Below are positions 1 to 64,000 of a DNA stretch of 64,000 nucleotides, piece after piece. Position 1 is the stretch's first letter. Each line of letters begins with the position of its first letter. Made by a program: the position numbers and the translations under genes. The notes under the pieces were generated by a model, which was not told the origin of the DNA, ran no database searches, and was given only the letters and a program-made list of their open reading frames with translations. Source of the stretch: Antarctobacter sediminis (GTDB lineage Bacteria; Pseudomonadota; Alphaproteobacteria; Rhodobacterales; Rhodobacteraceae); NCBI RefSeq assembly GCF_019218285.1, contig NZ_JAHUZG010000001.1, positions 248,001 through 312,000 of the forward strand, in the 5' to 3' direction.

Positions 1-1344
1 CTGGCGCTTGGCAATCGTCAACATAACGAAAGCGCCTTGCGACAGTTGGTGGCGCTGGCGGCGGGCGTGGTCTTTATGCCGCTGGTTTTTGCGGTGCCTT
101 TCCACGAAGCCGTTCGGACCACCGGGTTCAGCAATGCCTATTTCGAGATGGTGTCCAGTTTCACCACAACAGGCGCGACACTGTTTGACGCCGCGCGCCT
201 GTCGGGCCCAGAGCATCTGTGGCGGGCGCAGGTTGGCTGGATGGGCGGTCTGGTGATGTGGATCGCGGCCTCGGCCATCCTTGCGCCGCTGGCGCTTGGC
301 GGGTTCGAAGTGACAGCGAGCGGCGAACCGGGGCAATCCTTCGGGCAGGGCGCCTTGAACACCGGACCGACCAGCCCTGCGCAACGGCTGATGCGCAGCA
401 CAGAGGTGCTGTTTCCGATCTACACGGGCCTGACCATCGCGCTTGCGGTGATGTTGCTGGTGGCAGGTGATCCTCCGCTGGTGGCGCTGAGCCACGCGAT
501 GTCGGTCATGTCGACCTCGGGGATCAGCCCCCTGCCGGATCCGGGCGCCGCGCCCAGCGGGCTGGCGGGTGAAATGATCCTGTTCTGTTTTCTGGTCTTT
601 GCGCTGTCGCGACTGACCTTTTCCACCGACACCCGCCAGGAACGCGGGCTGGTCTATGACCCGGAATTCCGGCTGGGCCTGATCATCGTCGTCGCGGTGC
701 CGCTGGCGCTGTTCATGCGTCACTGGGTGGCGGCCTTTGACGTGGGCGAGGAACAGAACTGGGTTGCGGGCCTGCGCGCGCTTTGGGGCGGGCTGTTCAC
801 GGCGGCGTCTTTTCTCACCACCACGGGATTCGTCAGCGGTGACTGGGATACCGCGCAAGACTGGTCGGGGCTGCCGACGCCGGGAATCATTCTGGTGGGA
901 CTTGCGCTGATTGGCGGCGGGGTGGCGACCACAGCCGGAGGGGTCAAGCTGTTGCGGGTTTACGCGCTGTATCTGAACGGCAAGCGTGAAATCGAGCGGC
1001 TGGTCCATCCCAGCTCTGTTGGCCGGGCTGGTCCGATGGGGCGGCGAATCCGGCGCGAAGGGGCCTTTATCGCTTGGGTTTTCTTCATGTTTTTTGCGCT
1101 GGCATTGGCCGCGCTGACCCTGATCCTTGGCCTTTACGGTGTGGACTTTGAACGGGCGATCGTGCTGACCATTGCCACGCTTTCAAACACCGGCCCGCTG
1201 ATCGGAGCAGCCTCTGCCGCGCCCATCGACCTGACTGCGATGGGCTGGGATGCGCGATTGATCCTTTGCGGGGCAATGGTGCTGGGACGGCTGGAACTCT
1301 TGGCGATCATCGTGATGATCAGCCCGGATGTCTGGCGCGAGTAG
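1..1344 (+). CDS. trkH: TrkH family potassium uptake protein (5' end outside window)
   Basis: This is the K+-translocating membrane subunit of a Trk system, which works with the cytoplasmic NAD-binding subunit TrkA. The reading frame is open from the first base, so the N-terminus lies outside the window and 447 residues are visible. Four P-loop-like selectivity segments typical of the SKT superfamily can be seen: FTTTGATLF (about residue 54), STSGISPL (170), LTTTGFVSG (272) and LSNTGPLIG (394), each between hydrophobic helices. In Alphaproteobacteria trkH commonly lies after ntrX/trkA and before hfq, and hfq follows here. An internal TTG or ATG near base 37 would be in frame but would cut into a helix, so I treat the gene as partial. 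Confidence 0.93.
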
Positions 1345-1365
1345 TGGCCCACAAACACTAAGGCA

Positions 1366-1393
1366 CGATTGGCCTTGCCAAATCGCGCTTTTT
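1366..1393 (+). terminator. possible intrinsic terminator after trkH
   Basis: GATTGGC and GCCAAATC pair around a CTT loop with one bulged A, followed by GCGC and a run of five T. The hairpin lies 20-50 bases after the trkH stop and before hfq. The stem is short, so it may be leaky. Confidence 0.35.
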
Positions 1394-1480
1394 CGGCTGG
1401 AAACTCCTGCGTTGGCATATCATACTCGCGCAAACGAGGGTAGCCCGGCGCGCGGGCACGGCAAGAATAAAGGCAATTCA

Positions 1481-1720
1481 ATGGCTTCTGATAGACAGAA
1501 CCTGCAGGACGCATTTCTGAACCACGTCCGCAAAACCAAGGTCCCGGTTACCGTATTCCTGATCAACGGGGTCAAGTTGCAGGGCGTCATCACCTGGTTC
1601 GACAATTTCTGCGTTCTTCTGCGCCGTGACGGCCAGTCGCAGCTTGTCTACAAGCACGCAATTTCGACCATTATGCCCAGCCAGCCGATCAATCTGTATG
1701 ACGGCGAAGGGGACGCGTGA
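1481..1720 (+). CDS. hfq: RNA chaperone Hfq
   Basis: Hfq forms a hexameric ring that binds A/U-rich RNA and promotes sRNA-mRNA pairing. The 79-residue protein has the Sm1 segment ([19 protein letters not shown]) and the Sm2 signature [10 protein letters not shown], and little C-terminal tail, as is usual for Alphaproteobacteria. I chose the ATG in front of [12 protein letters not shown] because it matches the usual Hfq N-terminus; an in-frame upstream extension (from 1328) would start inside trkH. The stop codon overlaps the GTG start of hflX (GTGA), so the two genes are probably translationally coupled, a conserved pairing. Confidence 0.97.
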
Positions 1721-2994
1721 AGGAACACGCTACGCCTGTGACCCGCGCCTGGGTCCTGCATCCCGACATCAAAAGCGATCAGGACCGGCGTGATGCGCGG
1801 ATGGCCTTGGACGAGGCTGTCTCGCTTGCGCGTGCGCTGCCGGGGCTTGAGGTCGCTGGCGCCGAAGTTGTGCCTTTGCCGCGCCCGCATCCCGGTGCGC
1901 TGTTCGGGTCTGGCAAGATCGAGGAATTGCGCAACCGGCTTCATGACGAAGAGATCGAGCTTGTCCTGATCGACGGGCCGGTGACGCCAGTCCAGCAGCG
2001 CAACCTTGAACGCGAATGGAAGGTCAAACTGCTGGATCGGACCGGTCTGATCCTCGAAATCTTTTCCGACCGCGCCGCGACACGCGAAGGTGTCTTGCAG
2101 GTCGAGATGGCGCATCTGTCGTACCAGCGTACCCGGCTGGTGCGCGCCTGGACCCACCTTGAACGCCAGCGGGGCGGATTGGGGTTTGTCGGCGGTCCCG
2201 GCGAAACCCAGATCGAGGCCGACCGCCGCGCCATCGACGAACAGCTGGTGCGTCTGCGCCGGCAGTTGGACAAAGTGGTCAAGACGCGCGAGCTGCACCG
2301 CAAGGCACGCGCCAAGGTGCCGTACCCGATCGTTGCCTTGGTGGGCTACACCAACGCGGGCAAATCGACGCTGTTCAACCGGCTGACCGGGGCCGAGGTC
2401 ATGGCAAAAGACATGCTTTTTGCCACGCTGGACCCGACCATGCGGGCGGTGCGCCTGCCCACGGGCGCGGATGTGATCCTGTCGGACACGGTGGGATTCA
2501 TCAGCGATCTGCCGACGGAACTGGTCGCCGCCTTTCGCGCCACGCTCGAAGAGGTGCTGGCCGCCGATGTGGTCGTACATGTGCGCGACATCTCGCACCC
2601 CGAGAGCGAGGAACAGGCCGAAGACGTGCGTGGCATCCTTGAAAGCCTGGGCGTAGGTGAGGAAATCGCCCAGATCGAACTGTGGAACAAGCTGGATCAG
2701 CTTGAGCCGGACGATCTGGATGCCGTGCGCGCCCGTGCGGCGCGTGATCCTTCGGTTTTTGTTGTCTCGGCGTTGACTGGCGAAGGTTTGGATACCTTTC
2801 TCGAAGCCGTGACCGAGGCCCTGTCGGCCGAACGGGTGCAGGAAAACCTTGTGCTGACCTTTTCGGACGGGCGTCGCCGGGCGTGGCTCTTTGAAAAGGG
2901 GCTGGTCGAGGACGAACGGCAGGACGAGGACGGGTTTCACCTGCGGGTTCTGTGGTCGGCACGTGATCGTGCCCAGTTCGAGTCCATGGGCTGA
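1717..2994 (+). CDS. hflX: GTPase HflX
   Basis: HflX is a ribosome-associated GTPase that splits stalled or heat-damaged 70S ribosomes. The 425-residue protein has the HflX N-terminal domain ([16 protein letters not shown]), the glycine-rich linker [15 protein letters not shown], and then a G domain with GYTNAGKST (about residue 208), DTVGF (about 257) and NKLD (about 323). The start is a GTG overlapping the hfq stop by 4 bases. The long antisense frame across this gene is a shadow of its codon bias. Confidence 0.96.
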
Positions 2995-3045
2995 CAGCGC
3001 GGCGTGCCACCGTTTCCAAGGGCCGGTACTTAGCCAAAAGGACGC

Positions 3046-3546
3046 ATGATGGGGGAACCGACGCCGACGCTGCACATGGTGTGCGGCAAGATTGCTGCGG
3101 GGAAGTCGACGCTTGCCGCGCGCCTGGCCACGGCGGACCGGGTGGTACTGATCGTCGAGGACGATTGGCTGCACAAACTGTTTGCCGAAGAATTGGCGAC
3201 GCCAAGGGACTATCTGCACTGTACGGCCAAGCTGCGCAGCGCCATCGGGCCACATGTGCGTGAACTTTTGAATGCGGGTCTTTCGGTCGTGCTGGATTTT
3301 GCGGCGAACACGGTCGAGCAGCGCCGCTGGATGAAGGGTCTGCTGGAGGGCACAGAGGCGGCGCATCAGATGCATGTTCTTGTTCCCTCGGACGAAACAT
3401 GCCTGATGCGGCTGCGGGCGCGAAATGCGGCAGGCACGCATCCGTTTTCCGTGACCGAAGAACAGTTTTACCAGTTCTCCAGCCATTTCGTGCAGCCCAC
3501 TGCGGACGAGGGGTTTGATCTGGTGGTCTACGACACAGCCACATAG
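3046..3546 (+). CDS. P-loop ATPase/kinase of the AAA_33 (zeta-toxin-like) type
   Basis: This small 166-residue protein has a clear Walker A motif, GKIAAGKST (residues 14-22), a following acidic segment (VEDDWL) and arginine-rich helices (MRLRARN) that could form a lid. Such proteins phosphorylate small molecules, and some resemble zeta toxins or chloramphenicol phosphotransferases. The substrate cannot be read from the sequence. It follows hflX by about 50 bases and its 3' end faces the phosphotransferase gene on the other strand. No antitoxin-like partner is adjacent. Confidence 0.8.
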   Translation: MMGEPTPTLHMVCGKIAAGKSTLAARLATADRVVLIVEDDWLHKLFAEELATPRDYLHCTAKLRSAIGPHVRELLNAGLSVVLDFAANTVEQRRWMKGLLEGTEAAHQMHVLVPSDETCLMRLRARNAAGTHPFSVTEEQFYQFSSHFVQPTADEGFDLVVYDTAT

Positions 3547-3561
3547 CCCCGGACGGGCGGC

Positions 3562-4437
3562 TCAGATCAGCGGATCGGAACTGTCCAGAATTTGCCGGGC
3601 GCAGGTCCAGCGCTGTGCCTGATGCGCGGTCGGGTCCGGCGGCGTGTTGGCCCAGACACCCAGCGCAAAGCAGCGTTGCAGGAAAAGCCGGACCGCCGGT
3701 GCGGTCACCTCATCCCCATACCCTTGGCGCAGGGCAGCAAGCGGGGCGGTCTTCCCGGTTTCGCAGAGCGCATCCAGCGCCAGCGAAAAGACATCGCGCA
3801 GGGGCTCGTCTTCCTTGGCGTTCTCAAAGTCGATGCCCCAAGTGTTGTTCCCGGGGCCATGCACGAGGTTCGACAGGGTCAGGTCGCGATGTGTCACGGC
3901 GCGGGTGGCGGGCAGGCCGCGCACCTTGGCCCGCATGGAGGCAACGGTTTGCGCAGCCTTGACGAATCCCGCAGGCCGGGGCGGTGTGCGGGTGCCGCCA
4001 TTCACTTCGGCCGAAATGCGGGACAGCCAGTTGACCTGCCCCTTGGGCCAGAACGTGCGCCGTCGCAGGGTCAGTCCGTGAAACGCTGCCAACCAGTGGC
4101 CCGCATCGCGCAGAACCTCCTCTGCCGTGTCGGTTTCCATCCGTCGGCGAAAATCCGGGCCACAGACGTCCTCCATGACCATCACGCCCGCCTCGAACCA
4201 TAAAACGCCAGAGGCACGGAACGGACCTGCCAGTCTGGCGGCGACCTCGGCCTGCCTTAGGGCCTGACGTTCCGATTTTTCTTCATCGCCTTCGGCCCAG
4301 ACCTTGACCACGGCAGGGACGGGACCGCCGGACAGACGATAGACCCAGGTATCCGGACCTTGCCGCAGCGGCACGAAACTGCCCGCCCAGCCGGGCCAGA
4401 GCGCGCGCAGCGCGGCCTCGGCCCGGGGTTCGCTCAC
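3562..4437 (-). CDS. aminoglycoside phosphotransferase-like (APH family) kinase
   Basis: The 291-residue protein has the APH/choline-kinase fold signature: a catalytic loop HRDLTLSN (about residues 185-193) and the metal-binding IDFEN that follows it, with a small N-terminal lobe carrying VVKVW. Family members phosphorylate aminoglycosides, choline, homoserine or sugars; the substrate here is unknown. I chose the GTG at 4437 because it overlaps the stop of the upstream acylase gene (GTGA). Longer readings would run far into that gene. This coupling suggests the two enzymes are produced together. Confidence 0.82.
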   Translation of the reverse strand: MSEPRAEAALRALWPGWAGSFVPLRQGPDTWVYRLSGGPVPAVVKVWAEGDEEKSERQALRQAEVAARLAGPFRASGVLWFEAGVMVMEDVCGPDFRRRMETDTAEEVLRDAGHWLAAFHGLTLRRRTFWPKGQVNWLSRISAEVNGGTRTPPRPAGFVKAAQTVASMRAKVRGLPATRAVTHRDLTLSNLVHGPGNNTWGIDFENAKEDEPLRDVFSLALDALCETGKTAPLAALRQGYGDEVTAPAVRLFLQRCFALGVWANTPPDPTAHQAQRWTCARQILDSSDPLI

Positions 4438-6899
4438 GGTTTGATCAACCGTGTAATTCCGACCGAGGCCGCCCGCGCAAGTCCCACGTCCAGCGACATG
4501 GGGATATATTCGCCGCGCCGCCAAAGCTGACCCAGATCGTCGTAATGGCGCGACAGCGGGTGGCCCGACTGACCGGTGGCCGAAACAAAGACAGAGCTGT
4601 CCGGATCGGCAAAATCATAAACGCCGCGATAGCCTGCGCCATGAACATTGGCAAAAGGATCGGGGCCTTCGCCCTTGGTCAGTCCACGTTGCAGGGTATG
4701 ATCCCCGCCCGAGGTGGTCTGCCGGATGTTCACGAAATAGCGCAGGATCGGAATATCACCCAGAACAGGATGCTTGTGTGTTGCGGTGTGTTCATCGCCC
4801 CAACGCAGCGCCTCCAACGCCGAGCCGGAATGTTCTTCGATCCAGATCAGCGCATCGTCCAGCGCCATCCGCGCAATATCGGTGCAGCTTTCTACAGCAG
4901 CGGAACGGATCACGTCGCACCATGCGCTGGCACCGTTCACATCGCGAAACACCCGTTCGATGAACAGCGGTTCCACCTGCGTGAACTCTTCGGCAAGTGG
5001 GCCAAGATCGTCGCGGATCAGCCGCGACTGAAGCGCCCGCAACCAGGCAGCGTACAGCAGCGGTTCGGGCAGATGTTCGTTCATCTCGCCGTTCCAGTCG
5101 GCCAGCAGATCCAGCGCGCGCTGGCGGCGGCGTTCCGGCGTACCTTCGGGCGCGGCCTGCGAAGTGAACCACAGGTCCCGCCCGATCAGCGGCAAAAGGG
5201 TCCGCGCGGCAGGCGAAACCGTGTCCAGCTGTGCCTCGATGAAACTGTCGCGGGTGTGGACCTTGCGGCCCTGCATCATGTTTTGCCACCGCTGGATCCG
5301 CTGGCTGTCACCCCAGTCAAAGCTGACGTGCTCGGGAAAGGGGCGGTCGATCAGCTTGTTGTTGGTATTGCCGACGATGCCGCCTTCAGGGGCAAGGAAC
5401 TCGGGGTTGGCAGAGAAGGGATAGACACCCTGCCAGCGGTTGGTTTTGATCCATCCGCGCGACGGGACGCGGCCCAGCCCTTCGTTCGCGGGGTCGCGGC
5501 GGGGCATTGCGCCCACCAGCTTGAGCGCGACGGTATCGCGATCGATCACCGTCAGGTTCTGGGACGGCGCAACGTAAAGCCGCGAAGACTCCATCGCTTC
5601 CTCGACAGAGCGCGACATCATCAGACCGATGGCGGCCGAAGCCGAGGTGTCCTCGTGGCTGAGCGCGGTCCAGGCCAGCGAAACGAGGTGCCCCGGCGGA
5701 GTGATTTTGTCCAGATCGAACTGCGAGGCGGGCAGGATCGGGCCGTTGTCGGTCCATAGCAAGGTCAGCGTGACGGGGGCTTCGTCCTTGATGCGGATGA
5801 TCGACTGCCGCTGTTCAAAAGCCTTGAAACCGTCCGGTGTGCGGTATTCGCCGCGCGCGTCGGGGTTCAATTCCTCGAAGTACAGATCCTGATCATCAAG
5901 ATAGGAGGATGTGATGCCCCATGCGATATGTTCCGAACGCCCCACCATCAGCGTGGGAATGCCGGGGATCGAGGCGCCAATGACGCCGCCAGTCCCCAGT
6001 TGCAGCCGGGCCAGATACCAGACCGACGGAGCGGTAAAGCCAAGGTGCGGGTCATTGGCCAGAAGCGTCCCGCCCGAGGCCGAGCGCTCTGGCGCGGCGG
6101 CCCAGACATTCGAGGCCCCGGCAAAACCGCGGCGCGGTACCGGCCAGAAATCATCGCCGCCCTCAGGGGACAGGCCAGCCTGCCGGGTGCCTGCGCCCGC
6201 AGGCAACGCCGCGACGCGGGGCAGGGCGGCAATGCCATTCCCGGGCATGTCCGGAAGGATGTCCGACAGGCGCTTTTCATCGCCCAGCAGCAGCGAGGTG
6301 CGCGCCCTCAGCACTTCTTCGCCGATCTGACCGGAGAGTTGCAGCGCCATCAGCTTGATGATCGCAATCGAATCCGCCGGTTGCCAAGGCGCGATCTCGG
6401 CGTCGAAGAGAAAGAATTCTGGCGCGCCGCGCCCAAGGCTCTGGCTGTTGATCTCGGCGATGCGGGCGTTGATCCCGGCGGCATAGGCCTCGAGCGCGTC
6501 CAGCGTGCGTGCGTCCTGATGTTCGACCGATGCCTTGGCGGCGGAATAAATGTCCAGCCGTCGCAACAACGTATCCGTGCGCAGGGTCCGGCGACCGAAA
6601 AGTTCCGACAGGCGGCCCTGTGCCGTGCGCCGCAGCATCATCAGTTGCCACAGCCGGTCCTGCGCGTGGACATAGCCCAGACCAAAGAAGGCATCGCGAT
6701 CGGACAGTGCCATGATATGCGGCACAGCCGAGTTGTCGCGGACGATTTCAATGTCGGCGGTGATTCCCGCAACCGCCAGCGTCTTTTCGTAGTCGGGCAA
6801 GGACCGCGACCCGAGGTAGTAAACCAGCAAGACCCCGATGACGATCAGGGCGACGGACAGGCTGGCCAGCCGCAACAGCCATCGGAACACAACCGCCAT
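4434..6899 (-). CDS. penicillin acylase family protein (Ntn hydrolase, S45)
   Basis: This is an N-terminal-nucleophile amidohydrolase of the penicillin/acyl-homoserine-lactone acylase superfamily, made as a precursor that cleaves itself into alpha and beta chains. The 821-residue protein has one N-terminal hydrophobic segment (about residues 8-30), the alpha-chain motif GLGYVHAQDRLWQ and the beta-chain start ASNVW, whose serine (about residue 263) is the expected nucleophile after cleavage. NDPHL and the NTNNK segment are also family-typical. It may act on acylated amides, possibly AHL signals, but the substrate is not deducible. It is divergent from the dehydrogenase gene at 7002 and coupled to the APH-like gene. 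Confidence 0.92.
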   Translation of the reverse strand: MAVVFRWLLRLASLSVALIVIGVLLVYYLGSRSLPDYEKTLAVAGITADIEIVRDNSAVPHIMALSDRDAFFGLGYVHAQDRLWQLMMLRRTAQGRLSELFGRRTLRTDTLLRRLDIYSAAKASVEHQDARTLDALEAYAAGINARIAEINSQSLGRGAPEFFLFDAEIAPWQPADSIAIIKLMALQLSGQIGEEVLRARTSLLLGDEKRLSDILPDMPGNGIAALPRVAALPAGAGTRQAGLSPEGGDDFWPVPRRGFAGASNVWAAAPERSASGGTLLANDPHLGFTAPSVWYLARLQLGTGGVIGASIPGIPTLMVGRSEHIAWGITSSYLDDQDLYFEELNPDARGEYRTPDGFKAFEQRQSIIRIKDEAPVTLTLLWTDNGPILPASQFDLDKITPPGHLVSLAWTALSHEDTSASAAIGLMMSRSVEEAMESSRLYVAPSQNLTVIDRDTVALKLVGAMPRRDPANEGLGRVPSRGWIKTNRWQGVYPFSANPEFLAPEGGIVGNTNNKLIDRPFPEHVSFDWGDSQRIQRWQNMMQGRKVHTRDSFIEAQLDTVSPAARTLLPLIGRDLWFTSQAAPEGTPERRRQRALDLLADWNGEMNEHLPEPLLYAAWLRALQSRLIRDDLGPLAEEFTQVEPLFIERVFRDVNGASAWCDVIRSAAVESCTDIARMALDDALIWIEEHSGSALEALRWGDEHTATHKHPVLGDIPILRYFVNIRQTTSGGDHTLQRGLTKGEGPDPFANVHGAGYRGVYDFADPDSSVFVSATGQSGHPLSRHYDDLGQLWRRGEYIPMSLDVGLARAASVGITRLIKP

Positions 6900-7001
6900 T
6901 TCGCTCTCCGTCCATTTGGGTTAGGTCAGATCGCACCGGGATTAACTTGCCAGCCCGGGCTTGCCAAGGGCAGGCGGGCTGGACCGACGGAGGAGAAAGA
7001 C

Positions 7002-7874
7002 ATGGCGAAAGTTGCATTTCTGGGTCTGGGCGTGATGGGCTATCCGATGGCAGGCCACATGGCCAAGGCCGGGCACGAGGTCACGGTTTTTAACCGCACC
7101 GCCGCCAAGGCCGAGAAGTGGGTCGCCGAACATGGCGGTTTTGCCGCGGCCACGCCGCGCGAGGCGGCTCAGGGGGCCGATTTCGTCATGGCCTGCGTGG
7201 GGAATGACGACGATCTGCGTGGTGTCTGCCTTGGAGAGGATGGTGCCTTTGCCGGCATGTCCAAAGGCGCAACCTTTGTCGATCACACGACGGTATCGCA
7301 GCAGGTGACGCTGGAATTGTCCGCCGTGGCCACCGAGCGGGGCCTTGGCTTTGTCGATGCGCCGGTATCGGGCGGACAGGCCGGCGCGGAAAACGGCCAG
7401 CTTGTGATCATGTGCGGCGGCGAGCAGGCCCGCTATGACGCGGCCGAACCGGTGATGCAGGCCTATGCCAAGCTTTGCAAACGGTTGGGCGAAAGCGGCG
7501 CGGGCCAATTGTGCAAGATGGTCAACCAGATCTGTATTGCCGGGCTGGTGCAAGGCCTCTCCGAAGGGCTGCATTTCGCCGAAAAGGCCGGTCTGGACGG
7601 TGCCACCGTGGTTGATGTGATCGGCGGCGGCGCAGCGGGATCGTGGCAGATGGTGAACCGCTACAAGACCATGATCGCGGATGAGTTCGAACACGGGTTC
7701 GCCGTGGACTGGATGCGCAAGGATCTGGACATCTGCCTGCGCACCGCCAACGAAAACGGGGCGTCCTTGCCGGTGACTGCCCTTGTGGACCAGTTCTACA
7801 AGGATGTGCAGAAAATGGGCGGCGGACGCTGGGATACCTCGTCGTTGATCAAACGCTTGCGCGCCATGGAGTAA
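7002..7874 (+). CDS. NAD(P)-dependent 3-hydroxyisobutyrate dehydrogenase-type oxidoreductase
   Basis: The 290-residue protein belongs to the beta-hydroxyacid dehydrogenase family (3-hydroxyisobutyrate, tartronate semialdehyde or glyoxylate/succinic-semialdehyde reductases). It has the Rossmann motif GLGVMGYPM near the N-terminus, the substrate motif DAPVSGGQAGAENG and the catalytic lysine in GAGQLCKMVNQ (about residue 172). The ATG is preceded by a strong GGAGGAG ribosome site. The exact substrate cannot be separated from sequence alone. It stands alone between the divergent acylase gene and the histidine kinase gene. Confidence 0.9.
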   Translation: MAKVAFLGLGVMGYPMAGHMAKAGHEVTVFNRTAAKAEKWVAEHGGFAAATPREAAQGADFVMACVGNDDDLRGVCLGEDGAFAGMSKGATFVDHTTVSQQVTLELSAVATERGLGFVDAPVSGGQAGAENGQLVIMCGGEQARYDAAEPVMQAYAKLCKRLGESGAGQLCKMVNQICIAGLVQGLSEGLHFAEKAGLDGATVVDVIGGGAAGSWQMVNRYKTMIADEFEHGFAVDWMRKDLDICLRTANENGASLPVTALVDQFYKDVQKMGGGRWDTSSLIKRLRAME

Positions 7875-7972
7875 TTTAGAAATGAGGGTTCACGCGCCTT
7901 GACCTGAGCCCCGCGCAGGTGTCGAATGTTGGCAATGGATTTTTCCGACGTTCGTTTTTGGTGACCCCTCGA

Positions 7973-10150
7973 ATGCCGTACAGGCCGAAGTCGAGCAAGC
8001 TACTGACACTGGGCACCGCCGCAGCGGTCTTGACCATTTTGGTGTCCAGCGCCGGTTTCTACAAAGGTTTCACGGATTCCTCCCGCCTGCGGAACACGGA
8101 ATTGCGTCTGTCGATCCTGTCGCAGGACCTGATGTCGACTATCGGATTCGACGGGATGATCCATGATTTCAAGAACTGCGTGCTGCGTGGCGCGGCGGAA
8201 CCTGATTATTGCGACGAAGCCGAGCGTGAGTCGCTGCGGGCGCTTGATATCCTTGACCGGATGGAGACGCTGACGGCCGAACACGGCCTGCGGCTGACGC
8301 TTGATCCGGTCCGCGCCTCGGCGCGTGATTACGGTGCGCGGATCGAACAGGTCCGGCAGGGCCATGCGGACGGTTTGTCCGTCGTCGAAGTCGACGAGTC
8401 GGTGCGCTATGACGACGGCCCGGCGGTCGACGCCCTGCAAGAGGCGCTGAGAGTGGCGACCCAAACGCTGAACAGCCGAGTCGACGCGCTGCAACGGGAC
8501 TATGTCCTGATGACCGCGCTGGCCTTGTTGTTCCCTCTGGCGCTGGTGATCTGGTTCGCATTCGCCGCCCGGCGCGAGTTCCGGTCCACCGTGGACCGGC
8601 AGGCGCAGCTTGACGCGGTCTTTGCCTCGTTGACCGGTGGCTTGATCGGGTTCGATCAGAGCGGCGAAATCGTCCTGATCAACCCCACCGCGCGCAGGTT
8701 GTTGCGTCTTGGCCAACAAGAGGTCCCCTTTCGCTGGCCGGCCCATGCGGAATTGCGCCCGCGCGACGAAAGCGAAGGGGATACGCCGCATGACATCGAC
8801 CCGGTGGAAATCGCGCTTTCGCCCGACGGGACCGAAGAACAGGTGCGTCGCCTGCGGATCAACGTAGGGCAGGAACCGGACCGTTACGTCAAGATCGGCA
8901 GCGCGCGCGTGGATTTGCCCAATGCCCGCCTCACGGCCTTGCTGTTCATACAGGACGTGACGCTGGAAGAGCGGAACAGGCAGGTGATCGAACGCGATAG
9001 CCGTTTGGATGCTCTGGGTCAGTTGTCTGGCGGGATTGCGCATGATTTCAATAACTTGCTGGCTACTCTTCTGTTTTCGATCGAACTGGCCCAGCAAGAA
9101 GAGATCTCGGACACGGCTTCGGGCCTGCTGGAACGGTCGAAATCCGCCATCTGGAGCGGGCAGAGCCTGACGGATCGCTTGTTGTCCTTTGCGCGACGTC
9201 AACCGGGGCGGGAACAATCCCGGCCCGTGCGCGAGGTCTTCAAGGACATCGAGGTGTTGGCCCGTCCTGCACTCAGCGGCGAAGTCACGCTGCGACTTGA
9301 TTGTGATGACCCGGACCTGATGGTGCATGCGGATCCGGGGCAACTGGAAAACGCCCTGTTGAACCTGGTCCTGAATGCCCGCGATGCAATCCGCGAAAAG
9401 GGCGAGGAAGGGTCGATTACCGTCACCGCACGCGGGGTCAACGGCGATGAAATCGGCTTTGCCAACGGGCAAGAGGGCAGCGGCAAGGATGCCCGTGTCC
9501 CGGCGCACCAACGCCGCGTTGAAATCGCCATCAGCGACGATGGCAAAGGTATGTCCGACGAAGTGCGCCGCCGTGCGGTGGATCCGTTCTTTACAACGCG
9601 CCGGGCGCGGGGCGGCACCGGGCTTGGGCTCGCCATGGTTTACGGTTTCGTGCAGCAGTCCAACGGCGACCTGCGCATCTATTCGATCCCGGGGCAGGGG
9701 ACCACAGTGCGTCTGACCTTGCCGCGCGGCCTGTCCGAAAACGCACCGGAACCTTCGGCGTCCAAGGGGGCCACCCTGCGCGGCAGCGCGGAACGCGTGT
9801 TGCTGGTCGAGGATGAACCGGACCTGATGGAGGTCATGCAGGGCGTGCTGGCCGGGCTGGGCTATGAGGTTCTGACCGCTCCCACCGGTCGCAAGGCATG
9901 GGACCTGATCGAGAACGGGTTGGAGTTCGACGTACTCTTGTCGGATGTGTTCATGCCCGGAGGTGTTTCCGGCCAGGAGCTTGCCGAACGTGTGGTTGAC
10001 CGGTTCCCGCGCAAACCTGTTGTTCTGATGTCGGGATATGCCTTGCGCCCCGAAAGTGACGGCAAAGGCCCCGATTTCCTGTTCGTTCAAAAGCCCTGCA
10101 AGCCCGAAGAGCTTGCCCGTACCCTGCGAACAGCCCTCGAAAAGGCCTGA
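7973..10150 (+). CDS. hybrid sensor histidine kinase with receiver domain
   Basis: This is a membrane-bound two-component sensor. With the ATG at 7973 it has 725 residues; an in-frame GTG at 7919 would add 18. Visible in order: a TM helix (about 10-30), a periplasmic region with two cysteines, a second TM (about 176-198), a PAS-like domain (GLIGFDQSGEIVLINPTARR), the H-box GGIAHDFNNLL (histidine about 357), the N-box NALLNLVLNARDAI, the G-boxes DDGKGMSD and GGTGLGLAMVYG, and a C-terminal receiver domain (VLLVEDEPD, phospho-acceptor in LLSDVFMPG). The layout resembles CckA/NtrB-type kinases. No cognate DNA-binding regulator lies next to it. Confidence 0.9.
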   Translation: MPYRPKSSKLLTLGTAAAVLTILVSSAGFYKGFTDSSRLRNTELRLSILSQDLMSTIGFDGMIHDFKNCVLRGAAEPDYCDEAERESLRALDILDRMETLTAEHGLRLTLDPVRASARDYGARIEQVRQGHADGLSVVEVDESVRYDDGPAVDALQEALRVATQTLNSRVDALQRDYVLMTALALLFPLALVIWFAFAARREFRSTVDRQAQLDAVFASLTGGLIGFDQSGEIVLINPTARRLLRLGQQEVPFRWPAHAELRPRDESEGDTPHDIDPVEIALSPDGTEEQVRRLRINVGQEPDRYVKIGSARVDLPNARLTALLFIQDVTLEERNRQVIERDSRLDALGQLSGGIAHDFNNLLATLLFSIELAQQEEISDTASGLLERSKSAIWSGQSLTDRLLSFARRQPGREQSRPVREVFKDIEVLARPALSGEVTLRLDCDDPDLMVHADPGQLENALLNLVLNARDAIREKGEEGSITVTARGVNGDEIGFANGQEGSGKDARVPAHQRRVEIAISDDGKGMSDEVRRRAVDPFFTTRRARGGTGLGLAMVYGFVQQSNGDLRIYSIPGQGTTVRLTLPRGLSENAPEPSASKGATLRGSAERVLLVEDEPDLMEVMQGVLAGLGYEVLTAPTGRKAWDLIENGLEFDVLLSDVFMPGGVSGQELAERVVDRFPRKPVVLMSGYALRPESDGKGPDFLFVQKPCKPEELARTLRTALEKA

Positions 10151-10186
10151 AAGCCGGTTCCGGCGGCGTGCTGTCGCATTGGGCTA

Positions 10187-10216
10187 TTGTCATTCCCTTG
10201 TGGCTGGTCTTATGTT
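10187..10216 (+). promoter_or_regulatory. candidate sigma-70 promoter of rne
   Basis: TTGTCA (10187-10192) and TATGTT (10211-10216) are separated by 18 bases, a fair match to -35/-10 boxes. This would place the transcript start near 10223 and give rne a leader of about 330 bases. It is read by eye only. Confidence 0.35.
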
Positions 10217-10553
10217 AGCGGTCAGGCTGCGAGCAGATTGTGCCGCGCCGAAAGTTTCGCTGACCGTGGACCCTGACACACTGGACCCGGCCAGACCGAT
10301 CGGGCCGAAAGGCCAAAGTCCCTGCCCGGACCGCCAAAAGCGACGGGCGCAACGAATGGGCGCCGTCCCGGCCAACTGCCGGAGATGCGCGTCGGAGAAG
10401 AACCGCGATGAAGCGCGCGACAGACATGAGGCATGAGGCAGGGACACCGGTTTCCCGCCATGCCATCGCGCACCATCTCGCCCAGACAAGACATGCCTCA
10501 ACCTCTGCGGGTCCACCGGGCCCGGCGGAGCTTTGGGTGTGCAAACGGATAAT
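10217..10553 (+). other. non-coding leader region of rne
   Basis: No convincing gene lies between the kinase stop (10150) and rne. The region contains an inverted repeat, TGAGGCATG at 10427-10435 and CATGCCTCA at 10492-10500, enclosing a GC-rich stretch with smaller hairpins. It lies about 55 bases before the rne start. E. coli RNase E controls its own mRNA through structures in a long leader; whether this leader does the same is inference. Confidence 0.4.
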
Positions 10554-13500
10554 ATGGCAAAGAAAATGCTCATCGACGCCACCCACGCGGAAGAGACCCG
10601 CGTCGTGGTGGTGGACGGAAACAAGGTTGAAGAATTCGACTTTGAGTCTGAAAACAAGCGGCAGCTCGCCGGAAACATCTATCTAGCCAAGGTCACGCGG
10701 GTCGAACCCTCGCTTCAGGCGGCTTTTGTCGATTACGGCGGCAACCGCCACGGTTTCCTGGCTTTTTCGGAAATTCACCCGGATTACTACCAGATCCCCG
10801 TCGCAGACCGTCAGGCGCTGATGGAGGAAGAAGAGGCCGCTGCGCGCGCCGCCGCTGAAGAGGAAGAGAAACCCAAGAAATCGCGGTCGCGGTCGCGCAA
10901 ACGTTCGTCGAAATCCTCGGACAAGACCGAGAAGGCAGAACAGCCGGTGCAGGCAGAGGCCGCGCCCGAGGCGTCGCCTGAAACCACCCCTGATTCCAAG
11001 CCGCGCGTTCCCAGCGGCATGGAAACCATCGACCTGAGCGATGACCTCGAGTCCGGCGAACCGGGCGAGGGCCTGTCGCCCATGGCAACCGTGCACGAGA
11101 CCCCGGTCGAAGAGCCGGTTGAGCCCGAGGCGCAGCCCGCAGAGGCGCCCGCCGAACTGCCGGAACCGGTGGCCGAAACCGTCGAAGCCGCCCCGGCCGA
11201 GGTGCCGGCCCCCGATGCCGTGCCCGCCGAAGAGCCCGCACCGGTCGAAGTCGCCCCGACAAAGCCTGTGGCCGAGGAAGCCCCGGCAGAGGACAGCATT
11301 GCCGCGACACAAGAGGCTCCGGCTCCCGAAGGCCTGTCGCCGCTGGAACCCATGGCCAGCGCCGAACCGCAGTCCGAAGATGCAGGTCAAGCGGCCGAAA
11401 GCCCCGAAGCCGAGGCCCCTTCGGACGAAGACGACGGCGACACCATCCCGCCGCGTCCCATTGCCGAAGGCACCAAGGACGAAGCCGAGGTTGTGACGCA
11501 GGAACCGGCCTCCGCAGATGCGGCGGAGCCTGAGGCTCCGGAACAGGTCGATGAGGCCAAGACCGAAGACCCGGAAGCCGAGATCGCGGAAACTGCGACA
11601 CCGGAAGCCGCAACACCGGAAGCCACCGAACCTGAGGCGGTCGAGGTCGTCGAAGAGGCGGCTGCCGAAGTTGTCGAAACGCCCGTTGCGGAACCTGCCG
11701 CAGCCGAAGTGACCGACACGGTCGAGGCTGAGGAAGCCCCCGAGGAGGAGGCCGACACCGCCGAAGCGGAAGACGATGCCGAGGACGCCGAGGACGAGGA
11801 TGAAGACGACGGCAAGGAAGACGCCGCCGCGCGTGACGCCTCGATTGAATCCGTCGCAGACGACGACACCGAGGAAGACATCCGCCCGGCCCGCAAGCCG
11901 CGTCCGCGCCGCTACAAGATCCAGGAAGTCATCAAGGTCCGCCAGATCATGCTGGTGCAGGTGGTCAAGGAAGAGCGTGGCAACAAGGGGGCCGCGCTGA
12001 CCACCTATCTGTCGCTCGCGGGGCGCTATTGTGTCCTGATGCCGAACACCGCGCGTGGCGGTGGCATCAGCCGCAAGATCACCAATGCGACCGACCGGTC
12101 CAAGCTCAAGGAAATTGCGCAGTCCATCGACGTCCCCAAGGGCGCGGGGCTGATCATCCGCACCGCGGGTGCCAAGCGCACCAAGACCGAGATCAAGCGC
12201 GACTATGAATACCTTCAGCGCCTGTGGGAGCAGATCCGCGAACTGACCCTGAAATCCATCGCGCCGGCCAAGATCTACGAAGAAGGCGACCTGATCAAAC
12301 GGTCGATCCGCGATCTGTACAGCCGTGAGATCGACGAAGTTCTGGTCGAAGGCGACCGTGGCTACCGTGTGGCCAAGGACTTCATGAAGATGATCATGCC
12401 GTCCCACGCCAAAAACGTGAAGCATTACACCGATCCGATGCCGCTGTTCGCGCGCTATCAGGTGGAAAGCTATCTTGGCGGGATGTTCAACCCGACGGTT
12501 CAGCTCAAATCCGGCGGTTACATTGTAATCGGCGTGACCGAGGCGCTGGTTGCCATTGACGTGAACTCGGGCCGTGCCACCAAGGAAGGCTCGATCGAGG
12601 AGACCGCGCTAAAGACCAACCTTGAAGCCGCCGAAGAAGTGGCGCGCCAGTTGCGTCTGCGCGACCTTGCCGGGCTGATCGTCATCGACTTCATCGACAT
12701 GGATGAGCGCAAGAACAACGCCGCCGTCGAGAAGAAGCTGAAGGACAAGCTGAAAACCGACAGGGCGCGTATTCAGGTTGGCCGGATCTCGGGCTTTGGC
12801 CTGTTGGAAATGTCGCGCCAGCGTCTGCGCCCCGGCATGATCGAGGCAACGACCCAGCCCTGCGCGGCCTGCCACGGCACCGGCCTGATCCGTTCGGACG
12901 ACAACATGGCACTGCAGATCCTGCGCCAGATCGAGGAAGAAGGTGTGCGCCGCCGGTCGCGCGAGGTGCTGGTGAAATGCCCCATCGGCATTGCCAACTA
13001 CCTGATGAACCAAAAGCGCGAACACGTGGCCATGATCGAGGCGCGCTATGGCATGTCCGTCCGCATCGAAGGCGACCCGCATCTTGTTGCGCCTGACTTC
13101 TCGATGGAGAAGTTCAAAACCGCGACCCGGGTCGTGCCCGAGGCGACCGCACCGGTGGTTTCTGTCGACACATCGTTGATGGATCAGGTGGACGAGGACG
13201 CCGAGACCGAAACCGAGGTTGAGGAAGAAGAGGTTCAGGTTGCCGAGGTCGCGACCCCGGGAACTTCGGATGACAGTGGCGAGGAAGGCAAGCCTAAGAA
13301 GCGCCGCCGCCGTCGCCGCCGCAAGTCCAAGTCGAAGGAGGGCAGCGAGTCCAATGGTGTCGAGTCCGGTGACGAAACCGGCGATGGAGCGGATAACGAG
13401 GCCGATGCCGCCCCGGCGAAGGATCAGGACGATGCGGTAAAACCGGCAGAGCCTACCGAAGCTGACGCCGCAGAGGCAGAGGCCGAGGAAGCGCCGAAGC

Positions 13501-14042
13501 CCAAGCGCAGCCGCTCGCGGTCGCGCCGCTCGCGCAGCAAGTCGACCGAGACAGAGGCTGTGGCAGAAACTGCCGAAGCCGAGGCTGCAAAGCCCGAGGC
13601 AGAGGTGGCTGAGGCCGCAACGCCCGAGGTCGCTGTGACCGGCGAAGCCGCCGAAGCGCCCGCCGCCGAGGAACCGGTGGCCGAGGCTGCCCCGGCAGAG
13701 GTTGTCACGTCCGAGGTCAAGGCGCCCGAAGTGGCCACGCCCGAACCGGAAGCAGCCCCCGCCGATGTGACCGAAGAGACCGAGGACAAGCCCAAGCGCG
13801 CCCGGACCCGCCGCAAGGCGTCCGACGTGATCGCGGCCGTGGTCGGAACCCCGATCACTGAAACCTCTGTCCAGCCGGAAGAAACCACCGCCGAAGAAAC
13901 CGCAGAAGACCCTGCCGAAGCGGTCGAAGTGACCGCGGCCGAGCCGACAGCGGATGTTGCGCCGGAACCGGTAGCCGAAGCTGCCGAGACCGAGGCGGAT
14001 GACAAGCCCAAGCGTCGCGGCTGGTGGTCGCTGGGCCGCTAG
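10554..14042 (+). CDS. rne: ribonuclease E
   Basis: RNase E is the single-strand-specific endoribonuclease and scaffold of the RNA degradosome. The 1162-residue protein begins MAKKMLIDA. The S1 domain starts normally (GNIYLAKVTRVEPSLQAAFV, GFLAFSEIHPDYY) and is then interrupted by about 350 residues rich in Glu, Ala, Pro and Asp (about residues 90-445). The S1 fold resumes at RRYKIQEVIKVRQ. The catalytic DNase-I-like part (VAIDVNSG, IVIDFIDM) and the zinc-link CAACHGTG (about residue 770) follow. The C-terminal scaffold alternates basic (RRRRRRKSKSK) and acidic tracts and ends in RGWWSLGR. A GTG at 10533 is an in-frame alternative start. A strong terminator follows. Confidence 0.96.
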   Translation: MAKKMLIDATHAEETRVVVVDGNKVEEFDFESENKRQLAGNIYLAKVTRVEPSLQAAFVDYGGNRHGFLAFSEIHPDYYQIPVADRQALMEEEEAAARAAAEEEEKPKKSRSRSRKRSSKSSDKTEKAEQPVQAEAAPEASPETTPDSKPRVPSGMETIDLSDDLESGEPGEGLSPMATVHETPVEEPVEPEAQPAEAPAELPEPVAETVEAAPAEVPAPDAVPAEEPAPVEVAPTKPVAEEAPAEDSIAATQEAPAPEGLSPLEPMASAEPQSEDAGQAAESPEAEAPSDEDDGDTIPPRPIAEGTKDEAEVVTQEPASADAAEPEAPEQVDEAKTEDPEAEIAETATPEAATPEATEPEAVEVVEEAAAEVVETPVAEPAAAEVTDTVEAEEAPEEEADTAEAEDDAEDAEDEDEDDGKEDAAARDASIESVADDDTEEDIRPARKPRPRRYKIQEVIKVRQIMLVQVVKEERGNKGAALTTYLSLAGRYCVLMPNTARGGGISRKITNATDRSKLKEIAQSIDVPKGAGLIIRTAGAKRTKTEIKRDYEYLQRLWEQIRELTLKSIAPAKIYEEGDLIKRSIRDLYSREIDEVLVEGDRGYRVAKDFMKMIMPSHAKNVKHYTDPMPLFARYQVESYLGGMFNPTVQLKSGGYIVIGVTEALVAIDVNSGRATKEGSIEETALKTNLEAAEEVARQLRLRDLAGLIVIDFIDMDERKNNAAVEKKLKDKLKTDRARIQVGRISGFGLLEMSRQRLRPGMIEATTQPCAACHGTGLIRSDDNMALQILRQIEEEGVRRRSREVLVKCPIGIANYLMNQKREHVAMIEARYGMSVRIEGDPHLVAPDFSMEKFKTATRVVPEATAPVVSVDTSLMDQVDEDAETETEVEEEEVQVAEVATPGTSDDSGEEGKPKKRRRRRRRKSKSKEGSESNGVESGDETGDGADNEADAAPAKDQDDAVKPAEPTEADAAEAEAEEAPKPKRSRSRSRRSRSKSTETEAVAETAEAEAAKPEAEVAEAATPEVAVTGEAAEAPAAEEPVAEAAPAEVVTSEVKAPEVATPEPEAAPADVTEETEDKPKRARTRRKASDVIAAVVGTPITETSVQPEETTAEETAEDPAEAVEVTAAEPTADVAPEPVAEAAETEADDKPKRRGWWSLGR

Positions 14043-14061
14043 GCGCGTAGATAACGGATAA

Positions 14062-14088
14062 AAGGCCCCGCTTTGGCGGGGCCTTTTT
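14062..14088 (+). terminator. intrinsic terminator of rne
   Basis: A perfect stem, AAGGCCCCGC / GCGGGGCCTT, with a TTTG loop is followed by a T run. It starts about 20 bases after the rne stop. Confidence 0.9.
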
Positions 14089-14495
14089 GCGTTGAAATCC
14101 CGGTGACTTGAGCCTGCGATTTTAACCGTCTTTCAGGTTGGTGTCGCAAACCGAGCCACCCCGGTCGCGTTTTCGCGGTTCGCAAAAGGGGGCGCGGACA
14201 GCGACGTGGACAAGGGATCCCGTCGGGCTGCATGTCAACGCTTTGACCTTGGTCCTTTTGAAACAGGGAGGGGCGGTGCCGGTAAAGGCGAGCGCTTTGC
14301 CGCGACCCTATTGCAGCGCCTGTCCCGTCAGGATCATTGGCAGGGGGCGCATTTCCCGGTGAACCTTTGCGCGCATCACGATGCCATCGACAGGCTGGGC
14401 AGCCTGATGCTTTCAACCGTCCTGCCGTGATCTCTGCTGCCGCGTGCCAATTATGTGCCCCGGTCCCCCCGGGCCACCGGGGCGGGTCTGGGGCA
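14089..14495. other. about 400 bases without an assigned gene; one weak small ORF
   Basis: Between the rne terminator and tusA I see no recognisable gene. The best open frame runs from GTG 14206 to 14430 on the plus strand (74 residues), contains GERFAATLLQRLSRQDHW, and has partly gene-like codon use in its second half. It has no clear ribosome site and no family I recognise. It could be a small protein, a decayed gene end or chance. The stretch could also hold an sRNA or the tusA downstream region. Confidence 0.3.
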
Positions 14496-14717
14496 TCAAC
14501 CTTTGCGGATCGTCCAGGTGATTGCCTTGCCGCTTTCGACATGGTTTTCGAGCACATGGCCGGCCTCGGCGCAGAAATGCGGTACGTCCACCACGGCGGC
14601 GGGATCGTCGGTGTGCAGGATCAACAGATCGCCCGGCGCAAGGTCGCGCAGGCGTTTGCGGGCCTTCAGAACCGGAAGCGGGCAAAGCAGCCCGAGCGCA
14701 TCGAGGTCATGGGTCAT
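14496..14717 (-). CDS. TusA/SirA family sulfurtransferase
   Basis: The 73-residue protein has the family's LDxxGLxCPLPVLKARKxL pattern, with the sulfur-carrying cysteine at residue 12 in CPLP. TusA-like proteins pass persulfide sulfur during tRNA thiolation or other sulfur trafficking. The C-terminal half (LLILHTDDPAAVVDVPHFC) matches the family. It is divergent from ccdA by about 110 bases, so both could be linked to thiol chemistry, though this is only a neighbour argument. Confidence 0.88.
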   Translation of the reverse strand: MTHDLDALGLLCPLPVLKARKRLRDLAPGDLLILHTDDPAAVVDVPHFCAEAGHVLENHVESGKAITWTIRKG

Positions 14718-14827
14718 GCATCCGCATCTAGCCCGTTGACCGCCCGAAGGAAAGATGCCGCCGAGGCCACGAGGATGTGACAGTCAGGCGGCGTGACGCG
14801 GCACGCGCTTTCGCCTATGTCGGTTTC

Positions 14828-15583
14828 ATGTTTGGAATCGAGATCATAGACGCGTCGCTCCTGCCTGCCATGTTCGTGGCGCTTCTGGCCGGTGTCATTT
14901 CCTTCCTCAGCCCCTGCGTGCTGCCGGTGGTGCCGCCCTATCTGGCCTACATGAGCGGGGTGTCCCTGTCCGACCTTGGCGACCGCGACAGCGGCGGGGC
15001 GAACCGGGCCTTGCTGCCGGCCCTGTTCTTTGTGCTGGGCCTGTCGACGGTTTTCTTGCTGATGGGCTTTGCCGCCTCGGCGGTGGGGGCGACCTTCCTG
15101 CAATACCAGGGGTGGTTCAATACCGCCGCGGGCGTTGTCGTGATGATCTTTGGCGCGCATTTCGTTGGGGTGTACCGGATCGGTTTTCTGGATCGCGAGG
15201 CGCGGCTGGATGCAGGCGACAGGGGCGGATCGGCCTTTGGGGCCTATATCCTCGGGCTTGCCTTCGCCTTTGGCTGGACGCCCTGCATTGGCCCGCAATT
15301 GGGCGCGATCCTCAGCCTTGCGGCATCCGAGGCGTCGGTGGCGCGGGGCACGGTGCTGTTGGCGGTCTATGCGCTGGGATTGGGTGTGCCCTTTTTGTTG
15401 GTCGCTGCTTTCCTGCCGCGTCTTGGCGGCGTGATGGGCTGGATCAAACGGCATATGGAACAGATCGAACGGGCCATGGGCCTGTTGCTGTGGACCATTG
15501 GCCTGCTGATGCTGACGGGCGGGTTTTCCTCGCTGTCCTTCTGGCTTTTGGAAACCTTCCCGGCGCTGGCCACCCTGGGCTGA
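14828..15583 (+). CDS. ccdA: cytochrome c biogenesis protein CcdA (DsbD transmembrane type)
   Basis: CcdA moves reducing power from cytoplasmic thioredoxin across the inner membrane, for haem ligation to apocytochrome c or periplasmic thiol repair. The 251-residue protein has about six TM helices and the two paired redox cysteines, in LSPCVLPVVPPY (about residue 30) and GWTPCIGPQLG (about 153). I chose the ATG giving MFGIEIIDAS because it directly precedes the first helix; an in-frame GTG at 14777 would add an unlikely arginine-rich leader. No partner thioredoxin gene is adjacent. Confidence 0.92.
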   Translation: MFGIEIIDASLLPAMFVALLAGVISFLSPCVLPVVPPYLAYMSGVSLSDLGDRDSGGANRALLPALFFVLGLSTVFLLMGFAASAVGATFLQYQGWFNTAAGVVVMIFGAHFVGVYRIGFLDREARLDAGDRGGSAFGAYILGLAFAFGWTPCIGPQLGAILSLAASEASVARGTVLLAVYALGLGVPFLLVAAFLPRLGGVMGWIKRHMEQIERAMGLLLWTIGLLMLTGGFSSLSFWLLETFPALATLG

Positions 15584-15644
15584 CGCGCCGCCTTACTCTT
15601 GCCGAAAAGCCGCGTTACCATTGGCGCAACAATGAGGTCGCGCA

Positions 15645-16886
15645 ATGGGTATTGGCCAAACCGATACATCACAGGACGTCCACAAACGCCGGGTCTTTTA
15701 CATTCCCGGTTATGATCCGATTCACCCTCGGCGCTATCGCGAATTGTACCGCAAGGAGGGGGCCGCGCAGGCCGGGATTTCGGGATATCAGATCGGGCTG
15801 AAGCCCAAGCGCAAGGGCGGCCTGTATGGTTGGCACGTCGAAAGCGACACTGGCGGGCAAACCGTTTCGGCGGATGTCGAGGTGCTGGTCTGGTCGGACA
15901 TCGTGCGGGACAGCATGTCGAATTCGATCCCGGCAACCTACGGGCAACTTGTGCGCACGGCTTGGGAATACATCGCGACCGGGGCCTTGTTCCGGTTGAT
16001 GCGGCTGCGCAAGGGGCCGGTGATCGCCGCGCTTTACCCCATTGGAATGCTGTTGCTGCAACTGGTGATTGCGGTGTTTGCAGGTTGGGCGGGCTATGCG
16101 TTGATTTCGCTCTTGTCGCCGTGGCTTGGGCTTGCGGCGACGGGGCTTGGTCTGGTCGCGGGGGCGGCTCTGGCCATTGGCCTGCTGCGTTGGTTCAAAA
16201 AGAAGGACGGCAAGCTTTTTGCCTATTACCTGATGCACGACTACGCCTATTCGGCGCGGTACCGTGGCGCCAATCCGCCCGAACTGGAACAGCGCATGGC
16301 GGAATTTGGCGACATCATCGCCGAGGCCCTTTGTGACGAAGTGGACGAGGTTTTGGTTGTCGGGCATTCCTCCGGCGCGCATCTGTCGGTTTCGATCCTC
16401 GCGGATCTGGTGCGGGACGGGCGAGTGCCTGCGAACGGTCCCCGGCTGGCGTTTCTCAGCCTTGGTCAAGTCGTGCCGATGGTGTCTTTTCTGCGCGATG
16501 CGCACCGCTTGCGGGCGGATCTGCGCTATCTCAGTGCCCAAGAGGATCTGACCTGGGTTGATGTGACCGCGCCGGGGGATGGCTGTGCTTTTGCGCTGTG
16601 CGATCCGGTCAGCGTGTCCGGCGTCGCGCCAGAGGACAAGCGCTGGCCGCTGGTCTTTTCGGCACAGTTCACACGCTCGCTTAGCCCGGAACGGTGGAAG
16701 GAACTGCGGTGGAAGTTCTTTCGCCTGCATTTCCAGTATCTTTGCGCGTTCGACCGGCCGCTGGACTATGATTATTTCCAGATCACCGCCGGGCCGCTGT
16801 CGCTGGCGGCGCGCTATGCCGGTCGGCCGCCTTCGGCCAGCCGCATCGACATCCCCGTGTCCAAGTTCACGAGCATCGCCGCATGA
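15645..16886 (+). CDS. membrane-associated alpha/beta hydrolase-like protein
   Basis: The 413-residue protein opens with RVFYIPGYDP, typical of the oxyanion-hole strand of alpha/beta hydrolases. It has two adjacent TM helices (about 128-150 and 155-180) and then the nucleophile elbow GHSSGAH (serine about residue 241). It may be an esterase or lipase bound to the membrane. Its stop overlaps the start of the P450 gene (ATGA), so the two are coupled and may act on the same lipid-like substrate. Confidence 0.78.
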   Translation: MGIGQTDTSQDVHKRRVFYIPGYDPIHPRRYRELYRKEGAAQAGISGYQIGLKPKRKGGLYGWHVESDTGGQTVSADVEVLVWSDIVRDSMSNSIPATYGQLVRTAWEYIATGALFRLMRLRKGPVIAALYPIGMLLLQLVIAVFAGWAGYALISLLSPWLGLAATGLGLVAGAALAIGLLRWFKKKDGKLFAYYLMHDYAYSARYRGANPPELEQRMAEFGDIIAEALCDEVDEVLVVGHSSGAHLSVSILADLVRDGRVPANGPRLAFLSLGQVVPMVSFLRDAHRLRADLRYLSAQEDLTWVDVTAPGDGCAFALCDPVSVSGVAPEDKRWPLVFSAQFTRSLSPERWKELRWKFFRLHFQYLCAFDRPLDYDYFQITAGPLSLAARYAGRPPSASRIDIPVSKFTSIAA

Positions 16887-18232
16887 TCCCGCCAAAACCG
16901 GCGGCGCGGCCGGATCGGGTTTCGCTGTGGCGCTATGTCAAATTGTTCCGGCAGGATATTCTGTCGGCGCAACCGGCGCGGCTGTACCGGGCCAAAATGG
17001 CCGAATTTCGCACACCCTTTTTCCGCTCCTACCTGCTGAACCAGCCAGATCTGGTCAAAACCGTGCTCAAGGATCGTCCGATGGCGTTCCCAAAATCCGA
17101 CAGGATTGGCGAGGGACTGCGCCCCTTGCTGGGCAATTCGGTTTTTCTGACCAATGGCACACAGTGGCAACGCCAGCGCCGCATCATCGATCCGGCCTTT
17201 GAGGGAGGGCGCTTGCGCGAGACCTATCCTGCCATGTGGGAGGCGGCGCAGGCGGCTTTGGCCCGATTGTCGGCGCGGGCCGGTCAGCAGGTCGAGATCG
17301 AGGAAATCGCCAGTCACGCCGCCGCGGATGTGATTTTTCGCACCTTGTTTTCGATCCCCATCGAAGATGACATTGCGCAGAAAGTCTTTCACGAGTTTCG
17401 AGCGTATCAGAGAACGCAGCCGATCCTGAATCTTGCAGCCTTTGTGCCTGTTCCGCGTTGGGTGCCACGGTTCTTTCGCCGCGACACCAAGACAGCGGCC
17501 CGACGCATCCGTCGGCTGATTGCCCGCCTGACCGAAGATCGCCTTGTGGCCATTTCCAAGGGCACGGCGCCCGATGATCTGGCCACCAAGATCATGACCA
17601 CCCGCGACCCCGAAACCGGCGAGACCTTTTCCGTGGATGAAATGGTCGACCAGGTGGCAATCTTTTTCCTTGCGGGCCATGAAACCAGCGCCTCGGCGCT
17701 TGGCTGGGCCTTGTACCTGCTGGCAACGCACCCCGATTGGCAGGATCGGCTGGCAGCGGAGGCGCAGGCATTGACGACCTGCGATTTCGCGGATGTCGCA
17801 AAGCTGCGCATCAGCCGCGATGTCTTTCGCGAGGCGCTGCGCCTGTATCCTCCGGTGCCCATGATGGTGCGCCAGACCACCTGTCCCGAACGATTCCGCG
17901 ACCGGGACATACCGACGGGGTCGCAGATGGTGCTGAGCCCCTGGCACCTGCAACGCCACGAATCCTTGTGGGACAATCCGGACGGTTTTGATCCCGGACG
18001 CTGGCAAACCGAAAACGGCAAGGCCTGCGCGCGCGAGGCGTTCATTCCGTTTTCGGCCGGGCCACGTGTCTGTACCGGGGCCGGGTTCGCCATGGTCGAA
18101 GGTGTGCTGCTGTTGTCGCTGATCCTGCGGGATCTGCGCGTGGCACCTGTGGCGGGCAGGGTGCCCGTGCCGGAGGCACATCTGACCGTGCGGTCGCGCG
18201 ACGGGATTTGGCTGCGGGTTGACCGGCGCTAG
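16883..18232 (+). CDS. cytochrome P450
   Basis: This 449-residue haem monooxygenase has the I-helix motif AGHETSA (about residue 265), the K-helix EALR pair (about 317) and the haem-binding loop FSAGPRVCTGAG with the axial cysteine near 396. There is no N-terminal membrane anchor, so it is soluble and needs separate redox partners; no ferredoxin or reductase gene is nearby. The sequence resembles fatty-acid-type bacterial CYPs more than camphor-type ones, but the substrate is unknown. Its ATG overlaps the hydrolase stop. Confidence 0.94.
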   Translation: MIPPKPAARPDRVSLWRYVKLFRQDILSAQPARLYRAKMAEFRTPFFRSYLLNQPDLVKTVLKDRPMAFPKSDRIGEGLRPLLGNSVFLTNGTQWQRQRRIIDPAFEGGRLRETYPAMWEAAQAALARLSARAGQQVEIEEIASHAAADVIFRTLFSIPIEDDIAQKVFHEFRAYQRTQPILNLAAFVPVPRWVPRFFRRDTKTAARRIRRLIARLTEDRLVAISKGTAPDDLATKIMTTRDPETGETFSVDEMVDQVAIFFLAGHETSASALGWALYLLATHPDWQDRLAAEAQALTTCDFADVAKLRISRDVFREALRLYPPVPMMVRQTTCPERFRDRDIPTGSQMVLSPWHLQRHESLWDNPDGFDPGRWQTENGKACAREAFIPFSAGPRVCTGAGFAMVEGVLLLSLILRDLRVAPVAGRVPVPEAHLTVRSRDGIWLRVDRR

Positions 18233-18268
18233 GGCATCTGGTCGGCGGAAAACCGTCTCGGCGTCACA

Positions 18269-18280
18269 GTTAGCGCTAAC
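18269..18280. promoter_or_regulatory. LacI-family-type operator upstream of the aldolase gene
   Basis: GTTAGCGCTAAC is a perfect 12-base palindrome with the central CG typical of LacI/PurR-family sites. It lies about 80 bases before the aldolase ATG and just upstream of a possible -10 box (TATACC, 18296-18301), so it would overlap the -35 region. No LacI-type regulator gene is in the window. Confidence 0.6.
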
Positions 18281-18362
18281 CACTTTCGCGCCCACTATAC
18301 CGGGCCTGCGCCCTGCGGTATCGAAGCGGCAAATGCCTTTCATCTCAGAATACGAGGGTTCC

Positions 18363-19265
18363 ATGGGACAGGACGCCGCCACTTTTGCCAAACAAGCCGA
18401 GCAGATGCGCACCGGTGCGGGCTTCATCGCCGCATTGGACCAGTCCGGGGGCTCGACGCCCAAGGCGCTGCGTCTCTACGGTGTCACCGAGGACATGTAC
18501 GATGGCGAAGACGCCATGTTCGGTGAAATTCACGAAATGCGGTCGCGCATCATCACCGCGCCGGAGTTTACCAATGCCAAGGTGATCGGAGCGATTCTCT
18601 TTGAACGCACCATGCGTGGCGTTGTGGATGGCAAACCCACCGCCCAAGCCCTGTGGGAAGACCGCGGCATCGTGCCGTTCCTCAAGATCGACAAGGGGCT
18701 GATGGACAAGGCGGATGGCGTCCAATTGCTCAAACCGATCCCGGGCGTCGAGGAAATGCTGAAGGAAGCGGCTGAATTCGGCATCTTCGGCACCAAGGAA
18801 CGTTCGGTGATCCACGAAGCCAACGAAACCGGCATCAAGGCGGTCGTGGCGCAGCAGTTCGAACTGGGCAAAACCGTGGTCGCGGCGGGGCTTGTGCCGA
18901 TCCTCGAACCCGAGGTGGACATCAACTCGGCCACCAAGGCAGAGGCCGAAGCCATCCTCAAGACCGAGATCCTTGCCCATCTGGATCAGCTGGCCGACGA
19001 TCAGAACGTGATGCTCAAGCTGACCATCCCGACCGAGGACGGTCTTTATGACGATCTGGCGGACCATCCGCGCGTGATCCGTGTTGTCGCGCTGTCGGGC
19101 GGCTATTCCACCGATGAGGCCTGCGAGCGTCTGTCCCGTCAGCCCAAGATGATCGCCTCGTTCAGCCGTGCGCTGGCCGAGGGCCTGACCAAACAGATGT
19201 CCGACGCCGAGTTCAACGCGGCCCTGGGTGCGAACATCGACAAGATCTATCAAGCGTCGGCCTGA
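18363..19265 (+). CDS. fructose-bisphosphate aldolase, class I
   Basis: This Schiff-base aldolase cleaves fructose 1,6-bisphosphate to dihydroxyacetone phosphate and glyceraldehyde 3-phosphate. The 300-residue protein has the family segments ALDQSGGSTPKAL, FERTMRG, VPFLKIDKGL and MLKLTIP, the last expected to carry the Schiff-base lysine, plus VALSGGYS. I chose the ATG in front of GQDAATFAKQA; longer in-frame readings would cover the putative operator and promoter. A LacI-type palindrome lies upstream and an intrinsic terminator downstream, so it is probably a single-gene, carbon-regulated unit. Confidence 0.93.
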   Translation: MGQDAATFAKQAEQMRTGAGFIAALDQSGGSTPKALRLYGVTEDMYDGEDAMFGEIHEMRSRIITAPEFTNAKVIGAILFERTMRGVVDGKPTAQALWEDRGIVPFLKIDKGLMDKADGVQLLKPIPGVEEMLKEAAEFGIFGTKERSVIHEANETGIKAVVAQQFELGKTVVAAGLVPILEPEVDINSATKAEAEAILKTEILAHLDQLADDQNVMLKLTIPTEDGLYDDLADHPRVIRVVALSGGYSTDEACERLSRQPKMIASFSRALAEGLTKQMSDAEFNAALGANIDKIYQASA

Positions 19266-19290
19266 TCCTTCTGTCAGCCAAGGCGATCTG

Positions 19291-19323
19291 CGCCCCGTTT
19301 CCTGATCGGAAGCGGGGCGTTTT
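19291..19323 (+). terminator. intrinsic terminator of the aldolase gene
   Basis: CGCCCCGTTTCC pairs with GGAAGCGGGGCG (one G-U pair) around TGATC, followed by TTTT. Confidence 0.85.
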
Positions 19324-19529
19324 CATGTGGTCTTGGCAGCGCGTGCATGTTTTTATCTCGCATTCCCATGGGTTTGACGGTGGACGGAGGATTTCCACAC
19401 CTGCGCGAACCAAGGATTGCTGCCTATCTTGCGTCATAGTTTCAAGGTTCGGGCCAAGGGGCGGCACGCCCCCCGATCCGGTGCAGATAAATCGCGTTGA
19501 CCAGAATATTTCTTCAAAGGAACAGACCT

Positions 19530-20036
19530 ATGAAAACCATTGCAAAGATTGCCCTGACCGCCCTTGCGCTGACCGCCACCGCCGCCGCTGCGGAACAGGG
19601 CGACAAGATCACCGCCCTCGGGTATGGCCACAGCCAGCAGCAGGCCAAGATCGTGACCATCCAGACATGGACCGCGGCGGCGCATGACGCCTACGGTTAT
19701 GCCGATTGGAACACCGCCTATGTGGGTCAGATGGAATGCGTTCAGAACTACGCGACCACGACCAACAAGAAATTCACCACCCTTTCGCGTGAGATCATTA
19801 AGATCGGTGGTGATCAAAGCGCCCCCTGGACCTGCATCGTAGGCGGCTATCAGGACGTCAAGACCACTTACAACGGCGGTTACGATGGCGGCTACAAGGC
19901 CCCGGCGGCACCGACCTATGGGGGTGGCTACAAGGCCCCGGCATCCGGTTACAGCGGTGGATATACGGGCGGATACACTGGTCATACCGGCGGCTACGGC
20001 GGCGGCTATGGCGGGAGCACCACCTACAAATACTGA
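19530..20036 (+). CDS. secreted protein with Gly/Tyr-rich repeat tail
   Basis: I do not recognise the family. The 168-residue protein has a signal peptide (KTIAKIALTALALTATAAAA, cleavage near residue 21). A small globular part follows, with two cysteines (MECVQNY, WTCIVGG) that could form a disulfide. From about residue 112 the tail is built of short repeats such as GGYKAPA, SGGYTGGYTG and GGYGGGYGG. The ATG has a good AAAGGAACAG upstream site. A terminator directly follows, so it is a single-gene unit. Gly/Tyr-rich tails occur in structural, adhesive or phase-separating proteins; the function here is unknown. Confidence 0.75.
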   Translation: MKTIAKIALTALALTATAAAAEQGDKITALGYGHSQQQAKIVTIQTWTAAAHDAYGYADWNTAYVGQMECVQNYATTTNKKFTTLSREIIKIGGDQSAPWTCIVGGYQDVKTTYNGGYDGGYKAPAAPTYGGGYKAPASGYSGGYTGGYTGHTGGYGGGYGGSTTYKY

Positions 20037-20097
20037 TTTCGGGCTGGTCCCTGCGCGGCCTATCCCCACGTCCCTCTCCAGCCGCGTCAGCCCCGAA

Positions 20098-20132
20098 GAC
20101 CCCGGTGCCCCCTCCCGCACCGGGGTCGTTTT
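20098..20132 (+). terminator. intrinsic terminator after the Gly/Tyr-rich protein
   Basis: GACCCCGGTGC pairs with GCACCGGGGTC, followed by GTTTT. Confidence 0.85.
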
Positions 20133-20175
20133 GTCTCGACTGCGCGGTGGGGTGTCAGCAGCTCTCCGGGTCCGG

Positions 20176-20838
20176 CTATTCAGGGGGCTGACGCCGCCAG
20201 TCGGCGAGTGTCTTGCCGGGTTCATCCACGAACAAGCCGGGCAGGGGCGTCAACCCGTCGATCCGATCGACCCGCAGGCTGAGGAACTGCCCGGCGGTTT
20301 CGTCCCAGCCGACGCAGGTCCAGACCCGTCCGAAATAATCCAGATGCAAGGGACGAAGGTCGTGCCGTTCGCCTGCGGTTTCGATCCGTAGCCTTTGCCG
20401 CGCCCGGATGGCGGCGCGGATCACCGGCATATGGACAAAGCCACGCGCAGCTTCGGCGAAACTGTCGGTGGCAAAGCCAAAGGGGGCGGGCGCGGGGCCG
20501 GAATCTTCGGGCAGCACGGCCTCGATCTTGGCGGCAAGGCTGCGTGCCGCTTCTGCCTGTTCTTGCAGTTCCGAGGCCCCAAGCGCGGCCAGCGCCAAGT
20601 GCAGCGATTCCAGTTCCGCCTCGGTCAGGTTCAGCGGCGGCAGGGTGATCGCCGCCTGGACGGTATAGCCATACCCTCGCGCGCCTTCGACCGGCACACC
20701 AGAGGCGGCCAGCACCTCCATGTCGCGATAGATCGTGCGCACCGACACCCCAAGGTCCTGCGCCATGGCCTCGGCGGTGTGCAACTTGCCGTCGCGCAGG
20801 CGCTGGGTCAGCGCGTAGAGTCGGTCTTTGCGGTTCAT
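20176..20838 (-). CDS. YafY-type HTH/WYL transcriptional regulator
   Basis: The 220-residue protein has an N-terminal helix-turn-helix of the HTH_11 type (RKDRLYALTQRLRDG, then AEAMAQDLGVSVRTIYRDM) and a C-terminal ligand-sensing WYL-like region (RIETAGERHDLRPLHLDYFG, VGWDETAGQFLSLRVDRI). Such proteins usually bind their own promoter. The ATG at 20838 is preceded by AAGGTG and by an inverted repeat. Upstream in-frame ATGs would cover these sites, so I rejected them. It is divergent from tatA, but its target is unknown. Confidence 0.88.
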   Translation of the reverse strand: MNRKDRLYALTQRLRDGKLHTAEAMAQDLGVSVRTIYRDMEVLAASGVPVEGARGYGYTVQAAITLPPLNLTEAELESLHLALAALGASELQEQAEAARSLAAKIEAVLPEDSGPAPAPFGFATDSFAEAARGFVHMPVIRAAIRARQRLRIETAGERHDLRPLHLDYFGRVWTCVGWDETAGQFLSLRVDRIDGLTPLPGLFVDEPGKTLADWRRQPPE

Positions 20839-20860
20839 GTCCGGCACCTTTTTGCCGGAC
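20839..20860. promoter_or_regulatory. inverted repeat immediately upstream of the WYL regulator start
   Basis: GTCCGGCA and TGCCGGAC form a perfect 8-base inverted repeat with a 6-base spacer, touching the start codon and including the ribosome site. It could be an operator or an mRNA hairpin that limits translation. Confidence 0.45.
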
Positions 20861-20864
20861 ATAC

Positions 20865-20899
20865 TGACAAAATCCTGACAACTGACAAGCACATGACAA
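20865..20899. promoter_or_regulatory. four TGACAA direct repeats, probable regulator binding array
   Basis: TGACAA occurs at 20865, 20876, 20883 and 20894, that is two pairs each spaced 11 bases (one helical turn) and offset by 18. Three of the four are preceded by C. They lie between the WYL regulator and tatA. Read on the minus strand, TTGTCA could also serve as a -35 box. Confidence 0.5.
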
Positions 20900-21023
20900 A
20901 ACGAGTGCCCCTTCGCGGCGCTTTGGCGCTTTTCCGGCGTCTCCAGAGTTATTAGATAGCCCAAGTGGCATTCAAAGTGCGGGCCCCGACAGGGGGCAGA
21001 CCGCCGACCTGAGGAGAGATATC

Positions 21024-21245
21024 ATGGGTATCGGAAACATCGGCCTTCCCGGCCTTCTGCTGATCGCCGTTGTCGTGCTGGTGCTGTTTGGCCGCGGCAA
21101 GATCTCGTCGCTGATGGGCGAAGTGGGCAAAGGCATCACCGCCTTCAAAAAGGGTGTGAGCGACGGCCAGCAAGAGCTGGAAGACCAGAAGGCCGACGAG
21201 GCCAAGGACGTCACCCCCGCAGCAGAAGACAAGGACAAGGCGTAA
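21024..21245 (+). CDS. tatA: twin-arginine translocase subunit TatA
   Basis: TatA oligomers form the pore for folded twin-arginine substrates. The 73-residue protein has the N-terminal TM helix (GLPGLLLIAVVVLVLFG), the conserved FGRGK hinge, the amphipathic helix LMGEVGKGITAFKKG and an acidic tail. A strong AGGAGAG site precedes the ATG. It is the first gene of tatABC and is separated from tatB by 6 bases. Confidence 0.95.
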   Translation: MGIGNIGLPGLLLIAVVVLVLFGRGKISSLMGEVGKGITAFKKGVSDGQQELEDQKADEAKDVTPAAEDKDKA

Positions 21246-21251
21246 CCTGCC

Positions 21252-21719
21252 ATGTTCGATCTTGGCTTCGGCGAACTGCTGGTCATCGGCATCGTTGCGC
21301 TGATCATCGTGGGGCCCAAGGACCTGCCGGTGCTCTTTCGCAACGTGGGCCGTTTCATGGGTAAGGCGCGCGGTATGGCGCGCGAATTCAGCCGCGCAAT
21401 GAACGAGGCCGCGGATGAATCCGGCGTGCGCGACGTGGCCAAGTCCCTCAAGACGGCCACCAATCCGGTCGGCAGCGCCATGGACGGCGTCAAGGACGCG
21501 GCGAAATCCATGACCAGCTTTGATCCGGACAGCGAGACCGGAAAGCTGGCCAAGGAACGCGACGACGCCCGCAAAAAGATCGAGGCCAACGCCGCCCGCA
21601 AGGCCGCCGAGCGCAAGCAGCGCGAGGCCGAGGATGCCGTGCGGCGGGCCGAGGAACTTGAAGCCTCGCTGAAGGCCGACGAAGGCGGGGCGCCCGCAGA
21701 AGGGGACACCAAGGCATGA
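21252..21719 (+). CDS. tatB: twin-arginine translocase subunit TatB
   Basis: TatB forms the substrate-receptor complex with TatC. The 155-residue protein has the TatB pattern: a short periplasmic start [13 protein letters not shown], one TM helix, the GPKDLP hinge, a long amphipathic helix and a charged coiled C-terminus rich in Lys, Glu and Ala. Its stop overlaps the tatC start (ATGA). Confidence 0.93.
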
Positions 21720-22675
21720 ACAATGCCCATGACGAGATCGAGGACAGCTCTGCCCCGCTGATCGAACACCTGGCCGAGCTGCGCACGCGGCTCATCCGCT
21801 CGGTTCTGGCCTTTATCGCGGCCATCTGCGTGTTCTTCATCCCCATTCAAGGGGATTTCATCGCGGAACATGTGCTGAAACTGCTGTTGGGACCGATCGA
21901 ACAGACCCTGCGCACGCTGGGAGACCCGTCGCCGACCTTGCAGTATACCTCGCCGCAGGAATATCTGTTTGTGCTCTTCCGGATTTCGATGGTCTTTGGC
22001 TTTGGTCTGGCCTTCCCGGTGATCGCACACCAGATGTGGCGTTTCGTGGCGCCGGGTTTGTACAAATCCGAGAAGAAGGCGTTTTTGCCGTTCATGATCG
22101 CCTCGCCGATCATGTTCATGCTGGGCGCCAGCTTTGCCCAATTCGTGGTGACGCCGCTGGCGATGACCTTCCTGCTGGGCTTTGCCGATGTCAGCTCGAT
22201 CTTTGCGAACCTCATGCAAGGGACGGGTGATACCGCCGCCGTCGCGGTCCCCGAGACCGAGAAGGGGCTGACCATCACCTTCCTTGGTAAGGTCAACGAA
22301 AGCCTTCAGATCACGCTGGTTTTCATCATCGCGTTTGGCTTGTGTTTTCAATTGCCTGTGCTGCTGACCCTGATGGGCAAGGCGGGGCTGGTGTCAGGCG
22401 AAGGTCTGGCAAACGTTCGCAAATACGCCGCCGTCGGTATCCTTGTTCTGGCCGCGGTCATCACGCCGCCGGACGTGGTGACGCAGGTGATCCTGTTCAC
22501 GGTGGTCTATGGCCTGTACGAAGTGTCGATTTTCCTTGTCCGCCGCGTCGAGAAAAAGCGCGAAGCAGAACTGCGTGAGCAGGGGCTGTGGTTCGAGGAA
22601 GAGCCCGACACCGAGAACGATCCCCTGATGGACGAGTTCGACGAGGACGACCTGAACGAAGGCGAGAAACGATGA
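21716..22675 (+). CDS. tatC: twin-arginine translocase subunit TatC
   Basis: TatC recognises the twin-arginine signal peptide. The 319-residue protein has six TM helices and the family motif [12 protein letters not shown] near the N-terminus, plus FRFVAPGLY-like segment [14 protein letters not shown] and the sixth helix region [10 protein letters not shown] long acidic C-terminal tail ([19 protein letters not shown]) extends beyond the fold, as is common in Rhodobacteraceae. It is coupled at both ends by overlapping ATGA, to tatB and to the DUF815 gene. Confidence 0.96.
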
Positions 22676-23532
22676 AGCCAGGCGTGATGCAGCGCAACGC
22701 CGCGCTGATCCGGATTGCCTCGGCGCTGGAGCGCATGTCTCCGGCGCCGCAACCGGCCCCGTCCTTTGACGGGGCCGAGGCCTTTGTCTGGCACGTCGAT
22801 CCCGACCGGTTGCAACCGGTGCCCAAGGTCAACCGGGTGGCGCTGGATCTGCTGGTGGGAATCGACCGGTCGCGCGATACGCTGCTGGAAAATACGCGCC
22901 AGTTTGCGCGTGGCCTGCCCGCGAACAACGCGCTGCTCTGGGGCGCGCGGGGCATGGGAAAATCCAGCGTGGTCAAGGCGGTGCATGCCTCGGTTTGCGC
23001 CGAAGGCCATGACCTGAAGCTGGTGGAATTACAGCGCGAGGATCTGGGATCGGTTGGGCGGTTGCTGAACGTCCTGCGGGCCGCGCCGGCGCGTTTCGTC
23101 CTGTTTTGCGATGACCTGTCGTTCAGCCACGACGACGAGCACTACAAAAGCCTCAAGGCCGTGCTAGACGGCGGCATCGAGGGCCGCCCGGACAACGTGA
23201 TCTTTTACGCGACGTCCAACCGGCGTCACCTGATGCCGCGCGACATGATCGAAAACGAACGGTCGAGCGCGATCAACCCCTCCGAGGCGGTGGAGGAGAA
23301 GGTTTCGCTGTCCGACCGGTTTGGCCTGTGGTTGGGATTCCACCCCTGTTCGCAGGATGAATACCTGGCGATGATCCGGGGCTATTGCGATGCCTATGGC
23401 GTTCAGGTTGCCGAAGAGGAATTGCGGGCCGAGGCCGTGGAATGGCAAGCCACGCGCGGGGCACGGTCGGGCCGTGTGGCATGGCAGTTCTTTACCGATC
23501 TGGCCGGGCGCAAAGGCGTACCGCTCGGCTGA
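22672..23532 (+). CDS. DUF815 family P-loop ATPase
   Basis: The 286-residue protein is an AAA-type ATPase of the DUF815 family. It has Walker A GARGMGKSSVVK (about residue 93), a Walker B-like FVLFCDDLSF, and sensor-like YATSNRRHLMPRDM. The family is widespread in Proteobacteria without an assigned role. The ATG overlaps the tatC stop, so it is the last gene of the tat operon; a role in Tat or envelope quality control would be an inference from position only. A strong bidirectional terminator follows. Confidence 0.88.
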   Translation: MKPGVMQRNAALIRIASALERMSPAPQPAPSFDGAEAFVWHVDPDRLQPVPKVNRVALDLLVGIDRSRDTLLENTRQFARGLPANNALLWGARGMGKSSVVKAVHASVCAEGHDLKLVELQREDLGSVGRLLNVLRAAPARFVLFCDDLSFSHDDEHYKSLKAVLDGGIEGRPDNVIFYATSNRRHLMPRDMIENERSSAINPSEAVEEKVSLSDRFGLWLGFHPCSQDEYLAMIRGYCDAYGVQVAEEELRAEAVEWQATRGARSGRVAWQFFTDLAGRKGVPLG

Positions 23533-23554
23533 AGGTCCCGATAGACGACAAAGC

Positions 23555-23587
23555 AAAACGCCCTGCCGGATCGGCAGGGCGTTTTTT
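23555..23587. terminator. bidirectional intrinsic terminator between the tat operon and nlpD
   Basis: AAAACGCCCTGCC pairs with GGCAGGGCGTTTT around GGATC, with a T run on the plus strand and an A run that becomes a T run on the minus strand. It serves both convergent operons. Confidence 0.92.
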
Positions 23588-23604
23588 CGTTTCTGAAAAC
23601 TCGT

Positions 23605-24768
23605 TCAGCGCAGGTAAGACATGGGATCCGCGCTATCGAGGCCCTGCCGCACTTCGAAGTGCAGAAAGCCGACTTCGCCCGGAGCCACGCGCGCGATCTG
23701 CTGACCGCGAGAAACGCTGTCGCCCACGTTCACGCCGATGTCGGCCACGTTCAGATAGACCGTGTTCACATTATTGGCGTGGCGCACGATGATGAAGCTG
23801 GAGCCGTTGGTCTTTTTCGACACGCTGATGACAGAGCCGCTGTCGGCGGCCACGACGGGCGTGCCGGGCGAGGCGCTGATGTCGATGCCGGGGTTCGTGC
23901 CGGGGCTGTATTCGCGGATGATCGACCCGGACACCGGCATCGTCATGCTGCCTTTTGCCTTAGCCTTGCTCTGACCGATGTCGGCCACCGGTTCCTCGGG
24001 CTTGGGCGCCGGATCGGTGCTGCGCGGCTCGGGCGTTTCGCTGGGCAGCGGTGCCGCCGCAGAGGGCGGCACAGGCGTCGGGGAACCGGACCCCGGCGGC
24101 GTGGTCACCGGATCGGCGCTGCGCGGTTCGCCCGGTTTGGCGGCGGGGATCAGCAGGAACTGTCCTTCCCGGATCGAGAAATCGCGATCAAGCGCATTCC
24201 ATTCGGACAGTGCCCGCGGCGAAACGTTGTACAGCCGTGCAATGGTAAAGGCGGTTTCGCCGCGCGCTACCTTGTGCCGGACGGGTTCGACGCCGGTCTG
24301 CGGCTTGGCCCCGCGGCGCGAGGTGTCCGGCGCACCGTCAATGGCGTTCGAGGCCAGCGTGGTCACATCGACACCGGAGGGGGGGCGGATCGGGCCGGTG
24401 GTCGCGGCACCAGTCAGCGGCGAGGGTTCGGACACGCGGCGGGGCAGCGCCACGATTTCACCCTGACGCAGCGCATCGCTGGGCCGGATGCCGTTATAGC
24501 GGCTCAACTCGTCGGCGGGCAGGCCGATCCGCGCCGCCACATCGGCCAATGTGTCGCCCCTGCGGGCCACGGCCACCTGGTAGCTGGGGTAAGAGATGAT
24601 CCCGCGATCATCGGGTTCCGGTCGGTCCGCCGTCGCCTTGAGCGCGGCATCGGTGGTGTCGACCTTGCCGCCGATCCCTCCGCGCAGGTCGAAATCTACA
24701 CCGTCGGAACAGGCCGACAGAAAGGCAACAAGGGCAAGAGCCGTCATGGGGCGGGAGGCAAGTGTCAT
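23605..24768 (-). CDS. nlpD: NlpD-like lipoprotein with two LysM domains and a degenerate M23 domain
   Basis: NlpD-type proteins activate cell-wall amidases during septation. The 387-residue protein has a lipobox LSAC (Cys20), LysM 1 (about 62-107, RRGDTLADVAARIG), LysM 2 (about 163-208, ARGETAFTIARLYNV), a Pro/Ser-rich linker and a C-terminal LytM/M23 domain. The M23 zinc residues are largely replaced (NPGID where HxxxD is expected, FLHFEV where HLHFE is expected), which matches non-catalytic NlpD/EnvC activators. It follows pcm on the same strand by about 80 bases, in the widespread surE-pcm-nlpD order. Confidence 0.88.
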   Translation of the reverse strand: MTLASRPMTALALVAFLSACSDGVDFDLRGGIGGKVDTTDAALKATADRPEPDDRGIISYPSYQVAVARRGDTLADVAARIGLPADELSRYNGIRPSDALRQGEIVALPRRVSEPSPLTGAATTGPIRPPSGVDVTTLASNAIDGAPDTSRRGAKPQTGVEPVRHKVARGETAFTIARLYNVSPRALSEWNALDRDFSIREGQFLLIPAAKPGEPRSADPVTTPPGSGSPTPVPPSAAAPLPSETPEPRSTDPAPKPEEPVADIGQSKAKAKGSMTMPVSGSIIREYSPGTNPGIDISASPGTPVVAADSGSVISVSKKTNGSSFIIVRHANNVNTVYLNVADIGVNVGDSVSRGQQIARVAPGEVGFLHFEVRQGLDSADPMSYLR

Positions 24769-24845
24769 CTCGATATCCTCACATGCACCCCTTGTCTCCG
24801 GGGCGTCACAGGTTGGCGGTGCCTGTCCAGCACCGCGCCGGCCGG

Positions 24846-25487
24846 TCAGTCCTTGCCGAGCCCCTCGACCAATGGGACGAAACGCACCGGACGCATTTCA
24901 TCATAGTCGTATCCACTGTCCGTCCGCGTCACGCGGATGAGGCTTTGCACGGCATCGGATTGGCCCACCGGCACGACCATGATACCGCCAATCTTCAATT
25001 GCGCCAATAGGGGCCCGGGCGGGTCTTCGGCGGCTGCGGTCACGATAATACGATCAAAGGGGGCTTGATCGGGCAGACCAAAAGACCCATCGGCGGTAAA
25101 GGCGGTGATATTGTTCAGTTCCATCTCGTCAAAGACGGCGCGTGCGGCGGTGACCAGCCGACGATGGCGGTCCACGGTATAGACCCGGCGCGCCAGTTGC
25201 GACAGAATCGCCGCCTGATAGCCCGAGCCGGTGCCCACCTCCAGAACCTTGTCCCGCGGGCCGATCCTGAGCGCCTGCGTCATCAGACCCACCACCGACG
25301 GTTGCGAAATGGTCTGGCCGCAGGCGATCGGCAGCGGCATGTCTTCGTAGGCGCGGTCAGTGAAATAGCCTTGGATGAACCGGCCGCGATCTATCGTTTC
25401 CATGGCGTTGAGCACGGATTTATCCGTCACGCCCTTTGACCGGAGCGCAAAGACGAACTGCATCTTGGCTTCGGCGTCGAAGGTCAT
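24846..25487 (-). CDS. pcm: protein-L-isoaspartate O-methyltransferase
   Basis: Pcm methylates isoaspartyl residues with S-adenosylmethionine so that damaged proteins can be repaired. The 213-residue protein has the SAM motif [15 protein letters not shown], the family segment [15 protein letters not shown] and [13 protein letters not shown] chose the ATG that overlaps the surE stop (ATGA); the frame stays open far upstream, but that part is a shadow of surE. Confidence 0.95.
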
Positions 25488-26269
25488 GAAAAGGCGTCTT
25501 TCAGCGTATCCAGCGCGGCATGATCGGTCAGGTCTGCCACCATCGGGGTGACGGTGATCCAGCCCTTGAGGTTCATGTCCGCGTCGCTGCCTTCGTCGGT
25601 GGCGGCGCGCTGGTCGCCGCCCCGGACCCACAGGAACCGGCGGCCCGAAGGCGAATGAGTTGCTTCGACGGTGAAACGGGTATTGCGGCGAAGGCCCTGA
25701 GGTGCGGCTACGGTGCCTTTCACCTCTGCGGCGGGAACCGGCGGAAAGTTCACGTTGTAGAACCGCTTGTAGCCGCCCGTGTCGCCGGGATCGGCGGCAA
25801 GGATGCGGCGGATCGTGTCCGCCCCATGAGTGGCAGAGGCCTCGAACGGGTTGGCTTCCTGCGCGTTGGCGGGGCCATAGTATTGCGACAGGGCAATGGC
25901 GGGCAGGCCTTGCAGCGCGGCCTCCATCGCGCCACCCAGCGTCCCGGAATAGAGCGCGTTTTCCGCCGAGTTGTTGCCACGGTTGACGCCGGACAGGACA
26001 AGATCCGGCGCATTGTCCTTCAACACGTCGTGCAGACCGGCCAGAACGCAATCCGCCGGGCTGCCTTCGGCGGCAAAGGTGCGGTCCCCCAATTGGGCGA
26101 TCATCGTCGGGTGGCTGTACGAGATGCAATGCGCAACACCGGACTGTTCAAAAGCCGGGGCGACGGTCCAGACCTCGCCTTCGGGGCCTGCCAGTTCGGT
26201 TGCGATGGCGGAAAGGATTTTCAGACCCGGCGCGTTGATGCCGTCGTCATTGGTGATGAGAATGCGCAT
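25484..26269 (-). CDS. surE: 5'/3'-nucleotidase SurE
   Basis: SurE is a metal-dependent phosphatase for nucleoside monophosphates linked to stationary-phase survival. The 261-residue protein starts with the diagnostic [15 protein letters not shown] (metal-binding DD), followed by [20 protein letters not shown] and NVNFP. It heads the surE-pcm-nlpD group and is coupled to pcm. Confidence 0.96.
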
Positions 26270-26298
26270 GAAGAACTGTGCCCGTAGTGGTTTGTCCT

Positions 26299-26327
26299 TC
26301 TCTAGTCAAAGGGAACCTGTGGGGCAA
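26299..26327 (-). promoter_or_regulatory. candidate promoter of surE-pcm-nlpD
   Basis: Read on the minus strand, TTGCCC (26327-26322) and TAGAGA (26304-26299) are spaced 17 bases, about 30 bases before the surE ATG. The -10 match is partial. The rest of the 26270-26404 gap holds nothing recognisable. Confidence 0.35.
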
Positions 26328-26404
26328 GCGGCGGGGCGCCGCGCCACGTCCTGCCGGGGCAGGTCAGTTGCAGCGCGGTGTCGCTTTATTTTCCGGTGCG
26401 CCCC

Positions 26405-27067
26405 TCAGGCCAGCGCGGCCAGCAGGCGCTTGGCCTCGGACTCGGGCGTGGCCAGCGTCTTGGGGTCTTCGCCAGGGTGGAACCTTGCGCGCACGGCCGT
26501 CGCCATCGGCGCCGGTTCAAGGATGTGGACGCGCGGCCCGGTGCGTTCGCTTTCGGCGGCCCAGCTGCGAGCCACGGCGATCTGCGCCGCCTTGCCGGTG
26601 CCGTAGAGGCCATAGAACTTTTCGCCACCCTTGGCATCGTCAAAGAACAACGCCTGACCGGCCTCACCCAAAAGCGGGGCGACGAAGGGGATCAGGTGTC
26701 CCATCGCCTCCACGTTGGTGGTCAGCGATTTGCGCCATTCCTTGGGATCGATATGCGGAGCCGGTGTCAGGGCGCTGGCATGGATGGCCGTATGCGCCCA
26801 AAGCGCCAGCGTCGGCTGCCCTTCCGGCATTTCCGGGGTCCAGCGATCATGGATCGAACGGCAAAGATGCGCCATGGCATCGCGGTCGGTCACATCCATC
26901 GGTGCCAGCGTCGCGCTGCCGCCCTTGGCCTGAATGCGATCGTCCAGCTCTTCGAGCCCGCCGACGGTGCGGGCCACGGCGATGATGTGATACTCGGGCG
27001 CAAGCGCCTCGGCGAGGGCAAAGCCCAGGCCGCGCGAGGCTCCGGTGATGAGGGCAAGCTTGGTCAT
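26405..27067 (-). CDS. short-chain dehydrogenase/reductase-like protein
   Basis: The 220-residue protein has the cofactor motif TGASRGLGFALAEAL and the YxxxK pair in YGTGK. The serine normally found about 13 residues before that tyrosine is not obvious: the segment reads FFDDAKGGEKF. Catalysis may therefore differ or be lost. I chose the ATG giving MTKLALITGAS, which is the usual distance from the glycine motif. It lies upstream of surE on the same strand. Confidence 0.82.
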   Translation of the reverse strand: MTKLALITGASRGLGFALAEALAPEYHIIAVARTVGGLEELDDRIQAKGGSATLAPMDVTDRDAMAHLCRSIHDRWTPEMPEGQPTLALWAHTAIHASALTPAPHIDPKEWRKSLTTNVEAMGHLIPFVAPLLGEAGQALFFDDAKGGEKFYGLYGTGKAAQIAVARSWAAESERTGPRVHILEPAPMATAVRARFHPGEDPKTLATPESEAKRLLAALA

Positions 27068-27109
27068 GGCGGCTGATTTGCCGGGGTTTTGGCGCGCGGT
27101 CAAGCGGGG

Positions 27110-27673
27110 TCAGTCTGCGACAAGATGCGGGCGGACGTCATCCCCGAAGGCGTCATAGAGATCCAGCAGGTCGTCGAAGGTGATCCCGTCGACCTGTGCT
27201 TGGGCAAGGGGGCCGTCCTCGGCCCGCATCTGCGGACGCTGCGCCGGGTCGGGCAGGGTCAGGGTCACTGCGGCGCCGATGTCCTCTTTGAAACCGGGCA
27301 GGGTATTGGCAAGAATGCCCTCGGCGGGGCCAAAAGGCTGATCCGGGGCGTCAATCGTGGCCAGATAAGCCCGGAAGGTGGTTTCAGGCACCTCGGCCCA
27401 AGGGCCAAAGGAGAAATGCTCATCGGCCCCGCGCAGCTTCAGGGTCAGCACGCCGCGCAGAAAATAGCGCCCGCCGATGCGGCAGAATTCCGGACCAAGC
27501 CGATCGGCGCCAACCTCAAGGTCGTCCTCGCCAAGGCGGTCGCCGTGCAGCCAGTCGTCGGGCGCGTCAAAACCGATGTCAAACACACCGGAAAAGCGCC
27601 GCCCACAGCAGGGGCAGGCCCGGTCGGGATCGTTGAAGCGGCGCCAGCGGCTGTCGAGATCTAGCAGGTTCAT
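27110..27673 (-). CDS. DUF2199-like protein
   Basis: The 187-residue protein starts with a CPCC motif followed by FSGVFDIGFDAPDDW and later CRIGGRYFLRGVL and FSFGPWAEVPETTF. This pattern matches my memory of DUF2199 proteins, which have no assigned role. The cysteine pairs could bind a metal. It precedes the SDR gene by about 40 bases on the same strand. Confidence 0.72.
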   Translation of the reverse strand: MNLLDLDSRWRRFNDPDRACPCCGRRFSGVFDIGFDAPDDWLHGDRLGEDDLEVGADRLGPEFCRIGGRYFLRGVLTLKLRGADEHFSFGPWAEVPETTFRAYLATIDAPDQPFGPAEGILANTLPGFKEDIGAAVTLTLPDPAQRPQMRAEDGPLAQAQVDGITFDDLLDLYDAFGDDVRPHLVAD

Positions 27674-27736
27674 GGGCGTGATGTGCTGCGGATTGCCCGG
27701 CGGGTCAAGCCCGCGCCGGGAGCCGCTTTGCAGGGA

Positions 27737-28078
27737 TCAGTTGGCCACAGGCTGTGTCAGCCAGCGGGTTTCACCCTTTTGGACCAGTGCCAACCGGCCA
27801 TCTTCGATGGCCACGATGGGATCGCGGCCAATCTTGTCTCCGGGTTTCAGGGTCACGACCTTGCCGCGCGAGGTGCGGACCAGCGCGCGCGGCGTCTCGC
27901 CCGTGCCAAAGGTGCCCAGCAGGATCAGCCCGTCCAGACTGCCCTTCGATGTGGTGGTTGCGGCCGAGATGACGGCCTGTGGTGTTGCGGTTTCCTGTGC
28001 CATTGCTTTCACCGGGGTTGATGCGATTGACGCGCATACTGCGGCGCAGCATCGGGCGAAAGAGGCGGCCCGGAACAT
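27737..28078 (-). CDS. small exported protein with a PilP/GspC-like domain
   Basis: The 113-residue protein has a hydrophobic, signal-like N-terminus ending in AMAQ. The domain that follows reads LILLGTFGTGETPRALVRT, KVVTLKPGDKI and VAIEDGRLALVQKG. The V-GD-I-V-I pattern resembles periplasmic HR domains of PilP and GspC proteins of pilus and secretion systems, but no such system is nearby. I chose the ATG at 28078 because an upstream GTG-type extension would overlap the preceding gene. Confidence 0.55.
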   Translation of the reverse strand: MFRAASFARCCAAVCASIASTPVKAMAQETATPQAVISAATTTSKGSLDGLILLGTFGTGETPRALVRTSRGKVVTLKPGDKIGRDPIVAIEDGRLALVQKGETRWLTQPVAN

Positions 28079-28142
28079 CCGCCAAAGGCCGCCGAAACGG
28101 CCAGCGACACCGGCGCGGAATTGCCGATGACGCTTGGTGCCG

Positions 28143-28766
28143 TCAGTCTTGAACGGTCCCGGCAGGGGACAGGGCAAGCTCTGTCAGACTACGAATGGCC
28201 GCCTGCACCTGTTCTGCGGAGGCGGGCCAACTGGCCTGATCGGATATGTCAAACGAGGGACCCCAGACGTGGTAGAACTGCATCACAAGCGTGTCTGACC
28301 CCGCCAGTTTGTTCATGTCGATCACGACGATCTCGCCCTTTCCCGGAGCGTCGTTCAGACGGGTGCAGAACAGCAGCGCCATCGCGCGCGTGGCAGTTTG
28401 GATCAGTTCCTGTTGCGCCGCATCGGCGCAGGCCTCGGCGTATTTGTTGATCTCGCCGTTGACATATCCCTGTGGCGTTCCCGCCCGCTTGCTTTGCCCC
28501 AGAATTGTGAACCGTTGCGAGGGATCGGCGAAACTGTCGCCTTCGGGCACGATCCGATAGCCAACAAGGTCACTGCCGTCGCCCACGGCGGCATCGACGA
28601 TCTGTGTTTTGGTCAGGGATTGCAGCTGTTCAGGATCAGAGATGCCCGCAGCCCAAGGGGGCGGCTGATGGGTCACGTCGATGTCGAACACACGCAGGTC
28701 AAGGCCCGTATCCTGTGCTGTGGCAAGGCTGGGCAATAGAGAGAGTAAGAGAAATGCTTTTTTCAT
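28143..28766 (-). CDS. secreted protein of unknown function
   Basis: I do not recognise the family. The 207-residue protein has a signal peptide (KKAFLLLSLLPSLATAQ, cleavage near residue 18) and two cysteines (EACADAAQ, LLFCTRLND). The middle part, RFTILGQSKRAGTPQGYVN, looks structured. The start has no clear ribosome site; a TTGAAC/CTAACT promoter would place transcription start almost at the ATG, so the message may be leaderless. Confidence 0.6.
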   Translation of the reverse strand: MKKAFLLLSLLPSLATAQDTGLDLRVFDIDVTHQPPPWAAGISDPEQLQSLTKTQIVDAAVGDGSDLVGYRIVPEGDSFADPSQRFTILGQSKRAGTPQGYVNGEINKYAEACADAAQQELIQTATRAMALLFCTRLNDAPGKGEIVVIDMNKLAGSDTLVMQFYHVWGPSFDISDQASWPASAEQVQAAIRSLTELALSPAGTVQD

Positions 28767-28773
28767 TTCCGCA

Positions 28774-28832
28774 AGTTAGGTCGCGGAGCGCAGGAGGTTC
28801 AAGGTGCAATCCGTTGCGTTGACCATTGCACC
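28774..28832 (-). promoter_or_regulatory. candidate promoter with upstream inverted repeat
   Basis: On the minus strand TTGAAC (28802-28797) and CTAACT (28779-28774) are spaced 17 bases. Directly upstream, GGTGCAAT (28803-28810) and ATTGCACC (28825-28832) form a perfect 8-base inverted repeat with 14 bases between, in a position suited to an activator. Confidence 0.35.
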
Positions 28833-28866
28833 ATTGGCGATATGGTTTTCGGGGGCTGCTCAGCCG

Positions 28867-29448
28867 TCAGTCAGGAAGCGGCGTGAGGCGGGGGAGCGCA
28901 TAGCCGTCCGGCGCATCCGGGTCCAGCAACAGAAAGACGTCTTGGCCCTGTGACCAGCGATCGAACCAGTCAAAAAGCGTTAGGCCGCTGTCAAAGAGCG
29001 CGGTGCCGATGGGCAGGCTTTCATCCCAGGTGCTGGGTTCCCAGATGATGATCCGGTCGCGAATGGTATCGACGCAATCGTAGATCCCGCAGCCATGGTG
29101 ACAGATCGGCAAGAGCCCCTGTGGCCAGAGCCATGTGGCCGTTTCGGGATCAGGCCTGCGAAACACGAGATAGCGGCGGTCGGCTGTGGCGTCCTGATCA
29201 TCGGCGAAACCATCTCCGATGCCCAGAAGGCCATACCCGGGCCCAAATCCACCATTGGCGATGTCCTGCCAGACGCGGACCAGCAAAAGTGGCAGGTCGA
29301 CGTCCAGAGAGGATTGAACACGTGTCAGTGTATCGGCCCCCAGGACCGGCGAAGGCTGGGGTTCCGGCAGGCGCATGTCATGGAGTGCGTCCACGCGGGG
29401 CAGGCGGGCGCGCAGCCGGTTCAGTAGCGCGCCCGTGGCATTGTTCAC
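28867..29448 (-). CDS. SMI1/KNR4 (SUKH)-like protein
   Basis: The 193-residue protein carries the SUKH-type segment VWQDIANGGFGPGYGLLGIGDG and a tryptophan-rich second half (WLWPQGLLPIC, FDWFDRWSQG). SUKH proteins are often immunity proteins against bacterial toxins, but single copies such as this one may be housekeeping. Its GTG start overlaps the purF stop (GTGA), so it is translated with purF. No toxin gene is seen nearby. Confidence 0.72.
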   Translation of the reverse strand: MNNATGALLNRLRARLPRVDALHDMRLPEPQPSPVLGADTLTRVQSSLDVDLPLLLVRVWQDIANGGFGPGYGLLGIGDGFADDQDATADRRYLVFRRPDPETATWLWPQGLLPICHHGCGIYDCVDTIRDRIIIWEPSTWDESLPIGTALFDSGLTLFDWFDRWSQGQDVFLLLDPDAPDGYALPRLTPLPD

Positions 29449-30944
29449 TCCGCGGCCTTCATCTGGAAGCCTTTGCGGATCATGTCCGCCGGTTCCACCG
29501 GATATTCACCCGAGAAGCAGGCGTCGCAATACTGCGGGCACTTGCTGTTGCGGCCTTCGGCCTCGCCCACGGCGCGGTAGAGCCCGTCCAGCGAGATGAA
29601 TTTCAGGCTGTCGACGCCCAGATGTTCGCACATCTCGTCCTCGGACATGGTAGCAGCCAGCAGCTTTTCGCGCTGGGGTGTGTCCACGCCGTAGAAACAG
29701 GGCCACGCCGTTGGGGGCGAGGCGATGCGGAAATGAACTTCGGCGGCGCCGGCATCAAGGATCATTTCCTTGATCTTGCGGCTGGTGGTGCCCCGCACAA
29801 CAGAGTCGTCCACAAGGATCACCCGTTTGCCTTTGATCAGCGCACGGTTGACGTTCAGCTTTAGCCGGACGCCCATGTTGCGGATCTGCTCTGTCGGCTC
29901 GATGAAGGTGCGGCCCATGTATTGGTTGCGCACAATGCCCATGCCGTAGGGGATCCCCGATTCATGGGCGTAGCCGATGGCGGCCGGGGTGCCGCTGTCC
30001 GGCACCGGACAGACAAGATCCGCCTCGACCGGGGCTTCCCGCGCGAGTTCCACGCCGATCTGGCGGCGGGTCTCATAGACCGACCGTCCGCCGATGATCG
30101 AATCAGGGCGCGAAAAATAGACATGTTCAAAGATGCAAAAGCGCGGTTGCGCGGGGCGGAAGGGGTGATGCGATTCCACACCCTTTTCCGGGGTGATGAC
30201 GACCATCTCGCCTGGCGCGATCTCGCGCACGAATTCGGCACCGATGATGTCCAGCGCGCAGGTTTCGGAGGACAGGCACCAACCATCGCCGACGCGGCCC
30301 AGAACCAGCGGGCGCACGCCCAGCGGATCACGCACGCCGATCAGCTTGGTCCGGGTCATGGCGACGACGCTGAACGCCCCTTCGACCCGGCGCAGCGCGT
30401 CCTCCATGCGGGCGGGAATGTCCCGTTGCAGGGACCGCGCCATGAGATGAATGATGCATTCGCTGTCCGAGGACGACTGAAAGATCGAGCCGCGCTCGAT
30501 CAATTCGCGGCGCAGCGCCTCGGCGTTGGTGATGTTGCCGTTATGGGCAATCGCCGCCCCGCCCATCGAAAATTCGCCAAAGAAGGGCTGAACATCGCGG
30601 ATCTGGGTCTGGCCCTTGGACCCGGCGGTCGAATAGCGGACGTGGCCGATGGCAAGGCTGCCGGGCAGCGTATCCATCAGCGAGGCGCGGGTAAAGTTGT
30701 CGCGCACATAGCCGAACCGTCGGGCCGAGTTGAAGCCGTGTTCGGGATGATGCGAGACGATGCCACCGGCCTCTTGCCCGCGATGTTGCAGGGCGTGCAG
30801 GCCGAGGGCGACGAAGTTCGCGGCGTCGGATATTCCGACGACGCCGAAGATACCGCATTCCTCCTTGAGCTTGTCGCCGTCGTCCGGGTCGCGGACTGCG
30901 TCGAAGTCAAAAGGATGTGCGGGCGGAAATTTGGGGTCGGACAA
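29445..30944 (-). CDS. purF: amidophosphoribosyltransferase
   Basis: PurF makes 5-phosphoribosylamine from PRPP and glutamine, the first committed step of purine synthesis. The 499-residue protein has a propeptide of about 29 residues before the nucleophile in CGIFGVVG, the Ntn glutaminase domain and the PRPP loop VILVDDSVVRGTTS. Cysteines in CIFEHVYFSRP, WPCFYGVDT and the pair CDACF suggest the Bacillus-type enzyme with a [4Fe-4S] cluster and propeptide processing. It is followed by the coupled SUKH-like gene. Confidence 0.96.
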   Translation of the reverse strand: MSDPKFPPAHPFDFDAVRDPDDGDKLKEECGIFGVVGISDAANFVALGLHALQHRGQEAGGIVSHHPEHGFNSARRFGYVRDNFTRASLMDTLPGSLAIGHVRYSTAGSKGQTQIRDVQPFFGEFSMGGAAIAHNGNITNAEALRRELIERGSIFQSSSDSECIIHLMARSLQRDIPARMEDALRRVEGAFSVVAMTRTKLIGVRDPLGVRPLVLGRVGDGWCLSSETCALDIIGAEFVREIAPGEMVVITPEKGVESHHPFRPAQPRFCIFEHVYFSRPDSIIGGRSVYETRRQIGVELAREAPVEADLVCPVPDSGTPAAIGYAHESGIPYGMGIVRNQYMGRTFIEPTEQIRNMGVRLKLNVNRALIKGKRVILVDDSVVRGTTSRKIKEMILDAGAAEVHFRIASPPTAWPCFYGVDTPQREKLLAATMSEDEMCEHLGVDSLKFISLDGLYRAVGEAEGRNSKCPQYCDACFSGEYPVEPADMIRKGFQMKAAE

Positions 30945-31094
30945 GAGGGAGGCTCCGAATCCGTGTGCAGACGCAGCACGGTTTAAAGCGCCGGTCCCGG
31001 AATGTCACGAAACGATTACATGAATGCCCGGGACGCCCGTAAGGCAGATGCCGCTTGTTTGGCAGATCCGGTGGACTGCGGGTATCATTTTCCC

Positions 31095-32276
31095 ATGGTT
31101 TACCGTTTCGCCGACTGCACGCTTGATCCCGAGAGGCACAGGCTCACCTCTGGTGGCGCGGAAAGGCATGTCGAACCACAAGTCTTTGCATTGCTTGATC
31201 TGTTGTTGCAGCGCGCCGGTGAGGTGGTTTCAAGGGATGACCTGATCCGGATCGTCTGGAAGGGCCGGATCGTGTCTGATGCCACGGTGGACGCCCGAAT
31301 CAGCGCGGCCCGGTCTGCGGTGGGCGACGATGGCCACAAGCAAGCAATCATCCGGACCGTCCCGCGCGTCGGCCTGCAACTGGTGGTGCCGGTGGAACGA
31401 GTGGGTACGGAAGCACTCCCCTTTCACGCAACGGACCGTGTCACCGTGCGGATGGCCACATCGGCCGATGGTTCGGGGATCGCGTGGAGTTCGCTGGGCA
31501 AGGGGCCGCCGCTGATGCGCGCGGGGCATTGGATGACCCATCAGGAACGCGACCTTGAAAGCCCGATCTGGCGGCCATGGCTGGACCGGCTTGGCCGGGG
31601 GCGCCGCCTTGTGCGCTATGACCCGCGCGGCACCGGCATGTCCGACCGGGATTGCGGCGGCGTATCCGAGGAAAAGCTTGTCGAGGACATGGAGGCCGTT
31701 GCCGACGCGGCCGGTTTGGAGCGGTTCTCGATCTTTGCGGCGTCACAAAGTGCCTCGGTTGCCTGCATCTATGCCGCCCGCCATCCGGAACGGATCGACC
31801 GGCTGATCCTTTACGGCGGTTTCACGCAGGGCAGTCTGGTGCGAGACGGAGAAATCGGTGCCGCCATGACGCAAGCCTTCGGAGACCTGATCCGCAAGGG
31901 CTGGGGGCAGGAGAATATTGGCGCCATGCGGTCCTTTTCAGCCTTGTTCATGCCACAGGCCAGCGAGGACCAGATCCAGAGCTTTATCGACTTGCAGGTC
32001 CGCTCGGCATCGCCGGACTGGGCGGCAGAACTGCGCGAGGTCTGCGCCTGTGTCGATGTGACCGAGGTGTTGCCCAAGGTCATCGCGCCGGTTTTGGTCG
32101 CCCATGCTCGCAACGATGCGCTACAGCCGTTTTCACAGGCCCAACGGTTTGCTCGCCTGCTGCCGGATGCCCAATTGTTGAGCATCGACAGTGCCAACCA
32201 TGTTCTGGTTCCGGATGAACCCGGCTTTGGCCGCCTGATGGACGCGGTCGACGATTTCCTTGCCCGCCAACCGTGA
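31095..32276 (+). CDS. winged-helix DNA-binding domain fused to an alpha/beta hydrolase
   Basis: The first 95 residues form an OmpR/PhoB-type winged helix (DCTLDPERHRLTSGG, EVVSRDDLIRIVWKG, ISAARSAVGDDG). The rest is an alpha/beta hydrolase with YDPRGTGMSD, an elbow ASQSASV where GxSxG is expected, the acid residue in ARNDALQP and the histidine in ANHVLVPDE. There is no TM segment, so it may be a cytoplasmic regulator that binds, or still hydrolyses, a small ligand. I chose ATG 31095; an in-frame start at 31002 would add 31 residues without domain character. It stands between purF and cvpA on the opposite strand, and its stop directly abuts the cvpA stop. Confidence 0.85.
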   Translation: MVYRFADCTLDPERHRLTSGGAERHVEPQVFALLDLLLQRAGEVVSRDDLIRIVWKGRIVSDATVDARISAARSAVGDDGHKQAIIRTVPRVGLQLVVPVERVGTEALPFHATDRVTVRMATSADGSGIAWSSLGKGPPLMRAGHWMTHQERDLESPIWRPWLDRLGRGRRLVRYDPRGTGMSDRDCGGVSEEKLVEDMEAVADAAGLERFSIFAASQSASVACIYAARHPERIDRLILYGGFTQGSLVRDGEIGAAMTQAFGDLIRKGWGQENIGAMRSFSALFMPQASEDQIQSFIDLQVRSASPDWAAELREVCACVDVTEVLPKVIAPVLVAHARNDALQPFSQAQRFARLLPDAQLLSIDSANHVLVPDEPGFGRLMDAVDDFLARQP

Positions 32277-32834
32277 TCAGGGTGCGGTGCAGACACTCAC
32301 CAACTGTTCATACTGCGCCGTGATCCAGCCAAGCGCCTGCTCGGGGTTTTGGTCTTCGATCTGGTCTGTAAACTGCGCAAAGACCGCGGCAGAGCGCGAG
32401 TCGTTGATCATCGGAATGTCCTGCGCGGTGATCACCGTTTGGTAGACGAAGAAGGCGATGGCCACCAACAGGATGCCCCGCGCCACGCCGAAGAAAAAGC
32501 CAAGCGCCTGATCCAGACCGCCAAGCGCCGACCGTTTTATGAGCGAGGAAAACAGCGGCGTGAACAGCGAAACAACCACCAGCGCCAACGTAAAGATCGC
32601 GGCAAAGCTGGCGATGACGGCCAGTTCGCAGCTGTCCGCAAGGAATTCCCCGATAACGGGGATTTCCTTGACCAGCGGTTGCAGCTGATCGGCAAAGAGA
32701 AAGGCGACGATGGCCGCCGCGATCCAGCCGAGAATCGCCATTGCCTCGCGCACCAGTCCGCGCGAATAGGCCAGCAGCGCCGACAGCAGGATGACAACGC
32801 CCACGACGCCATCAACGATTGTAAAACCTTCCAT
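32277..32834 (-). CDS. cvpA: CvpA family membrane protein
   Basis: CvpA is an inner-membrane protein first known from colicin V production and linked to envelope stress. The 185-residue protein has four TM helices and the family pattern DGVVGVVILLSALLAYSRGLVREAMAILGW near the N-terminus. It lies 66 bases after radA on the same strand. In many bacteria cvpA precedes purF; here an opposite-strand regulator gene separates them. Confidence 0.9.
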   Translation of the reverse strand: MEGFTIVDGVVGVVILLSALLAYSRGLVREAMAILGWIAAAIVAFLFADQLQPLVKEIPVIGEFLADSCELAVIASFAAIFTLALVVVSLFTPLFSSLIKRSALGGLDQALGFFFGVARGILLVAIAFFVYQTVITAQDIPMINDSRSAAVFAQFTDQIEDQNPEQALGWITAQYEQLVSVCTAP

Positions 32835-32900
32835 CTGCCTCGTTCGCCTCTTCTGGTCGGGCCCTCCGGCCCCTATTTCGTGCCTGTTTGCGCCCGGCGC

Positions 32901-34268
32901 TCAACCAGCGCCAAAGACGTCGCCGACAAAGGCCGTGAGGTCCGGCATCTGGGTCAGCGACATGCCGCCCGATCCGGTAGCCTTTCCTCCTTGCGGCAGG
33001 ATCGCCTTGGAGAAACCAAGTTTCCGCGCCTCTTTCAATCGGTTTTCCGATTGCCCGACGGGACGCAGGCTCCCTGATAGGCTGATTTCCCCGAAAACGA
33101 CAGTGTCCGCCGGCAAGGGGGTGTCCTCACGGGCGGAAAGTAGCGCAGCGGCCACAGCCAGATCGGCAGCGGGTTCGCCCACCCGCATGCCGCCCGCGAC
33201 GTTCAGGTAAACGTCCAGCCCGGCAAAGGGAATGCCGCAGCGCGATTCGAGAACGGCAAGGATCATCGCCAGCCGCCCGCCGTCCCAGCCGACCACCGAC
33301 CGGCGCGGCTGGGAATGCGGGCTGGGAGCCACCAGTGCCTGCAATTCCACCAAAACCGGCCGGGTGCCTTCGATGCCGGCAAAGACAACGGATCCGGGCG
33401 CGGGCTGGCCGCGCTCGGAGAGGAACAGGGCCGAGGGATTTGCCACCTCGGACAAGCCTCCGCCGGTCATCTCGAAGACACCGATTTCATCCGTGGGGCC
33501 AAAGCGGTTCTTGACGCTGCGCAGGATGCGGAACTGGTGGCCACGCTCACCTTCGAAATAAAGCACTGTGTCGACCATGTGTTCGACCACGCGAGGACCG
33601 GCCAACTGGCCCTCCTTGGTGACATGACCCACCATCATGATCGCGCTGCCGGTGCGTTTGGCAAAACTCGTCAGTTCATGCGCGGCGGCGCGGACCTGGC
33701 TGACCGACCCGGGAACGCTGTCTACATTGTCCGCCCACATGGTCTGGATCGAATCGATGATCGCAAGGTCGGGGCGCGTTTCATCCAGCGTGGTCAGAAT
33801 GTTGCGCAGGTTGGTTTCGGTCGCCAGCTTGACCGGCGATTTCTCAAGGTCCAGCCGCCGGGCGCGCAGCCGCACCTGCGCGCTGGCCTCTTCGCCCGAG
33901 ATATAGACGACTTTCAGCCCGCTGTTGGCAAAGGCGGCTGCCGCCTGCAACAATAGTGTCGATTTGCCGATGCCGGGATCACCGCCCACCAATACCGCAC
34001 TGGCGGGAACCAGTCCGCCGCCCAGCACGCGATCGAATTCCTCCAGCCCGCTGGTGGTGCGCGGCGGTGGCGCTTCCTTGGTCGCCAGATCTGTCAATGC
34101 CACCGCGCGGCCACGCGATTGGCCGAGGCTTTTGCCCGAAGGCCCCTGACTCAACGGGGTTTCTTCGGCAATGGTGTTCCACTCGCCACAGGACTCGCAG
34201 CGCCCCGACCATTTGGATGTGACTGCGCCACAGGACTGACAGACGAAACGGGCGGATGCTTTGGCCAT
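32901..34268 (-). CDS. radA: DNA repair protein RadA
   Basis: RadA is a RecA-like, DnaB-like helicase that drives branch migration in recombination. The 455-residue protein has the four-cysteine zinc finger (CQSCG, CESCGEWN), Walker A GGDPGIGKSTLL, the RadA-specific KNRFG motif and a C-terminal Lon-protease-like domain (LDVYLNVAGGMRVGEPAADLAV). It is the upstream neighbour of cvpA. Confidence 0.96.
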   Translation of the reverse strand: MAKASARFVCQSCGAVTSKWSGRCESCGEWNTIAEETPLSQGPSGKSLGQSRGRAVALTDLATKEAPPPRTTSGLEEFDRVLGGGLVPASAVLVGGDPGIGKSTLLLQAAAAFANSGLKVVYISGEEASAQVRLRARRLDLEKSPVKLATETNLRNILTTLDETRPDLAIIDSIQTMWADNVDSVPGSVSQVRAAAHELTSFAKRTGSAIMMVGHVTKEGQLAGPRVVEHMVDTVLYFEGERGHQFRILRSVKNRFGPTDEIGVFEMTGGGLSEVANPSALFLSERGQPAPGSVVFAGIEGTRPVLVELQALVAPSPHSQPRRSVVGWDGGRLAMILAVLESRCGIPFAGLDVYLNVAGGMRVGEPAADLAVAAALLSAREDTPLPADTVVFGEISLSGSLRPVGQSENRLKEARKLGFSKAILPQGGKATGSGGMSLTQMPDLTAFVGDVFGAG

Positions 34269-34341
34269 GGAGACTCCGTCTTTGGGGCAGGGCGCTTATG
34301 CCTTATCGCAGGGGCGAGGCCAATGGGTAGCCGTGCCGAAA

Positions 34342-34480
34342 GGGGGCGCTGCCCCCTCGGCCTGCGGCCTCACCCCCGAGGTATTTGAAAACCAAAGAAA
34401 CCGGGGATGGTTTTTCGCTTCTTTGGTTTGGAAAATACCTCGGGGGGAGCGCGGAACGCGCGGCGGGGGCAGCGCCCCCG
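34342..34480. repeat. 140-bp nested palindromic element
   Basis: The outer arms are GGGGGCGCTGCCCCC (34342-34356) and its inverted copy GGGGGCAGCGCCCCC (34465-34479); each is also a small hairpin by itself. The inner arms are CCCCCGAGGTATTT plus GAAAACCAAAGAA (34373-34399) and their imperfect inverse (34419-34446). The element fills the gap between the pqiA-like gene and radA. The inner arm resembles two other sites in the window, at 36111 and 52881, which suggests a dispersed repeat family. Confidence 0.8.
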
Positions 34481-34487
34481 TCCTGGG

Positions 34488-34946
34488 CTAGCCGTGGGCA
34501 CAACGCTTTTCGATCAGTCCAAGGAAGATCGAGGTCAGGATGCAGGCGGTGAACAGGTACAGGCCCCAGGCGGTTTCGACCCGGCCGACTCCCATGCCCT
34601 TGGCCAAGGTAATGTAGAGCGCAATCAGGAAGATGTCCGCCATGGCAAGCTTGCCGATGATTTCCAGCACTGGCAGGCTGCGGCGGTCCAGCAAGTGGAA
34701 TTGGACAAGCGCCAGGCCCAGCGTCTTGATCAGCGGTGCAAACAGCGCGAATAACGTGACCAGCAACGCCAGCATTACGTCGGATTTCCACAGTGATTGA
34801 AGGCCTGACAGCAGGCTGATCTCGCTCATGCCGAACAAGGGCAGCAAGCCCGCCCGTAGGAGCGGTGCAAACCAGGACATCGGGTAAAGCACCAACAGGG
34901 CAAGGTTCAGCCAGCGCAGGTGAACCGTCCAGCCTCTGTCGGTCAT
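34488..34946 (-). CDS. paraquat-inducible protein A-like membrane protein
   Basis: The 152-residue protein has four TM helices and the PqiA signature region LPVLEIIGKLAMADIFLIAL, with VQFHLLDRR before it. PqiA-type proteins work with MCE-protein lipid transport. It lacks the cysteine-rich ends of full PqiA and equals about one PqiA unit. Its ATG overlaps the stop of the preceding 128-residue gene, and it is the last gene of the alr-mlaE-mlaF group. Confidence 0.85.
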   Translation of the reverse strand: MTDRGWTVHLRWLNLALLVLYPMSWFAPLLRAGLLPLFGMSEISLLSGLQSLWKSDVMLALLVTLFALFAPLIKTLGLALVQFHLLDRRSLPVLEIIGKLAMADIFLIALYITLAKGMGVGRVETAWGLYLFTACILTSIFLGLIEKRCAHG

Positions 34947-35329
34947 GAGGTCCACCACCAAAGGCCCAACAGACCGATCAGCAACAGGCCATGCGCGACG
35001 TCGATCCAGCGCCAGCGCGCGCCGGGGCTGATCGAACTGATCAGGAACAGAGCTGAAGGCACCAACAGGACGGTGATCCCGCCATTGCTGGCCATCGTGC
35101 GTGCTGCCGACGCATATAGCGCGCCCTGGTTCAGTCCGGCTGCCGGGGCAAAGACGGTGACGATTCCGCCCATGCACAGGACAAAGCAAGCCAGCGCCGG
35201 CCACCGTGACAGGCCGCGTCCAAGGATCAGCCGGATCGCAGCCAGTACTGCCAGAATTTCAAGGTAGAGGAATTTCTTTGCAAAGAGGAAAAACAGGACA
35301 ATTGGATCGGGTTGAAAGAAACCGTTCAT
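34943..35329 (-). CDS. small four-helix membrane protein
   Basis: The 128-residue protein has about four TM segments: AKKFLYLEILAVLAAIRLIL, ALACFVLCMGGIVTVFA, GGITVLLVPSALFLISS and LLLIGLLGLWWW. I do not recognise a named family. It sits between mlaF and the pqiA-like gene with 4-base overlaps at both ends, so it is probably an integral part of this transport unit. Confidence 0.72.
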   Translation of the reverse strand: MNGFFQPDPIVLFFLFAKKFLYLEILAVLAAIRLILGRGLSRWPALACFVLCMGGIVTVFAPAAGLNQGALYASAARTMASNGGITVLLVPSALFLISSISPGARWRWIDVAHGLLLIGLLGLWWWTS

Positions 35330-36072
35330 CGGACCGCCTCGATCGGGCCGTCGGCGCGGCCTGAGATGAATTGGTCGACGTAGGGATCGCCGCTGTTGTC
35401 CAGCCGAGACACCGGCCCAGTCCATTGGATCACGCCGCCATGCAGCATGGCAACATTGTCGGCGATGGCGCGGACGCTGGACATGTCATGGGTGATTGTC
35501 ATTGCGGTGGCGCCCATCTCGGTCACGATCTGGCGGATGAGTTCGTTGATGACACCGGCCATGATCGGGTCCAGACCCGTGGTGGGTTCGTCGAAAAAGA
35601 TGATCTCGGGGTCGGCGGCGATGGCACGGGCAAGGCCGACGCGTTTTTGCATCCCACCTGAAAGTTCCGCCGGCAGCCGGTCAGCCACATCTGCCTTGAG
35701 TCCGACGCGGCGCAGTTTGTCGATCGCGATGGCGCGGGCCTCGTCGCGCGGCCGCTTGAGCGAGCCGCGCAGCAGGCGGAAGGCCACGTTCTGCCAGACC
35801 GGGAGGCTGTCAAAGAGCGCCGCGCCCTGAAACAGCATCCCGAAGCGGGCCAGAAATGCGTCGCGGTCGGTCTGGGTGACATCCTGACCGTCCAATGTGA
35901 TGGACCCCGCATCGGGAGAGACGAGTCCGAGAATGCATTTCAGCAGCACGGATTTGCCTGTGCCCGATCCTCCGATGATCACCATGGAGGTACCCTTGGG
36001 GATGGTCAGATCGACATTGCGCAGCACTGCGTTGTCGCCGAAGGATTTGGAAACCTTGGAAAGTTCGATCAT
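35326..36072 (-). CDS. mlaF: MlaF-type ABC transporter ATP-binding protein
   Basis: This is the ATPase of a lipid-transport ABC system (Mla/Ttg2). The 248-residue protein has Walker A GGSGTGKSVLL, the Q-loop GMLFQGAALFDSL typical of MlaF, the signature LSGGMQKRVGLARA, Walker B IIFFDEPTTGLDP and the H-loop ITHDMSS. I chose the ATG giving MIELSKVSKSFG; a longer reading would extend through the repeat at 36111. It overlaps the next gene by 4 bases. Confidence 0.92.
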   Translation of the reverse strand: MIELSKVSKSFGDNAVLRNVDLTIPKGTSMVIIGGSGTGKSVLLKCILGLVSPDAGSITLDGQDVTQTDRDAFLARFGMLFQGAALFDSLPVWQNVAFRLLRGSLKRPRDEARAIAIDKLRRVGLKADVADRLPAELSGGMQKRVGLARAIAADPEIIFFDEPTTGLDPIMAGVINELIRQIVTEMGATAMTITHDMSSVRAIADNVAMLHGGVIQWTGPVSRLDNSGDPYVDQFISGRADGPIEAVR

Positions 36073-36110
36073 GGTCTTCCACTCCCGGCGGTGGCGCGGG
36101 CGGAAAGGGC

Positions 36111-36150
36111 GGATGCCTCCGGCGGGGATATTTCGGGACAGAAGAAACAA
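36111..36150 (+). repeat. copy of the dispersed intergenic repeat, single arm
   Basis: The sequence GCCTCCGGCGGGGATATTTC followed by GGGACAGAAGAAAC resembles the inner arms of the element at 34342 (C/G-rich start, TATTT, then a purine-rich AAGAA end). It lies in the 95-base gap between mlaE and mlaF. Confidence 0.5.
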
Positions 36151-36166
36151 CGGGGTGCGCGCAAGG

Positions 36167-36949
36167 TCATAGCGAGAAAAAGGCCCCTGTCAGCAGGAAG
36201 TTGGCGGCAAGAATCAGCACCGCTGCCGCCTCGACCGAGCCTTTGGTCGCGCGGCCCACGCCCTGCGCCCCGCGGCCCGAGTTCATGCCGAAGTAGCAGC
36301 CCATCAGGGCCGCCAGCCCGCCAAAGGCGCACCCCTTTGCCAGCGAGGACACCACGTCCAACGTTTCGAGGAAATCCATGGTGTTTTTCAGGTAGGCCGC
36401 GGCGTTGAAGCCCAGCGAGCCCGTGGCCACCGCGTAGCCGCCGAAGATTCCGATCACGTCTCCCACCGCGACCAGCAGTGGCACGACGACCAGAGCCGCC
36501 AGAACACGGGGGGCGACGAGGTATTTCATCGGGTCGGTGGACAGGGTCACCAGCGCATCAATCTGTTCGGTGACCTTCATTGTCGCGATTTCGGCCGCGA
36601 TGGAGGATGTCACGCGCGCCGCGATCATCAGGCCGACCAGCACCGGGCCCAGTTCACGGACCATGCCGATGGCGACGATCTGGGGCACCACGGCCTCGGC
36701 ATTGAAACGCGCACCGCCGGAATAGATCTGCAATGCCAGTGCACCGCCGGTAAAGATCGCGGTCAACCCCACCACCGGCAGCGACAGCCAGCCGATGTTC
36801 AGCAGCGCCAGCGCGAATTCACGGCCATAGAAGGGCGGGCGCAGTGCATGGCTGAGCGCGGTCAGTGCGAAGAGCGCCACACGACCGACCAGCGCGGTCA
36901 GCGACAGCGTGGCGCGTCCGAGCGCGCCGATGGGGGCCAGAAGGCTCAC
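36167..36949 (-). CDS. mlaE: MlaE-type ABC transporter permease
   Basis: The 260-residue membrane protein has the MlaE/YrbE pattern: [41 protein letters not shown], and [20 protein letters not shown]. It would form the membrane channel with MlaF for phospholipid movement between membranes. The GTG start overlaps the alr stop (GTGA). No mlaD (MCE) gene is in the window. Confidence 0.93.
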
Positions 36950-37983
36950 GCGCCGGTATAGGTGCGGGCATAGCGCGCACCCAGCGAGGTCAGGATCTCG
37001 TAGCCGATGCTGCCGGCCCAGTCGGCCAGCCTGTCGACGCCCTGATGCGCGCCCAGCAGTTCAAGGGTTTCGGGGGCGTCCTTGACCTCGGTCACGTCGA
37101 CGCCGATCAAATCCATGGAAATGCGGCCCAGCATCGGGCAGCAGGTGTCGCCGGCCCACATCTGTGCCTTGTGGCTCATGGAGCGCAAGATGCCGTCGGC
37201 ATAGCCCGCGGCAATCGTCGCCACCCGGGTGGGACGTTGTGCCGTCCAGGTGTTGCCGTAGCCCACGGTTTCGCCGGGGGCCACATCGCGGATCTGGATC
37301 ACCGGAATCTCGACATGGGCGACGGGGCGGGCATCGGCAAAGGGCAGTCCGCCGTAGGTTCCGATCCCCGGGCGGGTGACGTCGAAGTGAAACTCCGGTC
37401 CCAGCAACACGCCGCCGGTCGCCGAAAGCGAGCGCGGCGCGTCGATCCCGTCTGTCATCTGCCGGAAGGCATGCAGCTGCTGCATGTTCATGGCATGGTC
37501 AGGCTCATCTGCGCAGGCAAGGTGGCTCATGACAAGGCTGGGTTTCTGCGACAAGGCGATGTCGCGCAGCGCGCTCCATTCGGCCGGTTCCATGCCCAGA
37601 CGATTCATGCCGCTGTCCAGCTGGATGCCGAAGGCATGGCCGGGCAACCCTTCGACGTGGCGCAGCATCTGATCCACCGAGTTGATCATGGGGGTCAGCT
37701 GCGCGTCCCGGATCAGCGGAGCATCGCCCGCCATGTGCCCGGAGAACACGCAGATTTCCGGACGCGGGCCAAGGATGCGGCGCAGTTCGGCGCCTTCTTC
37801 GGCGACAGCGACAAAAAACCGGCGCGCGCCTTCCTCGGCCAGGGCCGGGGCCACGCGGTCGATGCCGAGGCCATAGGCGTTTGCCTTGACCACAGCGCCC
37901 GTTTCCGCCTGCGCCATGTTTGCGAGGGTCCGCCAGTTGGCGCGCAGCGCCGCGAGATCGATGGTGAGCTTTGCCTGTGCCAT
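36946..37983 (-). CDS. alr: alanine racemase
   Basis: Alr makes D-alanine for peptidoglycan. The 345-residue protein has the PLP lysine in [10 protein letters not shown] (Lys33), the catalytic tyrosine region [10 protein letters not shown] and the MLGRISMDL segment. I chose the ATG giving [10 protein letters not shown]; a 12-residue extension is possible but lacks family character. It is the first gene of the mla-like operon and is divergent from cobS. Confidence 0.95.
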
Positions 37984-38101
37984 GGGTTCCGTGTTTCTCA
38001 GGTTCGGGGCGAGCGTCAAGCGCGAAATCGCGCCGTGCGCGGGCTTGTCGGCGACGAGGCGCTGCTTATGCTGAACCTCCGGAACTTGCGAGGGGGGAGA
38101 G

Positions 38102-38869
38102 ATGCCTGCGGCACTTCGGCTAGAGGTCCAGCTTTTCCTGCTGGCGGTGCAGTATCTGACCCGGCTGCCGGTGCCGCGCGATCTGCCGGTTTCGGACGAC
38201 CTGATGGTTCGGGCGGTGAAATACCACCCTGCTGTTGGCGCGCTGGTGGGCGGGATCGGGGCGCTGGTGCTTTGGGCGGCTGTTCCGGTGTTGCCATGGT
38301 CTGCGGCGCTGATCCTGTCGCTTGCGGCGACACTGCTGGCGACGGCGGCCTTTCACGAAGCGGGCCTTGCCGATGCGGCCGAGGGTCTGGCCGTGGGGCG
38401 CGACCGGGCCGAGGTGATGTCCATCATGGATGGCACGCGGCTGGGCACCTATGGTGCGCTGGCGCTTTCACTGGTCACGGGGCTGAAGCTGGCGCTGCTG
38501 TCGGGATTTCCGCCCGAGGTGGCGGGCGCGGCCTTGATCGCGGGTCACGCGGTGGGGCGGATGGCTTCGGTGCATGTGACCCTGACAACGGTCTATGCAC
38601 GCAGCGAGGGGATGCAGAAATTCGTCCCGAAAGTCACGCCGGATGGCTATCGCGTGGCTCTGGCGATCACCCTGCTTGTCCTTGCGGGGTTGACGCTGGA
38701 GGTGGGCGGCGGGGCCACGATCTGTGCCTTCCTTGTGGGCACCGTATTGGCGCAGGCGTTTCGGGCATGGTTCGTGGCACGGATCGACGGATACACCGGC
38801 GATTGCCTTGGCGGATCACAGCAAACCGGCGAGCTGGGCGTCTATCTTGGGCTGGCTCTTTGGTTATAA
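38102..38869 (+). CDS. cobS: adenosylcobinamide-GDP ribazoletransferase (cobalamin 5'-phosphate synthase)
   Basis: CobS joins adenosylcobinamide-GDP and alpha-ribazole in the last steps of B12 synthesis. The 255-residue membrane protein has the N-terminal [12 protein letters not shown] motif, [13 protein letters not shown] and [17 protein letters not shown], and several TM helices. The GGGGGGAGAG ribosome site is strong. No other cobalamin gene is nearby, and I saw no B12 riboswitch in front of it. Confidence 0.93.
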
Positions 38870-38975
38870 GTCTTTTTAAAACAAGAGGTAGCCGGGCAAA
38901 GCTCAGGTTCTGCCCGAGGGTTGTCCGGCATGCCGATGGCGAAGGACATGCCCGCCGGTAAGGCGGGCAAAACGC

Positions 38976-40463
38976 TTACATCTGGCCCGCGTCGCCCTGT
39001 TGCCACGGCTGGATGAGGTTGCCAAAGCGGGTAAACTGCGACTCGAACGACAGTTCCACCGTACCGATGGGACCGTGACGCTGTTTGCCGATGATGACCT
39101 CGGCCTTGCCGTGCAGGCGACTCATGCGCTCCTGCCATGCGGCCATTTCGTCCAGCCGGTCGTCCGAGGGCTTTTCCCGTTCCACGTAGTATTCCTCTCG
39201 GAACACGAACATGACCACGTCCGCATCCTGTTCGATCGAACCCGATTCCCGAAGGTCGGACAGCTGCGGGCGTTTGTCATCGCGGCTTTCGACCTGGCGC
39301 GACAGCTGGGACAGGGCGATGACAGGGATGTTAAGTTCCTTGGCGATCGCCTTGAGACCCATGGAGATTTCCGCGATTTCCTGCACCCGGTTGTCGGCTG
39401 TGCCGCGCAACAGTTGCAAGTAGTCGACGATGATGAGGTCCAAGCCATGCGTCCGTTTCAACCGGCGCGAACGCGCCGCGACCTGGCTGATCGGCAGCGC
39501 GGGCGTGTCGTCGATATAAAGCGGGCAAGCCTCGAGATCCTTGGCTGCCTGCACAAAGCGGCGGAACTCGGTCTCGTCCATGTCCCCTTGACGGATCTTG
39601 TGGCTGGAGATTTCCGAGGCCTCGGCGAGGATACGACCAGCCAGCTGTTCGGCGCTCATTTCGAGACTGAAAAAGCCCACGACGCCGCCGTCGATGGCGC
39701 CGGTGCTGCCGTCAGGCCGTTGGCCCTTCTTGTAGGCCTTGGCGATGTTGAAGGCGATGTTGGTGGCCAGCGAGGTTTTGCCCATCGAAGGACGACCGGC
39801 GAGAATCAAAAGGTCGGAGGGGTGCAGGCCGCCCAGCTTCTTGTCCATGTCGATCAGGCCGGTCGAGATCCCGGCAAGACCACCCTCGCGCTGATAGGCG
39901 GCATTGGCGACGTTGACCGCCTCGGTCACGGCGCGCAGGAAAGACTGGAACCCGCTTTCGGTCTGGCCTTGCTCGGCCAGCTTGTACAGCGCCTGTTCCG
40001 CCTCGACGATCTGTTCGCGCGGTTCCGAGGCGACATCGACTTTGGCCGCCTTGTCAGAGATGCTCTTGCCAAGGCGGATCAGGTCGCGCCGTACCGCAAG
40101 GTCATAAATCATCTGTGCATAGTCGCGCACGGCAAAGGTAGAGACAGCCGAGGCCGCCAGGCGAGCAAGATAGGCCGGGCCGCCCAGTTCCTTCAGCCCC
40201 TCATCATCCTCCATGAACGCCTTGAGCGTAACCGGCGAGGCGAGGTTGTTCTTGGCGATGCGCGCGGCGGCGATTTCATAAATCCGGGCGTGCACCGGAT
40301 CGTAGAAATGGCCGGAATTGATGATCGAGGCGACACGGTCATAGATGTCGTTCTCTGTCAGGATCGCGCCAAGAAGCTGCTGCTCGGCCTCGATGGAATG
40401 CGGCATGGTCTCGGCGGATTGAACTTCGACGCCGGTCGGATTGATCGTTGTGATCTCGTTCAT
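38976..40463 (-). CDS. dnaB: replicative DNA helicase DnaB
   Basis: DnaB unwinds DNA at the replication fork. The 495-residue protein has the N-terminal domain (MPHSIEAEQQLLGAIL), Walker A AGRPSMGKTSLATN, the DnaB motifs GVVGFFSLEMSAEQL, LDLIIVDYLQL and SQLSRQVESRDDKRPQLSDL. It is convergent with cobS and is preceded by about 200 bases with DnaA-box-like sites. Confidence 0.97.
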   Translation of the reverse strand: MNEITTINPTGVEVQSAETMPHSIEAEQQLLGAILTENDIYDRVASIINSGHFYDPVHARIYEIAAARIAKNNLASPVTLKAFMEDDEGLKELGGPAYLARLAASAVSTFAVRDYAQMIYDLAVRRDLIRLGKSISDKAAKVDVASEPREQIVEAEQALYKLAEQGQTESGFQSFLRAVTEAVNVANAAYQREGGLAGISTGLIDMDKKLGGLHPSDLLILAGRPSMGKTSLATNIAFNIAKAYKKGQRPDGSTGAIDGGVVGFFSLEMSAEQLAGRILAEASEISSHKIRQGDMDETEFRRFVQAAKDLEACPLYIDDTPALPISQVAARSRRLKRTHGLDLIIVDYLQLLRGTADNRVQEIAEISMGLKAIAKELNIPVIALSQLSRQVESRDDKRPQLSDLRESGSIEQDADVVMFVFREEYYVEREKPSDDRLDEMAAWQERMSRLHGKAEVIIGKQRHGPIGTVELSFESQFTRFGNLIQPWQQGDAGQM

Positions 40464-40531
40464 TCTTTCCCCCCACTGCTCGGGTCGGCGGCATAGCAGG
40501 CCGCGTCGTCAGGGTGCAAAATGTATGTTTC

Positions 40532-40562
40532 TGGGGATAAACTGTGGCTATCCTGATCCACA
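40532..40562. promoter_or_regulatory. two DnaA-box-like sites upstream of dnaB
   Basis: TGGGGATAA (40532-40540; reverse TTATCCCCA) and TGATCCACA (40554-40562) each differ from the consensus TTATCCACA by one base. They lie 70-100 bases before the dnaB start. Binding is unproven; the rest of 40464-40669 shows no gene. Confidence 0.35.
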
Positions 40563-40669
40563 GCATCTTGGCAGCCCAAGGGGCATTCCGTCAACATCTT
40601 GACAGGCCGACTCGGGGCTGTGCCCGTTTGGGCACATGCAACTTGCCTTATCCGAGGGCTTCCCCCGTG

Positions 40670-41341
40670 TCAGTCACCTGCGCGCGCAGCGCGCCATGCG
40701 TGCGGATCCTTGAGAAACGACTCGACCTCGGACAAGACACCTGCATGTTTCGCAGGGGCTTCGGCCAGAACTTCCCACCATGTACACAGATGGTGCAGAT
40801 CGACCCCGTGGTCACCCAGCGTTTTGATCGTTTCCGGGAAGATCCCGTAGTAAAAGATCACCGCCGTGTGGCCGCAGGTGGCACCGGTGTCCCGGATCGC
40901 ATCCACGAAGGACAGCTTCGATCCGCCATCGGTGGTCAGGTCCTCGACCAGCAGCACACGCTGACCTTCGGTCATGGCACCTTCGATGCGGGCATTTCGG
41001 CCATATCCCTTTGGTTTCTTGCGGACGTAGGTCATGGGCAGGCCCATGCGTTCGGCCACCAGCGCGGCAAAGGGAATGCCCGCGGTTTCGCCACCGGCAA
41101 TGTTGTCAAAGGCTTCGAACCCGGCGTTGCGCATGACCGTAACGGTCAGAAAGTCCATCAGGGTGCTGCGGATGCGCGGGTAGGAGATCAGCTTGCGGCA
41201 ATCGATATAGACCGGCGACAACTGCCCGGAGGCGAGCTTGAACGGCTCGTCCTGCATGAAGTTCACCGCCTCGATCTCCCACAACATGCGCGCGGTCAGG
41301 CGGGCCATTTCTTCGGCGGTGGGGTAGGTCGAGGGGATCAT
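40670..41341 (-). CDS. pyrE: orotate phosphoribosyltransferase
   Basis: PyrE converts orotate and PRPP to OMP in pyrimidine synthesis. The 223-residue protein has the PRPP loop [14 protein letters not shown], the substrate segment [18 protein letters not shown] and the [11 protein letters not shown] loop. I chose the ATG giving [12 protein letters not shown], which fits the family length; the longer open frame is not conserved in type. In related bacteria pyrC is usually adjacent; here it lies 2.6 kb away. Confidence 0.94.
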
Positions 41342-41774
41342 CGGTGGCGCTCCTGGTGATGGGTCGGCGTTCGCATAGACCATTTGTTCACCAGAGAGAA
41401 GGCCGCAGCCGATTGTTCGGCAGAGCAATTGCCGTTGTTTGTCACGACAGAACCCCGCCACACGAGCCACACGCCCGCCTGCGGCCTTGGCAAAACCCGT
41501 GCCTCCTTGCAGCCTGACGCGGCGGGATTGCTTGGCGCGGGTCATTTGAGCCGGAACCGATGACGATTTTCATGGACTGTTTCGGCGTTCGGGCTGTGGT
41601 GGCCGACTGCACGCTGCCGGCCTTCGTCGTCATGCGACGTTAGACCTCGCTGATCGTTGAGGCCGAGTTGGCGGTTCTGCCTGGGGCCGCACATTTTCCC
41701 ATTCCGGGCTCCGGGGATTTCGGCCAGAGGGTTGCACGGATCAAGCGTTTCTTGCGGCGGCACGGGCAAGGCGG
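41342..41774. other. about 430 bases without a recognisable gene
   Basis: This stretch lies between the pyrE start and the end of the HExxH protein gene. Open frames here are short, lack ribosome sites and have no family features. It must hold the pyrE promoter and leader, but no good -35/-10 pair stands out. It may be the scar of the insertion that separated pyrE from pyrC. Confidence 0.4.
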
Positions 41775-42245
41775 TCAGCAACGCGCGTAAATGCGGCCCC
41801 AGAACATCCGGTTGGGCATCGGGTCCGATGTGCCGGTTCTTTTCAGGTAGCGGCCGCCCAGAAGATAGGCCTCGGGTTCGCCAAGCGCCAGACACTCCCA
41901 GCGCTCGGATGCGCCGCTTTTCCATTGCACGTAATGCACCAGTTCATGCAGCAGGATCTCGCGCCACAGAGGATTGTCCAAAGGGCTGTCAAAAGCCTCG
42001 GCATGATCAATGAACTCAGGAGCCAGCAAATAGATGGTGCCGTTGGGACCGTCCTCGCGCGAAAACAACGCATTCAACCGGTCATCCACGCCGTCATCCG
42101 GAGCCAGATGTGCAACACCGCTGTAATATTCGCCGGTCAGTTCCTGCGGGCTCATGACACGCACGATCGGATGCGGCATGTGCTGTGTTTCGTATTCCGT
42201 CTGATCGCCAATCCAGGCGAGAAGTGCGTCAATCAGGATGTCCAC
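41775..42245 (-). CDS. putative zinc peptidase-like protein with HExxH motif (DUF6647-like)
   Basis: The 156-residue protein contains LLHELVHYVQW (HExxH about residues 97-101) and later GEPEAYLLGGRYL, where the glutamate could be the third zinc ligand, as in small metallopeptidases. I recall similar proteins as DUF6647, with moderate certainty. I chose GTG 42245 because AGGGAG lies 9 bases upstream; TTG 42251 is an alternative. It is divergent from the CadC-like gene and about 125 bases from it. Confidence 0.62.
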   Translation of the reverse strand: MDILIDALLAWIGDQTEYETQHMPHPIVRVMSPQELTGEYYSGVAHLAPDDGVDDRLNALFSREDGPNGTIYLLAPEFIDHAEAFDSPLDNPLWREILLHELVHYVQWKSGASERWECLALGEPEAYLLGGRYLKRTGTSDPMPNRMFWGRIYARC

Positions 42246-42370
42246 GACCAAAGTCTCCCTTGCCAGATGCGGGAATCTGGCGGGTGACGGCGGGAAAAGT
42301 CCTGAGAGGGTTCTGAAAGTTTTCTGAATCCGGCCCGGGTTCTGTTATTTTGGGCGCAATAGGAGGCCCT

Positions 42371-43990
42371 TTGCCTGAAATGTTTGCCGACCCACAGCGG
42401 CCCGCCCCGGTTTCGATGGCCAATGTCGACGATGGTTCCTTGCGCCCGAACGCGGCTGCGCTTTTGGCGTACCTGCGGACCCGTGATGGCGAAGTGGTCA
42501 GCAAGCAGAGCCTGATGGATGCCGTATGGCCGGATACCCATGTGACGGAAAACTCGTTGTATCAGGCGGTGTCTGAACTGCGGCGCGCGCTTGCCGATGT
42601 GCCGGGGGTGGAGCTGCAGACCGTGCCGCGCAGGGGCTATCGTCTGGTCAGCGACGCCAGTCCGGCATCGGTGCATGGCGGGCGCTGGCCGTCATGGGGG
42701 CCGCCCCTGCGCGCCTTGGTGGCGATGTCGGTGGCCGTGCTGCTGGTGGCTGCGCTGGTTGGGGCCGTCCGCTTTGTGTCGGCCAATGCGCAACCACGGG
42801 CCAGTCTGCCCAGCGTTGCCGTGCTGCCCTTCGAGGCCTCGGATCCCAAAGGCCGCTGGCAGTTGTTTGGTCAAAGCATGAGCGAAGAGGTGGCCGGGTC
42901 GCTGGCCGCGAATAAATGGCTGCGCGTTCACGCCGCCGACAAGGCCCACGAGGCGCGGTTCGTACTAAACGGCAGCCTGTTGACCCAAGGAGGGCAGTTG
43001 CATGTGAATGCGCGTCTGACCGACCGGACCAATGGGGCGCTGATCTGGGCCAAAAGCTGGCACGGGCTGGAAAGCGGCTATTTCGATCTTCAGGCGGCGG
43101 TGGCACATGAGGTGGCGTCCGAACTGGGCGGGCACTGGTCCGGCGCGGTGGTGCGTTTCGAGGCGGGGCAGGCGGTGCGCCGCCCGACCGATAGCCTTGA
43201 TGCCTACGAGCTTTTCCTTCTGGGCACCCGCGCCAAGCATCGCTTTACCCCCGAAAGCTTTGAGTCCGCGCGACGGATGCTGACCCGCGCCGTCGAAATC
43301 GACCCGGGGTTTGTCGAGGCGTGGACGACCTTGTCGGTGGTCCACAATCTGCGCGCCCTCGTTGAACCCGAGGTGGCGCAGTTGCAGCGCATCATGGCGC
43401 AACGGGCCAAGGCGATAGAGGCCGCGGTTGCGCTGGCCCCGGAGGATCCGACCGTCCTGATGGAACAAGGCTGGTTGTTGGCGCGACAGGGCGACCACGC
43501 GGCGACGGTGCGCGCAGTGCGTCGTGCGGCGGCGCTTGCGCCCGATAACCCGGACGTGTTGGCCTATGCGGCCCTGAACGGAAATCTGCGGGTCGATCTG
43601 GGCAAGGAAGGCGTGGATTGGATCAGTCGCGCCATGGCGCTGAACCCCGATCCGCCGCCTTGGTACCATATCGGCGAAGGGCTGGCCCGGTTCACCGCGC
43701 GGGATTGGCAGGGCAGCGTGGCCGCCTTTGCCAAGGCCCCCGACTACGTGACCCGGGACCTGTTCACAGCGGTTGCCCTTGCGCAGTCGGGACAGCGCGA
43801 TCAGGCGCAGGCCGTGGCCGATCGCCTTGTACGGACCTATCCCGCCTTTCGCACCAGCCACTACGTGTATCAAGAGGCGATGGACCTGTCGGTCAACGGC
43901 CGTCTGCTGATCGAGACGGCCGCCGACCTTGGCATTCCGCGGGGGGATCTGCTCAGGCGACCTGCCAGTGCAGGGGCATCATTGGATTAA
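42371..43990 (+). CDS. CadC-like membrane regulator: winged helix, TM segment, TPR region
   Basis: The first 95 residues form an OmpR-type winged helix ([41 protein letters not shown]). One TM helix (about 114-137) follows. The periplasmic part has a TolB-N-like segment ([31 protein letters not shown]) and then TPR-like repeats. This is the CadC/ToxR-type one-component layout seen with adenylate-cyclase-like TPR proteins. AGGAGG at 42361 lies 4 bases before TTG 42371 and 13 before ATG 42380, so either may be the start. The 3' end overlaps the pyrC 3' end by 38 bases, tail to tail. Confidence 0.85.
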
Positions 43991-44987
43991 AGACCGTCAC
44001 CGGCCCGTCGCCGGTATCGATCTTTTCCGGATAGCTGACCGGCGCGCCCTTGGTCAGTGTGACCGTGCTCTCGTTGGCGGGCAGGCGATAGAAGGCGGGA
44101 CCATTGAGCGAGGCAAAGGACTCCAGCCGGTCCAGTGCGTTTTCCTGTTCAAAGACCTCGGCGAGGATCGACAGCGTATTGGTTGCGGTGAAACACCCGG
44201 CACAGCCGCAGGCGTTTTCCTTGAGCGGGTCGATGTGCGGCGCGCTGTCGGTGCCCAGAAAGAACGATGCATCGCCCGAGGTCGCTGCCGCGCGCAGGGC
44301 CAGACGATGCTCTTCGCGCTTGGCGACGGGCAGGCAATAGTAGTGCGGCTTGATCCCGCCGACGAGGATCGCGTTGCGGTTGATGACAAGATGGTGCGTG
44401 GTGATCGTGGCACCCAGATCGTCGCCGCCCGCGCGGGCATAATCGACACCTTGCCGCGTGGTGATATGTTCCATGATGACGCGCAGGCCCGGTGTGGTGC
44501 GGCGCACCGGGTCCAGAACACGTTCGATAAAGACGGCCTCGCGGTCAAAGATGTCAATGTCCGCATCCACCACCTCGCCGTGCACGCAAAGCGGGATGCC
44601 GTTTTCCGCCATGGCTTCGAGCGTGCCGCGCACCTTGTCAAAGTCGCGCACGCCCGAGGCAGAATTGGTCGTGGCACCCGCGGGGTAGAGTTTCACCGCA
44701 GTGACGATGCCGTCCTTGTGGGCCTGCACCACATCCGCCGGATCGGTTTCCTCGGTCAGGTAAAGGGTCATCAGCGGTTTGAAATCTGCCCCTTCCGGCA
44801 GTGCCGCAAGGATACGGTCTCGGTAGGCGGCCGCCTGTGTCCCCGTCACGACGGGCGGCACGAGGTTGGGCATGATGATGGCGCGGCCGAAATGGCGGGC
44901 GCTTTCGGGGGCGATGCCCTGCAACATGGCGCCATCGCGCAGGTGCAGGTGCCAGTCGTCGGGGCGGCGGATGGTGATCTGTTCCAT
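43953..44987 (-). CDS. pyrC: dihydroorotase
   Basis: PyrC interconverts carbamoyl aspartate and dihydroorotate. The 344-residue protein is the class II, E. coli type, with the metal motif [10 protein letters not shown] (His13 and His15), the carboxylated-lysine region [15 protein letters not shown], the histidine segments CVHGEV and MEHITT, and the aspartate in LGTDSAPH. The C-terminal end overlaps the CadC-like gene on the other strand. Confidence 0.95.
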
Positions 44988-45029
44988 GTCTCCGGCGTTA
45001 GCACGCGGACCCGCGCCGCGCCAGTGGGC

Positions 45030-45962
45030 TCAGACCTCGTCGTCGGTGGCCTCGATCTGGGCCAGCCTGCGGCGAAACCGCGGGGCGTGCATCCGCCCCA
45101 CCACGTTCTGACACAGAACACGGGCCAGTTCGGTGCGGCCTTCGCTGTCGATCCGGTGCAGCAGGCGGCGCAGATAGGGCGGGTGATCCCGCCGCGCCCG
45201 CAGCATCGAAGCAAAGAGTTCGGGCGTCAGGCGGTCTTCGCCTGCGGCGGTCAGCAGACCGGGCAAAAGATCCAGCGCCCGGAAATCCGCTTGCAGGGCG
45301 CCGCCCATGAAAGGCGCGCGATAGCGCCGCACATTGGGTTTGGCAAACAGCGCCGAATGCATCGCGTCCAGCCGTTCGCGCGGATCGTATATGATCCATG
45401 CCTTTTCGGCGGCGTCGATCATTTCCGGCGCAAAGCCATAGCGCGAGGTAAAGTCGCGGCGGCGCTCTTCGACAAAGCGATCGTCCCATTCGGTTACACG
45501 CGGATCCAGCGTGGCCTGCGGTTGCAACATCAGCACCCGCGCGCCGGGCGCGGTCACCGAATAGGCACCGGCGGCATAGCCACAGGGACCAGCGCCATAG
45601 AATAGCACGGTTTCGAATTCGTCGAAAAAGCCGTCGTCCTGCAACTGGTCGAAAAAGGCATAGACGCGGTCGTCACGGAACCATGTGTCGCCATGGCTCA
45701 GCAGCGACAGCGAGGACCAGCCGTTCGCATTGACCATGTCAAAGCCGATGGGTGTCTTGGTTTCGGACAGCGCTTCGATCCCGGACATGGTTTCAAAACC
45801 GACGACCAGCGTGTCGCCTTCTTCGACAAAGATCGCCGCATGACTTTTGCCCATGGGTTCGGCATAGCCGTATTCCTCGCCGATCCGCCGAAGCGCGCCC
45901 AGCCATTCGCTGCGCGACAGCGTGCTGAGATCGGGGGCGAAAGTCCTTTTGTGCGTTTCCAT
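45030..45962 (-). CDS. alpha/beta-hydrolase-like protein of unknown function, no catalytic serine seen
   Basis: The 310-residue protein has a strand-turn-helix VLFYGAGPCGYAAGAYSV that resembles a nucleophile elbow (compare FYGSSMGGYAA) but with Gly at the serine position. Before it are FVEEGDTLVVGFE and GWSSLSLLSHGDTWFRD; after it ARVLMLQPQATLDP. I know no name for it. It follows the glycosyltransferase cluster on the same strand, with about 120 bases between, and could act on the same glycan or lipid product. Confidence 0.65.
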   Translation of the reverse strand: METHKRTFAPDLSTLSRSEWLGALRRIGEEYGYAEPMGKSHAAIFVEEGDTLVVGFETMSGIEALSETKTPIGFDMVNANGWSSLSLLSHGDTWFRDDRVYAFFDQLQDDGFFDEFETVLFYGAGPCGYAAGAYSVTAPGARVLMLQPQATLDPRVTEWDDRFVEERRRDFTSRYGFAPEMIDAAEKAWIIYDPRERLDAMHSALFAKPNVRRYRAPFMGGALQADFRALDLLPGLLTAAGEDRLTPELFASMLRARRDHPPYLRRLLHRIDSEGRTELARVLCQNVVGRMHAPRFRRRLAQIEATDDEV

Positions 45963-46085
45963 GACCGGTTGTCCTCGTACTCCGTGGAAATTGACACGGA
46001 TTTGAGACAAACCCTGCACGGTCTTTCCGGCAAGAATGTGGTGCCCGGGTGGCAATACCTTGCGCCAAGGACAGAGCCACAAGGC

Positions 46086-47132
46086 TCAGGCGTCATCCTG
46101 CTGGCGCGACCGCGTGGCGTGACCTGCAAGGAAACGCGCCGCATTGACCGGCACCGGGCGCGAAGGCGGGGTCATCAGGAGGCGTGCAAAAAGCGCCCGA
46201 TAGGGTTCCTGCGCCAGCAGTTCCTCAAAACGTGCCTTGCGCCACGCAACGGCCGCCGCGTGCAGTCGGGACAGTTCAGGATCTCGGGCCAGATCGGCAC
46301 GGTGGTCTGCCACGCCGGGCAGCAACAGGGCGCTGCGGTCGTCTTCGTCACACCAGTTGCGTTCGACCCAGTAATCCATCCCAAGTGCCTGATCGGAATG
46401 CACGGCCCGGCCCCGGTCGGCTTTCAGCACATAACTTTCCATCGCGCCAAGCGCGTAGTGGTTCAACTGAGCCAACCCATAGTTGGACCGGCCATAGGTC
46501 GAAAAGATGCGGCGGCTGCGGAATTGTTCGTCCAGCGCGCGGCCCTCGCTGTCGAACCATTTTGCGCGACCCAGCCGGGCCTTGTCCGGCGCGCGGGGGC
46601 GATGGACGCCCAGTTTCGCGTAGGTTCCGTCATTGCGATACAGCGTCTTGAACATGGCCGCGCGCCAAGGCCAGTGCATGACCACCGGCGCGGCGCTGGT
46701 GAATTGCCGTGTCACCGGTTTGTCGACGTAGCGCACGACGCCCGCGTTGCCGAACAGCCGCCAGGTCAGCGTGATCGCCGTGGCTTGGGGCAGGGCGGCG
46801 ACCAGCGCGGGCAGGGTTCGGTCGCCGGTGTGGACATTGACGAATTCGTCAATGTCCAGCGACAGCAACCAATCCGCTTCGCGCACGGCTTCGGCCTTGT
46901 CCGCGCGTTTCAGCCCGGTGAACTGGATGCCGCGTGCCTCGTAGGGGCCGTCGTTGCGAATATGCGTGACGGGCGCCACGTGAGCCAGCCGGTCCAACAT
47001 GGCATCGGTGCCATCCTGACAATCGTTCGACAGGGCCACCACATGGGTGACGCCGCAGGCAAGGTGATGCGCCAGCCAGTCCAGCAGGAAGGCGCCTTCG
47101 TTGCGCAGGCAGAGGACCGCTGTGATCTTCAC
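46086..47132 (-). CDS. glycosyltransferase family 2-like protein (DxDEF type)
   Basis: The 348-residue protein has ITAVLCLRNEGAFLLDWLAHH, NDCQDGTDAML and the metal-binding DIDEF (about residues 92-96), the pattern of Glyco_tranf_2_4-like transferases. The later part has ARLGRAKWF and QLNHYALGAMESYVLK, shared with its two paralogues in this cluster. There is no TM segment. The GTG at 47132 avoids overlap with the upstream gene; a longer start at 47168 is possible. The sugar and acceptor are unknown. Confidence 0.85.
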   Translation of the reverse strand: MKITAVLCLRNEGAFLLDWLAHHLACGVTHVVALSNDCQDGTDAMLDRLAHVAPVTHIRNDGPYEARGIQFTGLKRADKAEAVREADWLLSLDIDEFVNVHTGDRTLPALVAALPQATAITLTWRLFGNAGVVRYVDKPVTRQFTSAAPVVMHWPWRAAMFKTLYRNDGTYAKLGVHRPRAPDKARLGRAKWFDSEGRALDEQFRSRRIFSTYGRSNYGLAQLNHYALGAMESYVLKADRGRAVHSDQALGMDYWVERNWCDEDDRSALLLPGVADHRADLARDPELSRLHAAAVAWRKARFEELLAQEPYRALFARLLMTPPSRPVPVNAARFLAGHATRSRQQDDA

Positions 47133-47139
47133 GGCGGCG

Positions 47140-49497
47140 TCAGGTTTCCATATCCAGCGCCAGCGCATAGGCGACGCGTTCGGTTTCCGTCAGTTCCAGC
47201 GCCAGCGCCTGCCGGTACAGGTCTTCGAATTCGGGCATGCCGTGCAGTTCGGCCGCCTTGGCGCGGTGCCATTCCAGCGCGCGATGATGGGCGGCGCGCA
47301 GGATATCGTCGCGCATCAGCCGGTCATATTCGGCACGGACGCGGGGTATGTTGCGCTTGATCGTGATGTCGCGGTGCACAGACCAGTCCATGCGGATCCA
47401 GTAATTCAACCCGATATTGCGATCCACGTGCAGGGCGCGACCGCGCTGGCGCTTGATGAGAAAGCTCTCGGCGGACCGCAGCGCGTAGTGGTTCAACTGG
47501 ATCAGGTCATAGCCGATCGTCCGCTTGGAACTCCTCCAGCCGTTGCGGATGGCGGCTTCGGTCATGTCATGACCCGATCCGTTGACCCATTTGACCTTGT
47601 CCTCGAACCCTTCGGCCAGCTTGTTCGGCCGGTGGCACGAGATCTTTTCATAAGCGCCGATGTTGCGGAACATCGTCTTGAACCCCCAGACCGTGTGCGG
47701 TTTGGGGCAATACTTCGGGGCGCAGGTGTCGAATTGTTCGATTACGAAACGGTCCTGAAACCGGCGCACACCATTGTGCCCGAACAGCCGCCAAGTCATC
47801 GCCACGTTGGTGGCATCCGGCACCCGGTCGAAAACATCCGCCAGCGTGCCGTTGCCGCAGCGGATGTTGACGAATTCATCCACGTCGATATGGGCGATCC
47901 AGTCGGCCTGCCTGATGACGTCTTCTTGCAGCGCGGCGTCCAGCGCATGCTGTTGCGGGCTTTTGCCTTTCCAGCCGTTGTTGTCACGGTGATGGACGAT
48001 CCCCAGCGCGTCCAGACGATCAAGGATTTCGACCGTGCCATCGGAACAGTCATTGGTGTAGATCAGGAAATTGTCAAAGCCCACGGCCCGGTGATAGGCG
48101 ATCCACTCAAGGATATAAGGGCCTTCGTTCTTCATGCAGCCGACGATGACATTGCCCGTCGATCCCTGTGGCAACACGCGGCGCGGGGCCGGGGCAAAGG
48201 CGGCAGCAAGGTCTTCTTCGTTGACGCGGCCCAGCCGGTTGTGCGGCGCATAGGCGGATCCGTGCAGGCGCGCGAAGTTCTGCTTGGCCTGCGGGGGCAT
48301 GACCTCTTGGGCGGCGTCGGTCAGGGGGGGCGTTTCCGGTTCCGGCACCGAAGCACCGTGCAGATGCGCCAGTTCGGCGGCACGGGCAGCGCGTTCCTCC
48401 TTGTCGCCCTGCGCGATGCGCCAGCGGAACGCCATAAGGTACTGCGTGGCGCGATAGCCGCGCGTCGGGCAGGCCTCTTGCCAGTCACCGCAGATCGGGT
48501 CGGCCTCCATGTCGGCGGGATCCATGCCGGGATGGGCGGCGCAAAGATCCGCGATGTCCGCTTCGAACCGCATGGACAGTTCGGACAGGGCACCGGCAAG
48601 AATGGCTCCGCCGGGAACCTTGATCTCGCCGAGGAAACGTCGCCAAAGCGCGCGCGGCAAAAGAATATCCTGCCGGTCCAGCAGGCGCAGCACCGCATCG
48701 TTGAACAGCCTCGCGCGGGTCAGCCATGGCGCGGCGGGCAGACGCGGCAGATCCTCTGCCTCGGCCTTGCCGATCTGCGCCTTGATGCCAAAGGCCTCAC
48801 AAAGGTCGGTCGTTGCCTCCTCGGACCACAACCTGTCACGGTTGATCGAACGAAACTGTACCGAACCGGTGCCAAAGACCGCTTCCCATTCGTCTTGCAG
48901 CCTTTTGTAATCCAGCCAGAAGTTCGCGCCCTGCACCTCGGGGAACAGGCCCGCCAACGGGGCGGTGTCGGGCCATGTCTCCAGCGCGGCAGAGCGGAAA
49001 TCGGGGGCGTCCAGCAGGCCAAGTTCGAGGTCCAGCGCCCGGGCGCGGCCGTCCAGAACCTGTGCGCCATAACGCGCCACCAACGCCCGCGCCGGTTCGT
49101 CCAGCCAGGCAAGGATGCGAATGTCGGACGAGATCGGGGCCAGCATATCCCGCAGACGTTCCAGTTCGGTACGGTTCGACAGGGAAGTGCCCAGTTGATG
49201 CGCCGACAAGATCAGGCTGTGGGCACCTTCGCGCTCGGCCTCTTGCGCCAGTTGCCGGGTAACATCCTCGCGCAGCGCGGCCTGTTTCCCGGCCAGCATG
49301 AAACCACGGTTAAAACGCAGAACGTCGGGGCGGTCGGCGTCGGTGACGGCCATGAACAGCCGCGTGTGATTGCGGGTGCCGGGGCTGCGGGCATAGAGCA
49401 CGCCTTCATCTTTCAGGCGGCCCCGTTTGGCGTCAAGGATCCTTTGTATTCTGTCGCTGGACGGGCCGTCCGGCCCGATATGTAGATAGATCCGCAT
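47140..49497 (-). CDS. fusion: sulfotransferase-like N-terminus and DxDEF glycosyltransferase C-terminus
   Basis: The 785-residue protein has two parts. Residues 1 to about 250 begin RIYLHIGPDGPSSDRIQRI, which resembles a sulfotransferase PAPS loop (HIGxPKTGTTSIQ) that has lost its lysine-glycine-threonine core, followed by ILAWLDEPARALVARYG. Residues about 430-740 are a glycosyltransferase with VIVGCMKNEGPYILEWIAYHR, NDCSDGTVEIL, DVDEF (about 540) and QLNHYALRSAESFLIK. The start is ATG 49497 or GTG 49500, overlapping the sulfotransferase gene stop. It may bind a sulfated or nucleotide ligand through the N-terminal part. Confidence 0.82.
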   Translation of the reverse strand: MRIYLHIGPDGPSSDRIQRILDAKRGRLKDEGVLYARSPGTRNHTRLFMAVTDADRPDVLRFNRGFMLAGKQAALREDVTRQLAQEAEREGAHSLILSAHQLGTSLSNRTELERLRDMLAPISSDIRILAWLDEPARALVARYGAQVLDGRARALDLELGLLDAPDFRSAALETWPDTAPLAGLFPEVQGANFWLDYKRLQDEWEAVFGTGSVQFRSINRDRLWSEEATTDLCEAFGIKAQIGKAEAEDLPRLPAAPWLTRARLFNDAVLRLLDRQDILLPRALWRRFLGEIKVPGGAILAGALSELSMRFEADIADLCAAHPGMDPADMEADPICGDWQEACPTRGYRATQYLMAFRWRIAQGDKEERAARAAELAHLHGASVPEPETPPLTDAAQEVMPPQAKQNFARLHGSAYAPHNRLGRVNEEDLAAAFAPAPRRVLPQGSTGNVIVGCMKNEGPYILEWIAYHRAVGFDNFLIYTNDCSDGTVEILDRLDALGIVHHRDNNGWKGKSPQQHALDAALQEDVIRQADWIAHIDVDEFVNIRCGNGTLADVFDRVPDATNVAMTWRLFGHNGVRRFQDRFVIEQFDTCAPKYCPKPHTVWGFKTMFRNIGAYEKISCHRPNKLAEGFEDKVKWVNGSGHDMTEAAIRNGWRSSKRTIGYDLIQLNHYALRSAESFLIKRQRGRALHVDRNIGLNYWIRMDWSVHRDITIKRNIPRVRAEYDRLMRDDILRAAHHRALEWHRAKAAELHGMPEFEDLYRQALALELTETERVAYALALDMET

Positions 49498-50174
49498 CAC
49501 ACTGCCCCTCGTGCCGTTTCGGCCTTGTTATTCCTGCCTGTCCGCTTGTCGCGGGTGTTTTCGTTCAGCTTGCCCCACCAGGGCATGTCCATGTCCAGAT
49601 GCCGGGCCAGACGCTCGCGCGCGTCCTTGGCTGCCACCGGAAGTTCCAGATAGCGCGGATCCTCGCCAAAGAGGTCGCGCAGCATGTCGTAATGGCCTTC
49701 GATCCAGCGGATGCGCTGATCGTCATCGGCCCCATAGCCCGCAGGCAGGCCCGGGATTGGCCCGGTGGGCAGGCGGTCATTGCCAAGGTTGCCCCAGCGC
49801 CGCATGGATTCCGACGTCTCCGAAGGTGGCCGCCATGTGGCCACGAACAAGAGATCCGGCCGGGCAAGGCGCATCGCCTTGATCATCGCATAATCGCACT
49901 GAGGCCACATCGAAGCCGCGCCGTTCAACACGCTGATCTCTGTCAGCGCGTCGTATAGCCCGTCAAGATGGGCAAAGGGATCGCCGGTTTCGAAGTACCC
50001 ATTGTATAGCTGCCGGGCGATGTAGGTCCCGCCAAGTCCGGGGGTGCGGGTGTGAACGCGGCGGACCTTGTGATCTGCCGCCCGCCAGCCAGCCTGTTCC
50101 AGCGCATGGGCCAGCGTCGTGGTGCCCGTCTTGGGCAGGCCGAGATTGACCAGCTTGACCTTGAGATCGCTCAT
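49497..50174 (-). CDS. sulfotransferase family protein
   Basis: The 225-residue protein has an intact 5'-phosphosulfate loop, LGLPKTGTTTLAHAL (residues 11-25), followed by a helix and the downstream FVATWRPPSETSESM, whose position fits the 3'-phosphate-binding region. It would transfer sulfate from PAPS to a glycan or lipid. Both ends overlap neighbours by 4 bases or so, so it is co-translated with the two glycosyltransferases. Confidence 0.82.
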   Translation of the reverse strand: MSDLKVKLVNLGLPKTGTTTLAHALEQAGWRAADHKVRRVHTRTPGLGGTYIARQLYNGYFETGDPFAHLDGLYDALTEISVLNGAASMWPQCDYAMIKAMRLARPDLLFVATWRPPSETSESMRRWGNLGNDRLPTGPIPGLPAGYGADDDQRIRWIEGHYDMLRDLFGEDPRYLELPVAAKDARERLARHLDMDMPWWGKLNENTRDKRTGRNNKAETARGAV

Positions 50175-51238
50175 AGCCCCAGCGCCTCCATCAACTCGGC
50201 CTCGCCCGGGGGCAGCGCGGGCAGCGCCGCAAGATGGGCATACATCTCGGCATAGGCGGGCTGGGTCATCAGGGCATCGCGTTTCTCGCGGTGCAGACGG
50301 ACACACTCACCATGCAGTCGCGCGATTTTCGGGTCCGATTTGATCCTGTCCAGCGCATCTTCCAACGCGGGCAAATAGCGGAGGATCGAGCGGTCCTCAT
50401 ATCCCGCATCATTGCGTTCGCGCCAGTAGGTGTCATCGAACACGCGGCCTTCGCGGTTGACGTCGCCCCGGTCGTTCTTGACGAGATAGCTGTCCAGCGA
50501 GCGCAGGGCATAATGGTTCAGCGTGGCGAACTGGCGGCTGCCGGCTGCGGGAAACTTGCGGATGCGGCGCGGGTTGTCCGCCGTCAGGAACTTTGGCGGC
50601 ACCCTGCGGCCTGAGGCATCGGTCCAGTCCGGTCGCCTGTCCTCGGGCAGGGACTTGCGAAAGAAGGGCCGATGCGCGCCAAAATATTGCAGCGGGAAAT
50701 CGTGGCGGACGAGGCTTTTGACCTCGATCGAGGTTTCGGCACACCAGATGTCGGGATTATGCGAGCGCATGAACTGCGCGATCACCGGACGGTCGACGAA
50801 ATCCGCGACCCCGTCACTGGCGAAGAACTGAAAGTTGATCGAAATGGCCTGCGGGTCGCCACAGGCCGCGATCAGGGCCGGGATCGTATGGTCGCCCACG
50901 TGGACGTTCAGGAACTCATCCACATCGGCGATCCAGACCCAATCCGCCTGCCGCACCACCGGATGTTTCGCGGCGGCCTTCAGCGCTTCCATCTGGTAAT
51001 TGCGGCCCTCCGCCGGGTTGGGGAGATGCACAACATTGCCGATGTCCGGGTGCGGGCTGGCCGCCAGCGCATCCAGCAAGCGATCCGTGCCATCGGTGCA
51101 ATCGTTGGAATAAAACAGGAAATCGGTGACACCCAGTAGGCAATGAAAAGCCATCCACTCCAACAGGAATGGTCCTTCGTTCTTGACGCAGGTCACAGCG
51201 GTGATGCGCCGCGTGGCGCCCGCTTTGATGTCAGCCAT
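50171..51238 (-). CDS. glycosyltransferase family 2-like protein (DxDEF type), first gene of cluster
   Basis: The 355-residue protein has ITAVTCVKNEGPFLLEWMAFH, NDCTDGTDRLLDAL and DVDEF (about residue 107), then TLNHYALRSLDSYLVKNDRG. It is a paralogue of the transferases at 46086 and in the C-terminal half of 47140. I chose the ATG giving MADIKAGATRR, which leaves about 170 bases for a promoter shared with the divergent moxR gene. It is the head of the cluster. Confidence 0.86.
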   Translation of the reverse strand: MADIKAGATRRITAVTCVKNEGPFLLEWMAFHCLLGVTDFLFYSNDCTDGTDRLLDALAASPHPDIGNVVHLPNPAEGRNYQMEALKAAAKHPVVRQADWVWIADVDEFLNVHVGDHTIPALIAACGDPQAISINFQFFASDGVADFVDRPVIAQFMRSHNPDIWCAETSIEVKSLVRHDFPLQYFGAHRPFFRKSLPEDRRPDWTDASGRRVPPKFLTADNPRRIRKFPAAGSRQFATLNHYALRSLDSYLVKNDRGDVNREGRVFDDTYWRERNDAGYEDRSILRYLPALEDALDRIKSDPKIARLHGECVRLHREKRDALMTQPAYAEMYAHLAALPALPPGEAELMEALGL

Positions 51239-51406
51239 GTCTGCTCGTCTGCCTGATCTCCGGGTTTGCCCCGGTTTTATACCGCGAATCATGACATTCC
51301 GTGAGCAACCCGTCAATCCATGCCAAGGTCAAGAGCCCGGGGGCGTGACTTCCGTCCTATTGACGGCCCTCGCAGGGCTTGGGAAACCGGGGGCAGGAGG
51401 ACCGCC

Positions 51407-52315
51407 ATGACATTGCCTGCATCCATCGACGACGTTCAGGAAACGCTTGGGAACACGGGCTATGTCTGTGGCCGGGCGCTTGCCACCGTCGTGTTCCTGT
51501 CGCTGCGCCTTGGGCGGCCTCTGTTCCTCGAGGGGGAGGCCGGCGTCGGCAAGACCGAGATCGCCAAGGCGCTGGCCAAGGCGCTGGGGCGGCGTTTGAT
51601 CCGGCTGCAATGTTACGAGGGGCTGGATGCCTCCAGCGCGGTCTACGAATGGAACTTTCCGGCGCAGATGATCGCCATTCGCACTGCCGAGGCACAGGGC
51701 AGCGCCGACCGGGACGTTCTGAACCGCGAACTGTTCGGGCCGGACTACCTGATCGAACGTCCGCTGTTGCAGGCCATGCGACCGGATGAGAACGGCGCGC
51801 CCATCCTGCTGATCGACGAACTGGACCGCACCGATGAACCTTTCGAGGCCTTCCTGCTGGAGGCGCTGAGCGACTTTCAGGTGACGATCCCCGAAATCGG
51901 CACCATCCAGGCGCCCGAGCCGCCGATCGTGATCCTGACCTCGAACCGCACGCGCGAGGTGCATGACGCGCTCAAACGGCGCTGCCTGTATCACTGGGTG
52001 GATTACCCGGACTTCGCGCGCGAGGTGGAAATCCTCAATGCCCGCGAACCGGGCGTGGCCGAAACCCTCAGCCGCGAGATCGTGGCCTTTGTTCAGTCGC
52101 TGCGCACCGAAGACATCTTCAAGAAACCGGGCGTGGCGGAAACCATCGACTGGGCCAAGTGCCTGCTGGCACTGGACGTGGTGGACCTGTCGCCCGAAGT
52201 GATCAGCGACACGCTGGGCGCGATCCTGAAATACCAGGACGACATCGCCAAGATCGAAGGCGGCGAAGCCAAGCGCATCCTCGACGAGGCCAAGGCCAGT
52301 ATCGAGGCGGCATGA
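51407..52315 (+). CDS. MoxR family AAA+ ATPase
   Basis: MoxR ATPases are chaperone-like and usually work with a VWA-domain partner to insert metals or assemble complexes. The 302-residue protein has Walker A EGEAGVGKTEIAKAL, the segment LIRLQCYEGLDASSAVYEW, Walker B ILLIDELDR and the sensor ILTSNRTREVHDALKRRCL. The ATG has a GGAGG site. It precedes the VWA gene at 52960, with two small possible ORFs between. Divergent from the glycosyltransferase cluster. Confidence 0.93.
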   Translation: MTLPASIDDVQETLGNTGYVCGRALATVVFLSLRLGRPLFLEGEAGVGKTEIAKALAKALGRRLIRLQCYEGLDASSAVYEWNFPAQMIAIRTAEAQGSADRDVLNRELFGPDYLIERPLLQAMRPDENGAPILLIDELDRTDEPFEAFLLEALSDFQVTIPEIGTIQAPEPPIVILTSNRTREVHDALKRRCLYHWVDYPDFAREVEILNAREPGVAETLSREIVAFVQSLRTEDIFKKPGVAETIDWAKCLLALDVVDLSPEVISDTLGAILKYQDDIAKIEGGEAKRILDEAKASIEAA

Positions 52316-52704
52316 ACCTGTTCCGCCCAACCGGCCTGAAGGACCTGCAAGTGGCCAGGGATGCCGGATGGAGCGCCCGGCCCGCGTACCGGCCGGACCG
52401 GTCCACTTTCTACCCGGTCACATCGCAACGCTCCGCTGAACAGATCGCGCTAGACCGAACCTCCGTTCTGCCAGCCTCGGATGGTCCGGGGCCTGTAACC
52501 CGCTTTGCAACTTCCATGGACTGCGCGGCTGGCCATCCGGGTCATCTGGCTGGCTCCAAGGAAGATGACGAACCGCGGGTCGCTGCGGATGCGCTTTCCG
52601 CGTCCAAAACCAAACCTGTCGAGCCGGTCTCGGTTGCGTTGCCGTACCGGTTCAAACAACCAACCTCCTCGAAAAAGCCCATGAAAAGGGTGGAACCGAG
52701 ATGA
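52312..52704 (+). CDS. small protein, N-terminus like ADP-ribosylation/crystallin J1 proteins, diverged C-terminus
   Basis: The 130-residue frame starts by ATGA overlap with moxR. Its first 60 residues (LFRPTGLKDLQVARDAGW, then TFYPVTSQRSAEQIALD and PGPVTRF) follow the pattern I remember for proteins annotated ADP-ribosylation/crystallin J1. The expected C-terminal half is missing, and the remaining 65 residues are low in structure. I checked the other frames and did not find the missing part, so it may be a decayed or reshaped gene. A chance frame cannot be excluded. Confidence 0.42.
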   Translation: MNLFRPTGLKDLQVARDAGWSARPAYRPDRSTFYPVTSQRSAEQIALDRTSVLPASDGPGPVTRFATSMDCAAGHPGHLAGSKEDDEPRVAADALSASKTKPVEPVSVALPYRFKQPTSSKKPMKRVEPR

Positions 52705-52967
52705 TCAGTGCCACCACACCCCCGGCGCGGCGGCGCAAGCTCCTCCGCCCCCACGGGCAGAACGTCCCGCGACGATACGGTTCCAAGGATCTGCCAGAGA
52801 TCGGATTATACAATTGCCAGAAGGATCAGGCGCGCCACGCCCTTGGGATCGGGTTTGACGCGGCCACGCAGGATGCGCTGATGTTTCTTCTTGGTCAAAA
52901 TACCTCTCCGGGGGTCCGGGGGTGGAAAACCCCCGGGGTTTGCCAAAGGCGAAATCAGGATGCCTGA
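52701..52967 (+). CDS. doubtful small ORF between moxR and the VWA gene
   Basis: An 88-residue frame starts at an ATG overlapping the previous stop (ATGA) and ends 8 bases inside the VWA gene. It has no family pattern, a basic start (ARRRKLLRPHG), and its last third is the dispersed repeat. The overlap chain is the only argument for translation; most likely it is not a protein gene. Confidence 0.2.
   Translation: MISATTPPARRRKLLRPHGQNVPRRYGSKDLPEIGLYNCQKDQARHALGIGFDAATQDALMFLLGQNTSPGVRGWKTPGVCQRRNQDA
52881..52942 (-). repeat. copy of the dispersed intergenic repeat plus hairpin
   Basis: On the minus strand GAGAGGTATTTTGACCAAGA followed by AGAAAC resembles the inner arms at 34373 and 34446. 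Next to it CCGGGGGT and ACCCCCGG (52917-52937) form a strong hairpin just before the VWA gene start, which could limit read-through from moxR. Confidence 0.55.
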
Positions 52968-54210
52968 ATACCTGCCGCTCGAAATTCCCGAAAACCCGCG
53001 CCTTGCGCAGAACATCATCCACTTCGCCAGGGCTTTGCGTCGCGCGGGCCTTCCGGTGGGACCGGGCCGGGTAATCGACGCGATCCGCGCGGTCGAGGCG
53101 GCAGGCTTTACCGAGCGGATGGATTTCTACTGGACGCTGCATGCCTGTTTCGTGAACCGGCCCGAACATAGGGTCGTCTTTGCGCAGATCTTTCGGCTGT
53201 ACTGGCGCGATCCACGTTTCCTTGAACAAATGATGTCGATGATGCTGCCCGCCATTCGCGGCGTGCAGGAGGAACGCAGCGCGGTGGCGGCCGAGAAACG
53301 CGCAGCTCAGGCCCTGCTGGGCGACCAGCTGCCTGAGATGCCCGAGGAGGAAGAGCAGGAAGAGGCCACCAAGGTCGAGGTGGATGCCTCGATGACCATG
53401 TCCGTCGAGGAAAAGCTGCGCAGCCTCGATTTCGAACAGATGTCGACCGAGGAAATCGCACAGGCCAAGCGGATGCTGGCGCGGTTGACCCTGCCGGTGA
53501 AACCGATCGAAAGCCGCCGTCTGATGGGCGCTCATCTTGGGCACCGCATGGATGCGCGCAAGACGATCCGAGATGCCCTGCGCAAGGGAGGTGAGATCCA
53601 GTCCATTGCGCGGGCGAAACGGCGGCCACGCTGGCCCAACCTGGTGGTCCTTTGCGACATTTCCGGCTCCATGAGCCAATACAGCCGCATGGTGCTGCAT
53701 TTCCTGCACGCTGTTGCGAATGAAAAGGGGCAGGGTTGGGCCAAGGTCCACGCCTTCACCTTTGGCACGCGGTTGACCAATATCACCCGCCATCTTGCCA
53801 CCCGTGACGTCGATGCGGCGCTGAAGGCCGCCGGGGCCGAGGCGCAGGATTGGGAGGGCGGCACGCGGATCGGCCAGTGCCTGCACGCCTTCAACCGGGA
53901 CTGGTCGCGCCGGGTCATGGGGCAGGGGGCTGTCGTTTTGCTGATCACTGACGGTCTGGACCGGGACGATGCGGGCGCGCTTGAGAAAGAGATGGAGCGC
54001 CTGCACCTGTCCTCGCGTCGGCTGATCTGGCTGAACCCCTTGTTGCGCTGGGACGGTTTTGCGCCCAAGGCCACGGGTATCCGCGCCATGCTGCCTCATG
54101 TGGACAGCTTTCGGGCAGGGCATTCCATCGCGTCGCTGGAGGATCTGGCCGAGACAATCTCGCGTCAGGATGATCTGGGCGAAAAGACCCGATTGATGCA
54201 GATGCTCTAG
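52960..54210 (+). CDS. CoxE-like VWA domain protein
   Basis: This is the likely partner of the MoxR ATPase. The 416-residue protein has an N-terminal helical part, an acidic segment (PEEEEQEEATKVE) and a C-terminal von Willebrand A domain with the MIDAS residues DISGSMS (about residue 233), the threonine in GGTRIG and the aspartate in LLITDGLD. CoxE-type proteins help insert metal cofactors, as in CO dehydrogenase; no such enzyme is nearby, so the client is unknown. I chose the ATG giving MPEYLPLEIPENP because the longer frame runs into the repeat. Confidence 0.92.
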   Translation: MPEYLPLEIPENPRLAQNIIHFARALRRAGLPVGPGRVIDAIRAVEAAGFTERMDFYWTLHACFVNRPEHRVVFAQIFRLYWRDPRFLEQMMSMMLPAIRGVQEERSAVAAEKRAAQALLGDQLPEMPEEEEQEEATKVEVDASMTMSVEEKLRSLDFEQMSTEEIAQAKRMLARLTLPVKPIESRRLMGAHLGHRMDARKTIRDALRKGGEIQSIARAKRRPRWPNLVVLCDISGSMSQYSRMVLHFLHAVANEKGQGWAKVHAFTFGTRLTNITRHLATRDVDAALKAAGAEAQDWEGGTRIGQCLHAFNRDWSRRVMGQGAVVLLITDGLDRDDAGALEKEMERLHLSSRRLIWLNPLLRWDGFAPKATGIRAMLPHVDSFRAGHSIASLEDLAETISRQDDLGEKTRLMQML

Positions 54211-54308
54211 GCGGCGGACCGCCGAAGCGGCGCATTGAGGGAAACATTGCCGCCAGTTGTGCGTTTTCTTGCCAATCCCCATCCGGGGAAGGTGGAAAGG
54301 AGACAGCG

Positions 54309-55937
54309 ATGACCCCCATTCGCAATGCCACGGCGCTTGCCGGTGTACTGACCCTCGTGATCGGAGGCCCGGCGCTGGCGCAGGGCCAGAACGGCGATGC
54401 CGGTGCCGCTGCCAAGCTGCCTCAGCGACAGCTTGAGATGCTGAACGAACTTTGCAAGCTGGGCACAGAGGCACCGCAGGGTTTTGCCTGCGATGCCATT
54501 GCCGAGGCGCTTGCCGGTGGTCAGGCGGACAAGCCCGATCCCGAGGCACCCGAAGCAGATGCCAAGGTCGATCCGGCAGAGGCGCTGAAACCCAAGGACG
54601 CAACCGAAGACAAGGCAGAGGATCCGGCCCCCAAAACGGCCGACCCCGCGCCGGAAGTCGTCGACCCAGCACCCGAAACGGTCGAACCGGCCCCCGAGGC
54701 AGCAGACCCCGCACCCGAAGTTGCCGAACCTGATCCGGAACCGGCGGACCCCGCCCCGGAGGTTGTCGAACCGGCCCCGGAACCCGAGGCAGGCGACGCG
54801 CCAAGGGTTGCGGATACCCCGGACCCCGCAGCGGAAAGCGACGGTCCCGATCCGCAGGCGCAGATCGACTCGTTGCGCCGCCTGTTGGAAAGTCCGCCCG
54901 CTGCGGCTGCTGCCAGCCCACGGGATGGCGGAGAGCTTGTCGAGGAAAAGCTCGACGCAGAAGATGTGCGCCGGTCGAGCGAGGATTTCACAACCGGACT
55001 GGACGGCAAGGTGAAACCGGATGCCGAGGCCAAGAAGTCGGATGATGACGATGGCCTGTCGCCGCTGGCAAAGGCTGCGATTGTCGGTCTGGGCGCTGTC
55101 GCCCTGTCCGAGATCCTTGGTGAAAATGACAGGGTCGTATCGAACTCCGGCGACCGTGTGGTTGTTGAACAGGACGGGCAATTCCGCGTCCTGCGCAATG
55201 ACGACGTGCTGTTGCGCCGACCGGGGGCCGAGGTTGAAACCCGCAGCTTCGAGGACGGGTCGACGCGAACCCGTGTGACCTACGAAGACGGCACAGTGGT
55301 CACCACGATCCGCGCCGCTGATGGGCGCGTCCTGCGCCGCGTGCGCCAGTTGGCAGACGGGACAGAGGTTGTTCTGTTTGACGATACGCAATCCAGCCCG
55401 CGGGTAGAGATCAGCGAACTGCCAAGGGTCGAGACACGCAGCCGTGTCGATTACCGCGATACGGATGCGGATTCGCTTGCCCGGGCTTTGGCGGCCACAG
55501 GCGCGTCCGACATCAACCGCCGCTTTTCGCTGGCTCAGGTGCGCAACATCGATGCGGTGCGTCACCTCGTGCCCGAGATCACGGTGGACACGATCAACTT
55601 TGAAACCAATTCGGCGGCGATCCGTCCCGAAGAGGCCCGTGACCTTGCCGCGCTCGGTGATGCAATGCGAAGCGCCATCGCCCGCAATCCGGCAGAGGTA
55701 TTCCTGATCGAAGGGCACACGGACGCTGTGGGCAGCTTTGCCTACAACCTTGCCCTGTCGGACCGTCGCGCGGAATCCGTGGCACTGGCATTGACCGAGT
55801 ATTTCGACGTCCCGCCAGAGAACATGGTTCTGCAAGGCTATGGTGAAGGCGATCTGTTGATCCGTACAGATGACGCGGAACGCGCCAATCGCCGTGCCGC
55901 CGTGCGTCGCATCACGCCGTTGCTGACCGGGCAGTAA
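54309..55937 (+). CDS. OmpA-family outer-membrane/peptidoglycan-binding protein with acidic Pro-rich linker
   Basis: The 542-residue protein has a signal peptide (cleavage after GGPALAQ), a linker of short repeats such as DPAPEVVDPAPETVEPAPE (about residues 100-165, strongly acidic), a hydrophobic helix (PLAKAAIVGLGAVALSEIL), and a conserved block GDRVVVEQDGQFRVLRNDDV to DGTEVVLFDDT. The C-terminal OmpA domain has TVDTINFETNSAAIRPEEA, IEGHTDAVG, LSDRRAESVA and GYGEGDLL, which bind peptidoglycan. It is a paralogue of the next gene. A terminator separates the two. Confidence 0.92.
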   Translation: MTPIRNATALAGVLTLVIGGPALAQGQNGDAGAAAKLPQRQLEMLNELCKLGTEAPQGFACDAIAEALAGGQADKPDPEAPEADAKVDPAEALKPKDATEDKAEDPAPKTADPAPEVVDPAPETVEPAPEAADPAPEVAEPDPEPADPAPEVVEPAPEPEAGDAPRVADTPDPAAESDGPDPQAQIDSLRRLLESPPAAAAASPRDGGELVEEKLDAEDVRRSSEDFTTGLDGKVKPDAEAKKSDDDDGLSPLAKAAIVGLGAVALSEILGENDRVVSNSGDRVVVEQDGQFRVLRNDDVLLRRPGAEVETRSFEDGSTRTRVTYEDGTVVTTIRAADGRVLRRVRQLADGTEVVLFDDTQSSPRVEISELPRVETRSRVDYRDTDADSLARALAATGASDINRRFSLAQVRNIDAVRHLVPEITVDTINFETNSAAIRPEEARDLAALGDAMRSAIARNPAEVFLIEGHTDAVGSFAYNLALSDRRAESVALALTEYFDVPPENMVLQGYGEGDLLIRTDDAERANRRAAVRRITPLLTGQ

Positions 55938-55960
55938 GCCGCCCCTGACAGACCCCGAAA

Positions 55961-55996
55961 AGGCCCCCGGCAGAATGCTGTCGGGGGCCTTGTTTA
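55961..55996 (+). terminator. intrinsic terminator between the two OmpA-family genes
   Basis: GGCCCCCG-G-CAG pairs with CTG-T-CGGGGGCC around AATG (one mismatch), followed by TTGTTTATT. Confidence 0.8.
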
Positions 55997-56183
55997 TTGG
56001 GGGTCGGGAATACCTCCGTTGCCCGAAACGGCCTGTCAGGGTTTGATGACGCTGCGTCACAGGAATACGTGGCTCCCGAATTTCAAGGGGCTGGCGATCC
56101 ATCAAGGGACCATGCCGCCCGCCGCCACCGGCGCACCAAAGACTTTCCCGTCCGTCTAGCCTTTGCTGGAAAGGAATTGCCCA

Positions 56184-57851
56184 ATGAAACGCTTCCTCCT
56201 CGCCACGGCCGCGCTCGGCGTGCTGACGGCGTCTCTTGCCGGGCCGGCAGCGGCCCAGAATTTCGACCTGAAACAGCTGTGCAACCCCGCGCTGGGCATC
56301 AAATGCCCGCCCGCGACCGGAACCCTGCGCCGTGTGCCCAAGGCCAAGACCGCGCCCAAGGTCATCGTACAGCAACCCAAAGCCACGGTGCAGCCGCCCA
56401 AGAAGGTGGTGCGCGTGCCCAAAAAGACCGTGCAGGTGCCGCAGGTCATCGTGACCCCGCAAAGAAACAAACCCGCGGTACAGGTCATCATACCCAAGAA
56501 CGTGTCGCCGCAGGTCAAGGTGCCGAACGTCCAGATCGTTCGGCCCAAGGGCAAGACGCCGACCATCAAGCTGCCGACGCAGACCGTGCGTCCGGGGGCA
56601 AAGGTGCCCGGTGTCCAGATTGCCGTCCCGCCCAAGGGAAAACAGCCTGCGATCAAGGTCGCCCCGAATGGCACGCTTGTCGTCAAGCCCGGGCAGGTGG
56701 ATCTTGGGGCCCTGCGGGACCAGTTGGCGAAGGATCTTGTCACTGGCAAACCCGGCGCCCTGAGGGTGACACCCCGGCCCGGGGTCACGATCCGCATCCC
56801 CGAAGGCAACATCGACCTCGGCTCCAGCCAGCGGCAGGCCGATATCGTGGCCTTGCGGGACGTTGCCAAGGTGGCCGCGGCGGTTGGCCTTGTGGCGGGC
56901 GGGGTCAAGATCCTTGACCGGACCCTGACCGATGAGGATGTGCGCCGCTCATCCGAGGATTTTGCGCGCGTCGCAACCCAGATCGGTGCCCGCACGGGTA
57001 CGCTTGATTTCCGCAACGTGGATCTTGGCAAGGTGTTGCAACGGGGAGACCGCGTCATCACCAACAGCGGCGACCGGATGGTAGTGCAGAACAACGGCGT
57101 GATGCGTGTGCTGCGCAATGACGACGTGCTGCTGAATCGCCCCGGGACGAATGTGCAGACCTTCCAGTACAAGGATGGCTCGACCCGAAACCTGATGATG
57201 TACGAAGACGGAACACAGGTTGAAACTGTCCGGGCACCGGATGGCCGCGTGCTGCGCCGGTCGTCGATTGCACCGGACGGCACAGAGGTTGTGTTGTTCG
57301 ACGATACGCGACCGACCGAACAGGTCCATGTCAATGAGCTGCCCGAGCTGAAGGGACCGACTGTCGTGGCCTATAACAGCGACAGCGACGTGAACGGGGC
57401 GCTGGGCGCGGAAACCAATGTCGAGGCCGGACGTCAGTTCTCGCTGGCACAGGTGCGTGACATCGAGGCCGTGCGCAAGATGGCACCGGGCATCAATATC
57501 GACACGATCCACTTTGCGTCGAACTCGGCTGCGATCCGCCCCGAAGAGGCCGAAGAACTGGCCGCACTGGGCTATGCGCTGCTGGAGGCCATTGCGCTGA
57601 ACCCGGGCGAGGTCTTTCTGATCGAAGGGCACACCGACGCGCGCGGGCACGAGGCCTATAACCTGTCGCTGTCAGACCGCCGTGCAGAATCCGTGGCGCT
57701 GGCCTTGATCGAATACTTCGGCGTCCCGCCCGAAAATCTTGTCCTGCAAGGCTATGGGGAAAGTGATCTGCTGGTGCGGACAGATGCCGCCGAACAGGCC
57801 AACCGCCGTGCCGCCGTCCGCCGGATCACGCCCCTGTTGACCGACATCTGA
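56184..57851 (+). CDS. OmpA-family protein with basic Lys/Pro/Val-rich linker
   Basis: The 555-residue protein has a signal peptide (KRFLLATAALGVLTASLAGP, cleavage after AAAQ), a basic linker of repeats such as VRVPKKTVQVPQVIVTP and VPNVQIVRPKGKTP (about residues 45-170), a hydrophobic helix VAAAVGLVAGGVKIL, the same middle block as its neighbour (RRSSEDFA, GDRMVVQNNG, LRNDDVLLNRPG), and a C-terminal OmpA domain (NIDTIHFASNSAAIRPEEA, IEGHTDARG). I chose the ATG giving MKRFLLATAALG; an upstream start would add seven residues. Confidence 0.92.
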   Translation: MKRFLLATAALGVLTASLAGPAAAQNFDLKQLCNPALGIKCPPATGTLRRVPKAKTAPKVIVQQPKATVQPPKKVVRVPKKTVQVPQVIVTPQRNKPAVQVIIPKNVSPQVKVPNVQIVRPKGKTPTIKLPTQTVRPGAKVPGVQIAVPPKGKQPAIKVAPNGTLVVKPGQVDLGALRDQLAKDLVTGKPGALRVTPRPGVTIRIPEGNIDLGSSQRQADIVALRDVAKVAAAVGLVAGGVKILDRTLTDEDVRRSSEDFARVATQIGARTGTLDFRNVDLGKVLQRGDRVITNSGDRMVVQNNGVMRVLRNDDVLLNRPGTNVQTFQYKDGSTRNLMMYEDGTQVETVRAPDGRVLRRSSIAPDGTEVVLFDDTRPTEQVHVNELPELKGPTVVAYNSDSDVNGALGAETNVEAGRQFSLAQVRDIEAVRKMAPGINIDTIHFASNSAAIRPEEAEELAALGYALLEAIALNPGEVFLIEGHTDARGHEAYNLSLSDRRAESVALALIEYFGVPPENLVLQGYGESDLLVRTDAAEQANRRAAVRRITPLLTDI

Positions 57852-57869
57852 TCCGGAAAAAACCTCCCG

Positions 57870-57901
57870 GACCCGGCGCAAAGATCCTGCGCCGGGTCTT
57901 T
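57870..57901 (+). terminator. intrinsic terminator after the second OmpA-family gene
   Basis: GACCCGGCGCA pairs with TGCGCCGGGTC around AAGATCC, followed by TTTG. Confidence 0.78.
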
Positions 57902-57965
57902 GCATGTGCGTGGCACAGCATCTGCCAAGGCCCCGGCGGCACGGGTTGTCCGGACTGTGGCCAAT

Positions 57966-58409
57966 TCAGTCGACGAGGATCCCGTCAGTGACAAAAACTG
58001 CGCGATAGGTTTCGCTGCTGTCGTCGAAATTGAGCGTGCCGCGCACGGTGATCTTGGTGGCCTCGGGCACATCGGGCATCGGGCGCTTCATCATGACTTC
58101 CAACGAGGGACCATAGCCGTTTTGTCCGCAAAAGGGACAATCGGCCGGATCGGGCACCAGCAGGAAGGTCGACACATAGGCCTGCGCCTCGACCGGGACG
58201 TAGTAACCGGTGATCTGGAACCCGTCCTGCATGGCCCGCAGGTCGTCGGGAATGATCTTGGCCACCGACCATGTGGTTTCAGTCTCTGTCTCTTCGTATT
58301 CGATCGACTGGATCAAATCCCACGGATCAGGCTCTGCCGAGGCCGGGCAGGCCGCAGAGAGACAGGTGGTGGCCGCATGGAAAGCGGCAAAGAGGTGGAT
58401 CATGCTCAT
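57966..58409 (-). CDS. exported DUF3299-like protein
   Basis: The 147-residue protein has a signal-like N-terminus (MIHLFAAFHAATTCLSA) and a domain reading FQITGYYVPVEAQAYVSTFLLVPDP in two parts, then CPFCGQNGYGPSLEV and VRGTLNFDDSS. This resembles DUF3299 periplasmic proteins that are sometimes linked to lipoprotein or metal transport. The CPFC pair may bind a metal or be redox-active. ATG 58403 is an alternative start two codons downstream. It stands alone. Confidence 0.62.
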   Translation of the reverse strand: MSMIHLFAAFHAATTCLSAACPASAEPDPWDLIQSIEYEETETETTWSVAKIIPDDLRAMQDGFQITGYYVPVEAQAYVSTFLLVPDPADCPFCGQNGYGPSLEVMMKRPMPDVPEATKITVRGTLNFDDSSETYRAVFVTDGILVD

Positions 58410-58541
58410 GGGCGCAATATACGCCCGGCGCAGCGCAGAGACCATGCATCACGTGCAACATGGCCCCACCATCGGCAAACTATTGCAGGGCACAACAGGC
58501 GGGGGCCGATCCGTAAGACGGGTCCGCCCCTGCCGAGTCGA

Positions 58542-60149
58542 TCAGACCATCATTTCCTTGGTCGCCGACAGGTGGACGTCCGGGTAGTCGCGTTCGATCC
58601 GGTCGATGTCCCATTGCAGGCGCGTAAGGTAGACCACATCGCCATCATGGTCATAGCTGATGTGCTGTTTGTTGGCGTTGATGAACTTTTCAACCGCGGC
58701 CTTGTCGCCGGTCACCCAGCGCGCCGAGGTGAACTGAGAGGCGTCGAACCGGACCGGCAGACCGTATTCCAGCTCGATCCGGCTGCCCAGCACCTCGAAT
58801 TGCAGCGCGCCCACGACGCCGACGATAAAGCCCGACCCGATCATCGGCTTGAACACCTTGGCCGCGCCTTCCTCGGCGAATTGCATCAGCGCCTTTTCCA
58901 GGTGCTTGGCCTTCATGGGGTCGCCCGCGCGCACCGATTGCAGCAGTTCCGGTGCAAAGGACGGGATGCCCGTGACCTTCAGCGCCTCACCTTCGGTCAG
59001 CGTGTCGCCGATGCGCAGCTGGCCATGGTTCGGGATGCCGATGATGTCACCGGCCCATGCCTCTTCGGCCAGTTCGCGGTCGGATGCCAGGAACAGCACC
59101 GGGTTCGAAATGGCCATGGGCTTTTTCGTCCGCACATGGGTCAGCTTCATGCCGCGGTTGAAATGCCCCGAGGCGAGCCGGACAAAGGCCACGCGGTCGC
59201 GGTGCTTGGGGTCCATGTTGGCCTGCACCTTGAACACGAAGCCGGCCACCTTCTTTTCCTCGGGGGCGATTTCGCGCGGGCTGGCCTTTTGGATCTGCGG
59301 CTCGGGGCCGTAGGTGCCGATGCCATCCATCAGTTCCTTGACGCCGAACGAATTGATGGCCGAGCCGAACCAGATCGGCGTCATGTGCCCTTCGAGCACC
59401 GATTGCGGGTCCAGCTTGGGCAGCAGTTCACGCGCCATCTCGACCTCTTCGCGGAGCTTCTCCAACAGGTCGGCAGGAATGTGATCCTCCATCCGGGGAT
59501 CGTCCAGACCTTCCAGCCGGATCGATTCTGCCACCTTGTTCCGGTCGGCGCGGTCCATCAGTTCCAGCCGGTCGTTCAGCATGTCGTAGCAGCCAAGGAA
59601 ATCCCGGCCCATGCCGATGGGCCAGCTGGCGGGCGTCACGTCGATCGCCAGGTTTTCCTGGATTTCGTCGATGATCTCGAAGGTATCGCGCGCCTCGCGG
59701 TCCATCTTGTTGCAGAAGGTCAGGATCGGCAGGTCGCGCAGGCGGCAGACCTCGAACAGCTTTTGCGTCTGGCTTTCCACACCTTTCGCACCGTCGATCA
59801 CCATGACTGCCGCGTCCACCGCCGTCAGCGTGCGGTAGGTGTCCTCGGAGAAGTCCGAGTGGCCGGGCGTGTCGACAAGGTTGAACCGGAAATTGCCGAA
59901 GTCAAAGGACATGGCCGAGGCCGAAACGGAAATCCCGCGGTCCTTTTCCATCTGCATGAAATCCGAACGCGTGCGCCGTGCCTCACCCTTGGCGCGCACC
60001 TGTCCCGCCATCTGGATGGCACCGCCATACAGAAGGAATTTCTCCGTCAGGGTCGTCTTGCCGGCGTCCGGGTGCGAAATGATCGCAAAGGTGCGGCGGC
60101 GGGCGATTTCCGCGGGCAGATCGGGGCGGTTCGAAGGTGCGTCCAACAT
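58542..60149 (-). CDS. prfC: peptide chain release factor 3
   Basis: RF3 is the GTPase that releases RF1 and RF2 from the ribosome after termination. The 535-residue protein has the G1 motif SHPDAGKTTLTEKFL, the G3 motif DTPGHSDFSEDTYRTL, NKMDR and the RF3 C-terminal domain (VGVVGALQFEV). I chose the ATG giving MLDAPSNRPDLP; the longer frame reaches back through the promoter region. Confidence 0.96.
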   Translation of the reverse strand: MLDAPSNRPDLPAEIARRRTFAIISHPDAGKTTLTEKFLLYGGAIQMAGQVRAKGEARRTRSDFMQMEKDRGISVSASAMSFDFGNFRFNLVDTPGHSDFSEDTYRTLTAVDAAVMVIDGAKGVESQTQKLFEVCRLRDLPILTFCNKMDREARDTFEIIDEIQENLAIDVTPASWPIGMGRDFLGCYDMLNDRLELMDRADRNKVAESIRLEGLDDPRMEDHIPADLLEKLREEVEMARELLPKLDPQSVLEGHMTPIWFGSAINSFGVKELMDGIGTYGPEPQIQKASPREIAPEEKKVAGFVFKVQANMDPKHRDRVAFVRLASGHFNRGMKLTHVRTKKPMAISNPVLFLASDRELAEEAWAGDIIGIPNHGQLRIGDTLTEGEALKVTGIPSFAPELLQSVRAGDPMKAKHLEKALMQFAEEGAAKVFKPMIGSGFIVGVVGALQFEVLGSRIELEYGLPVRFDASQFTSARWVTGDKAAVEKFINANKQHISYDHDGDVVYLTRLQWDIDRIERDYPDVHLSATKEMMV

Positions 60150-60225
60150 GCGCGCGGATATAGGCGAGCGGCGAGGCCGGGGCAATGCGCAAGACGCGCG
60201 GCGCAGCGCGTACCGGTCTGCTGTC

Positions 60226-60271
60226 TTGTTCCTGTCACAGAGCTGCGCTAAGGTGAACATAGAGTGAACAT
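60226..60271 (+). promoter_or_regulatory. candidate promoter with GTGAACAT direct repeats
   Basis: TTGTTC (60226-60231) and TAAGGT (60249-60254) are spaced 17 bases. GTGAACAT occurs twice, at 60253-60260 and 60264-60271, one helical turn apart and covering the likely transcript start, as a repressor site would. Confidence 0.4.
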
Positions 60272-60288
60272 TTTAGGGAGGAAGCGCG

Positions 60289-60660
60289 ATGTTGTTGAGA
60301 GAAATTGCAGAGGAACTGGTTGCCGGCTGCCGCGAAGGGCGTGAGTTGGAAAACCTCGACAAGATCTATGCCGCAGATGCCGTTTCGGTCGAGGCGATGC
60401 CGATGGACGGCGCGGACAGCGCTGAAACCCACGGGATTGAGGGCATCAAGGGCAAGCACGCCTGGTGGTCGGCCACTTTTGAGGTGCTGGACGGTACGGT
60501 CGACGGACCGTTCCTGCACGGTGATGACAGCTTTGCCGTGATTTTTGAAATGAAGGCAAAGCACCGCGAAAGCGGCGAGGTGAGCGATATGAAAGAGGTC
60601 GCGATCTATTCCGTCGCTGACGGCAAGATCGTGCGCGAGGCGTTCTATTACACGATGTAG
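60289..60660 (+). CDS. SnoaL/NTF2-like small protein
   Basis: The 123-residue protein looks like an NTF2-fold protein: an N-terminal helix pair (LLREIAEELVAGCREG), the turn KIYAADAVSVEAM, the family-typical GIEGIKGKHAWW and the C-terminal strand pair YSVADGKIVREAFYY. Such proteins may be isomerases or ligand binders. The AGGGAGGAAG ribosome site is strong. It has its own promoter-like region with direct repeats and ends 6 bases from the Hint-domain gene on the other strand. Confidence 0.8.
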   Translation: MLLREIAEELVAGCREGRELENLDKIYAADAVSVEAMPMDGADSAETHGIEGIKGKHAWWSATFEVLDGTVDGPFLHGDDSFAVIFEMKAKHRESGEVSDMKEVAIYSVADGKIVREAFYYTM

Positions 60661-60666
60661 GCGGGC

Positions 60667-61677
60667 CTAACCCCCGGATGACTTGCGCAGGACATCCGTG
60701 GCGTCGGGCCGTGCCAGCAGGTGCTCTTCGACCTCCAGTGCGCGGGGATCGCTACGGCGATGGCCGGGCAGCAGGTCGGAGAGTTCAAGATCCTTTGGCA
60801 GCGCGGCGCGGGTGCGTGTGTCCACCAGCATGGATTCGGCGGCAATTCCTTCGGCGTATATGATCTGATGCGTGTCAAAAAGCATCTGGTAGTAATCGAC
60901 AAAGCCGCCCTTGCGGCGGGCCACGGTATCCCCGTTCACAAGGTGCCGCGCCCGCACCAGCAGTTCGGCGCGTCCCGCACCAAGGTGGTCGCGGCGCTGG
61001 TAGATGAAAAGCCGATGATCAGGAGACACCAGCAGATCACGGGTATTGTTCAGCACACCCTCGCGGATGCAAATCGGGGCAAAGGCACCTACGGCGCGGA
61101 CGGTCTGATGGCCGATCCAGCGGATCGGCTGGGGACCATCGTCGCGGGTCAGGATGCGGTCGCCGACCTTCAGATCCTCGACGGGGCATTGGGCCCCGCT
61201 GGCAAGGGTGATCATGGTTCCGGCTGTAAACGAGACACAGGCCACCTGCGCATAGCGTTGCAGCGCCGCCTCTTCGTCAACGCCGACCAGAACGTAATCG
61301 GCCCGCGCCTTCATCGGTGCCAGCGGCAGCAGATAGACCTCGGCCGCGTTGCCTTCGTCGTCAGTTTCCACCAGCACCAGCGCCTCGGTCGTCTGGCCAT
61401 CGCCGGACATGAAAGTCACGCAACAGTCAAGGTGCAGGTCCGCGCCGGGATCGCCAAGGGCGCTGCCCTCGGCCACGCGAAACGGCGGGGCGGGCCCTGT
61501 CACCACTCCCAGCGGTTTCAGGACCGCCAGTGGCGACAAACGGTAGACATCGTCGTGCACAAGCTCTTCGGCAAAGCCGATCGGATCGCCAAGATTGGCA
61601 CCGTTCACCACCCGCAGCGCATCGGCGCGGTAGACCTGAAGGCTTTGCGTGGCGCGGGTTTGGTCCGATTGTGGCAT
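60667..61677 (-). CDS. Hint-domain-containing protein
   Basis: The 336-residue protein has an N-terminal part of unknown function and a Hint module of the Hint_2 type from about residue 148: VSFTAGTMITL, CPVEDLKVGDRILTRDDG, QPIRWIGHQTV, LLVSPDHRLFI and ARHLVNGDTV. Most family members have Cys where this protein has Ser in SFTAGT. Such proteins in Rhodobacteraceae are often secreted and Ca-binding-repeat linked, but no such repeats are present here. I chose the ATG giving MPQSDQTR; the frame stays open far upstream across the next gene as a shadow. Confidence 0.82.
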   Translation of the reverse strand: MPQSDQTRATQSLQVYRADALRVVNGANLGDPIGFAEELVHDDVYRLSPLAVLKPLGVVTGPAPPFRVAEGSALGDPGADLHLDCCVTFMSGDGQTTEALVLVETDDEGNAAEVYLLPLAPMKARADYVLVGVDEEAALQRYAQVACVSFTAGTMITLASGAQCPVEDLKVGDRILTRDDGPQPIRWIGHQTVRAVGAFAPICIREGVLNNTRDLLVSPDHRLFIYQRRDHLGAGRAELLVRARHLVNGDTVARRKGGFVDYYQMLFDTHQIIYAEGIAAESMLVDTRTRAALPKDLELSDLLPGHRRSDPRALEVEEHLLARPDATDVLRKSSGG

Positions 61678-61809
61678 GAAACTTTCGCACTGAGGTGACG
61701 GCTGGATAGACGCTGTCGCCCATTGTATGCCAGCACAATGTGTCTTCAAATGGCCCGGAAGCCGGTGTTTTGTCGGCGGAGGGGAAACAAGGAACAGGGA
61801 GCCAGGAAC

Positions 61810-62589
61810 ATGGATCTGGGAATTCGCGGCAAACGGGCGCTGGTCTGTGCCTCTAGCAAGGGGTTGGGACGCGGCTGCGCCGAGGCACTTGCCGAGGCAG
61901 GGGTGGATCTGGTTATGAACGCCCGCGGCGCCGAAGCGCTGGAAGAGGCGGCGCAGGATCTGCGCGATCGTTACCAGGTTTCGATCAAGACCGTCGCCGC
62001 CGACATCGTGTCCGAAGAAGGCCGCGCACGGGTGCTGGAAGAGGCTGGCGACGTGGACATCCTTGTCAACAATGCGGGCGGCCCGCCGCCGGGCATGTGG
62101 TCGGATTGGGGCCGCGAGGATTTCATCAAGGCGCTGGACGCCAACATGCTGACACCCATCGCGCTGATGACCGAGCTGATGCCCAAGATGATCGACAAGG
62201 GATGGGGCCGGGTGGTCAACATCACCTCGGTTTCGGTCAAGGCACCAGTTGCGGTTCTGGGCCTGTCGAACTCGGCCCGGACCGGTCTGACGGGCTATGT
62301 GGCGGGCACCTCGCGGCAGGTGGCCTCCAAGGGCGTGATCATCAACAACCTCCTGCCCGGCATTCATGACACCGACCGCGCCACCGCGCTGGACACCGGT
62401 GTGACCAAGGCCAAGGGGATCTCGATGGATGAGGCCCGCGCCGAACGCGAGGCGACCATCCCCGCCGGGCGCTATGGCACGCCGGAGGAATTCGGCAAGA
62501 TGTGCGCCTTCCTCTGCTCGCAGCACGCGGGTTTCATCGTCGGCCAGAACATCCTGCTGGATGGCGGCGCAAGCAACATGACGATGTAA
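61810..62589 (+). CDS. atypical short-chain dehydrogenase/reductase
   Basis: The 259-residue protein has the SDR fold with LVCASSKGLGRGCAEAL, LVNNAGGPPPG and ITSVSVKAPVAVLGL. The YxxxK catalytic pair is absent: the aligned region reads SNSAR. It belongs to the known group of FabG-like SDRs with this change. The C-terminal part (PAGRYGTPEEFGKMCAFLCS, GQNILLDGG) is normal for the family. I chose the ATG giving MDLGIRGKRALV. Confidence 0.88.
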   Translation: MDLGIRGKRALVCASSKGLGRGCAEALAEAGVDLVMNARGAEALEEAAQDLRDRYQVSIKTVAADIVSEEGRARVLEEAGDVDILVNNAGGPPPGMWSDWGREDFIKALDANMLTPIALMTELMPKMIDKGWGRVVNITSVSVKAPVAVLGLSNSARTGLTGYVAGTSRQVASKGVIINNLLPGIHDTDRATALDTGVTKAKGISMDEARAEREATIPAGRYGTPEEFGKMCAFLCSQHAGFIVGQNILLDGGASNMTM

Positions 62590-62593
62590 GCCG

Positions 62594-63733
62594 ATGGCGC
62601 GCGGACCGGACGGGCAGGGTGGCGGCGCGGGGTTTTCCCTCGCCGACCAATTGTTCAACGCTGACAGCCTGCGCGATCTAGCGCAGGACTACGCGGTGCT
62701 GCCCGCATTCGATGCCGCGCGCTTTCACGCCGAGGCGCTTGGCGGACTCGACGGGCGCGGGTTGCTGGAACGGCTGGACTGGATCGCCACCTGTGTCGAA
62801 ACGCAGTTGCCCGCTGATTTTCCGGCCATGGCCGAGGCGCTGGAGGCTGCCTTGCCCGATCCGCTGGACCCGTCGCTAAAGGACGATGATTTCGGGCGCT
62901 TTATCCATGCGGTGCCCGGAATACTCGCCGTGCGGCACGGGTTGGAGGATCATCCCGACAGGGCGCTGGATCTGCTTTATGAGGCGACCAAGCGCTTTTC
63001 GATGGAATTCTACATTCGTCCATTCTTGAACCGCTGGCCCAACGAAACGCTGGCGCGTCTGGATCTGTGGGCGGGGGATGAGAACTATCACGTCCGCCGC
63101 CTTGTCAGCGAAGGCACGCGGCCCCGACTGCCCTGGGCGGCGAACATCGCGCTGGACCCGGCGGTTCCCTTGCGTTTTCTGGACAGGCTGCACGCCGATC
63201 CGACACGCTATGTCACGCGGTCGGTGGCGAACCACATGAACGACCTGTCCAAGGTGATGCCGGACCGTGTCGTGGATCGCCTGCGCGATTGGCAGGCCGC
63301 CGGTCGGCAGGATGTCAAGGAAATGGACTGGATCACCCGCCATGCGCTGCGCACGGCGGTCAAACGTGGCGAACGCGGCGCGCTGGACCTGCTGGGCTAT
63401 CGCCCCGGCCATGTCGCGGCACGGATCGAGGGACTGCCTGACGGGCTGCGCATTGGCGAGACCTTGCAGTTCGACGTTGTGCTGAGCGGCGACGAAGCTT
63501 TGCCCGTGCTGGTGGACTACCGCTTGCGGTTTGCACGCCCGAACGGCAGCGCGGAAAAGGTCTTCAAGCTCAAGACCGGCAGTCTGACGCCGGGCAAGCC
63601 GCTGACACTCCGGAAGAAACACGTGCTGAAGGGCAATGCCACCACGTACAAGCTGCACCCGGGGCCGCATCGGATCATTGTGCAGGTGAACGGTCAGGAC
63701 GTGGCCGAGGCCGGGTTCGACCTTTACGCCTGA
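62594..63733 (+). CDS. HEAT-like DNA alkylation repair-type protein
   Basis: The 379-residue protein carries the pattern of AlkC/AlkD-like HEAT-repeat proteins: FYIRPFLNRWPNETLARL, then WAGDENYHVRRLVSEGTRPR and LPWA, followed by helical pairs (RFLDRLHADPTRYVTRSVANH, DLSKVMPDRV) and a C-terminal beta-rich domain. AlkD-like enzymes remove alkylated bases. The start lies 4 bases after the SDR stop, so the two are probably co-transcribed. The last 10 bases overlap the M48 gene from the other strand. Confidence 0.8.
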   Translation: MARGPDGQGGGAGFSLADQLFNADSLRDLAQDYAVLPAFDAARFHAEALGGLDGRGLLERLDWIATCVETQLPADFPAMAEALEAALPDPLDPSLKDDDFGRFIHAVPGILAVRHGLEDHPDRALDLLYEATKRFSMEFYIRPFLNRWPNETLARLDLWAGDENYHVRRLVSEGTRPRLPWAANIALDPAVPLRFLDRLHADPTRYVTRSVANHMNDLSKVMPDRVVDRLRDWQAAGRQDVKEMDWITRHALRTAVKRGERGALDLLGYRPGHVAARIEGLPDGLRIGETLQFDVVLSGDEALPVLVDYRLRFARPNGSAEKVFKLKTGSLTPGKPLTLRKKHVLKGNATTYKLHPGPHRIIVQVNGQDVAEAGFDLYA

Positions 63734-64000
63734 TCCCAGCGTGCCTCCAGCACTTCCAGCGCCTTGATGCGCTCGCTGGTCTTGGGGTGTGACATCAGCC
63801 ATGCGGGCATGGCACCGGACCGCGATTGCGTCAGGTCTTCCAGTTTGCCGAACAGGGTCTTTTGCGGACCGACCCCGATGCCCGATTTGACCAGCAGCGC
63901 AGCGGCATAGGCGTCTGCCTCATATTCGTCCGAGCGCGACAGACGCGCGGCCAGAAGTGAGGCAAGACCGTTTGCGATATAGACGCCGACGCCCGGCAGA
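63724..64000 (-). CDS. M48 family metallopeptidase, C-terminal part (5' end outside window)
   Basis: The minus-strand frame is open to the window edge and ends with TAA at 63724-63726. The 92 visible residues include SRSDEYEADAYAAALL, in which the glutamate is the expected third zinc ligand of M48 peptidases, and SHPKTSERIKALE, typical of their C-terminus. The HExxH part would lie beyond the window. It is convergent with the HEAT-like gene. Confidence 0.88.
   Translation of the reverse strand, partial: LPGVGVYIANGLASLLAARLSRSDEYEADAYAAALLVKSGIGVGPQKTLFGKLEDLTQSRSGAMPAWLMSHPKTSERIKALEVLEARWDQA

Follow-up and report, generated by a model that had tools for sequence, protein, structure and literature searches.

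Catalytically dead proteins in glycan assembly are known from pairs of a glycosyltransferase (GT) and a pseudo-GT, such as GtfA/GtfB, in which an active GT works with a catalytically dead partner. The locus described here differs from such pairs in that the dead partner predicted to be fused to a GT has a sulfotransferase fold, and a second predicted dead partner has a hydrolase fold. Roseobacters are abundant marine bacteria, and a sulfated polysaccharide is known from the roseobacter genus Poseidonocella. The GTs of the locus resemble the GT92 family and plant galactan synthase GalS1 (PDB 8d3t and 8d3z; Pfam PF01697 and PF13704), but they are bacterial and predicted to be cytoplasmic; among them, B is fused to the dead sulfotransferase fold, and C scores below the GT92 cut-off. 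Sulfated capsule clusters of marine bacteria, which also combine GTs with PAPS-dependent sulfotransferases, have been described, in the accessible text of the two reports, as comprising about 80 genes in Vibrio sp. KMM 8419 (PMC11641403) and about 70 genes in Cobetia marina KMM 1449 (PMC11766843), including an ABC transporter and PAPS-synthesis genes in each. In contrast, the present locus contains neither an ABC transporter nor PAPS-synthesis genes, and its order is kept across genera. None of the titles and abstract openings among the matches listed from open-licence PMC text describes this locus.

Composition and conservation of the locus

The locus lies on the minus strand of the window, the whole 64,000-nucleotide stretch of Antarctobacter sediminis DNA that was analysed, in the order A (GT), S (sulfotransferase), NB (a 785-aa fusion, 49497-47140), C (GT), and H (hydrolase fold), followed by pyrC (Table 1). 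A and S overlap by 4 bases (ATGA), and S and NB overlap by 1 base (TGATG), or by 4 bases if NB starts at the GTG at 49500. The GTG start of C is 7 bases past the NB stop, and the ATG of H is 123 bases beyond C. Simple hydropathy predicted neither a signal peptide nor a membrane helix in the cluster proteins. The sequence-only reading had proposed a coupled cluster of five genes, which is borne out by these overlaps and short gaps and by the order across 80 named loci. Its gene list was right in naming GTs and a sulfotransferase, but the middle unit is the two-domain NB, whose N-terminal 440 residues it had not described. The picture of one sulfotransferase with three plain GTs is therefore not supported, because NB also contains a second, degenerate sulfotransferase domain.

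Table 1. Positions of the genes, domains, and motifs of the locus in the window
Feature	Position	Strand	Basis
Gene A, GT2_4/GT92-like glycosyltransferase (predicted), 355 aa, DVDEF intact	50171..51238	-	Pfam PF13704, PF01697
Gene S, PAPS-dependent sulfotransferase (predicted), 225 aa	49497..50174	-	PAPS motifs, Sulfotransfer_4 at cut-off edge
P-loop LPKTGTTTL of S, residues 13-21	50112..50138	-	read from sequence
N domain of NB, residues 1-440, predicted sulfotransferase fold without PAPS-binding residues	48178..49497	-	
B domain of NB, residues 441-785, GT2_4/GT92-like glycosyltransferase (predicted), DVDEF intact	47140..48177	-	
Gene C, GT2_4 glycosyltransferase (predicted), 348 aa from GTG, DIDEF intact	46086..47132	-	PF13704
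Gene H, predicted alpha/beta-hydrolase fold, catalytic Ser and His lost, 310 aa	45030..45962	-	
Former nucleophile elbow of H, FYGAGPCGYAA, residues 121-131	45570..45602	-	
pyrC (dihydroorotase), usual downstream neighbour	43953..44987	-	TIGR00856, 407.5 bits, above cut-off

A search for the same gene order across Rhodobacteraceae, as suggested earlier, found it conserved beyond this strain, which goes against the genomic outcome named beforehand as refuting the reading. The complete order A-S-NB-C-H-pyrC occurs in 62 of 80 named relatives, with members missing in the other 18 and no locus reordered, and pyrC immediately follows H, in order, in 67 of the 80; the 80 are the top-ranking ones among 273 relatives found and therefore lean towards close ones. 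The 4-base overlap of A and S recurs in 69 of 75 loci, and S and NB overlap by 1 or 4 bases in 71 of 76. A sample of 198 family genomes gives a less biased count, with both B and S in 53 genomes, B only in 3, S only in 1, and neither in 141 (Fisher p = 2.5e-43, uncorrected for shared ancestry). B was scored as present in 56 genomes, 48 of which match NB over nearly its full length and eight of which match B at E ≤ 3e-175, and S in 54 at E below 1e-50 (62 genomes at E ≤ 0.001). S and B are retained together even in genomes where their adjacency is lost. S is not seen in three of the 56 genomes with B, and H is not seen in five, which indicates that both can be dispensed with, although not all assemblies are complete. 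Co-occurrence with APS kinase was useless as a test of sulfation, since 184 of the 198 genomes carry the kinase and PAPS supply therefore says little.

A methyltransferase-type ORF, which the sequence-only reading had overlooked, is present in 55 of 79 relatives and in all five congeners; 24 of the 79 loci lack it, and it is missing in this strain. These ORFs were counted by their length in the gap between NB and C, and the one in locus L052 looks out of frame; three of four scanned against Pfam were above the FkbM cut-off.

Typing of genes from 35.3 to 55.9 kb gave, on one side of the locus, an MlaF/MlaE-like lipid ABC pair (below the model cut-offs), alr, dnaB, pyrE, a TPR regulator, and pyrC, and, on its other side, a MoxR/VWA pair followed in the list by an OmpA-domain gene (54309-55937). 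The neighbours pyrC, pyrE, dnaB, and the MoxR/VWA pair are constant across loci. No polymerase, flippase, or polysaccharide exporter was found among the typed genes, as the sequence-only reading had stated, and on these neighbours the locus does not appear to be a Wzx/Wzy- or ABC-dependent polysaccharide locus.

Three glycosyltransferases and an intact sulfotransferase

A, NB, and C each score above the cut-off of PF13704 (A, 73.5 bits; C, 77 bits). For PF01697 (GT92), with a cut-off of 23 bits, A (32.4), NB (39.4), and B alone (42.0) are above and C (15) is below, and the family is matched by 15 of 15 B-type sequences at E ≤ 0.001; on these profiles, the GT92-like class was assigned to A and B only and not to C. 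The DxD metal site is kept in 78 of 79 orthologues of A (as DVDEF), in 79 of 79 of B, and in 79 of 79 of C (as D-x-D-E-[FY]). The motif set said to be shared by the three transferases matches closely between A (KNEGPFLLEW, NDCTDGT, DVDEF, and LNHYALRS) and B (KNEGPYILEW, NDCSDGT, DVDEF, and LNHYALRS), whereas C has looser variants (RNEGAFLLDW, NDCQDGT, DIDEF, and LNHYALGA). The predicted folds of the GTs are that of a solved GT92 enzyme, and the B fold is nearest to GalS1. A sequence profile of B found no GT92 chain in the PDB, its only two matches among solved structures (E = 0.018 and 0.11) not being credible relatives, and NB had no match there at E ≤ 1. Profiles and structural models show that A, B, and C are three related, predicted GT-A-type transferases with intact DxD sites.

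The GT tree groups A with C and places counterparts of both B and C in a second lineage; support for joining B to that lineage (90/98) falls short of the tool's star, and a number of long branches were flagged. The GTs are thus related, as expected if they arose by duplication, but the duplications are old. In the second lineage, B is fused to a different N-terminal domain of about 400 aa. By eye, this domain resembles a dead GT, but its profile comparison gave E = 0.059, barely below the best of 20 column shuffles (0.071).

S retains both PAPS motifs, PK[ST]GT (the 5'-phosphosulfate loop) and R-x7-S (3'-phosphate), in 77 of 77 sequences, the window included. The loop LPKTGTTTL, noticed earlier, is read directly in S. 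K15, R115, and S123 are invariant in 41 sequences, and the P-loop residues L13, P14, K15, G17, and T18 are invariant in alignment A3. S has its P-loop Lys and its Arg/Ser pair in common with known PAPS-dependent sulfotransferases (PF17784; 3rnl and 3-OST5 7scd), from which it differs in being short and only marginally detected by Pfam: against a Sulfotransfer_4 cut-off of 22.8, S of the window scores 22.5, that of Mameliella alba 17.3, and that of Thalassovita aquimarina 40.5. Sequence comparison with solved structures gave only weak matches (E of 0.17 and above). The conserved motifs support S as a predicted PAPS-dependent sulfotransferase.

Two folds stripped of their catalytic residues

The N domain shares the fold of PAPS-dependent sulfotransferases, with a model match spanning residues 1-333, but it is fused to a GT and has no PAPS site. 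The PAPS-site Lys and Arg occur in 0 of 80 N sequences and the Ser in 2 of 80 (a count that omits L086, in which N is split), whereas they are present in 7 of 7 intact relatives. N is, judging from residues and model, a sulfotransferase fold stripped of PAPS-site residues and was not classed as a sulfotransferase. The NB model leaves it uncertain how the domains are placed relative to each other (pTM, 0.61). N groups with HIGxxKTGST-type sulfotransferases at a profile E of 2.7e-41, a figure inflated by the use of a profile taken from an alignment in which N had been included; independent support comes from BLAST matches of 2e-11 to 3e-5 and from the fold. An origin of N as a copy of S was rejected, as the two show no profile similarity (E = 0.14).

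H was previously read as hydrolase-like, and the predicted alpha/beta-hydrolase fold holds, but the catalytic residues do not. The nucleophile position is Gly in 74 of 74 locus copies, Gly125 occupying the Ser site of relatives (e.g., GTSMGGYAA). The 105 H-family members, which repeat some genomes (L031 to L039 overlap L051 onwards) and include the window's own copy as L133, comprise 91 with Gly and no His, 14 with Ser and His, and none mixed, and the Asp is kept in all 105. Thus H is, on alignment and model, an alpha/beta-hydrolase fold that lost its nucleophile and His together, and it was not classed as a hydrolase; a standard-form esterase or acetyltransferase role was rejected because both residues are lost. 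No Pfam or NCBIfam model matched H at E ≤ 0.1, and no solved structure gave a credible sequence match. The H profile matches, over most of its own length, a Rhodobacteraceae Ser/His alpha/beta-hydrolase family (plasmid relatives in Thioclava, Loktanella, and Paracoccus), which retains both residues, in contrast to H at the pyrC locus, and some members of which are fused to GTs. The Gap123 complex also contains a fold relative of H. Sequence comparison shows purifying selection in the locus, N and H included. One intact relative is annotated as a phosphoadenosine phosphosulfate reductase, which looks wrong and could be corrected.

A candidate pathway and its alternatives

The best explanation, which we hold tentatively at slightly under even chances, is that the locus belongs to the core genome of Rhodobacteraceae, mainly roseobacters, and encodes a cytoplasmic assembly line making a short, sulfated, often methylated cell-envelope glycan, with N and H as dead binding modules. 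A small coupled cytoplasmic pathway with PAPS-dependent sulfation had already been suggested and agrees with the lack of predicted membrane segments, the three DxD sites, the PAPS motifs, and the fixed order. A, B, and C would add sugars in succession, at least one of which may be galactose, given that A and B are GT92-like and the B fold is nearest to GalS1. The galactose reading leans on the fold and the Pfam GT92 matches, C being below that cut-off. S would transfer sulfate from PAPS to the growing glycan; the dead N may hold the (sulfated) acceptor for the fused GT domain, which would couple sulfation to extension; and H could assist the GTs as a binding or scaffolding protein. The chain would be decorated in most relatives by an FkbM-type methyltransferase, the gene for which was probably lost in this strain. 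The acceptor is most likely an inner-leaflet lipid, such as lipid A-core, because flippase and polymerase genes are missing nearby and such an acceptor would need none of its own.

The same biochemistry could instead act on a protein, such as a surface lipoprotein, pilin, or flagellin. This is unlikely, as no gene for a protein substrate is constantly linked, and a match to the OmpA-domain gene occurs in only 17 of the 80 loci (best 80 of 273). It is likewise unlikely that the locus serves only to modify a capsule or exopolysaccharide whose polymerisation and export depend on genes in other parts of the genome. Marine bacteria do use GTs together with PAPS sulfotransferases to build sulfated capsules, this locus accounts for three of the ten PF13704 matches in the genome, and the accessible text on Cobetia KMM 1449 reports its cluster in strains of three species (PMC11766843). 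However, the two published clusters are large and carry their own transporter and PAPS genes, whereas the present one comprises five or six genes in an order fixed over many genera among housekeeping genes, and the Vibrio KMM 8419 cluster is described as wholly different in another strain of the species (PMC11641403).

An extension of the assembly-line reading, speculative and rather doubtful, makes N a sulfation checkpoint that, having lost PAPS binding and gained conserved basic residues, would read the sulfate just added by S and pass only sulfated acceptors to the fused GT, with dead H scaffolding the complex. If so, roseobacters would have a family-wide sulfated envelope glycan whose length and sulfation are set by non-catalytic enzyme folds. 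It is quite improbable that N and H have remained enzymes by way of unconventional active sites, N perhaps using another donor and H using Cys127. Purifying selection on both, the invariant basic residues gained by N, and the presence of C127 in 82 of 91 Gly copies of H and 0 of 14 Ser copies would fit, but H also lacks the catalytic His, 9 of the 91 have Ala or Gly instead of C127, and N is without Lys and Arg in every copy and without the PAPS-site Ser in 78 of 80. That the genes share no pathway and adjoin solely through a stable housekeeping region is very improbable, since, although pyrC, pyrE, and dnaB nearby are conserved too and H is set off from C and pyrC by median gaps of 120 and 52 bases, the overlaps of A-S and S-NB, the joint presence of non-adjacent S and B, and the fusion of H domains to GTs elsewhere argue against it.

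The locus lies in the housekeeping part of the chromosome across many roseobacter genera. If a sulfated glycan is produced by such a fixed core locus and not by a variable capsule island, it would be a surface trait common to these bacteria and accessible to phages, algae, and grazers. The dead sulfotransferase fold joined to a live GT and the hydrolase fold that lost Ser and His together are two cases in which the reuse of enzyme folds for binding during glycan assembly can be tested. A role in anti-phage defence was rejected, since PADLOC assigned the MoxR-type neighbour low-scoring matches of the AAA type but gave no match for the VWA protein, NB, S, or H. The locus was also rejected as a phage receptor, as the accessible text on a screen with Phaeobacter phage MD18 names no such gene and points to the type IV pilus (PMC7643831).

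Layout and conservation of the locus

Five minus-strand genes span 51238 to 45030 of the window and are followed by pyrC. Genes A and S overlap by 4 bases and S and NB by 1 base, NB and C are separated by 7 bases, and the C-H spacing is 123 bases. PF13704 is matched by A, C, and the second half (B domain) of NB, a 785-aa fusion whose N domain has a sulfotransferase fold without PAPS-binding residues; for A and B, the GT92 model also scores above its cut-off. S is a short PAPS sulfotransferase, and H has an alpha/beta-hydrolase fold. Simple hydropathy revealed no signal peptide or membrane helix in any locus protein, and all are predicted to be cytoplasmic.

Coordinates of the locus genes and related features
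Feature	Location	Strand
Gene A, glycosyltransferase (GT)	window 51238-50171	minus
Gene S, sulfotransferase	window 50174-49497	minus
Gene NB, fusion	window 49497-47140	minus
Gene C, GT	window 47132-46086	minus
Gene H, hydrolase fold	window 45962-45030	minus
MoxR-type ATPase/VWA pair	window 51320-54210	plus
Winged-helix regulator with TPR repeats	window 42350-43990	plus
Small ORF	window 41775-42251	minus
Methyltransferase-type ORF between NB and C	L051 12363-13058	
Second-lineage B-type GT fusion	L131 6786-9092	
H relatives, Thioclava plasmid	L150 7922-8854 and 5977-6975	
Large ORF with GT-like and H-like stretches	L148 6945-9071	

The coupled cluster proposed in the sequence-only reading proved neither confined to this strain nor variable in gene order, so the genomic pattern that would have spoken against it was not seen. 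A scan of named genomes yielded 273 NB relatives, and among the best 80 the order A-S-NB-C-H-pyrC was complete in 62 and rearranged in none; the other 18 lacked one or more members, some being cut by contig ends. The 4-base A-S overlap recurs in 69 of 75 loci, and 71 of 76 show an S-NB overlap of 1 or 4 bases. Among 198 Rhodobacteraceae genomes, 56 contain this lineage's B type and 54 contain S (both, 53; B only, 3; S only, 1; Fisher p 2.5e-43, a value that ignores shared ancestry), and H is present in 51 of the 56 B-type genomes. S is detached from NB and still in the genome in G010 (~53 kb apart) and G381 (~49 kb). In a sample of 240 alphaproteobacterial genomes, 3 of them from this family, full-length NB matches were limited to the own genome and G190, with one-domain partial matches in 19 genomes of other families; H matched the 3 family members and 3 others, the latter marginally (E above 5e-4).

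On the side of the locus opposite pyrC, MoxR-type ATPase and VWA protein genes are oriented away from it; the ATPase lies beside the locus on the opposite strand in 75 of 80 loci and the VWA gene in 69 of 80. This divergent pair resembles MadB/MadC, under those models' cut-offs. Past pyrC come pyrE, dnaB, and alr as well as a lipid ABC pair resembling MlaE/MlaF. The pyrC-pyrE interval contains a small ORF whose metallopeptidase-type match is weak (Tox-MPTase3, 17.1 bits versus a cut-off of 25) and, on the opposite strand, the winged-helix regulator, which is not among the neighbors common to at least 8 of 80 loci.

Origin of the transferases and a methyltransferase-type ORF

A tree built from 44 GT domains resolved A, B, and C as three separate clades. 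B and C each joined their counterparts from a second family lineage (support, 90/98 and 100/99), which indicates that the B/C duplication predates the lineage split, and A grouped with the C side (98/96). No A-type GT occurred in the eight second-type loci examined. A, B, and C are old duplicates; the duplication origin claimed earlier stands in altered form, with the B/C split placed before that of the lineages. In the second lineage (L043 to L049 and L131), the B-type GT is fused to a different, unrecognized N-terminal domain of ~400 aa, with no Pfam match in the three proteins scanned.

In 55 of 79 named loci, NB and C are separated by an ORF of 200 aa or more, of methyltransferase type; all five congeners carry it. 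The four ORFs scanned were methyltransferase-like, three exceeding the FkbM cut-off. This ORF is absent from the present strain: the NB-C gap in the window (47132-47140) is 7 bases, no remnant turned up within the locus, and a 40% paralogue elsewhere is all that the own genome contains.

Proposed pathway and relation to known systems

Catalytic motifs are intact in A, B, C, and S and degenerate in N and H, which has lost its catalytic Ser and His, and the gene order is coupled and conserved. We propose that A, B, and C would transfer sugars stepwise, galactose being the best guess for B, and that S would sulfate the product, with N binding a sulfated or otherwise anionic acceptor and H serving as a scaffold. 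The likeliest acceptor would be an inner-leaflet lipid, e.g., lipid A-core, which would account for why the neighboring genes typed include neither a flippase nor a polymerase. Alternatively, the acceptor may be a protein, or the product may be a capsule made elsewhere. Marine capsule clusters, as described in excerpts of two reports, also pair sulfotransferases with GTs (PMC11641403, PMC11766843); however, they comprise ~80 and ~70 genes, including transporter and PAPS genes, unlike the five-gene locus here. The Vibrio cluster varies within one species (PMC11641403), and the Cobetia cluster recurs in three species (PMC11766843). No description of the A-S-NB-C-H locus appeared among the literature matches listed. 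Sulfotransferase-GT adjacency is already known, and we rate this as a putative sulfated-glycan locus set apart by its small size, fixed core-genome order, and two pseudoenzyme modules.

On a Thioclava plasmid, relatives of H with intact Ser and His have a formylglycine-generating enzyme and a sulfatase-like gene as neighbors; the phosphoadenosine phosphosulfate reductase label on one of them looks like a misannotation. In L148, a large ORF adjoining a fused GT and H protein contains a GT-like stretch (E 3e-22) and an H-like stretch that keeps the intact elbow GTSMGGYGA, and is possibly a further GT/H fusion.
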